In this document: one piece after another, positions 1 through 27,482 of the stretch
Numbering within the stretch: position 1 is the stretch's first letter
Layout of the letters: each line of letters starts with the position of its first letter
Virus record (IMG/VR): IMGVR_UViG_3300038441_001161
Coordinates: 1 to 27,482 of that record
Length of the DNA: 27,482 bases
Source of the DNA: a virus
Strand: one strand, 5' to 3'
Translations under genes and position numbers: made by a program
Notes under the pieces: model-generated
What the model was told of the DNA's origin: nothing
Databases searched by the model: none
The model's input: only the letters and a program-made list of their open reading frames with translations

Positions 1-1
1 C

Positions 2-3000
2 GGCCGCACGGCCGGTGGCTCTTTCTCCGATGGCCTCGGAGACGGCGGCTCACAGGGGATGCAGCGTAACGCCGGCAAGATGGGAGGCGCACTTGCCGGC
101 GCTGGCGCGGCCTTCGCTGCGGCCGGTGCGGTCGTCGGTGGAGTGTTCGTCAAGGCCTTCACCGACGCCATGAGCCAGGAGCAGTCGGTCGCCAAGCTCT
201 CTGCACAGGTGGGAGCCTTCGGCGGCGAGTCCAAGAAGCTCGGCAAGGTCGCCGGCTCACTGTACGCCGACGGCTACGGTGAGGGCTTTGACGACGTGAC
301 CGAGGCTCTCCGAAGTGTCAAACAGAACATGAAGGCGCTGGGCATCTCCGGAGACGAGGACCTCAAGAAGGTCTCCAAGGGTGCCATGAACGTGGCGTCC
401 ATCCTCGGCGAGGAAGTGGGTCCCACCACACGAGCCGTGGCCAAGATGATCAAGACCGGCTTGGCCAAGGACGCGGACGAGGCGTTCGACATCCTGACCC
501 GTGGCGCCCAGACAGGAGCCAACGAGGCCCAGGACCTGCTGGACACCTTCTCCGAGTACTCCACCCAGTTCCGGAACATGGGTCTGGATGGCAAGCAAGC
601 CATGGGCCTGATCACTCAGGGACTCCAGGCGGGTGCACGAGACGCCGACGTGGTGGCCGACACCATCAAGGAGTTCTCCATCGAGGCCGTCCAGGGAGGC
701 GAGCGAGTCCGCGGCGGCTTCAAGACGGTGGGCCTCGATGCAGACGACATGGTCAAGAAGTTCGCCAAGGGTGGTCCCGCTGCGGCCAAGGCGTTCGACC
801 AGGTGCTGGACAAGCTCCGCGGTATCGAAGACCCGGCTAAGCGCAACGCGGCCGCAGTGGAACTTTTCGGTACCAAGGCGGAGGACATGGGTGAGGCGCT
901 GTTCGCCCTCGACCCGAGCAAGGCCGCCGCAGGTCTCGGCGAGGTGGGAGGCTCTGCCAAGAAGGCGGGAGACATGCTCCACTCCAGCCTCACGGCCCGC
1001 CTGGAGAAGTTGAAGCGGACCATGCAGCAGGGCCTGGTGGACATGATCAATGACCATGTCATGCCCGTCATCAACAAGTTCTCCGACTGGATGAAGGAGA
1101 ACCCGCAGATTGTCAAGCCGGTCGTGGAGAACCTCAAGCTCCTTGGCCTCGTGTTCGGCGGTCTCGCGGGAGCTGGTGCCATCGTTGCGGGAATCGGGTT
1201 CGCCTTCGGGCTCATCTCGTGGCCGGTGCTGGGAGTCGTCGCCGCCATCGCGGGCCTGACGCTCGGCCTCAAGTATGCGTGGGAAAACTCGGAGACCTTC
1301 CGCGACATCGTCATGGGGGTGTGGAACAAGATCAAGGAAGCTGCCGCTGCGGCGGTGGCATTCTTCAAGGCCGAGGTCGTTCCCACACTCACCGACGCAT
1401 GGGAGAGCATCAAGGAGAAGGGTCAGGTCCTGCTGGACTTCTTCCAGGAGACCCTGTGGCCCATCCTCAAGGAAGGGTGGAACGCTCTGGTCGAGGGCGT
1501 CCAGCCCATCATCGAGCGGTTCAAGGGCTTCTTTGACGACCTCGCCGGCAAGGGTGAGGGCCTGTCGGGTATCTGGCAGAACGTGACGGGCGTCATCAGC
1601 GAGAAGCTGAACGAGGTCTGGAGTGTCATCGAGCAGGTCCTGGCCCTCATCTCCGAGGCCTGGGAGACGCACAAGGGCTGGATTGTCCCGACGGTGACGT
1701 TCATCTTCCAGACCATCGGGTCCATCATCGGCCTGGCCATGGGTAACATCTGGGAGACCATCAAGGGGATCTGGACCGCCATCTCGGGTGTCTTCTCCGG
1801 GGCCATGCAGGTCATCAAGGGTATCATCCAGTTGGTCATGGGCATCATCACCCTGGACTGGCAGACCGCCTGGAACGGTATCAAGAACATCTTTGGGGGC
1901 ACCTGGAACGCCATCGTGGCTGTTCTCAAGGGAGCCTGGCAGATCATCACGGGCGTCCTCAACAACATGTGGAACGGCATCAAGGCCGTGTTCCTCAAGA
2001 TCTGGAACTGGCTGGTCGGTAACAGCCTCGTGCCGGACCTCGTGAACGCCATCATCGGCTGGTTCACCAAGATGAGGGACCGAGCCGGACAGCTCATCTC
2101 GAACCTGCGAGACTGGGTGGTCCAGCGCTTCACCGCCTTGAAGGACCGAGTGGTCGGAGCCGTCACGAGCCTGCGGGACCGTGCGGTGTCCATCTTCACC
2201 AGCACTAGGGACCGCATCTACAACGCGGCCACCTGGCTGCGAGACAAGGTCTCCGGCGCGTTCAACTCCCTGAAGGACAAGGCCATCACAGCCTTCACCA
2301 AGGCGAAAGACGGCATCGGGAAGGTGTGGGACAAGCTCAAGGCCATCGCCGCCAAGCCCGTGAACTTCGTGATCAACTCCGTCTACAACCAAGGTATCCG
2401 GAAGTTCTGGAACGCCATCGCGGGGAAGATTGGTCTGGGCAACCTGCCGGAGCTTGGCACCTTGAAGTTCCAGAAGGGTGGTACCGTCGACCTCTCGAAG
2501 GGCGGCAAGCTGCCCGGCTTCTCCAGCAAGGACAACACGCTGGCGATGGTTCGCAGCGGCGAGGGAGTCCTGGTCCCCGAAGCCACACAAGCCCTCGGCG
2601 GTGCACAGTTCATCCACTCGGCCAACCGCATGAAGGGACGAGCCGGCCAGCTTCTCCAGGGTCAGGGTGGACGTATCCCGGGCTTCATGTTCGGCGGCAT
2701 CGTGGACGCGGTAGGTGGCTTCATCCAGAAGGGTAAGGACTTCTTTAAGGAAGGGTTCGTCAAGGCCCTGAACGGCGTCACCAGCCCCATTGTGAACGCC
2801 ATGAAGTCCCAGTTCACGGATAAGCCTCTCCTCGGTCTTCCCACCTTGATTGTCAAGAGCGTGGTAAACAAGATCAAGGGATTCCTTGGTCCGAAGTCGG
2901 GACAGTTGGAAGGCGGAGACGGCCGCAAGGTCGTGGACGTCGCCCGCAGCCAGACAGGCTACTACGGCCGACCGAACAAGTTCACCAAGGCCCCGGGCAT

Positions 3001-3697
3001 GTGGACCGACGAGTGGTGCGGTATGTTCGTGGACTGGGTGTTCAAGAAGGCCAACGCCTACAAGGCCCTGTCCCCCGTCGCCAACACTCCCGCGGTCCGC
3101 TCGTACACCAGCCTCCAGAAGGTCGGCCGCGGCTCGATGCGACCCGGTGACCTCGCGCTGTACCGGGGAGACGCCGGCCATATCAACATCGTGACCGACC
3201 CCAAGAGCCGTGAGACCGTAGGCGGTAACGAGTCCAACAACCGAGTGAAGAAATCGTTCGGGTACGTCAACTCCGCGTCCTCGATCCGTCGCCCGAGGTT
3301 TGCCCGAGGCGGCGTCGTGGAGGCACGTGACGTCATGCGAGCCGGCGGCCTGGAGAACCTTCGGGACATCGCCTGGCAGGACCGCAAGGAATCACCTCAC
3401 GTCTCCTCCTCGATCCAGGCTCGACGTGACCTGTTCGCTCCCCCGCCGTGGGTCTCCCGCGACATGGGCGGTATCCTGCCCGACGGGATGATGGCTTACA
3501 ACACTTCGGGCACGGCTGAGGTTGTGACTACAATCGAACAGCTTAAGGCCCTTGTGGCTTCCGGCAAGGGGGCAACCTACATCTTCAACGAGGGAGCCAT
3601 TCAACTGGATGCCTCGAAGGTCAAGAGCGTTCAGGACCTTGTGGAGATGATTGCTGCCCTCAAGGTCACCTCACGTCAGTTTGGAGCGCGTCTATGA
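2..3697 (+). CDS. Tape measure protein with C-terminal CHAP peptidase domain (5' end cut by window)
   Basis: This is the tail length-determining protein, which fills the tail tube and is ejected ahead of the DNA. The frame is open from base 2 with no stop before the first ATG at 59, so the true start probably lies outside the window; residues below count from that ATG (1212 aa). An Ala/Gly-rich hydrophobic start (about 10-35) precedes a long alpha-helical region. A hydrophobic stretch lies at about 360-405, followed by repeated Trp-containing amphipathic helices at about 405-680. Residues about 955-1085 form a CHAP-type cysteine peptidase/amidase: Cys987 in EWCGMFVDWVF and His1041 in GHINIVT, with Asn in GGNESNN as a possible third residue. 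In actinophages such a domain probably opens peptidoglycan during DNA entry. The stop overlaps the next gene by 4 bases (ATGA). Family call is confident; peptidase activity is inferred from the motifs. Confidence 0.93.
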   Translation, partial: GRTAGGSFSDGLGDGGSQGMQRNAGKMGGALAGAGAAFAAAGAVVGGVFVKAFTDAMSQEQSVAKLSAQVGAFGGESKKLGKVAGSLYADGYGEGFDDVTEALRSVKQNMKALGISGDEDLKKVSKGAMNVASILGEEVGPTTRAVAKMIKTGLAKDADEAFDILTRGAQTGANEAQDLLDTFSEYSTQFRNMGLDGKQAMGLITQGLQAGARDADVVADTIKEFSIEAVQGGERVRGGFKTVGLDADDMVKKFAKGGPAAAKAFDQVLDKLRGIEDPAKRNAAAVELFGTKAEDMGEALFALDPSKAAAGLGEVGGSAKKAGDMLHSSLTARLEKLKRTMQQGLVDMINDHVMPVINKFSDWMKENPQIVKPVVENLKLLGLVFGGLAGAGAIVAGIGFAFGLISWPVLGVVAAIAGLTLGLKYAWENSETFRDIVMGVWNKIKEAAAAAVAFFKAEVVPTLTDAWESIKEKGQVLLDFFQETLWPILKEGWNALVEGVQPIIERFKGFFDDLAGKGEGLSGIWQNVTGVISEKLNEVWSVIEQVLALISEAWETHKGWIVPTVTFIFQTIGSIIGLAMGNIWETIKGIWTAISGVFSGAMQVIKGIIQLVMGIITLDWQTAWNGIKNIFGGTWNAIVAVLKGAWQIITGVLNNMWNGIKAVFLKIWNWLVGNSLVPDLVNAIIGWFTKMRDRAGQLISNLRDWVVQRFTALKDRVVGAVTSLRDRAVSIFTSTRDRIYNAATWLRDKVSGAFNSLKDKAITAFTKAKDGIGKVWDKLKAIAAKPVNFVINSVYNQGIRKFWNAIAGKIGLGNLPELGTLKFQKGGTVDLSKGGKLPGFSSKDNTLAMVRSGEGVLVPEATQALGGAQFIHSANRMKGRAGQLLQGQGGRIPGFMFGGIVDAVGGFIQKGKDFFKEGFVKALNGVTSPIVNAMKSQFTDKPLLGLPTLIVKSVVNKIKGFLGPKSGQLEGGDGRKVVDVARSQTGYYGRPNKFTKAPGMWTDEWCGMFVDWVFKKANAYKALSPVANTPAVRSYTSLQKVGRGSMRPGDLALYRGDAGHINIVTDPKSRETVGGNESNNRVKKSFGYVNSASSIRRPRFARGGVVEARDVMRAGGLENLRDIAWQDRKESPHVSSSIQARRDLFAPPPWVSRDMGGILPDGMMAYNTSGTAEVVTTIEQLKALVASGKGATYIFNEGAIQLDASKVKSVQDLVEMIAALKVTSRQFGARL

Positions 3698-4131
3698 CCG
3701 AGATCCGGGACCGGTTCCAGCGGCTCTTGCCAGAGAGTGCCACACCAGCCCAGACCCTCCGTGCCATGGCTCAGGCTAAGGCCGAGGTAGTCCAGGACAG
3801 GTGGAAGAGCTTCCCTGGCAAGAACATGGAGGGGACCGCCGCTTTCTCCACTCGTCGGGGTGAGGTGGCAATCGGAGAGATCCGCCACCGCCCTGCCGAG
3901 AATGAGAAGGAGCTGGATTCCGTGGAGGTCTGGCTCGGAGGCCCTGTCTCCGGTCCACCGGCCTGGCGCATCATCAACCCGCCCACTCTCGTGTCTGACC
4001 CGACGGGGGATGTCGTCCTGACCGACGAGAGCCCGAACGGTCGCACCATCGTCCAGAGATTCCGTGAGGCCCCCCTAGAGGCCATCGCGGAGTTCATCGC
4101 TACCAACCAGGGAAGGAGCGAGGAGGCATGA
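3694..4131 (+). CDS. Small tail-operon protein, function unknown
   Basis: A 145-residue protein encoded between the tape measure and the first large minor tail gene. It overlaps both neighbours by 4 bases (ATGA at each end), so it is almost certainly translated with them. The N-terminus is helical and charged (MTEIRDRFQRLLP, then AQTLRAMAQAKAEVVQDRW). The middle looks like a small beta domain (EVWLGGPVSGPPAWRI), and the C-terminus is helical. There is no signal peptide or membrane segment. Position suggests a distal tail or tail-assembly role, but I do not recognise the family. Confidence 0.85.
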   Translation: MTEIRDRFQRLLPESATPAQTLRAMAQAKAEVVQDRWKSFPGKNMEGTAAFSTRRGEVAIGEIRHRPAENEKELDSVEVWLGGPVSGPPAWRIINPPTLVSDPTGDVVLTDESPNGRTIVQRFREAPLEAIAEFIATNQGRSEEA

Positions 4132-7100
4132 CCACCGCCGCGGCAGTAGCCAACGCCAACGACGCCTACCTGTTCTCCGGCGCCACCTCGTACTCCTCGG
4201 CTCTGGCCGGTCCTGCGGATGGCGTCTCGGCCACCGACGACACCACCCTGTTCGTCGGCCAGCAGAGGTCGGGCGCCAACTACACCATCTGGCAGTCCTT
4301 CGTGGAGTTCGGCTTCACGGCCACCGCCATCACGGGACCGACGACGGCTCACATCCGTCTCTACTCCAGCTCCACCACGGGCACCAACGTGAACCGGGGA
4401 CTGGATGTCCAAACGTACGACTGGGGCACCGCTCTCAACACTGCCGACTGGCGCACTCCCGCCCAACTGACGCTAGCCCAAAACAAGCGTGTAGCGTCCT
4501 TGGATCAGATTCACAACGCCGGTACAGGTCTCGCGTTGCGAGCCGGCGTGAACGACGTGGCGCTGTATGACAACTCCGGCACGTTCCGGTACGTCATCGA
4601 GAGCACGAGGAACCGCCTCCAGAACACGCCCAGCGGACTGGAATACAATGGCTTCCGCTCGGGCAATTACAACGGCGGCGGAACCGGCTACTCCCCCACA
4701 CTCCTCGTCGGTGAGCTCCAGAACACCCGCCTGGCTCGCAGCCTGGGAGCACAGGTCCAGCTCTCCGATGGCTCCCACATGTACCTGGAATTCGCCAACC
4801 CGGTGAGCGGGACCGATGACAACACGCTGGTCCACCGTACGGTCTCGGGCGTCTCCACCAACATCCTCACCGCCACGAACCAGTCTTCTCCTCGTCGTGG
4901 TGCTCAGACGTACGGCATGTGCCGCGACTCGCGGGATAACGTCTACGTCATCAACCAGTCCGACACTTTCAACGCCCTGAACTGCCGCGTGTTCACGAAG
5001 TCGGGCTCCTCGTGGGTTGCCGGCACGATCCGCACGGGTGCACTCCCGACCTACGGCGGCGAGATCAACAACGTGGCGGTGACCTGGCACCCTCAGGGCG
5101 GCACGTATGGAACCCTCGTCGCGGTCGTCGGGCACCGTGCCAGTGCGAACAACGGCACCCAGATGGCCTACGCCCTGATCAACTGTGACTACCTGATCAC
5201 GGGTAAGGGCTCTCTGTTCCGCGGCTCGGGCGACGCGGAGAACAAGCTGGTGGCTCTCACCTCCACCGATGGCTTCAACAACTTCGCCAACGACACCGGC
5301 ACCCTCCTTGACATCTCCGCGGCAACGGTCGGCTCCGACCGCGGGTTCGTCATGAGCACCGCCCGCCACCAGATCCTGGGTGGTTCCAGCGGACAGTCCA
5401 TCGCCCGGTACACGCTCAACTCCGCCGGCACCGGCTTCTCCGAGAACTGGTGGTTCCACGACACTCACTCCGGGTACTCCCTCAAGGACGCCAACGCGAA
5501 GTCTCGCGTCCTCCCCATCTCGGACACCCAGTACGTGACCGTGAATGCCAGCTCTTCCACCGCCTTCGGCATCGTGGTCAAGCACCGCCAGCAGCAGGCC
5601 GACCAGTTCAACGTGCTGTCCGACGTCCGGCTGGACGCTCAGGGACTCACCACCATGGCAGCTCCCTCGGCCTACTCCGCGGCGAACAACTGGGACGCGG
5701 TTTACAACCCGCTGGACCACCGCGTCTGGGTGTACTACTTCGACCAGGCGAACCCCAACCGTCTCATGCGGACGCACGTCGACCTCAACACTGGGCAGGC
5801 GGGACGAGACCAGATCGAGGTCGCCTCTGGGGTTGGTGTGGCAGGTTCCGAGAACCAGGCCATACGGGTTCACCGCCACCACACCATCGGTGAACAGGTG
5901 TTGGTGTCCATCGCGAACCGCACGTCTGGTGGCACCCACACGATGATCTATGTGGCCGATACCATCAACGTGGCTCCCAGTCAGCCTACGGTCCTCACCA
6001 AGGCGAATTTTGACGCCGACGAGGCCTCCACCTTCCAGTGGGCCTTCAACGACTTGAACGCCGGCGACACCCAGTCCTTCGCCCGCCTCCAGATTGACAA
6101 CGCCACCACCGAGGCTCGTGTCTGGGACAGCTGGGCGGGAGCCGACGCGTTCGGCCGTGAGGTCGCAGCGGGGGGGTGGGGTACCGCTGACCGAGGCGGG
6201 AACTGGTCGAACAACGGCGGTAGCACCACGGACTACAGCGTCACCGGTGGTGTGGGTCTTCACAGCCACGTCACCAACAACATCTACCGCATAACCTACC
6301 TGCCTGACGTGCAGACCGCGGACGTGGACATCACCGCCACGGTCACCTTCCCCGTGGTACCGACGGGGGACAGCCACTATGCGTTCGTGATGGCCCGCAT
6401 TAATGCCACGGTGGACCAGTTCTACTTCGTCCGTCTCTCGGTCTCGACGGCCGGCGAGGTGGCGATGAGCGTGCGTAAGCGACTCCCCGCCGAGACCTTC
6501 CTGAGCGTCGGTTCTGCCACCTACACCCACCTGGCCGGTCAGTCGTACAAGGTCCGATTCCTGGTCAAGGGCAACGTTCTCCGCGCCAAGTTCTGGCCCA
6601 CTGACCAGACTGAGCCGGCCTGGCAGACCGAGGTCACCGACACCAGCCTGACTGCGGCGGGCTCCGTCGGCCTTCGCTCTCTGCTCGGGGGAGCATCCAC
6701 CAACGCCTTCCCGGTCGTGATCTCCTGGGACGACTTCACCGCCCTGGCGGGAAGCACGGACGCCAGCTACGTCTTGCCGGCAGGCTCTCTCACTAACGAG
6801 CAGGACTGGCGCTGGCGTGTCATGACCTGGGACCGCTACGGTGAGCAGTCCCCGTGGTCGGAGTATGGATTCTTCACCACCTCCGCTTCGGGGGTCGTCA
6901 ACATCACGGACCCGGCGACGGACAACGACCCGGACATGGTCACGGCCAACTACTTGGTCATGTGGGAAGTGACGGGTACCACACAGCAGGCCTACCGGGT
7001 CGTGGTCACGAGGACCGACAACGGCACCTCCCTCGTGGACACCGGCTGGGTCACCTCGACCGCCACTCAGTACCTTGTGGAGGGGATGCTCTCGGACATC

Positions 7101-7874
7101 GAGTGGCAGGTGGCTGTGACGGTGAGGGACGCCGCGGCTGTCGAGTCGAACACCGCCACCCGTCTGATCACCCCGAACTACAACGCGCCCGAGGTCCCTA
7201 TCGTGACCTTCGACGTGGCGGACGAGGACGGTTACATCCAGCTCAACATCACCAACCCGGAGCCCGTCGGAGACCGACCGAACCCCTCGGTGAACGAGAT
7301 CCACCGCCGTGTCTACTCGGCGACGAACCCCGACGGTCCTTACGAGGTGCTGGGACAGACGGATCCCGATGGCACCCTCAAGGACTTCACGGCTGCCTCT
7401 GGCGTCCTGTATGAGTACCGCGTACGTGCGATTGCCGGCGAGTACTTCACAGACTCCACACCTACCGTTGCGGACCGAGAGCTTTCCCTCCAGGGCATCT
7501 GGCTTCACGACCCGGACGACCCCGCGGTGACCACCCGGCAGTTCCTGTACGGTAAGGACAACCGCTCGACCGCCATCGACATCAAGGGCGTGACTCAGCA
7601 GTTCGCTGGTCGTGTCTTCCCGGTGACGGACTTCGGTGAGCACGAGGAGGAAGACCTCTCCGTCACCGTGGACATCCCGCACGGACCGACTCACCGCATC
7701 GAGGAGGCCGACCTGCGAGCCTTCGCGGAGATGCGCCGCACCCTCTATCTGCGGGACAACCGAGGCCGTGCCTGTTATGGTACGATGTCTGGATACCAGC
7801 AGAACGACCAGGCGTGGGGCGTAACCGTCGGCTTTAAGTTCGGCCGTGTGTCCCTCAAGATCGAGGAGGTGTGA
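4128..7874 (+). CDS. Large modular minor tail protein with fibronectin III and lectin-like domains
   Basis: A 1248-residue structural protein, probably a tail-tip or fibre component contacting the host surface. Visible order: a DNRLRE-like beta domain at about 10-200; a repetitive beta region at about 205-610 resembling a beta-propeller (NNVAVTWHPQGG, NNWDAVYNPLDHRVWVYYFD); a fibronectin type III domain starting near 613 (APSQPTVLTKANFDAD) whose second half reappears at about 875-920 (YVLPAGSLTNEQDWRWRV). Between the halves sits a concanavalin/LamG-like module at about 669-874 with the GWGTADRGGNW signature. Two further Fn3-like domains follow at about 921-1015 and 1016-1120. A C-terminal tail-attachment domain (about 1121-1248) ends with YLRDNRGRACYGTM. 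The start ATG overlaps the previous stop. Host-receptor binding is inferred from family architecture. Confidence 0.88.
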   Translation: MTTAAAVANANDAYLFSGATSYSSALAGPADGVSATDDTTLFVGQQRSGANYTIWQSFVEFGFTATAITGPTTAHIRLYSSSTTGTNVNRGLDVQTYDWGTALNTADWRTPAQLTLAQNKRVASLDQIHNAGTGLALRAGVNDVALYDNSGTFRYVIESTRNRLQNTPSGLEYNGFRSGNYNGGGTGYSPTLLVGELQNTRLARSLGAQVQLSDGSHMYLEFANPVSGTDDNTLVHRTVSGVSTNILTATNQSSPRRGAQTYGMCRDSRDNVYVINQSDTFNALNCRVFTKSGSSWVAGTIRTGALPTYGGEINNVAVTWHPQGGTYGTLVAVVGHRASANNGTQMAYALINCDYLITGKGSLFRGSGDAENKLVALTSTDGFNNFANDTGTLLDISAATVGSDRGFVMSTARHQILGGSSGQSIARYTLNSAGTGFSENWWFHDTHSGYSLKDANAKSRVLPISDTQYVTVNASSSTAFGIVVKHRQQQADQFNVLSDVRLDAQGLTTMAAPSAYSAANNWDAVYNPLDHRVWVYYFDQANPNRLMRTHVDLNTGQAGRDQIEVASGVGVAGSENQAIRVHRHHTIGEQVLVSIANRTSGGTHTMIYVADTINVAPSQPTVLTKANFDADEASTFQWAFNDLNAGDTQSFARLQIDNATTEARVWDSWAGADAFGREVAAGGWGTADRGGNWSNNGGSTTDYSVTGGVGLHSHVTNNIYRITYLPDVQTADVDITATVTFPVVPTGDSHYAFVMARINATVDQFYFVRLSVSTAGEVAMSVRKRLPAETFLSVGSATYTHLAGQSYKVRFLVKGNVLRAKFWPTDQTEPAWQTEVTDTSLTAAGSVGLRSLLGGASTNAFPVVISWDDFTALAGSTDASYVLPAGSLTNEQDWRWRVMTWDRYGEQSPWSEYGFFTTSASGVVNITDPATDNDPDMVTANYLVMWEVTGTTQQAYRVVVTRTDNGTSLVDTGWVTSTATQYLVEGMLSDIEWQVAVTVRDAAAVESNTATRLITPNYNAPEVPIVTFDVADEDGYIQLNITNPEPVGDRPNPSVNEIHRRVYSATNPDGPYEVLGQTDPDGTLKDFTAASGVLYEYRVRAIAGEYFTDSTPTVADRELSLQGIWLHDPDDPAVTTRQFLYGKDNRSTAIDIKGVTQQFAGRVFPVTDFGEHEEEDLSVTVDIPHGPTHRIEEADLRAFAEMRRTLYLRDNRGRACYGTMSGYQQNDQAWGVTVGFKFGRVSLKIEEV

Positions 7875-7877
7875 CGG

Positions 7878-10800
7878 GTGCAGTCCCTCAAGATCCCACA
7901 GGGTCTCCGCAACCCCAATAACTACACGGCCGAGGAGATCCAAGCCGCACTCCTGGGGGCCACCGGCTCCCGTAGGTTCTCGTTCCGGTACGAACTCCTG
8001 AACAACAAGAACCGCGTCCTCCGAGAGCTGACCACGGTCAAGTCGGGGAAGATCTCTCAGAACTGGCTGGCGGACATCAAACGGACGGCCACCTTCTCCC
8101 TCCGCTCCGGTTCTGAGGACCCCATCGACTACCTCAGGGACCGGATCAAGCCCATCGTCCGGCTGCACATGCCGCCCAAGGCGCTGCCCGACCCGGACAC
8201 CGTACTGCCTCCGGACCCTCCCACACCCCCCTCGTTCGCTGCCCTGACCGACGACTTCTCCAGCGCGGAGATGTCCGACGTATGGACCTACTACGCCAAC
8301 GGCGTCTCCAATGTGGGTGGCCACCTCGTCATCCCCACCAAGCCGACTTGGCCGGGAGCCGCAACCGCACGAGTGTGGTCCCTGCTCGGCTCTCATGTGG
8401 CGTGCGAGGTCACGAAGGTCCCGACCCTCACGGACGGCGCCACCGACGTGGCTGTGTCGGTCGTCGTCGGCTCGAACACTGCCGGCACGAACCTGACCAT
8501 CCAGTACCGCCTCACCGGGTACGGGACCGAGAACAAGATGGAGTTCCTCAACTTCCACGACAACTACACGGACGCCACCTCGGTCTCCATCGACTACGAC
8601 CCGGACGAGCACAAGTGGTGGCGGATATGGGAGTCGGGCGGCACCGTCTTCTGGGGCACGAGCCGCACCGGTCTGCCCGGCACCTGGCAGGTGCACCGAC
8701 AGGAGCCGACTCCCGCCTGGCTCACCACTGAGGCCGGCACGTTGGAGCTGTTCGTCCAGGCGAACGGTGACGCCCTCGGGGATGGCGGCGGGGACTACGC
8801 GGAGATAGCCCGGCTCAACCTGACGCCGGAGGGTGTGGAACAGCCCTTCATGCCGCAGGCCGAGTGGCGGAACAACTTCAACGGCACCCCGGGCGTCACG
8901 GGTGAAGTGATCTCCACCAACAACTCGGCCCGGCACGGAAACGCTCTGGACGACGTTCAGGGCGTCGCAACGTACGACGACACACACTCAGCAGACAGCA
9001 GCAAGTCCGCGAAGCTAGGGGACGATTCTGGGACGTCTGGAGGTGTTCTCGTCGCACGCTTGCGCTCTGCTCTCAGCGATTGGTCACTCCGGACCTACTT
9101 TTACATTCCCGCCGGCGGAGCCTTCTCGCTGCGGCCTGACGGCCCGAACCCAAGCACATCCAACGACGTAACGGTGGATGACGCTGCGGATGTGTTCAAG
9201 CTCGGCACGGCTACCATCCCCGCGTACATTCGGGCCAACCTCGTGGACCGGCTGGTAAAACTGGAGATCATCACCACCGAAGCTCTGACCGTTTACCGCC
9301 TGTTCTGGAATGATCCCGCGGGTAACTCCCCGGACTACGTCACGTCCGAGAGCAACGTAAACCGGGACGCCCTGCTGACCGTGACGGTGGCTGGCGGTGG
9401 GAGTTCCACACCTCCCGTCTGGGTTGACAACCTCCTCATCGCCGAGCCTCGCACCTACCAGCGCTGGACCGACGACTCGGTCAACTGGGTGGAGTGGCCC
9501 CAGGGAGTGTTCATCCTGTCGTCTCCCCAACGGGACACGGATGAGGCACAGACCGTCAACCGTGATATCCAGGGATATGACCTCGCACAGGTTCTCCAGG
9601 ATGACCAGGTGGACGACAGGTACAGCACGGCCAACCTGCTCAGGGTGAACGACAACTTCACCCGGGAGACCAGCGGAAGCTGGGGCACCTCGCAGGACGG
9701 CACGATCTGGCTCCAGGCGGCGTCCACGGCGACGGTCGGCACGAGCCTGTCCGGCTATGCCTACTGCACCCTGAACGGCTCTCCTGGAACCATCAGGCTC
9801 TTCCAAGCGGGCAACACGGCGAGGCAGATCCTCACCGACTCCGAGGTCTACACTCGCATCTCGGTGACCCAGACCGCCACGGGCGGAGCCTTCCTTCCTG
9901 CCATCGTCTTCCGTCTGTTCTCCACCTCTCGGTACTACCGCATGAGGGTGGTCCACAACACCAATGGCACTCTGTCCCTCGCGGCTACCATGGCCGCCAC
10001 TCAGTATGGGTCCAGCGTGTCAGTCGGGTTCAACTACGTGCCGGGAACCTACGTCAACGTACGGGCCCAGTGCATCGGGCACGTCATCCGCGGCAAGGTG
10101 TGGAGGGACGGTACTCCCGAACCGGCCGGCTGGATGCTGGAGGAGGAGATCGACAACCCCGACGACCAGATCGACTATGGGTACACGGGGATTTCCGCCT
10201 CGGCCTTCGGGGACAACACGAACACCAACCCCCAGTTCCGCTACGACCTGTTCCAGCTCAACCCCAACCCGAAGAACCTCTACACCGGCGTGGTGGACCA
10301 CATCCTCACGCTGGCCGACATCCCCAAGAAGATCACCCCGTCCAATGCGGCCATTCCTGTGGTCAAGGAATGGGAAGCCGGCACGAGTAAGCGGGAGATC
10401 ATCAACGACCTGTTGGCCGCGATCAACTATGAGTCCTTGTCTTTTGACGAGGACGGTTACGCGGTAGTCAAGCCGTACGTGTCCCCCCAGGACCGCGGCT
10501 CGGAGTTCACATACCAGGACGACAAACTCTCCGTGATGTACCCGGAGGTCATGCAGGAGCTGGACCTCTTCACCGTGCCGAACCGGTGGATCCTCACCGT
10601 GTCTGATCCGGACCGGGACACCATCGTGGTGGACTTCACCAATGCTGACCCGGCCTCTCCCACCAGCACGATCCGACGAGGCCGTACCATCACCTCGTTC
10701 GTGCAAGAGCAGGACGCGGACAGTGAGGCCACCCTCATCGAGAAGGCCACCCGTCTTGCCTTCGAGTCGAGCCAGGTATACGAGGCCATCGAGTTTGACA

Positions 10801-11267
10801 CGGGCCTCATGCCGTTCCACTCGGGTAACGACGTGTACTCCCTCATTTATGACGCCCTCGGCCTCAATGGCCAGTACTCCGAGGTGTCGTGGGACATGGA
10901 GCTCTCCGCCGGCGCGAAGATGAGCCACCGTGCTCGCCGCGTGATCTCCCTCGTGGCCGCACAGGATCCGTCCATCATTGACGACGACGTGGAAGTATCC
11001 GGCGCCCTGGAGGCCGGTAACATCGCGGTGGGTATCACCTCCATCACTACCGTGGCGAACAAGCCGACCAAGGTAGTCGTCTCGGGACTGAACCTCCAGG
11101 GACGAGGTCCCGTCCGGGTCATCGCCACCGCGGAGTCCACCGTGCCCGGCTCCACGTTCCGAGAGGTAACTACCGCGGACCATACCCCGTACGGTTTCAC
11201 CATCTACGCATTCCGAACCAACACGGGCCCGACCAACATCCACTGGCTGGCAGCGCGGGGAGCATGA
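7878..11267 (+). CDS. Baseplate hub / minor tail protein interrupted by lectin-like insertions
   Basis: A 1129-residue protein starting with GTG; a GAGGAGGT ribosome site lies 7 bases upstream. The core resembles the hub/minor tail protein common in Streptomyces phages and prophages, but it is split into three segments. Residues 1-98 end at YLRDRIKPIVRLHMPP; 526-585 hold VNWVEWPQGVFILSSP and DDQVDDRYSTA; 800-1035 hold EWEAGTSKREIINDLLAAINY, ELDLFTVPNRW and VYEAIEFDTGLMPFHS. Between them are concanavalin-like modules at about 115-318, 325-524 and 590-795 (LTDDFSSAEMSD; NDNFTRETSGSWGTSQDG). The last 89 residues (1041-1129) are homologous to the two small proteins encoded just downstream. Likely role: closing the tail tip and binding the host surface. 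Hub identity comes from motif recall, not a search. Confidence 0.88.
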   Translation: MQSLKIPQGLRNPNNYTAEEIQAALLGATGSRRFSFRYELLNNKNRVLRELTTVKSGKISQNWLADIKRTATFSLRSGSEDPIDYLRDRIKPIVRLHMPPKALPDPDTVLPPDPPTPPSFAALTDDFSSAEMSDVWTYYANGVSNVGGHLVIPTKPTWPGAATARVWSLLGSHVACEVTKVPTLTDGATDVAVSVVVGSNTAGTNLTIQYRLTGYGTENKMEFLNFHDNYTDATSVSIDYDPDEHKWWRIWESGGTVFWGTSRTGLPGTWQVHRQEPTPAWLTTEAGTLELFVQANGDALGDGGGDYAEIARLNLTPEGVEQPFMPQAEWRNNFNGTPGVTGEVISTNNSARHGNALDDVQGVATYDDTHSADSSKSAKLGDDSGTSGGVLVARLRSALSDWSLRTYFYIPAGGAFSLRPDGPNPSTSNDVTVDDAADVFKLGTATIPAYIRANLVDRLVKLEIITTEALTVYRLFWNDPAGNSPDYVTSESNVNRDALLTVTVAGGGSSTPPVWVDNLLIAEPRTYQRWTDDSVNWVEWPQGVFILSSPQRDTDEAQTVNRDIQGYDLAQVLQDDQVDDRYSTANLLRVNDNFTRETSGSWGTSQDGTIWLQAASTATVGTSLSGYAYCTLNGSPGTIRLFQAGNTARQILTDSEVYTRISVTQTATGGAFLPAIVFRLFSTSRYYRMRVVHNTNGTLSLAATMAATQYGSSVSVGFNYVPGTYVNVRAQCIGHVIRGKVWRDGTPEPAGWMLEEEIDNPDDQIDYGYTGISASAFGDNTNTNPQFRYDLFQLNPNPKNLYTGVVDHILTLADIPKKITPSNAAIPVVKEWEAGTSKREIINDLLAAINYESLSFDEDGYAVVKPYVSPQDRGSEFTYQDDKLSVMYPEVMQELDLFTVPNRWILTVSDPDRDTIVVDFTNADPASPTSTIRRGRTITSFVQEQDADSEATLIEKATRLAFESSQVYEAIEFDTGLMPFHSGNDVYSLIYDALGLNGQYSEVSWDMELSAGAKMSHRARRVISLVAAQDPSIIDDDVEVSGALEAGNIAVGITSITTVANKPTKVVVSGLNLQGRGPVRVIATAESTVPGSTFREVTTADHTPYGFTIYAFRTNTGPTNIHWLAARGA

Positions 11268-11270
11268 GAC

Positions 11271-11576
11271 ATGGCTGACGTACGTAACCACGACCTCCGC
11301 ATTAGCGGTCGGATCAAGGCCGGCAACATCGCCAATGGTCAGGTGAAGATCACCCCTGTGGCGAATACCCCCACCTCGGTAGCCATCTCAGGTCTGAGGC
11401 TCAAGGGCGCGGGTCAAGTGATTGGTCTCTGTACCACACAAACCTCGGTGCCCGGCACGTCCGTCCACGAGACATCGGTGTCCAGCGTCTCCTCCACTGG
11501 CATGACGCTCTGGATCTACCGCACCAACACCGAACCGACCGAGGTCGGCTGGCTCATGTGGCGCAAGAGGGTCTAG
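11271..11576 (+). CDS. Stand-alone copy of the hub C-terminal module (small minor tail protein)
   Basis: A 101-residue protein beginning 3 bases after the hub stop. It aligns along nearly its whole length with residues 1041-1129 of the hub: SGRIKAGNIANG against SGALEAGNIAVG, shared VPGT/VPGS, and IYRTNTEPTEVGWL against AFRTNTGPTNIHWL. It is predicted all-beta with no signal or membrane segment. The pattern of GNI, then P(T), then a closing YRTN...W(L) is seen in all three copies in this window. It is probably a virion tail-tip or host-binding subunit. It is the last gene before a strong terminator. Confidence 0.85.
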   Translation: MADVRNHDLRISGRIKAGNIANGQVKITPVANTPTSVAISGLRLKGAGQVIGLCTTQTSVPGTSVHETSVSSVSSTGMTLWIYRTNTEPTEVGWLMWRKRV

Positions 11577-11591
11577 TTCCGCTCACCTCTC

Positions 11592-11627
11592 CCTACCCTC
11601 AGGCTACGGTCCTAGCCTGGGGGTAGG
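11592..11627 (+). terminator. Strong rho-independent-type hairpin after the main tail operon
   Basis: The arms 11592-11606 and 11613-11627 pair over 15 bp (core CTACCCTCAGGCTA against TAGCCTGGGGGTAG, one G-T wobble) around the loop CGGTCC. A short TTTAT follows. It lies 15 bases after the stop of the module gene and separates the tail operon from the next rightward unit. Confidence 0.8.
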
Positions 11628-11658
11628 TTTATGGTTGAAGAACCGGGGTAGACGTGTG

Positions 11659-11680
11659 AAGACATTTGTTACAAAGTCTT
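11659..11680. repeat. AT-rich bulged inverted repeat in the intergenic region
   Basis: AAGAC-A-TTTG and CAAA-GTCTT pair over 9 bp, with one bulged A and a TTA loop. It lies between the terminator at 11592 and the promoter at 11812 and is followed by TACCTAATCATTTTCT. It could be a second, weak terminator or a protein-binding site. The rest of 11577-11873 holds no gene that I can support. Confidence 0.5.
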
Positions 11681-11811
11681 TACCTAATCATTTTCTCAGA
11701 GGTGGTCAAACTTGATCATCCCCCATGGTGTTCCCCCCGCCTAGGTGGTCTTGGGCCCGAGCTACGTCCCTTGTTGCAAAGAGTAAGCCCTGGGTGGTAG
11801 TGTTGGTCTAG

Positions 11812-11841
11812 TTGACAATAACCCGTCAACTCTGAGATAAT
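11812..11841 (+). promoter_or_regulatory. Sigma-70-type promoter with extended -10 for the second rightward operon
   Basis: TTGACA (11812-11817), an 18-base spacer and GATAAT (11836-11841), with a TG dinucleotide at 11833-11834 that makes an extended -10. The gene at 11874 starts about 25 bases after the expected transcription start. The -35 lies inside an inverted repeat, GTTGAC N8 GTCAAC (11811-11830), which could be an operator. It is the closest to consensus of the promoters seen in this window. Confidence 0.75.
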
Positions 11842-11873
11842 GAAAGATTTTTTCCCGAGGGAGGTGTCTTGAC

Positions 11874-12179
11874 ATGGCCACGAAAATCAACGATGACCTA
11901 GTGGTGGCCGGTGCCCTCTCGGCTGCCAACATCCTGTTCGGTTCGGTGACCATCACCCCGACGACGAACGAGCCGACGGCCGCTGAGGTCAAGACCAACA
12001 ACGTGGGAACCAACGAACCCACCATCCTGCTGACCGCACACTCAGCCTTCCCCTGGACTCGTGTTCGGGAAGTGGGCTACCGTTTCGCCTCACCCAGTGG
12101 GTTCACCGCGTACATCTATCGTACGAGCGACGCGGACACCAACGTCCACTGGCTCTCCTGGCAGGGGTACAACGGATGA
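11874..12179 (+). CDS. Second stand-alone copy of the hub C-terminal module
   Basis: A 101-residue protein, first gene of the unit driven from 11812. The ribosome site is GGGAGGT, about 9 bases before the ATG. It is homologous to the hub C-terminus and to the protein at 11271: VAGALSAANILFGSVTITP matches SGALEAGNIAVGITSIT, and AYIYRTSDADTNVHWLSW matches the closing YRTN...W motif. The middle is more diverged (PWTRVREVG in place of VPGTSVHETS). It is probably a tail-tip protein. Its own promoter means it can be made at a level or time different from the other two copies. Its stop overlaps the next ATG (ATGA). Confidence 0.85.
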   Translation: MATKINDDLVVAGALSAANILFGSVTITPTTNEPTAAEVKTNNVGTNEPTILLTAHSAFPWTRVREVGYRFASPSGFTAYIYRTSDADTNVHWLSWQGYNG

Positions 12180-12445
12180 AGCGGTCAGAGTATGAGAAGG
12201 CCGCTCAGGAGTTCCGCTCTCGTCTCCTGGCCGAGGCACAGAAGCCGCAGGAAGAGCAGGAGTGGCCGGACTACGACGATTGGCTGTCGGTCCCGGGTGT
12301 CTCGACCTGTACCACACCTACCTGTCGGGCGTTCGCTCAGCACCTCCCCGTGACCCTGCACGAGAATGCGGACGGCATCCACCGCGGTCAGTGCGGAGAG
12401 TGTCACCGGTCCACAATCGTCCGACCTGTATTGGAGGATGACTGA
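12176..12445 (+). CDS. Small zinc-ribbon-like protein
   Basis: An 89-residue protein, translationally coupled on both sides (ATGA upstream, TGATG downstream). After a helical, charged N-terminus, four cysteines (C45, C50, C73, C76) are spaced as C-x4-C and C-x2-C (CTTPTC, CGEC), as in a zinc ribbon. Proteins of this kind sit next to tail-tip genes in other actinophages. They may be structural or an accessory of tail assembly; the function is unknown. Confidence 0.82.
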   Translation: MKRSEYEKAAQEFRSRLLAEAQKPQEEQEWPDYDDWLSVPGVSTCTTPTCRAFAQHLPVTLHENADGIHRGQCGECHRSTIVRPVLEDD

Positions 12446-13389
12446 TGGCTGGCTCCAGCGGCAAGGGACATGATTTCCTCCGCACCATCGCGGCCTTCGG
12501 CCAGGCCAACGCTCCCGCCTCGTCGGCCAATAAGCCGATCAAGATGGGACGGGTGGACTACGACTACGCCCCATCGGACTTTCTCGGCGGCGTCATGCCG
12601 CGGGTCCTGTTCGACGGCGAGAAGACCGTGAGCCAGAAGCGGTACCAGGTGGTCGCCGGCTACTATCCCCAGCCCGGTCATCGCGTCTGCCTCATCCCGG
12701 TGGGCACCACCTACCTCATCATCGGGTCGGTGGACTCCGTCCAGCAGGATCCGGTGGTCAGCTACTTCACGGAGTCAGACACCTGGGAGAAGCCTGGCGG
12801 CTCTCGGATGATCCGGGTACAGGTTCAAGGTGGCGGAGGCGCTGGCGGCGGTTGTGTCGCTACCGCGTCAGGTGCGGTGTGTGCGGGTGGTGGAGGTGCC
12901 GGCGGAGCGTATGGCGAGTCCTGGCTGTCCGCCAACTCGGTCACCTCGTCGGTCGTTGTCACCGTCGGCTCGGCTGGTGTGGGGGGTACCGGTACGGGAG
13001 GCAGCGGCACCACCTCGTCGTTCGGTGCCTACGTATCGGCGAGCGGAGGTCCTGGCGGCGGCTCCACTGGGTCAGTGGGAACCAACGCTGGTATCTCGGG
13101 CGGCACGACCACCTCCCAGGTGATAGTGGCCGACCTCTCCATCAATGGCAGCGGAGGCGCTGGTGGCGCTGCGGCCTCGGGAGCGGTAAGCATGGGCGGC
13201 GCCGGCGGCTCGTCACACCTGGGGGGCGGGGGACGTGGAGTCGCCGCTGCCGGCGCACTCGTCACGGGGACCAATGCTGCGGGCTACGGCGGTGGGGGCG
13301 GTGGGGCTGCAAGCGGCACCAGCAACAACGCCTCCACCACCGGTGGTAACGGGTCCCCCGGCATCGTGATCGTAACCACGTTCTTCTAG
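12445..13389 (+). CDS. Glycine-rich tail-tip / receptor-binding protein
   Basis: A 314-residue protein with two parts. Residues about 30-105 look like an OB-fold domain of tail spikes (GRVDYDYAPSDFLGGVMPRV, RYQVVAGYYPQPGHRVCLIP, YLIIGSVDS). From about 110 a glycine-rich domain begins with the typical lead-in FTESDTWEKPGGSRMIRVQV. It continues as runs of GGGGAGG separated by short hydrophobic strands and ends in PGIVIVTTFF. Such domains form polyglycine-II sheets in phage receptor-binding proteins. The start overlaps the upstream stop (TGATG). The role as receptor-binding tip is inferred from this architecture. Confidence 0.87.
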   Translation: MAGSSGKGHDFLRTIAAFGQANAPASSANKPIKMGRVDYDYAPSDFLGGVMPRVLFDGEKTVSQKRYQVVAGYYPQPGHRVCLIPVGTTYLIIGSVDSVQQDPVVSYFTESDTWEKPGGSRMIRVQVQGGGGAGGGCVATASGAVCAGGGGAGGAYGESWLSANSVTSSVVVTVGSAGVGGTGTGGSGTTSSFGAYVSASGGPGGGSTGSVGTNAGISGGTTTSQVIVADLSINGSGGAGGAAASGAVSMGGAGGSSHLGGGGRGVAAAGALVTGTNAAGYGGGGGGAASGTSNNASTTGGNGSPGIVIVTTFF

Positions 13390-13398
13390 GAGACTCTC

Positions 13399-13665
13399 AT
13401 GCCCATCCGTAACGCGACCTCGGTCACCTATCGTCTCTCGGTTCACAACGAGAGCGGGGAGGTGTTCAATGACATGTTGACCTTCCCCCTCCACGGCAGC
13501 TCGGTCCAGTCGGCCCAGAAGATGGACGAGCGGATCCAGTCCATCATGGACGAGTACCTGGAGGACCTGAGGAACAACTACCCCGAGGAGCTTGGATTCG
13601 AGGTCAAAGCCTCTCGGGACTACGCGGCGCGAGCCATCATTGGAGATCCGTGGCCTGTTAACTAA
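13399..13665 (+). CDS. Hypothetical protein of the tail/lysis operon
   Basis: An 88-residue soluble protein. Its ATG is 9 bases after the previous stop, with GGAG as the ribosome site. The N-terminal half looks beta-stranded (VTYRLSVHNESGEVFNDML); the second half is helical (QKMDERIQSIMDEYLEDLRNNY). There are no cysteines and no signal peptide. Its position between the tail-tip gene and the holins suggests a structural or lysis-timing role. I do not recognise the family. Confidence 0.82.
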   Translation: MPIRNATSVTYRLSVHNESGEVFNDMLTFPLHGSSVQSAQKMDERIQSIMDEYLEDLRNNYPEELGFEVKASRDYAARAIIGDPWPVN

Positions 13666-13703
13666 CCCACACACTCCGGCAGTCTGCAAACACTGGAGGA
13701 ACC

Positions 13704-14003
13704 ATGTTCCAGGATTACATCATCGCTCAGGTCCGCACCTACGTCCCGGTTGGCGTCGGCGCTCTCCTCACCTGGCTTCTGTCTCTCGGGATCAACCTCG
13801 GCGCCGAGGCTCAGGTCGGCCTCATCGCCTTCGGGACCGCACTCATCACTGCCGCCTACTACACGGCGGCCAGTGCTCTCCAGCGGAAGTGGCCCATGAC
13901 CGGTCGCTTCCTGCTCGGATCGAAGCAGGCTCCGACCTACGTGGGAGGTGGTGCTGCCGACACTCAGATAGTGACCCCCGCCCGTGACGGAGATCACCTG
14001 TGA
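13704..14003 (+). CDS. Holin-like membrane protein
   Basis: A 99-residue protein with two predicted transmembrane helices: about residues 14-33 (VPVGVGALLTWLLSLGINLG) and 38-58 (VGLIAFGTALITAAYY). A basic and polar C-terminal tail follows. Length, topology and its place at the end of the rightward operon match actinophage holins that open the inner membrane for endolysin. The GGAGG ribosome site is clear. The stop overlaps the next start (GTGA). Confidence 0.75.
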   Translation: MFQDYIIAQVRTYVPVGVGALLTWLLSLGINLGAEAQVGLIAFGTALITAAYYTAASALQRKWPMTGRFLLGSKQAPTYVGGGAADTQIVTPARDGDHL

Positions 14004-14314
14004 GTGACATGGCACGAGAGGATGTGGAGAGACTCGTCCGCATCGAGACCAAGCTGGACGAAGCTCTCCAACGTCTGAATGAAGACCGTCGTGCTCACGA
14101 CGAGGACATGGCCCAGCTCCGCATTGACCACGAGAAAGACGTGGTTCAATTGAGGGCAGACCATGAGAAGGACGTGGACGAGATCCACGACGACGTGGAG
14201 AAGGTCGTTACCCGCGTGAGCACCCTGGAGAACTGGCGATACGCTATCGGCGCCGCCCTGTTGATGAGCTCCGCCGCAAGCATCGGCGCGGCCATCAACA
14301 TGGTGCCGAAGTAG
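14000..14314 (+). CDS. Coiled-coil membrane protein, second holin or XhlA-like
   Basis: A 104-residue protein starting with GTG at 14000 inside a GTGA overlap; an ATG at 14009 is an alternative start. A long charged coiled coil (about 8-72, with repeats such as RIDHEKDVVQLRADHEKDV) is followed by one membrane helix near the C-terminus (about 79-99, WRYAIGAALLMSSAASIGAAI). This layout resembles XhlA/haemolysin-type proteins that assist holins. It is last in the rightward unit and followed by a terminator. Confidence 0.75.
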   Translation: MSDMAREDVERLVRIETKLDEALQRLNEDRRAHDEDMAQLRIDHEKDVVQLRADHEKDVDEIHDDVEKVVTRVSTLENWRYAIGAALLMSSAASIGAAINMVPK

Positions 14315-14332
14315 CGAGGTACCACTCCACAG

Positions 14333-14387
14333 AGAAACCCCCTGCCTGGGGGAGCCCATGCTGTCGGGCACATGGCAGGGGGTTTCT
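14333..14387 (+). terminator. Terminator ending the rightward late operon
   Basis: AGAAACCCCCTGCC (14333-14346) pairs perfectly over 14 bp with GGCAGGGGGTTTCT (14374-14387). The 27-base loop contains its own GCCC...GGGC hairpin. TTTCTTGG ends it on the plus strand, and the mirror TTTCTCTG could also stop minus-strand transcripts. Confidence 0.8.
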
Positions 14388-14488
14388 TGGCGGACACACC
14401 GGTTCTCGCACCAAGAGCATTCGCCGATGAACGACGATACAGACGCTCTCACCTAGCTCCAAAACTCACAGAACAGCGCCTCTCGGCG

Positions 14489-14521
14489 ACTCACACGGGT
14501 ACGTGAGTGTCAGACACTCAC
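14489..14521. repeat. Overlapping palindromes in the convergent intergenic region
   Basis: GTGAGTGTC-A-GACACTCAC (14503-14521) is a perfect 9+1+9 palindrome. Its left arm can instead pair with ACTCAC at 14489-14494 across an 8-base loop, so two exclusive hairpins are possible. It lies between two facing terminators and has no adjacent gene start. The remainder of 14315-14634 holds no gene that I can support. Confidence 0.55.
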
Positions 14522-14583
14522 TCACCTAATTGATCTCTCCTAGCGAGCGCACAGAGCTTTTAACTCCTGCCGGCACAAATACC

Positions 14584-14621
14584 GAGAAACCCGCTCACTC
14601 ACGGGGAGTGGCGGGTTTCTC
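14584..14621 (-). terminator. Terminator of the first leftward gene unit
   Basis: GAGAAACCCGC-T-CACTC, loop ACGGG, GAGTG-GCGGGTTTCTC: 16 paired bases with one bulge. It sits 13 bases beyond the stop of the basic protein gene. On the minus strand it ends in GGGTTTCTC. It faces the rightward terminator at 14333. Confidence 0.75.
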
Positions 14622-14634
14622 TACTGGGTTACTG

Positions 14635-14826
14635 TCACGCGCTGGCGATCTCTCGCTTCCACATCATCTTCTCGACTCGGCGGATCTTGCGACGCTGGGT
14701 CTTGCTCTTGCCATTCCAGCCGGAGAGAATGTGGGAGTTGCTGATCACCCCGTTGGGCTTACCCGCTCGATTGTTCTTGGAGTGAAGCGTGGAGCGACCC
14801 GTGTGCGCGATGGCGATGCTTCCCAT
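14635..14826 (-). CDS. Small basic protein, function unknown
   Basis: A 63-residue protein starting at the ATG at 14826, which has GGGAG 6 bases upstream. A longer reading from 14880 would begin before the promoter at 14877-14905 and is unlikely. The C-terminal half is strongly basic (KSKTQRRKIRRVEKMMWKRE), suggesting nucleic-acid or ribosome contact. It is a single-gene unit with its own promoter and terminator. I do not recognise the family. Confidence 0.7.
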   Translation of the reverse strand: MGSIAIAHTGRSTLHSKNNRAGKPNGVISNSHILSGWNGKSKTQRRKIRRVEKMMWKREIASA

Positions 14827-14876
14827 TGTGACTCCCTGTTGAGTTGGGCGGTGCGTCGTTCTTGCTGACATGGATA

Positions 14877-14905
14877 ACATTACATGGGTCCCACTCTCCC
14901 GTCAA
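14877..14905 (-). promoter_or_regulatory. Leftward promoter for the small basic protein
   Basis: Read on the minus strand: TTGACG, a 17-base spacer and TAATGT. The expected start of transcription (about 14870) lies about 45 bases upstream of the ATG at 14826. It belongs to the TTGnnn/TAnTGT promoter set of this arm. Confidence 0.65.
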
Positions 14906-14926
14906 GGAGGTTCCTGAGATTCCACC

Positions 14927-14959
14927 GAGAAACCCCCGACCTCCTGGTCAGGGGCTCTC
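14927..14959 (-). terminator. Terminator after the 82-residue protein gene
   Basis: On the minus strand GAGAGCCCCTGACC pairs with GGTCGGGGGTTTCTC around AGGA, with wobbles and one mismatch, and ends in GGGTTTCTCGG. It lies 13 bases after the stop and just before the next promoter. Confidence 0.6.
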
Positions 14960-14971
14960 TGCTAGATCTGA

Positions 14972-15220
14972 TCAGTACATCGGCGGGGCGAGCCAGGCGA
15001 GCGCCTTCTCCTCCTGCTCCATCTCGTAAAAGTCCTCGGAGTGATAGCGGCGCCCGTTCTCGAAGTAGCGCTCTCCCGCCATCTCGGCCTCGTACTCGGC
15101 CTGAGCGGCACGCTCCTCGTACAGTTCCCGGGCGGTGAGGAGCTCCGGCTCCCAGAAGATCGGGAGGGCGAAGTTACGGATCTTGCGGCTGCGTCGCGTC
15201 GGGCGCTGGGTGTGGTTCAT
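14972..15220 (-). CDS. Hypothetical protein, 82 residues
   Basis: A soluble protein with a basic N-terminus (TQRPTRRSRKIRN) and an acidic helical C-terminal half rich in Glu and aromatic residues (ERAAQAEYEAEMAGERYF, YEMEQEEKALAW). The start ATG at 15220 has GAGGAG about 6 bases upstream. It has its own promoter (15262-15290) and terminator. I do not recognise the family. Confidence 0.72.
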   Translation of the reverse strand: MNHTQRPTRRSRKIRNFALPIFWEPELLTARELYEERAAQAEYEAEMAGERYFENGRRYHSEDFYEMEQEEKALAWLAPPMY

Positions 15221-15261
15221 GGCGGGCTCCTCGTTCTCGTTCGCTCGGGCTTACGAGGACT

Positions 15262-15290
15262 ACATTACGGTAGGTCGGTAGGAGTGTCAA
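15262..15290 (-). promoter_or_regulatory. Leftward promoter for the 82-residue protein
   Basis: On the minus strand: TTGACA, a 17-base spacer and TAATGT. It starts 9 bases after the terminator of the preceding gene and gives a leader of about 35 bases before the ATG at 15220. Confidence 0.7.
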
Positions 15291-15298
15291 GGCTGCCA

Positions 15299-15335
15299 AG
15301 AAGCCCCAGGGGCTCTCCACTTCCCTGGGGCTTCT
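15299..15335 (-). terminator. Terminator of the 221-residue protein gene
   Basis: AGAAGCCCCAGGG and CCCTGGGGCTTCT form a perfect 13-bp stem around an 11-base loop. On the minus strand it ends in CTTCTTGG. It lies about 35 bases past the stop at 15371. Confidence 0.78.
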
Positions 15336-15370
15336 CGGTTGGGCGCTGAGCAGGAGACTAGCTCCCTGGG

Positions 15371-16036
15371 CTAGAGCGTCTGCCAGCCCATGCCCCGGTA
15401 CATGGAGGTCACGTCCTTGAAGCCGTGGAGGCCCTCGTGGTCCATAACCCAGAACTCCTCGGTGTACTCGCCGTACCAGATGGCGACGTCCCAGCCCGCG
15501 GCGGTGAAGGTGTTCTGGATGCGCTGGGCCGTGCGGTGAGCCATCTTGTTCTTCGAGGGCGCGCCGGTCTGACGCTGGATCGCGGCGAGGGCGAAGGTGC
15601 CGGTGTGCCCCACACCCTCCGGGTCGTACTGCTCGGACTCCTCGTCGACCTTCTCCGCGGGCTCCTCCTCGGGAAGGGGCGCGGCGAGGATCGCCCGGCG
15701 CACCGGGAACGGACCCGCCCAGTTCTTCACGGACTGGCCGATGGGGTGCGGCCCCGGGTTCGGACCGGGGTGAGGCTTCGGCAACGGGCCCGGGTCGGGC
15801 TCCGTGGTGTCACTCGCCGGCACCGGGACGACCTCGTCGCCCTCGCCGTCGTCGGGCATGGGCCACGGCTTGTACTCCCCGCCGTTGCCGCCGCTGTTCA
15901 TGCGGGTGAGCGGCACGACGGGAACGACGGCGCGGAGGGCCATCGTCTCCTCGAAGCCGAAGTCCTCCCCCGTCTCGCCCTCGTCCAGTGCCACCGCTCG
16001 TCCTGCCTCTCTCGACCTGTCGTAATCCACGATCAT
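15371..16036 (-). CDS. Hypothetical protein with proline-rich linker, 221 residues
   Basis: The start ATG at 16036 (MIVDYDRSREAGR) has GAGGGAGATC upstream; a longer reading from 16099 would overlap the promoter and is rejected. The N-terminal 75 residues are acidic. A low-complexity Pro/Gly-rich linker (EPDPGPLPKPHPGPNPGP) spans about 77-100. A folded C-terminal domain of about 90 residues (TGTFALAAIQRQTGAPSK, then IWYGEYTEEFWVMDHEG) looks alpha/beta. The linker suggests a flexible tether between two domains. The function is unknown. Confidence 0.75.
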   Translation of the reverse strand: MIVDYDRSREAGRAVALDEGETGEDFGFEETMALRAVVPVVPLTRMNSGGNGGEYKPWPMPDDGEGDEVVPVPASDTTEPDPGPLPKPHPGPNPGPHPIGQSVKNWAGPFPVRRAILAAPLPEEEPAEKVDEESEQYDPEGVGHTGTFALAAIQRQTGAPSKNKMAHRTAQRIQNTFTAAGWDVAIWYGEYTEEFWVMDHEGLHGFKDVTSMYRGMGWQTL

Positions 16037-16069
16037 GGTCCGATCTCCCTCGGTTCGATGTCTGCTCTC

Positions 16070-16099
16070 ACGATAGTGCCCACAGGGCACGACGTGCAA
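16070..16099 (-). promoter_or_regulatory. Leftward promoter with a palindromic spacer
   Basis: On the minus strand: TTGCAC, an 18-base spacer and TATCGT. The spacer contains GTGCCC-TGT-GGGCAC (16076-16090), a perfect palindrome abutting the -10. It begins 4 bases after the endolysin stop, so the same sequence could act as terminator hairpin or operator. It serves the gene starting at 16036. Confidence 0.6.
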
Positions 16100-16102
16100 C
16101 CC

Positions 16103-17047
16103 CTAGGAGAACAGGAGCTGCCAGGTGAGCGGGCCGGGGTAGCCGTCAGCGTCGCCGGCGAGGCGCTTATCCGACCGCTGGAAGTCGCGGACGTTCAGGC
16201 GGTCGGCGTCGGACCACTTCGGCCCGGGGCCCACGTTGTAGTGCTTGCCGAACCCCTTCTTCTTGAGCTGGGTGCCGAGCTGGGTCACGTATTTGTTGTT
16301 GGCCCCAGCCCCGAAGTACTTCCGCCCAGGGAAGGCCGGCGGCTTCGGCTTGTTGGTCGCGGGCGGAGCAGCCGGACCGTTCGGCTTGTCCTTGTCTACG
16401 CCCAGCTTCCGCTTGGCGAGCTCCAGGAGCCATACGATCTTGATGTTCCCGGGGTCGCCGTGGTCGTTCTCCGGCACGTGCATGTGGCCGCAGACGCCGT
16501 AGAAGTTGTTCCACGCGGAGTGGCTCATCCGCTGACCCTGGCCGTTGCCGTACGACGAGGGGTAGGCCGGCCACTTGCTCGGTGCTTCGAGGCGGACGCC
16601 GTGCTCCTCGTGCAGCCAGGCCAGGAACTCCGCGAGGTCGTCCAGCGCCCACTCGGGAGCCTCGGGCCAGTAGATGAAGTCCTTGTCCTGGACGTGGCCC
16701 TCGCGGATCCACTTATCACGTGTCTTGGGGTCGCAGGTGCCCACCAGCTCCACCTGGACGACGTTGAGCGTGTTGGTCTCGACACCGCCGTACCGGTTCA
16801 CGAGGGCACGCGCCGAGCTGTCCACCCGGAAGTGCTGGTACGAGGCCAGCCGCTTGTTCTTGAAGTCGGGCAGCTTGGTGAAGTTCGGCGCCGAGGCACC
16901 ACCTCCGTACGTCGGCACGCTGCGACCCTCGGTGGTGTGGAGCGCACAGACGTTCACCTCCATCGCGGAAGCGGGGTAGTTGTCCTCGTACCAGTACGAG
17001 GTACGGTTGGCTCCCGGGTAGTACTGCGGGCCGGTTCGTGTGCTCAC
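16103..17047 (-). CDS. Endolysin: N-acetylmuramoyl-L-alanine amidase with C-terminal wall-binding domain
   Basis: The lysis enzyme, which cuts the bond between muramic acid and the stem peptide of peptidoglycan. The start is GTG at 17047, inside a GTGA overlap with the upstream gene and preceded by GGAGGAG; this gives 314 residues. Residues about 30-215 form a PGRP/amidase-2 domain, with putative zinc ligands His37 (ALHTTEG), His188 or His190 (CGHMHVPEN) and Asp195 or Asp198 (NDHGDPG). A Pro-rich linker spans about 218-240. Residues 241-314 are an actinophage peptidoglycan-binding domain (GRKYFGAGANN, VGPGPKWSDADR, DGYPGPLTWQLLF). It is the third gene of an operon with an exonuclease and an Acb2-like sponge. 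The holins lie on the other strand. Confidence 0.92.
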   Translation of the reverse strand: MSTRTGPQYYPGANRTSYWYEDNYPASAMEVNVCALHTTEGRSVPTYGGGASAPNFTKLPDFKNKRLASYQHFRVDSSARALVNRYGGVETNTLNVVQVELVGTCDPKTRDKWIREGHVQDKDFIYWPEAPEWALDDLAEFLAWLHEEHGVRLEAPSKWPAYPSSYGNGQGQRMSHSAWNNFYGVCGHMHVPENDHGDPGNIKIVWLLELAKRKLGVDKDKPNGPAAPPATNKPKPPAFPGRKYFGAGANNKYVTQLGTQLKKKGFGKHYNVGPGPKWSDADRLNVRDFQRSDKRLAGDADGYPGPLTWQLLFS

Positions 17048-17445
17048 CTGTTCTCCTCCGTCGTCGCGGCAGCAATCCACGCTGCCTGGATCTTGTCTCC
17101 GAGGCCCGACCAGTCGGGCATGTCCCGACCGTCGTGGGTCTTCCCGCCGGTCGCGTCGGCGTAAGCCGCGTACGCCCGTTGACCCTTCTGCCTCGCGGTG
17201 ATGACCTCCGCGTGACCGGCGGCCGGGTCCTCGGCTCGCGCCAGTGAGGCGTTCGCCCAGAACATGACCTCCTCCAGCTTGGTGATGGCCAGGCTGGCTT
17301 CTCGTCCCTCGGGCAGCATACGGCCGAGCTTCATGGCCGCACGCTCGCAGAGGTCCCGCACGTCGGCGTGCGCGTTCCTGCGTTCCTCGCTCATGGGCTT
17401 GTGGTAGCTGAACCTGTCGTGGATGTCGTCGGGGGTCATGCCCAC
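17044..17445 (-). CDS. Acb2/Tad1 hairpin-domain protein (probable anti-CBASS/anti-Thoeris nucleotide sponge)
   Basis: A 133-residue protein starting with GTG at 17445 in a TAGTG overlap, with GGAAGGAG 5 bases upstream. Residues 10-73 carry the pattern of the Acb2/Tad1 helical hairpin family: DRFSYHKP, VRDLCERAAMKLG, then PEGREASLAITKLEEVMFW and ANASLAR. Known members (phage Acb2, T4 Vs.4, Tad1) are oligomers that trap cyclic nucleotides or gcADPR and so blind CBASS or Thoeris immunity. Residues about 88-128 add a short domain (AYAAYADATGGK, MPDWSGLGDKIQAAW) often found at the ends of phage accessory proteins. The stop overlaps the endolysin start by 4 bases. The family call is strong; which nucleotide it binds is unknown. 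Confidence 0.82.
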   Translation of the reverse strand: MGMTPDDIHDRFSYHKPMSEERRNAHADVRDLCERAAMKLGRMLPEGREASLAITKLEEVMFWANASLARAEDPAAGHAEVITARQKGQRAYAAYADATGGKTHDGRDMPDWSGLGDKIQAAWIAAATTEENR

Positions 17446-18179
17446 TACTGCTCCTTCCGGCTGGCGACCAGCTCGGCCATGAACCGAGCCTTGGTCAGGT
17501 TGCCCTCAGCGTCCGCCAGGGCGTTGTGCTCCGTGCCGATCTGCTGGGGGATCTTCGGACTGCCCAGCCTCATGTGCTCCGACTTGAGGTCGTGGGTCAG
17601 CATGGGGACGTGAGCCGGCAGGTCGACCATGTTCTGCCACAGGCTCTGCACCAGGCAGACGTGGTCATAGGCGCCGTACCAGGCCCACATGTGGATGTTG
17701 TTGCGGTCCAGTTCCACACCCTCCGGGTGCGACTCCATCAGGAAGTCCGACACGAGACGGCGGATCTGTCCGATGGGGCGGACGTCCGGGTGGTCACGGT
17801 CCAGGCGCCCGTTCATGCAGTAGCACGAGTACTCCGCCGCCTTGCCCGTACCAGCTCCCGTACCGGGCACAGGCGCGCACCGGCACTTCTTGATGTACTC
17901 GCCCCCATACAGACCGTTTCCGCCGGCCCGCTTCTCGGGCAGGTCGGTCAGGGGCAGGTGCGGCCAGACGTTCTTCCGCATCCAGCCGTCGCTGTGGGTG
18001 AGGAGCTTCCGCTCGTCCAGCTCACGGTTCACGACGTACAACTTCCGCCCGTCGCCGGACACCATGCCGGCGGACACGAGTTCCAGCATGGTGCCGTCCG
18101 TCAGGAACTCCAGGTCGTACGTCACGAATGTGTGGGAGTACGGTTGAAGGAGCGTTGCCCTTATGGCGTCGTGGATCAT
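17445..18179 (-). CDS. Rv2179c-like 3'-5' exoribonuclease (DEDDh family) with Cys-rich insertion
   Basis: A 244-residue nuclease of the RNase T/DnaQ fold, predicted to degrade RNA 3' to 5' with two metal ions. Visible active-site residues: Asp22 and Glu24 (YDLEF), Asp172 (AWYGAYDHVCL), and His218 plus Asp223 (EHNALADAEGN). The close pattern to mycobacterial Rv2179c (YDxEFxxDG, WAWxGAYDHV) supports the family call. Unlike that short protein it carries an insertion at about 80-135 with CRC (99, 101) and CYC (119, 121), which may bind a metal. The ATG at 18179 is preceded by GTGAGGG. The stop overlaps the next start (TAGTG). It is the first gene of the operon with the sponge and endolysin. Confidence 0.85.
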   Translation of the reverse strand: MIHDAIRATLLQPYSHTFVTYDLEFLTDGTMLELVSAGMVSGDGRKLYVVNRELDERKLLTHSDGWMRKNVWPHLPLTDLPEKRAGGNGLYGGEYIKKCRCAPVPGTGAGTGKAAEYSCYCMNGRLDRDHPDVRPIGQIRRLVSDFLMESHPEGVELDRNNIHMWAWYGAYDHVCLVQSLWQNMVDLPAHVPMLTHDLKSEHMRLGSPKIPQQIGTEHNALADAEGNLTKARFMAELVASRKEQ

Positions 18180-18198
18180 TTTGCCCTCACTCTCCGTT

Positions 18199-18229
18199 AC
18201 AGTCTCGATGATTGGCCGGCGGCTGTCAA
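18199..18229 (-). promoter_or_regulatory. Probable leftward promoter of the exonuclease-sponge-endolysin operon
   Basis: A minus-strand TTGACA (18224-18229) sits inside the palindrome CGGCT-N4-AGCCG (18220-18233). The -10 is weak: GAGACT at spacing 17, or GACTGT at spacing 19, which fits the TGT ending of the other promoters here. It lies just after the stop of the preceding gene and about 20 bases above the exonuclease ATG. Confidence 0.42.
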
Positions 18230-18237
18230 GCCGTGGC

Positions 18238-18420
18238 TTACTTGTGCGACGAGGCGATGGGACGGCGGGGTGCGCGAGTCTTGTCCGCGAACATGACCGG
18301 CACCTCCACCTCCAGTCGACGGGGAGCCTTGCAGGTTCGCCAGTGGCCCTCGTCCTCGATGCCCAGCAGGATCCAGCCGATCAGGCCGGCTCCCAGCAGG
18401 ATCAATAAGGTCAGCATCAT
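18238..18420 (-). CDS. Small membrane protein, 60 residues
   Basis: The start is the ATG at 18420 (MMLTLLILLGAGLIGW) with GTGAGGAC 6-7 bases upstream; the longer frame to 18504 would overlap the previous gene deeply. One N-terminal membrane helix spans residues 2-20. An Arg/Lys-rich tail of about 40 residues (HWRTCKAPRRLEVEVPVMF) follows. It is probably anchored in the host membrane. No family is recognised. Confidence 0.68.
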   Translation of the reverse strand: MMLTLLILLGAGLIGWILLGIEDEGHWRTCKAPRRLEVEVPVMFADKTRAPRRPIASSHK

Positions 18421-18434
18421 GGGTGGGTCCTCAC

Positions 18435-18644
18435 TCACTTCTCGGTCTTCTGGTCCTGCACCACGCGGTCGCTGCCAGGGCCGGGCGTGGGGTTGTCGTC
18501 GCACGCCCAGCCTCCGGTCAGCCAGGCTCCGAGGAGGATGCCGGCGACGAACGCACCACCCGCGCTAAGGCGACCACTACCCCCGATGGGGGTGGCCTCG
18601 GCCACGGTGTACTTCACGTCAGTTACCTGTATCGGCTTCGCCAT
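18435..18644 (-). CDS. Small membrane protein, 69 residues
   Basis: Two adjacent ATGs (18647, 18644) follow GAGGGAGATC; the second gives the better spacing. A polar N-terminus (residues 1-27) precedes one Gly/Ala-rich membrane helix (about 28-46, GGAFVAGILLGAWLTGGW). A polar, probably exposed tail (DDNPTPGPGSDRVVQDQ) ends the protein. The next gene starts 14 bases after the stop, so the two are probably co-transcribed. Confidence 0.65.
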   Translation of the reverse strand: MAKPIQVTDVKYTVAEATPIGGSGRLSAGGAFVAGILLGAWLTGGWACDDNPTPGPGSDRVVQDQKTEK

Positions 18645-18692
18645 CATGATCTCCCTCGGTTCGGCTGTTGCCCTACAAGGACAGCTTAACGC

Positions 18693-18944
18693 TTACTTTG
18701 CGGGACGGCGAGCCATCTCCAGGTCGGGGTGCACCTTGGTGAGCATGTCCCGGACGGTGTCCCACAGGCGCTTGATTCCCCGGCAGACACCGACGACGGC
18801 GCCGACGAGGAGGATGAACCAGAACAGCAGGCCGCCCATGAAGAGGAGGATGGCCAGGAAGCCGGCGTGGTCTTCGAGCATGGAGTACTCCAGGGTGAGG
18901 TCGTGGACACCGGACATGACGGCGAGGATATCCAGGAGGTTCAT
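18693..18944 (-). CDS. Membrane protein, 83 residues
   Basis: The start is the ATG at 18944, because the promoter at 18987-19016 lies between it and the upstream in-frame ATG at 19016. A long hydrophobic region (about 25-54, FLAILLFMGGLLFWFILLVGA) forms one or two membrane helices. A basic amphipathic C-terminus (RGIKRLWDTVRDML, ARRPAK) follows. The ribosome site is weak (AAGG). The layout is compatible with a holin-like or envelope-modifying protein, but nothing decides this. Confidence 0.66.
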   Translation of the reverse strand: MNLLDILAVMSGVHDLTLEYSMLEDHAGFLAILLFMGGLLFWFILLVGAVVGVCRGIKRLWDTVRDMLTKVHPDLEMARRPAK

Positions 18945-18986
18945 TTGCCTTAGGTGGTGTGGTGCGGTGTCGAACAGGTTGCACCA

Positions 18987-19016
18987 ATCATATGACCCAC
19001 GGCACGCCCGATGCAA
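18987..19016 (-). promoter_or_regulatory. Leftward promoter for the membrane-protein genes
   Basis: On the minus strand: TTGCAT, an 18-base spacer and TATGAT. It lies 8 bases beyond the stop of the preceding gene and gives a leader of about 35 bases before the ATG at 18944. Confidence 0.6.
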
Positions 19017-19023
19017 CTCCGCC

Positions 19024-19275
19024 TCAGTCTTCGTCCTCCACGCTTTGGAACCTGTTACCTTCGAGCCGGTTGGCCGCGTCCAGTAGACCTAGCTTGGTGA
19101 TCCAGTCGGTGCCCTCGCTCTTGGTCATCCCGATGTTCACCGTGCCATCCTGCTCCAGAACCTTCATGATGACCACGACATCCGTCACCATGTCCCCCTC
19201 GTCCAGACACATGGTCACCCCGAGGGTGTCCAGGAGCTGGCCGATCTTTTGCTCCTTCGATGCACGCTCTGCCAT
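19024..19275 (-). CDS. Hypothetical protein, 83 residues
   Basis: A soluble alpha/beta protein: a helical start (MAERASKEQKIGQLLDTLG), a two- or three-strand beta centre (VTDVVVIMKVLEQDGTVNIGM), and a helix with an acidic end (FQSVEDED). The ATG at 19275 has GGAG 6 bases upstream and lies just past the terminator hairpin of the preceding operon. The function is unknown. Confidence 0.7.
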   Translation of the reverse strand: MAERASKEQKIGQLLDTLGVTMCLDEGDMVTDVVVIMKVLEQDGTVNIGMTKSEGTDWITKLGLLDAANRLEGNRFQSVEDED

Positions 19276-19290
19276 CGTTGCTCCAATCCA

Positions 19291-19330
19291 AGAGGGCTAC
19301 GGCTCATCATACCTCAAGCCGTAGCCCTCT
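19291..19330 (-). terminator. Terminator of the zinc-ribbon operon
   Basis: AGAGGGCTACGGCT and AGCCGTAGCCCTCT form a perfect 14-bp stem with a 12-base loop, ending on the minus strand in CCCTCTTGGATT. The loop contains TATGAT, identical to the -10 at 18987, but no good -35 is seen at the right distance. Confidence 0.78.
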
Positions 19331-19351
19331 ACCGAAGGGAGTTCCCGTGTG

Positions 19352-19729
19352 TCAGGTGGTCGGTTGCTCCTCGTCGGCTGCCTTGGCAGCAGCCTCGGCC
19401 CTGTCCTGGCACGTCGGGCACATGCCCGTCATATACCACTCGGACTCGTACAGTTGAGCCTCCTCCCTGGTGGAGAACTCATTGAACCGCGGAGTACCGT
19501 CGTCGTTGATCAGGGCCTGACCGCACCCGATGGGCGTGCCGATGCACCGCTTTTCTTCCACCGCTGCCGACACGGTGTCCCCGTCATCGGTCAGCAGTGA
19601 AGCCGCAAGGTCGCGGAAGGACCCGGTGAGTCGGATGGTCGTGCTACCCACCGGGAGTTCCACACCAGCCTCGGCGTCTGCGACGTTCGCCCTCCATCGA
19701 GGTCCCTCGTCCCTGACCTCACTGCTCAT
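19352..19729 (-). CDS. Zinc-ribbon protein of actinobacterial type
   Basis: A 125-residue protein starting at the ATG at 19729 (preceded by AGGAGG), which overlaps the previous stop as ATGA. The C-terminal half has four cysteines, C62, C69, C104 and C107 (RCIGTPIGCGQ, MCPTCQD). This signature is common in small actinobacterial and phage proteins and probably holds a zinc ion. The N-terminal 60 residues include a beta strand pair (GVELPVGSTTIRLTG). The end is Ala/Glu-rich. It is last in the operon. The function is unknown. Confidence 0.75.
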   Translation of the reverse strand: MSSEVRDEGPRWRANVADAEAGVELPVGSTTIRLTGSFRDLAASLLTDDGDTVSAAVEEKRCIGTPIGCGQALINDDGTPRFNEFSTREEAQLYESEWYMTGMCPTCQDRAEAAAKAADEEQPTT

Positions 19730-19872
19730 ACCCCAAGCCTCCTGATGTTGAAGGGGCTGTCCATGTCCAAGTTGGTGGCGATCATACATGCCTCAACTAG
19801 TGACATGGCAAGCCTCATCCAGGCCAGGAGGAACAGGCGAACGGTCACGAACCAGAGCAGACTGTTACCCAT
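19726..19872 (-). CDS. Small membrane protein, 48 residues
   Basis: The start is the ATG at 19872, overlapping the upstream gene end by 8 bases; the stop overlaps the next ATG (ATGA). This double coupling supports the short gene. One hydrophobic helix (about 4-30, LLWFVTVRLFLLAWMRLAMS) is followed by a short polar tail (DMDSPFNIRRLGV). The function is unknown. Confidence 0.6.
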   Translation of the reverse strand: MGNSLLWFVTVRLFLLAWMRLAMSLVEACMIATNLDMDSPFNIRRLGV

Positions 19873-20389
19873 CGGCGTCCGCCGGCCCGTCCTTCGGGTC
19901 CCACGTGGCGAGCGGGCTCCGGTCCCCGGTAGCCCAGACGTACGTGGGGCACGGCCAGTGATAGCCGCACTCGTCACAGTCGCCGGTCGTTCCCCCGCCC
20001 GCCAACTGATTCTTGCTGTGCGCTTCGGCGATGCGCGAGAGACGATCCTCAGCGGTGCTCAGGGGCGTGCTCGGCACGAGGTCGAACAGTGACGCGCTCT
20101 CGTGCAGACGCATCACCGCGAAGTCCGTACGCGAGCGCATGACGAGCCAGTCACCGGGCTCCACGACGACACCGCCGCCCATCATGTCCCGGAGAACCAC
20201 GTTGTCGTTCGAGTTGTCGAACCCGAGCAGACCGCGGCAGAAGATCATCACCTGGGTGAGAGATGTTCCCTCGCCCCACTGGATCGCCGGGTACTTCTTG
20301 CCGGCAAGCTCCACGGCCTTGATGTGGTTCTCCAGCGCGGAGACGGCCAGCATCGAGTAGGGGCCGGGCCCCTCCAGTCCCTCACTCAC
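19865..20389 (-). CDS. Hypothetical protein with C-terminal Cys cluster, 174 residues
   Basis: The GTG at 20389 is preferred because it sits in a short overlap with the upstream stop (GTGAGTGA). An ATG at 20443 would overlap that gene by 62 bases. The first 110 residues are alpha/beta (MLAVSALENHIKAVELAG, GGVVVEPGDWLVMRS). The C-terminal part holds GDCDECGYHWPCPT, a knuckle-like motif frequent in actinobacterial and phage proteins that probably binds zinc. It is second in the zinc-ribbon operon. Confidence 0.68.
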   Translation of the reverse strand: MSEGLEGPGPYSMLAVSALENHIKAVELAGKKYPAIQWGEGTSLTQVMIFCRGLLGFDNSNDNVVLRDMMGGGVVVEPGDWLVMRSRTDFAVMRLHESASLFDLVPSTPLSTAEDRLSRIAEAHSKNQLAGGGTTGDCDECGYHWPCPTYVWATGDRSPLATWDPKDGPADADG

Positions 20390-20975
20390 CTTCCACGTCC
20401 AAATCGTCGCTCTGACGCTGGGGCGGGATGGAACACCCGTCACCCAGCACCAGCAGGCACCCCGCCTTGTACGTGTGCGCCTCGGAGCACTTCCGCCCGC
20501 ACCTCTGCGGGACGGCGTGGGCCACGACCGCGGTGGCCATGTCCTCGCTTGTCTCCCGAATGGTTTCCTGGAGGTCGCTCACGGTCCGATCCTGGTCGAC
20601 CACCAGGGAGTCGAACAGCTCCGGGTCGTCGTGCCGGCAGATGAGACTCCCAGTCCCCGGATTCCAGATGAGCTGGCAGTCCAGCATCGGAGCGTGGGGG
20701 AGCGGCGTCTGGTCCTGCGGCGTGGTGATGGGGGCCACCTCGGCACCCACCATGAACTGTTCGACCAGGACCTCCACGCAGTCCTCGCACAGGTCCAGGA
20801 TCTCGACCGGCGGCGAGATGAGGGCTCCCCGGCGCTCCACCCTGAGGTGAGCCCATCCCCTCGTCTTGCTCAGGATCTCCATGGTCTTACCCATGAGGGC
20901 CATCGGGCTGTTGTTGGACAGCGGCTCGGGCATGGCCACTTCCGCCTTGCAACGATTACATCGGAGGAGTTTCAT
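20382..20975 (-). CDS. Cysteine-rich zinc-ribbon protein, 197 residues
   Basis: The N-terminal ribbon uses C6 and C9 (LRCNRCK) together with C63 and C66 (LCEDC), flanking a basic segment (RGWAHLRVERRG). A second Cys/His-rich part follows (MLDCQLIWNPGTGSLICRHDD, then QRCGRKCSEAHTYKAGC). The ATG at 20975 has GAGAGGA 9 bases upstream. It is first of a four-gene operon (with 20389, 19872 and 19729) closed by the hairpin at 19291. The ribbon fold suggests nucleic-acid or protein binding. The function is unknown. Confidence 0.75.
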   Translation of the reverse strand: MKLLRCNRCKAEVAMPEPLSNNSPMALMGKTMEILSKTRGWAHLRVERRGALISPPVEILDLCEDCVEVLVEQFMVGAEVAPITTPQDQTPLPHAPMLDCQLIWNPGTGSLICRHDDPELFDSLVVDQDRTVSDLQETIRETSEDMATAVVAHAVPQRCGRKCSEAHTYKAGCLLVLGDGCSIPPQRQSDDLDVEGE

Positions 20976-21008
20976 CCCTCGGTTCCTCTCGTCGGAGTTG
21001 ACGTTATG

Positions 21009-21038
21009 ACGCTACATGCCGCACTAGATCCGGCGCAA
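21009..21038 (-). promoter_or_regulatory. Possible leftward promoter of the zinc-ribbon operon
   Basis: On the minus strand: TTGCGC, an 18-base spacer and TAGCGT. The -35 overlaps the 3' end of the sortase-like gene. It is weaker than the others but keeps the TTG and TAnnGT positions and lies about 30 bases above the ATG at 20975. Confidence 0.42.
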
Positions 21039-21752
21039 GAACGAGAAGCCGGTGCCGGTCTTGGTGCAGGTCTGGAGGGCGACAGCCGCGCCCAGCCCGG
21101 CGTCGGGGAACGTGCCCCCGGCCGAACCGCGAGCCGCGTATCCGTGAGAGTAGACCACGTACGTGCCGGCGAGGCTCCCGCTCAGGATCTTGACCTTGCG
21201 GCCGACGGGCAGGTCGTCCATCCAGTCATAGCCCATGTAGTTGTGGCCCGCCAGCGTGGCGACACCTGCCGGGTAGTACAGGGTCAGCTTCCCCTGGTCG
21301 ATGCAGGGCTGGGCGTTCGACACTCCGGACCCGCACCACGCGTAACCGGAGATGGTGGACACCGTCTCAGCGGGCGGACGGGTCTTCGTCGGCGCGGGCT
21401 TTGCGGTCGTCTTCTCTCGCGTCTCTCTCGTCGGTGTAGCGCGAGGAGTGTCCCTAACGCGCTCTGACGATGCGCTAGGCGACGCCGACACGCTCTCGCG
21501 TGTCTTCTCCTGTCGCGCTTTCTTCGGAGCGCCAGACGGCGACACAGAGCTTTTCGTCGGCGAGGGCGTGACGACCGGCACTGTCCCGACGTTCGGGAAG
21601 TACCGCTGGTCCCCCTCCAGGCTCTCGCTCGCGGCAGGTGTGGTACGTCCCACACCCTCCGTCGACTCGTGTGCCGGCATGATGACCGACACCGCGGTGA
21701 GGAACACGGCTCCCGTGGTGCCGGCCAGTGCCACTCGTATGGACTTGTTCAT
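21024..21752 (-). CDS. Exported sortase-like protein
   Basis: A 242-residue protein with a signal peptide (about 1-27, basic then VALAGTTGAVFLTAVSVIM). A long Ser/Thr/Pro and charged spacer (about 30-130) probably crosses the cell wall. The C-terminal domain (about 131-242) shows the sortase active-site pattern: His170 in LAGHNYMGYDW, Cys229 in VALQTCT (the TLxTC-like strand) and Arg240 or Arg241 at the end. Sortases join or cut proteins at the cell wall. This domain is short and has two extra cysteines (C140, C150), so it may be a diverged or non-ligase member. It has its own promoter (21814-21842). The fold call rests on motifs only. Confidence 0.68.
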   Translation of the reverse strand: MNKSIRVALAGTTGAVFLTAVSVIMPAHESTEGVGRTTPAASESLEGDQRYFPNVGTVPVVTPSPTKSSVSPSGAPKKARQEKTRESVSASPSASSERVRDTPRATPTRETREKTTAKPAPTKTRPPAETVSTISGYAWCGSGVSNAQPCIDQGKLTLYYPAGVATLAGHNYMGYDWMDDLPVGRKVKILSGSLAGTYVVYSHGYAARGSAGGTFPDAGLGAAVALQTCTKTGTGFSFLRRI

Positions 21753-21813
21753 GATCTCTGCTCCCTTGTCTGGATACCAGTCGAGGCGAGAACGGATGGA
21801 CCGCCTCGCCTCG

Positions 21814-21842
21814 ACACTACACCCGCCGGCTCAGCCGGTCAA
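21814..21842 (-). promoter_or_regulatory. Leftward promoter of the sortase-like gene, with flanking palindromes
   Basis: On the minus strand: TTGACC, a 17-base spacer and TAGTGT. The spacer and -35 hold CCGGCT-N-AGCCGG (21826-21838). An 11-bp inverted repeat, GTCGAGGCGAG N14 CTCGCCTCGAC (21780-21815), starts at the edge of the -10 and covers the start point. Confidence 0.68.
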
Positions 21843-21844
21843 GG

Positions 21845-22135
21845 TCACTTCTCCTTGAACTCCGCACAGGACGGGTCGTTGGCGACGACCGCGACGGACT
21901 TGCCGGCGGAGTCACCCTGGCGGGTGACGTACATCCGGTTGCCATGGTTGTCGCACTTGGTCGCCACGTTGGCGAACCCGTCGGGCATGGAGTAGACCTC
22001 GGCCGGGCGGTCGTTCTTCTTCTGGACGGGCGCGTCGTTGTACTCCTCGCCGAAGCGGGAGCAGCCGGTACCGAGACCGACCATGGCCACGAGGGAAGCC
22101 GCGACGAGGGTGCCGCGCTTGATGTTCTGGTTCAT
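21845..22135 (-). CDS. Small lipoprotein
   Basis: The start is the ATG at 22135 (MNQNIKRGTLVAASLV) with GTGAGGAC upstream; this gives 96 residues. A signal peptide with lipobox GLGTGC predicts lipidation on Cys25 and anchoring to the outer face of the host membrane. The mature part (about 70 residues) is polar, with two more cysteines (KCDNHGN, DPSCAEF) that may form a disulfide. Phage lipoproteins of this kind sometimes block superinfection, but nothing here proves that. It is last in the operon with ThyX. Confidence 0.78.
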   Translation of the reverse strand: MNQNIKRGTLVAASLVAMVGLGTGCSRFGEEYNDAPVQKKNDRPAEVYSMPDGFANVATKCDNHGNRMYVTRQGDSAGKSVAVVANDPSCAEFKEK

Positions 22136-22157
22136 GTGAGTCCTCACTCTCGCCGGG

Positions 22158-22286
22158 CTACTTGTTGCAACCGCGGCACTGGTCGGTCACGGCGTGACGC
22201 TGACCGCAGGCGCGGCGCTTCCAGGCCTTGCCGTTGCGGCGCTTGCTGTTCGGCTCACCCTGCGGCTTCATGCGCTTCTTACCCAT
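22158..22286 (-). CDS. Tiny basic Cys-containing protein, 42 residues
   Basis: The frame runs from the ATG at 22286, 10 bases past a GTGAGGA ribosome site, to TAG at 22158. It begins MGKKRMKPQGEPNSKRRNGK and ends RACGQRHAVTDQCRGCNK. It is rich in Lys and Arg, with three cysteines and one histidine that could hold a zinc ion. It fits exactly between ThyX and the lipoprotein with the same leader type. The function is unknown; nucleic-acid binding is plausible. Confidence 0.65.
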   Translation of the reverse strand: MGKKRMKPQGEPNSKRRNGKAWKRRACGQRHAVTDQCRGCNK

Positions 22287-22301
22287 ATCTGATCCTCACT
22301 C

Positions 22302-23129
22302 TCAGGGCGCAACGCGCCCGTTACGGATGAAGGCGGCGTGGGTCTCCGGCATGAGCCGGGCCCACTCGGCCTCCATCTGGTTGGCCACCACGTTGATCTC
22401 GTGCTGAGGTGACGAGACGACAGTAGCGCCCTCGTCCTTCGTGCGCAAGCTCAGGAAGTGCATGAGGCTCCGCGCGTTACATGTGGCGTACCCGTGGAAG
22501 TACACCCCGAACGGCAGGACGAGGCGGGCTACCTCACGGGCGATGCCGGCGGTCAGCATCCGCTGGTAGGAGTCCCACGCCTGGCCGTACGAGGTCTCCA
22601 ACTCGTGCCACATCAGACGCTGCTGGTAGTCGGTGCCCGGCACGTACTCGTAGGCGCCCGGCTTGCCGACCTGCCGGAGCGGACGGTCCCGGTCGGGAGA
22701 GTAGAACTCCAGACCCAGCTCACGGTATCGCCCGGACTCCAGGTTGTACGACCAGCCCACGCGGTGCCTGACCATCTGCCAGAACACCATCATGGGCGCT
22801 TTGATCAGGAAGGTCATGGAGTTGTGCTCGAAGGGCGTGCCGTGCCTGTCCCTCATGAGGAAGTTGATCAGGCCGCGGTCACGCGGGGCCAGCTCTCCCG
22901 AGTACTGGTCGGCCAGCGAGGTCTCGCCCAGCGTGGAGACACGAGCCGACCACAGGACGTCGCTGTCCGTGGCCGCGCTCTTGACCAGCTCCGCCGAGAT
23001 CTCCGAGGTCGTGAACCCTCGGTCGGGTCCACAGTCGGGACCGGCGCAGTTCTCGCGTGTCCCCCGGTGTGTGGTGATCCCGCCGTGCGAGGGGTCCGCT
23101 CCCTCGTGAGTCGTCTCGGCCGGTGTCAC
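22302..23129 (-). CDS. thyX: Flavin-dependent thymidylate synthase ThyX
   Basis: Makes dTMP from dUMP using FAD, NADPH and methylene-tetrahydrofolate, supplying thymidine for phage DNA replication. 275 residues from GTG at 23129 (GTGA overlap). An N-terminal extension of about 35 residues precedes the fold. Core motifs: TPFEHNSMTFLIKAP; the ThyX signature at 121-135 (RHRVGWSYNLESGRY); AREVARLVLPFGVY; and NARSLMHFLSLR with the dUMP-contacting Arg near 220. The signature has one more residue between RHR and the conserved Ser than the textbook RHRx7S. The family is secure. Confidence 0.95.
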   Translation of the reverse strand: MTPAETTHEGADPSHGGITTHRGTRENCAGPDCGPDRGFTTSEISAELVKSAATDSDVLWSARVSTLGETSLADQYSGELAPRDRGLINFLMRDRHGTPFEHNSMTFLIKAPMMVFWQMVRHRVGWSYNLESGRYRELGLEFYSPDRDRPLRQVGKPGAYEYVPGTDYQQRLMWHELETSYGQAWDSYQRMLTAGIAREVARLVLPFGVYFHGYATCNARSLMHFLSLRTKDEGATVVSSPQHEINVVANQMEAEWARLMPETHAAFIRNGRVAP

Positions 23130-23557
23130 TGGTCGCTCTCGCTCTCTCCACCGTCAAGGTGGGTCTTGTCATTCACCAGGCCGCCGTTCACGGGCCAGGT
23201 GATCGTGCACACTTCGCCCGGCTCGGGCTTGGTGGTGTGCCGGTGCATGGAGTCCGGCAGTTCGCACTCCCACTCCCTCGTCAGGTTCCACGAGAGGAGA
23301 CGGTCCAGGTACTCGGTCTGGGGGTGGGGGAGGGCGTAGTCGCACTCGCCGGCGTCGTAGTCGACCTTCCGACTCGGGCGCCAGGTCCAGTGCTCACAGA
23401 AGTAGTTCCCATTGTAAACGACCTTGCCCGAACAGCCTTCGCGCGGACACTTCTGGTCGGTGTACTTCCCACACCCCTGACCCGACGGGAGATCTCCCGA
23501 CCAGCCCGGCTCGTACTTACGCGGCCGTCGTGTGGTTCCGCTCGTTCTCGGCGGCAC
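23126..23557 (-). CDS. Cys-rich hypothetical protein, 143 residues
   Basis: The start is GTG at 23557 with GAGGAGG 9 bases upstream; it overlaps the upstream gene by 41 bases. No other start codon occurs before the conserved part. Residues about 20-60 hold a possible zinc-binding set (GQGCGKYTDQKCPREGC, NYFCEHW). The rest is polar, with ECDYALPHPQTEYLDRL and WECELPDSMHRH. Its stop overlaps the ThyX start (GTGA). The function is unknown. Confidence 0.7.
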   Translation of the reverse strand: MPPRTSGTTRRPRKYEPGWSGDLPSGQGCGKYTDQKCPREGCSGKVVYNGNYFCEHWTWRPSRKVDYDAGECDYALPHPQTEYLDRLLSWNLTREWECELPDSMHRHTTKPEPGEVCTITWPVNGGLVNDKTHLDGGESESDQ

Positions 23558-23705
23558 GCTCTATCGCCTCCTCGTCCCTCTGACGCGCCAGCAGGGTCCC
23601 CCGCCAGTCGGGGTCCCTCCGGCTGGTGCGGGTCTGCCACAGAGCGAACAGTCCCGACACGGACAGGACGGACAACACGATGAGGAATGCCACGGTCGTG
23701 TCCAT
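23517..23705 (-). CDS. Small membrane protein, 62 residues
   Basis: The start is the ATG at 23705 with GGAG 6 bases upstream; a GTG at 23717 is less likely. One N-terminal membrane helix (about 3-24, TTVAFLIVLSVLSVSGLFAL) is followed by a charged cytoplasmic helix (WRGTLLARQRDEEAIERAAEN). It is first in the ThyX operon, downstream of an unusually structured leader. The function is unknown. Confidence 0.7.
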   Translation of the reverse strand: MDTTVAFLIVLSVLSVSGLFALWQTRTSRRDPDWRGTLLARQRDEEAIERAAENERNHTTAA

Positions 23706-23723
23706 GGGACTCTCCACTTCTTT

Positions 23724-23769
23724 CCCCCTTTGGTGAGGGGCCCCGAGCAGGGGGTAAACTCGGGGCCCC
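23724..23769 (-). promoter_or_regulatory. Structured leader with pseudoknot potential, upstream of the ThyX operon
   Basis: GGGGCCCCGAG and CTCGGGGCCCC (23737-23747, 23759-23769) form a perfect 11-bp stem. In the leftward RNA the loop holds CCCCCU, which can pair with AGGGGG at 23729-23724, just outside the stem and close to the ribosome site. Together this makes an H-type pseudoknot: stems 11 and 6 bp, loops 4 and 7 bases. Alternatively the hairpin alone is a terminator; its T-rich side (CTTCTTG) faces the plus strand. Confidence 0.5.
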
Positions 23770-23823
23770 TTCTTGTCAGCCCGCTTGACCGGCCGTCAGG
23801 TCGAGGTCACTCGGACTAGGTTC

Positions 23824-23853
23824 ACACTACTGCCCGGAGGACTAGCGTGTCAA
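23824..23853 (-). promoter_or_regulatory. Leftward promoter of the ThyX operon
   Basis: On the minus strand: TTGACA, an 18-base spacer and TAGTGT. It lies 7 bases beyond the stop of the NlpC/P60 gene. It gives a leader of about 110 bases containing the hairpin/pseudoknot at 23724-23769 before the first gene. Confidence 0.68.
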
Positions 23854-23860
23854 CCCGCCG

Positions 23861-24295
23861 TCACGGCCGCCCGTAGCGCACGCTCTTGGTCCAGATCTTC
23901 TCCAGCCGCACCCTGGTGCCCGGCTTCGGGGCGTGCCAGATCTTCCCGGACCCGGCGTAGATGCCGACGTGGTAGATGCTGCGGGAGCCGCCGAAGAACA
24001 CGAGGTCCCCCGGCTTGCGGCTCTTGGCGCTGACCTTCTTGGACTTGTTGTACTGCTGCTGGGCCGTGCGCGGGAGCTTCTTGCCGGCCTTCTTGTAGGA
24101 GTACAGGGTCAGGCCCGAGCAGTCGAACCGCGAGGGACCGGTGCCTCCCCACTGGTAGCGGTCACCCTTCTGGGCCTTGGCCACCGAGAGGGCCTTCTGT
24201 CCGAGCGAGGGAGCGGCTTCGGCCGTGCCGGCAGACGTGCCGACGAGGAGAGCGGCGATGGTGCCCGCCACGGTTATACCGGCTCTGGTCTTCAT
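23861..24295 (-). CDS. Secreted NlpC/P60 cell-wall peptidase
   Basis: A 144-residue protein from the ATG at 24295 (AAGGA 5-6 bases upstream); an ATG at 24301 is too close to the ribosome site. A signal peptide (about 1-28, ending TAEAA) is followed directly by an NlpC/P60 domain. The catalytic residues are Cys59 (RFDCSGLTLY), His109 (YHVGIYAG) and His121 (IWHAPKPG). The family hydrolyses gamma-D-glutamyl bonds of peptidoglycan stem peptides. Because it is exported by its own signal, it probably acts on the wall from outside, in lysis support or envelope change. It is a single-gene unit with its own promoter. Confidence 0.9.
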   Translation of the reverse strand: MKTRAGITVAGTIAALLVGTSAGTAEAAPSLGQKALSVAKAQKGDRYQWGGTGPSRFDCSGLTLYSYKKAGKKLPRTAQQQYNKSKKVSAKSRKPGDLVFFGGSRSIYHVGIYAGSGKIWHAPKPGTRVRLEKIWTKSVRYGRP

Positions 24296-24341
24296 GTCCA
24301 TCCTTAGGTTGACCAGTGTCAGGCGGTTACCCGACTGTTAC

Positions 24342-24371
24342 ACAATATGACCCACCTGGTCTGTCGGTCAA
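24342..24371 (-). promoter_or_regulatory. Leftward promoter of the NlpC/P60 gene
   Basis: On the minus strand: TTGACC, an 18-base spacer and TATTGT. The -35 region is GGTCAACC on the plus strand (24366-24373), and a perfect inverted copy, GGTTGACC, lies at 24307-24314 in the leader. This allows a looped operator or an mRNA/DNA hairpin. Confidence 0.68.
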
Positions 24372-24397
24372 CCATAGGTGACGCATGTCTCACCCAT

Positions 24398-24428
24398 GCC
24401 AAAGCCCCCGCCGGAGCGAGGGCCTGGC
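24398..24428 (-). terminator. Terminator of the HAD-fusion gene
   Basis: GCCCCCGC-CGGA-GCGAGGGC (one U-G wobble on the minus strand) with outer GCCA/TGGC pairs. On the minus strand it ends in GGGGGCTTTGGC. It lies about 20 bases past the stop at 24448. Confidence 0.68.
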
Positions 24429-24447
24429 TACTAAACCACACCTACCG

Positions 24448-25095
24448 TCAGAACGGGATCGCCTCGGGGACGCTCTCCACCCTCGTGACGTGGCCGTACT
24501 TCTGGCGGGCCTTCTTGGTGACGAGGTCCACGCCGTCAGCACTGCGCACGAGGATGGTGTGGTGCTCCCCGGTCGTGTCCGTGCAGGGCTCACCGTTGAC
24601 GGGGCAGGGACCGAACCTCTTGTTCCGCGGGTTGTGCTCCGGGTTCTTGTGGATCTTGACCGTCACCAGGTACAGGTGCTCACGCTCCGCGGGTGCGATC
24701 TCCATGTCCTGGAGAGCACGCTCCCATCCACCCTCCCGGGTGAACGTCACGCCGCGGTCGTCCAGGTACACACGAGCCGCTGGCTTGCGGTTCGTCACGA
24801 GGACGCGGGACCTGTCGTTCCAGAAGCTGTCCCCGAGCGAGGACGCCAGGATCGGGTCTGCGGCCCTCTCACGGTCCCAGTCGTCCTGAGTGACGGCATG
24901 AATGCCGTAACCCCCGAGGTACGTGCACACGGCGTCCAGGTCGGTGCGAGCGGTCAGCACAACAACCGCCTCCACCTCCATGATCTCGCGGATACCCTCG
25001 ACGGCTCCCGGCATGGGCGGGTCGTAGATGACCCCGCGCTGCCACCCTCGGGAGTAGCGGTGGATCACCCCGTCGAAGTCGATGGCCACAGTCAT
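24448..25095 (-). CDS. HAD-family phosphatase fused to an unknown C-terminal domain
   Basis: 215 residues in two parts. Residues 1-135 form a small HAD hydrolase: nucleophile motif AIDFDGVIH (Asp6, Asp8), motif II VVVLTARTD, Lys104 as motif III, and acidic motif IV VYLDDRG (Asp112, Asp113). The substrate is unknown; phage HADs often act on nucleotides or polynucleotide ends. Residues about 139-215 are a second, beta-rich domain (HLYLVTVKIHKNPEHNPRNK, FGPCPVNGEPC, HHTILVRSADG) that I do not recognise. The ATG overlaps the preceding stop (ATGA). Confidence 0.82.
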   Translation of the reverse strand: MTVAIDFDGVIHRYSRGWQRGVIYDPPMPGAVEGIREIMEVEAVVVLTARTDLDAVCTYLGGYGIHAVTQDDWDRERAADPILASSLGDSFWNDRSRVLVTNRKPAARVYLDDRGVTFTREGGWERALQDMEIAPAEREHLYLVTVKIHKNPEHNPRNKRFGPCPVNGEPCTDTTGEHHTILVRSADGVDLVTKKARQKYGHVTRVESVPEAIPF

Positions 25096-25415
25096 CGGCG
25101 TCTCCCGTGGTTGCGGATGAGCTTCGCCTCACGCGGGATGGTGTGGAACATGACCCAGCCCATGAGGTCGGCCAGGTAGTTCATCTCGTCGGTGGAGATC
25201 TCCACCTTGGTGGTGCCGATCTCGTGGGACAGGATCTCCCGGAGTTCCTCCCACAGACCGCCGAAGGTACGCGCCACGTGCATCATGAACATGACGGTTT
25301 CGTCCCGGCCCCCGTCATCTTTGCCAGGCGGGTCGAACTCCACATGGAGAGACCATCTCTCCTGCTGGAACTTGCTCTCGGGAGCGCGTACGCTCCCGTC
25401 GGTACTCGTGCTCAT
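25092..25415 (-). CDS. Hypothetical protein, 107 residues
   Basis: The ATG at 25415 has the leader GAGAGTGAGGACTCACCG, nearly identical to those of the lipoprotein and 42-residue genes. The first 40 residues include a beta segment (RWSLHVEFDPPGKDDGG). The rest is helical (TVMFMMHVARTFGGLWEEL, MNYLADLMGWVMFHTIPRE) with a basic end. It is coupled to the HAD gene by ATGA. The function is unknown. Confidence 0.75.
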   Translation of the reverse strand: MSTSTDGSVRAPESKFQQERWSLHVEFDPPGKDDGGRDETVMFMMHVARTFGGLWEELREILSHEIGTTKVEISTDEMNYLADLMGWVMFHTIPREAKLIRNHGRRR

Positions 25416-25433
25416 CGGTGAGTCCTCACTCTC

Positions 25434-25838
25434 CTAACAGATGACCTTGTTGCGTTCGGAGCGTATCAGCACCTCGCCCTTCAGGTCAACCCACGGGGTC
25501 TGCGTGCTGCCACAGTTGAGATACCCCCGGTCCAGGTCCCGCTCGAAGGCACGGAGAACGACCTTCCAAGGGTACGTCTCGCACAACACATGCCACGCTC
25601 GAAACCCGTACACCTTGACGACCGCCACCACGGTAGTGGTGGGCAGGTCCGAGCGCTTGTACCGGCGCTCAGGGGTCACGCCGGCGGCTGCCAGTAGCTT
25701 CATGCGGCGCTGACTCTTCAAGGCGTTCAGGCGGTCCCTCACGTCCTTGTTGCTGGGCTCCTTCTCCAGGCGTCGACGGAGGTCATACACCTCGTCCATG
25801 GCCTCGCCGGTCTCAGGGTCCACGCGGTAGAACTTCAC
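25434..25838 (-). CDS. Hypothetical protein, 134 residues
   Basis: The start is GTG at 25838 in a GTGA overlap with the upstream gene. The N-terminal half is helical and charged (MDEVYDLRRRLEKEPSNK, NALKSQRRMKLLAAAG). The second half is alpha/beta (TTVVAVVKVYGFRAWHVLC, LNCGSTQTPWVDLKGEVLI) with three cysteines. No family is recognised. Confidence 0.72.
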   Translation of the reverse strand: MKFYRVDPETGEAMDEVYDLRRRLEKEPSNKDVRDRLNALKSQRRMKLLAAAGVTPERRYKRSDLPTTTVVAVVKVYGFRAWHVLCETYPWKVVLRAFERDLDRGYLNCGSTQTPWVDLKGEVLIRSERNKVIC

Positions 25839-26116
25839 CGACGGACCCGATTCATCTCCACGAACTTGCCCGACCTGCCGTCACGGCAGTACGAGCCCTC
25901 TCGGTTGGTGGCGGCGCGGATCGAGCCGTAGGGCAGGAACTCCTGGATCTTCGCCAGGTAGGCGGCCTGAGCCTTGCCTCTGTCCGTCTCGTTCTCCAGC
26001 ACCACACCAGCCTCGATGACGCGCTGTCCGACACGCCGTCCATACGAGACGCGCCAGCTCTCGCTGGGCTTCTCCTCGCTGCCCGACTCGTCAGGCTGCG
26101 GTGCAACCACCTGCAT
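25835..26116 (-). CDS. Hypothetical protein, 93 residues
   Basis: The ATG at 26116 lies inside the end of the upstream gene (26-base overlap), with AAGGG 8 bases before it. It has an acidic, disordered start (PQPDESGSEEKPSES), a helical middle (TDRGKAQAAYLAKIQEFLP) and a basic end (SYCRDGRSGKFVEMNRVRR). It is co-translated with its neighbours. The function is unknown. Confidence 0.68.
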   Translation of the reverse strand: MQVVAPQPDESGSEEKPSESWRVSYGRRVGQRVIEAGVVLENETDRGKAQAAYLAKIQEFLPYGSIRAATNREGSYCRDGRSGKFVEMNRVRR

Positions 26117-26312
26117 TCTTGAAACCCTTCACCCAGTTGTTTCGCTTACCCGTGTGCCCGCGCTTCTCGACATTGGTCAGGTGCCAGACGCCGCACTCTC
26201 GGCTGTAGTACCACGTCATGCCGGAGTCACCCTCCAGCGCAGCCTTGACGCAGGCCAGCTGTGCCGTGGTCTCCGCCGTATAGATGACCTTCCCATGTTC
26301 TCTGCATCGCAT
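26091..26312 (-). CDS. Small phage protein with Cys/His pattern, 73 residues
   Basis: The ATG at 26312 is 6-7 bases past AAGGAGG; the ATG at 26318 is too close to it. The pattern RCREHGKVIY, then MTWYYSRECGVWHLTN, matches a short domain common in phage proteins in which Cys and His residues probably hold a zinc ion. The tail is basic (KRGHTGKRNNWVKGFKN). It starts a leftward unit after the hairpin at 26338. The function is unknown. Confidence 0.72.
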   Translation of the reverse strand: MRCREHGKVIYTAETTAQLACVKAALEGDSGMTWYYSRECGVWHLTNVEKRGHTGKRNNWVKGFKNAGGCTAA

Positions 26313-26337
26313 GGTCATACCTCCTTCTCCATGAGAA

Positions 26338-26377
26338 GGGGGCAGCCTGCACCTACTGCCTAGGCGAGACTGCCCCC
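26338..26377 (-). terminator. Hairpin after the Pro/Glu-rich gene
   Basis: GGGGGCAG and CTGCCCCC pair over 8 bp. The 24-base loop holds the palindrome GCCTAGGC (26358-26365). On the minus strand it ends in CCCCCTTCTC. It lies 14 bases past the stop at 26391; no clear promoter follows before 26312, so some read-through is likely. Confidence 0.55.
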
Positions 26378-26390
26378 GTGAACTCCCAGG

Positions 26391-26558
26391 TTAGCCCGGC
26401 AGGTCTACCGGAACCTCGGGCTCCGGCGGAACCGTCGGCTCGGGCTCCGGCGGGGGCGGCGGAACCGGCTCACCCTCGACGGGCGGCGGCTCGGTCGACT
26501 CGCCGGGGATACCGACCTCGTCGTGCTCGCCGTCTTCCATCACAGCTTCCGTACCCAT
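26391..26558 (-). CDS. Pro/Glu-rich low-complexity protein, 55 residues
   Basis: The frame runs from the ATG at 26558, preceded by GGAGAGGAGGT, to TAA at 26391. It is an acidic, disordered peptide (MGTEAVMEDGEHDEVG) followed by a Pro/Glu repeat (EPPPVEGEPVPPPPPEPEP) and ends in VPVDLPG. The very good ribosome site and the hairpin just after the stop support it as a real gene. Such peptides often act as linkers or decoys; the function is unknown. Confidence 0.62.
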   Translation of the reverse strand: MGTEAVMEDGEHDEVGIPGESTEPPPVEGEPVPPPPPEPEPTVPPEPEVPVDLPG

Positions 26559-26599
26559 GACACCTCCTCTCCCTTGCTCGTTCTAACGCATTGAGCGTA

Positions 26600-27301
26600 T
26601 CACCCGAAGTCGTCCAGTGACAAGAGGCGGTAGGCTTCCAGCTCCGCTCTCTTGCTCGCCTCATGCTCGGCCATCAGGCGAGGGGTAGCCCGCAGGACCC
26701 CGACTCGAATGCCCGGCCTGTGAGGGGTACCGTAGCGCATGGAGAAGTGGGCCAAGCTCCTCGTGCTGTACGGCAGGCCCCCGCCCACCCCCTGCATGAA
26801 CTCCTTGGGCCGCATGTGGTAGGCCACAGGGATGTGGTGCAGGGGATGCAGCGCGAGGTTCCAGCGCTTGATGTCCCCGGGCGTGTTGCCCCACGAGTCA
26901 CGATGGTCGGGACGCGAGATGCGGGACATGAACTCCACTACCTCGTCGTAGGTGACCGGCTTGACCTGGTCGTTGATGCGGATGGACTCCCGGTGGATGC
27001 GGGTCCTCTCCGACGAGATGTGGGTGGTCGGCTCGGGCCTCTGCTCACCCTCGCCCCCAAACCGCTCGGACCACTCACGCGACCACCGCTCGTAGTCCTC
27101 GGCGGGTGGGGTCATGCCCAGCTCGGTCCACCCGTTGTACTCACGGTGGGTCCGCACCTTGGCCTCGGCCCTCGTCTCGTCTGCTCGCCTCGCGCCCTCA
27201 AGCACATCGGGCACGGGCACACGGCACGGAGCTTCGGGGTTATGTGCGCACGCCGCACAGTTCCCGTCCCCATCCGTGTCCCGCACACATCGGGTCCTCA
27301 C
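26600..27301 (-). CDS. Hypothetical protein with Cys-rich N-terminus, 233 residues
   Basis: The GTG at 27301 is preferred: it forms TAGTG with the upstream stop and has GGAGAGGGA before it. An ATG at 27361 would overlap the upstream gene by 60 bases. Residues 1-27 hold a Cys cluster (RCVRDTDGDGNCAACAHN). A charged helical region follows to about 110. The C-terminal half is better folded (VKPVTYDEVVEFMSRISRP, WNLALHPLHHIPVAYHMRP, SLAHFSMRYG). His-rich segments might bind metal. I do not recognise the family. Confidence 0.72.
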   Translation of the reverse strand: MRTRCVRDTDGDGNCAACAHNPEAPCRVPVPDVLEGARRADETRAEAKVRTHREYNGWTELGMTPPAEDYERWSREWSERFGGEGEQRPEPTTHISSERTRIHRESIRINDQVKPVTYDEVVEFMSRISRPDHRDSWGNTPGDIKRWNLALHPLHHIPVAYHMRPKEFMQGVGGGLPYSTRSLAHFSMRYGTPHRPGIRVGVLRATPRLMAEHEASKRAELEAYRLLSLDDFG

Positions 27302-27482
27302 TAGTCCCTCTCCCAGTCTCGATACACGCGCCGGAACTCCCTGTCCCGCTCCCAGCCCCACGAGGTGAAGCCACGAGGCGCGGGCATCTCGTCGGTGACC
27401 TCACCGCCGCGGGCGGTCGGGCTACTCGGGTCCAGGTACGAGTACGGTCCGTCGTACTCCTCCAGGTCTTCGACCAGCTCGG
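27301..27482 (-). CDS. C-terminal end of a gene cut by the window edge
   Basis: An open frame enters from the right edge and stops at TAG (27301-27303), giving at least 59 residues. It begins ELVEDLEEYDGPYSYLDP and ends FRRVYRDWERD. It is acidic then basic, with aromatic residues (GFTSWGWERDREF). The TAGTG junction with the next gene indicates an operon. Too little is visible to assign a function. Confidence 0.6.
   Translation of the reverse strand, partial: ELVEDLEEYDGPYSYLDPSSPTARGGEVTDEMPAPRGFTSWGWERDREFRRVYRDWERD

What the first reader, a model, noticed from the sequence alone, without database searches (positions are those of the whole stretch)
16103..18179. Probable immune-signal sponge coupled to an exonuclease and the endolysin in one operon
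The middle gene (17044-17445) carries the Acb2/Tad1 helical-hairpin pattern (DRFSYHKP ... GREASLAITKLEEVMFW ... ANASLAR). It overlaps the Rv2179c-like exonuclease by TAGTG and the endolysin by GTGA. Acb2-type proteins sequester cyclic nucleotides made by CBASS, or gcADPR in Thoeris. Placing such a sponge between a nuclease and the lysis enzyme suggests that immune evasion and lysis are expressed together, and the nuclease could be a second counter-defence factor.
Basis: partly seen in the sequence, partly recalled or inferred. Interest (0 to 1): 0.72.

Follow-up and report, generated by a model that had tools for sequence, protein, structure and literature searches.

The report
Phage immune-signal sponge with extra domain
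A soil phage related to Streptomyces phages carries a probable protein sponge that soaks up bacterial alarm molecules; such sponges are already known in phages, but here it is fused to a small unnamed domain and sits directly before the cell-wall-cutting enzyme.

Summary
The three genes are real and intact. The middle protein (133 aa) carries the Acb2/Tad1 hairpin: PF24729, E 2.7e-18, 66 bits, cut-off 27. A family profile finds solved 'Acb2 homolog 43' (E 4e-10) and Tad1 chains (best E 0.0026). AlphaFold gives Acb2's short helix plus helical hairpin; Tad1's N-terminal beta-domain is absent. Contacts are partly kept: Vs.4 K23 and T68 match R30 and T55; R79 is lost. A cyclic-oligonucleotide sponge is likely, ligand unknown. 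A relative, mycobacteriophage Xandras gp101 (42% identical), is already published as a predicted CBASS antagonist.

New here: residues ~84-129 are a separate small module, fused to the hairpin in 4 of the best 80 hairpin loci, all of the Zuko lineage; elsewhere mostly free-standing, with an endolysin as next gene in 9 of 29 loci. So the module probably explains the endolysin neighbour. The order nuclease-sponge-endolysin is conserved in that lineage. I found no evidence that lysis and immune evasion are functionally coupled, or that the RNase AS-like nuclease is counter-defence. Verdict: known kind, mildly unusual fusion.

The parts
17445..18179 (-). RNase AS / Rv2179c-like 3'-5' exonuclease (244 aa) with a CxC...CxC insert at residues 99-121
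   Evidence: PF16473 27.8 bits (cut-off 27); phrog_2259 E 8.6e-35; NF033638 122 bits, below its cut-off of 200; PDB 4hec E 7e-23 and 4oke (Rv2179c) E 1.7e-22; motifs YDLEF, GAYDHV, HNALADA
17044..17445 (-). Sponge gene, 133 aa from GTG (131 aa if ATG at 17439 is the start)
   Evidence: ORF; PF24729 E 2.7e-18; phrog_1454 E 6.8e-24
17236..17433 (-). Acb2/Tad1 hairpin domain, residues 5-70
   Evidence: PF24729 match at residues 14-70; predicted helices 5-12, 20-43, 48-70
17059..17196 (-). C-terminal module, residues ~84-129, unnamed (phrog_20502-like)
   Evidence: Predicted helices 84-99 and 115-129; phrog_20502 E 2.1e-6; homologues without the hairpin
16103..17047 (-). Endolysin: amidase-like N-terminal part plus peptidoglycan-binding C-terminal domain (314 aa)
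   Evidence: phrog_1493 endolysin E 1.3e-29; NF038080 PG_bind_siph 103 bits, cut-off 55; Amidase_2 only 15.6 bits, cut-off 26

Best explanation
The middle gene encodes an Acb2-type sponge: a short N-terminal helix and a long helical hairpin that, by analogy with T4 Vs.4, should assemble into a hexamer and hold cyclic di- and/or trinucleotides made by host CBASS enzymes, so that effectors are not switched on. Shown here: homology, predicted protomer fold, purifying selection, conserved candidate contact residues (aromatic at 12/14, R30, R48, T55), and CBASS-type genes in part of the probable host genus. Inferred: hexamer, ligand binding, function in infection, and a Streptomyces-like host. Ligand: since the Vs.4 dinucleotide-contact arginine R79 is lost (A66) while the loop arginine R48 is kept and shared with Tad1 and Acb2 homolog 43, I lean slightly to cyclic trinucleotides; this is an inference, and the pocket role of that arginine is recalled. 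In this phage lineage the hairpin is fused to a small module that in other phages is often the gene before an endolysin; the fusion probably put the sponge at that locus. The upstream nuclease is probably an ordinary phage RNA/DNA-processing enzyme.
For: PF24729 66.4 bits against cut-off 27. Profile A1 against PDB: 9ptq 'Acb2 homolog 43' E 4e-10; five Tad1 sequences at E 0.0026-0.0031 and one at 0.11. AlphaFold with 35 sequences: helices 5-12, 20-43, 48-70; residues 21-70 at block pLDDT 85-92, residues 1-20 at 59-66; this is how the Acb2 protomer is described (PMC12043709, passages). Foldseek's three top rows are Vs.4/Acb2 7uq2, though E is only 1.2-3.4. Over 34 hairpin sequences: R30 in 34, T55 in 32, R48 in 32, aromatic at position 14 in 33. 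Vs.4 contacts Y8, H11, K23, R79, F82 and hexamer residues L29, A66, A73, A77 (PMC10097602, passages). K23 aligns with R30, A66 with A53, A77 with A64. Xandras gp101, published as CBASS antagonist (PMC11953737, passages), is 42% identical over 65 residues. Streptomyces genomes: SMODS CD-NTase in 22 of 150, SAVED in 12 of 150.
Against: No binding data. R79 of Vs.4 aligns with A66 (A in 33 of 34) and F82 with A69; Pseudomonas Acb2 (8h2j) also has A at the F82 place but keeps the arginine. Profile-profile alignment with the Vs.4 family is weak (hhalign probability 8.6%, E 0.0039) and its N-terminal part is unsure (it pairs F12, not Y14, with Y8). Fold matches do not stand above unrelated helical bundles (7uq2_D Z 6.1, rmsd 6.1, 68 aligned; unrelated 8j07_c2 Z 6.7). 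The actinophage anti-CBASS labels in print are themselves predictions. The hexamer was not modelled. Three Streptomyces genomes that carry a hairpin gene had no SMODS match (0 of 3), and none of the 4 of 150 genomes with a hairpin match is among the 22 with SMODS; this is weak, since such genes are probably prophage-borne, but it shows no link.
Confidence: 0.7

Rival explanations
1. The hairpin is kept as an oligomerising or binding scaffold for something other than a CBASS signal, and the C-terminal module carries the main function, connected with the endolysin (for example timing, stability or localisation of the lysis enzyme).
For: Vs.4 R79 lost. The module evolves more slowly than the hairpin (window against L005: 88% against 72% identity; dN 0.065 against 0.204). 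The next downstream ORF of module genes is an endolysin (phrog_1493) in 9 of 29 loci, in L079 overlapping its start (2992/2989).
Against: The module is also found away from endolysins, e.g. Kela gp19 beside terminase; 20 of the 29 loci have no phrog_1493 match downstream. Of the best 80 hairpin loci 76 have no module, so the hairpin has a function of its own.
Confidence: 0.18
2. It is a Tad1-like sponge for glycocyclic ADP-ribose, acting against Thoeris.
For: Tad1 chains are found by the family profile at E 0.0026. An ADP-ribosylglycohydrolase family gene follows a hairpin gene in L031, and nicotinamide phosphoribosyl transferase and related genes lie upstream of one in Octobien14.
Against: [quoted passage not shown] Here only about 19 residues with one short helix precede the hairpin; that the pocket loops belong to the missing beta-domain is my inference.
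Confidence: 0.07
3. One reading: nuclease, sponge and endolysin form one functional counter-defence/lysis unit.
For: Gene order is conserved in window, L005, KimJongPhill (with near-identical L060, L061) and Zuko, at 52-81% protein identity for nuclease, hairpin and endolysin. A sponge stop overlapping an endolysin start (TGATG) recurs without the module in L025, L035, L037, the last two being alike. Three of 53 next downstream ORFs in other hairpin loci match holin phrog_443. The nuclease lies near a hairpin gene in L026 and L031.
Against: Of those 53 ORFs one matches endolysin phrog_880 in the part of the tally shown (25 of 53 families), plus L224 by tblastn. Eight named phages show other neighbours: ThyX and DNA polymerase, ClpP, portal, tRNA, terminase. 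Adjacency alone shows only probable co-transcription; no sigma-70-type promoter was found in 13000-20500, which is uninformative for actinophages.
Confidence: 0.08

Closest known systems
Streptomyces phages Zuko gp36 and KimJongPhill gp38 (Zukovirus)
   Same: Same two-domain protein (53% and 51% identity) and same gene order
   Different: Annotated only as hypothetical protein; about 69% DNA identity over the three genes
Mycobacteriophage Xandras gp101 (published as cyclic oligonucleotide sequestering protein)
   Same: Hairpin domain, 42% identity over 65 residues without gaps
   Different: 65 aa, no C-terminal module; next to a ClpP-like protease, not an endolysin; 'hypothetical protein' in the record itself
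T4 Vs.4 (Acb2) and Pseudomonas phage p26 (Acb2, 8h2j)
   Same: Short helix plus helical hairpin; for Vs.4, K23/R30, T68/T55, A66/A53, A77/A64 correspond
   Different: No R79 or F82 equivalent here; only weak sequence similarity; no C-terminal module in Vs.4 (88 aa)
PDB 9ptq 'Acb2 homolog 43'
   Same: Shares LPEGRE and TKLEE.MF (phmmer E 4e-4; profile E 4e-10)
   Different: 76 aa; K at the A66 place; no module. I saw only the PDB molecule name and the aligned stretch
Tad1 (7uav, 8kbb and others)
   Same: RE......T.VEE..MW.N hairpin motif
   Different: Tad1 has an N-terminal beta-sheet, absent here

Membership tests
Acb2/Tad1 hairpin domain (PF24729) | Score over Pfam's curated cut-off across the domain | tested here: met
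   66.4 bits, cut-off 27, profile positions 2-58 of 58
[quoted passage not shown]
   Predicted helices 5-12, 20-43, 48-70 (the short helix at low confidence); library matches are not specific for helical bundles
Acb2 sponge | Vs.4 residues Y8, H11, K23 (pocket) and T68 (T68M lowers affinity, PMC12657230) | tested here: inconclusive
   K23 to R30 and T68 to T55 conserved; Y8 to F12 or Y14 depending on alignment; H11 position unclear
Acb2 sponge | Vs.4 pocket residues R79 and F82 | tested here: not met
   A66 and A69 at these places; F82 is also A in Pseudomonas Acb2. I therefore file the protein as an Acb2/Tad1-hairpin protein that works like Acb2, not as a proven Acb2
Acb2 sponge | Homohexamer | not testable with these tools
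   Only monomers could be predicted; of four Vs.4 interface residues A66 and A77 match (A53, A64), A73 is V60, L29 is unplaced
Acb2 sponge | Binds and sequesters cyclic oligonucleotides, blocks CBASS | not testable with these tools
   Needs experiment
Tad1 | N-terminal beta-sheet domain before the hairpin | tested here: not met
   Hairpin helix starts at residue 20, only a short helix before it
RNase AS / Rv2179c-like exonuclease | Conserved motifs of Rv2179c and family score | tested here: met
   YDLEF, GAYDHV, HNALADA; PF16473 27.8 against cut-off 27; below the NCBIfam equivalog cut-off, so poly(A) specificity is not implied
Phage endolysin | Lysis family match and cell-wall-binding domain | tested here: met
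   phrog_1493 E 1.3e-29; PG_bind_siph over cut-off

The most novel reading that the evidence does not exclude
A two-headed counter-defence protein: the Acb2-type hairpin binds one immune signal while the fused module is a second binding or docking unit, and its free-standing relatives before endolysin genes in other phages are themselves small accessory proteins that link lysis with suppression of host suicide, for example preventing premature effector-driven death until lysis is ready.
Probability: 0.08. Interest if true: 0.65.

Novelty: new variant of a known kind. Interest (0 to 1): 0.33.

Why it matters
The sponge belongs to a divergent Acb2-like group widespread in actinobacterial phages (324 phage records match, 215 of them Mycobacterium), in which one key pocket arginine is missing, so ligand choice can be tested directly. 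The fusion draws attention to a small unnamed phage module that is often found before endolysins and, in one lineage, is joined to a sponge. The neighbourhood itself gives no new system.

Tried and rejected
Functional lysis coupling: tested by neighbour ORFs of hairpin loci. First set: 5 of 56 neighbour ORFs (25 upstream, 31 downstream) matched endolysin phrog_1493; of these I looked at ten in detail and found L025, L035 and L037. Second set: 53 next downstream ORFs from the 76 non-Zuko loci; in the 25 of 53 families shown, one member matches endolysin phrog_880 and three match holin phrog_443. Dropped before the counts: some near-duplicate loci (A5), and loci without an ORF that met my rule (23 of 76 in the second set). 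The 80 loci are the best 80 of 249 confirmed relatives. Module loci: 29 of the 47 translated were examined, near-duplicates and the two Zuko-lineage ones left out. Fisher tests of 9 of 29 against 5 of 56 (p 0.014) and against 2 of 53 (p 0.001) are only indicative: the two comparison sets share contigs, the first holds upstream ORFs too, rows are not independent (L079, L088, L093 are alike; L056, L058, L067 are alike), and 2 of 53 is my own count. One locus (L229) had a long tblastn match that suggested a module; its frame stops after the hairpin and no module is there.

Nuclease as counter-defence: rejected for lack of recurrence. RyR relation of the C-terminal module was considered because RyR-domain phage proteins cleave cADPR signals (PMC13232231, part 1 of 6 and passages); Pfam scans of 8 members gave no RyR match, only weak matches to DUF7089 and chorismate synthase. 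The single-sequence AlphaFold run gave a poor model (mean pLDDT 68.4) and was set aside. No Rfam match, no tRNA. Six look-ups for primary papers on Acb2 and Tad1 found nothing held; the roles of PaMx33 Acb2 Y11, K26 and R67 are recalled.

Literature searches for novelty. In the titles and abstract openings listed, none names the fusion or this gene order; two searches found 0 papers.
Full report
What is there. The window is a virus record of 27,482 bases, 99.99% identical over 8,399 bases to part of the 36,674-base contig IMGVR_UViG_3300028809_000040, so the two are not independent. Its nearest named relatives over the three genes are Streptomyces phages KimJongPhill and Zuko, at about 69% DNA identity over 95-98% of the stretch.

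The sponge domain. Residues 14-70 match PF24729 Acb2/Tad1 hairpin at 66.4 bits against a cut-off of 27. A profile of 24 relatives finds, among all PDB chains, 9ptq 'Acb2 homolog 43' (E 4e-10), five Tad1 sequences (E 0.0026-0.0031) and a sixth (E 0.11). tblastn finds 324 phage records, mostly Mycobacterium (215), Paenibacillus (42) and Gordonia (40); only 4 records (Zuko and KimJongPhill, each deposited twice) match over 80% or more of the protein. AlphaFold2 on a 35-sequence alignment gives one short helix (5-12, low confidence) and a long hairpin (20-43, 48-70), as reviews describe the Acb2 protomer (PMC12043709, passages; PMC10419184, passages). Foldseek ranks three T4 Vs.4 chains first, but with E 1.2 to 3.4; the second aligner gives 7uq2_D Z 6.1 (rmsd 6.1, 68 aligned), 8h2j_A Z 5.2 (rmsd 7.0, 69 aligned) and CmTad1 8kbc_A Z 5.0 (rmsd 3.0, 49 aligned), while unrelated helical proteins reach 6.7. 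So the fold comparison agrees with but does not prove membership; the sequence profile carries the claim.

Contacts. In the Vs.4-cGAMP structure the bases stack on Y8 and F82, and Y8, H11, K23 and R79 make hydrogen bonds or salt bridges; L29, A66, A73 and A77 are at the hexamer interface (PMC10097602, passages). T68M lowers affinity (PMC12657230, passages). Profile alignment pairs R48-E72 of the window protein with D61-E85 of Vs.4 without gaps, though at low probability (8.6%): T68 is T55, A66 is A53, A73 is V60, A77 is A64, R79 is A66, F82 is A69. In a full-length alignment K23 pairs with R30, and Y8 with F12; by eye Y14 is an alternative. Over 34 distinct hairpin sequences R30, F12 and R11 are invariant, H15 and H26 occur in 33, R48 and T55 in 32, and A66 and A69 in 33. 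Thus one dinucleotide-contact arginine is gone throughout the group, while the loop arginine R48, shared with Tad1 and Acb2 homolog 43, is kept; it pairs with R67 of Pseudomonas Acb2 in a very weak alignment. I recall that R67 lies in the trinucleotide site; that paper is not held. This is the basis for a slight lean to trinucleotides.

Precedent. Cluster E mycobacteriophages Xandras and BigBubba were announced with 'cyclic nucleotide sequestering proteins (CBASS antagonist)', genes 101 and 102 (PMC11953737, passages), and Microbacterium phage Statler with a putative Acb2 (PMC13348362, passages). Xandras gp101 is 42% identical to the window protein over 65 residues.

The missed half. Residues ~84-129 are a separate module. 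Used alone as a query it finds Zuko, KimJongPhill and the small proteins Kela gp19 and Frankenweenie gp27 (54 and 55 aa), with JustBecause gp19. An 8-member alignment finds 50 loci in viral contigs; of the 47 of these translated, 33 encode proteins of 54-94 aa that hold little else (starts chosen by a script rule), others have it as N-terminal part of 172-174-aa proteins, and one at the end of an endonuclease VII-like protein. No Pfam family matches it significantly; all 8 members match phrog_20502, of unknown function. Among 29 module loci whose next downstream ORF was examined, 9 matched endolysin phrog_1493. Of the best 80 of 249 hairpin loci only 4, all of the Zuko lineage, have this module. 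The simplest account is that a hairpin gene fused to a pre-endolysin module gene.

The neighbourhood. Nuclease, sponge and endolysin keep their order in the window, L005, KimJongPhill with L060 and L061, and Zuko, at 62-63% (nuclease), 52-72% (hairpin) and 59-81% (endolysin) protein identity to the window. Against L005, dN and dS are 0.155 and 0.464 for the sponge, 0.291 and 0.829 for the nuclease, 0.126 and 0.480 for the endolysin, that is purifying selection on all three. Outside the lineage the sponge stop overlaps an endolysin start as TGATG in L025 and L035, and L037, which is like L035, has the same TGATG at the sponge stop; L224 has an endolysin as next ORF, L190 and L217 have endolysin-like stretches upstream, and three next downstream ORFs match a holin family. 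The nuclease lies near in L026 and directly upstream in L031. But most hairpin loci have other neighbours; in eight named phages these are ThyX and DNA polymerase, ClpP protease, portal and RNA ligase, tRNAs, terminase. Conservation of order in one lineage shows at most co-transcription.

The nuclease. It matches Rv2179c-like PF16473 just over the cut-off and PDB Rv2179c chains at E 1.7e-22, with the YDLEF, GAYDHV and HNALADA motifs kept. It carries an insert with CRC at 99 and CYC at 119, with CxC pairs also in KimJongPhill and Zuko and CRH for the second pair in L005. Relatives occur in 216 phage records, mostly as DnaQ-like or RNase H in the 60 rows shown. Its role in counter-defence is conjecture.

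Host side. In 150 genomes of the genus of Streptomyces sp. NBC_01016 (locus L148), SMODS CD-NTases occur in 22 (the same search rings in 3 of 14 control genomes) and SAVED domains in 12 (0 of 14 controls); ten genomes are in both lists. So signals for such a sponge exist in the genus. Against any tight link, 0 of 3 Streptomyces genomes with a hairpin gene have SMODS, and the 4 of 150 genomes with a hairpin match are not among the 22. That the window's host is a Streptomyces is inferred from its relatives.

Judgement. A probable Acb2-like sponge in a family already recognised in actinobacterial phages, with a lineage-specific fused module and a changed pocket. The lysis link is best explained by the module's frequent place before endolysins, and the nuclease needs no special role.

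Noticed in passing
L031:3445-5322: RNase AS-like exonuclease, hairpin sponge (ATG lies before the exonuclease end), then an ADP-ribosylglycohydrolase family gene: a possible counter-defence cluster.
   Followed up: partly
L143 (Gordonia phage Octobien14): Hairpin gene 100 lies downstream of ribose-phosphate pyrophosphokinase, nicotinamide phosphoribosyl transferase and nucleotidyltransferase genes, suggestive of an NAD salvage set nearby.
   Followed up: no
L145 (Gordonia phage Schomber): Hairpin gene 23 is followed by RNA ligase and ADP-ribosyltransferase genes.
   Followed up: no
L025:4225, L035:4216, L037:3212: Hairpin-only sponge stop and following ATG form TGATG; in L025 and L035 this is the start called for the endolysin ORF.
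   Followed up: partly
window 17445-18179, residues 99-121: Paired cysteines (CRC...CYC) in an insert of the exonuclease that falls between the two stretches aligned with Rv2179c; possibly a metal-binding knuckle.
   Followed up: partly
L079:2474-2992, L088, L093, L097, L098: Module fused to a second conserved domain; for L079 that domain is related to Gordonia phage gp19 proteins, one of which (Attis) is annotated lysin A.
   Followed up: partly
L216:2501-2950: A hairpin protein with a different, 80-residue C-terminal extension.
   Followed up: no
window 23861-24301 and 24448-25095: A protein matching tail and tail-lysin families and a phosphoheptose isomerase-like protein, both on the minus strand like the sponge.
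   Followed up: no
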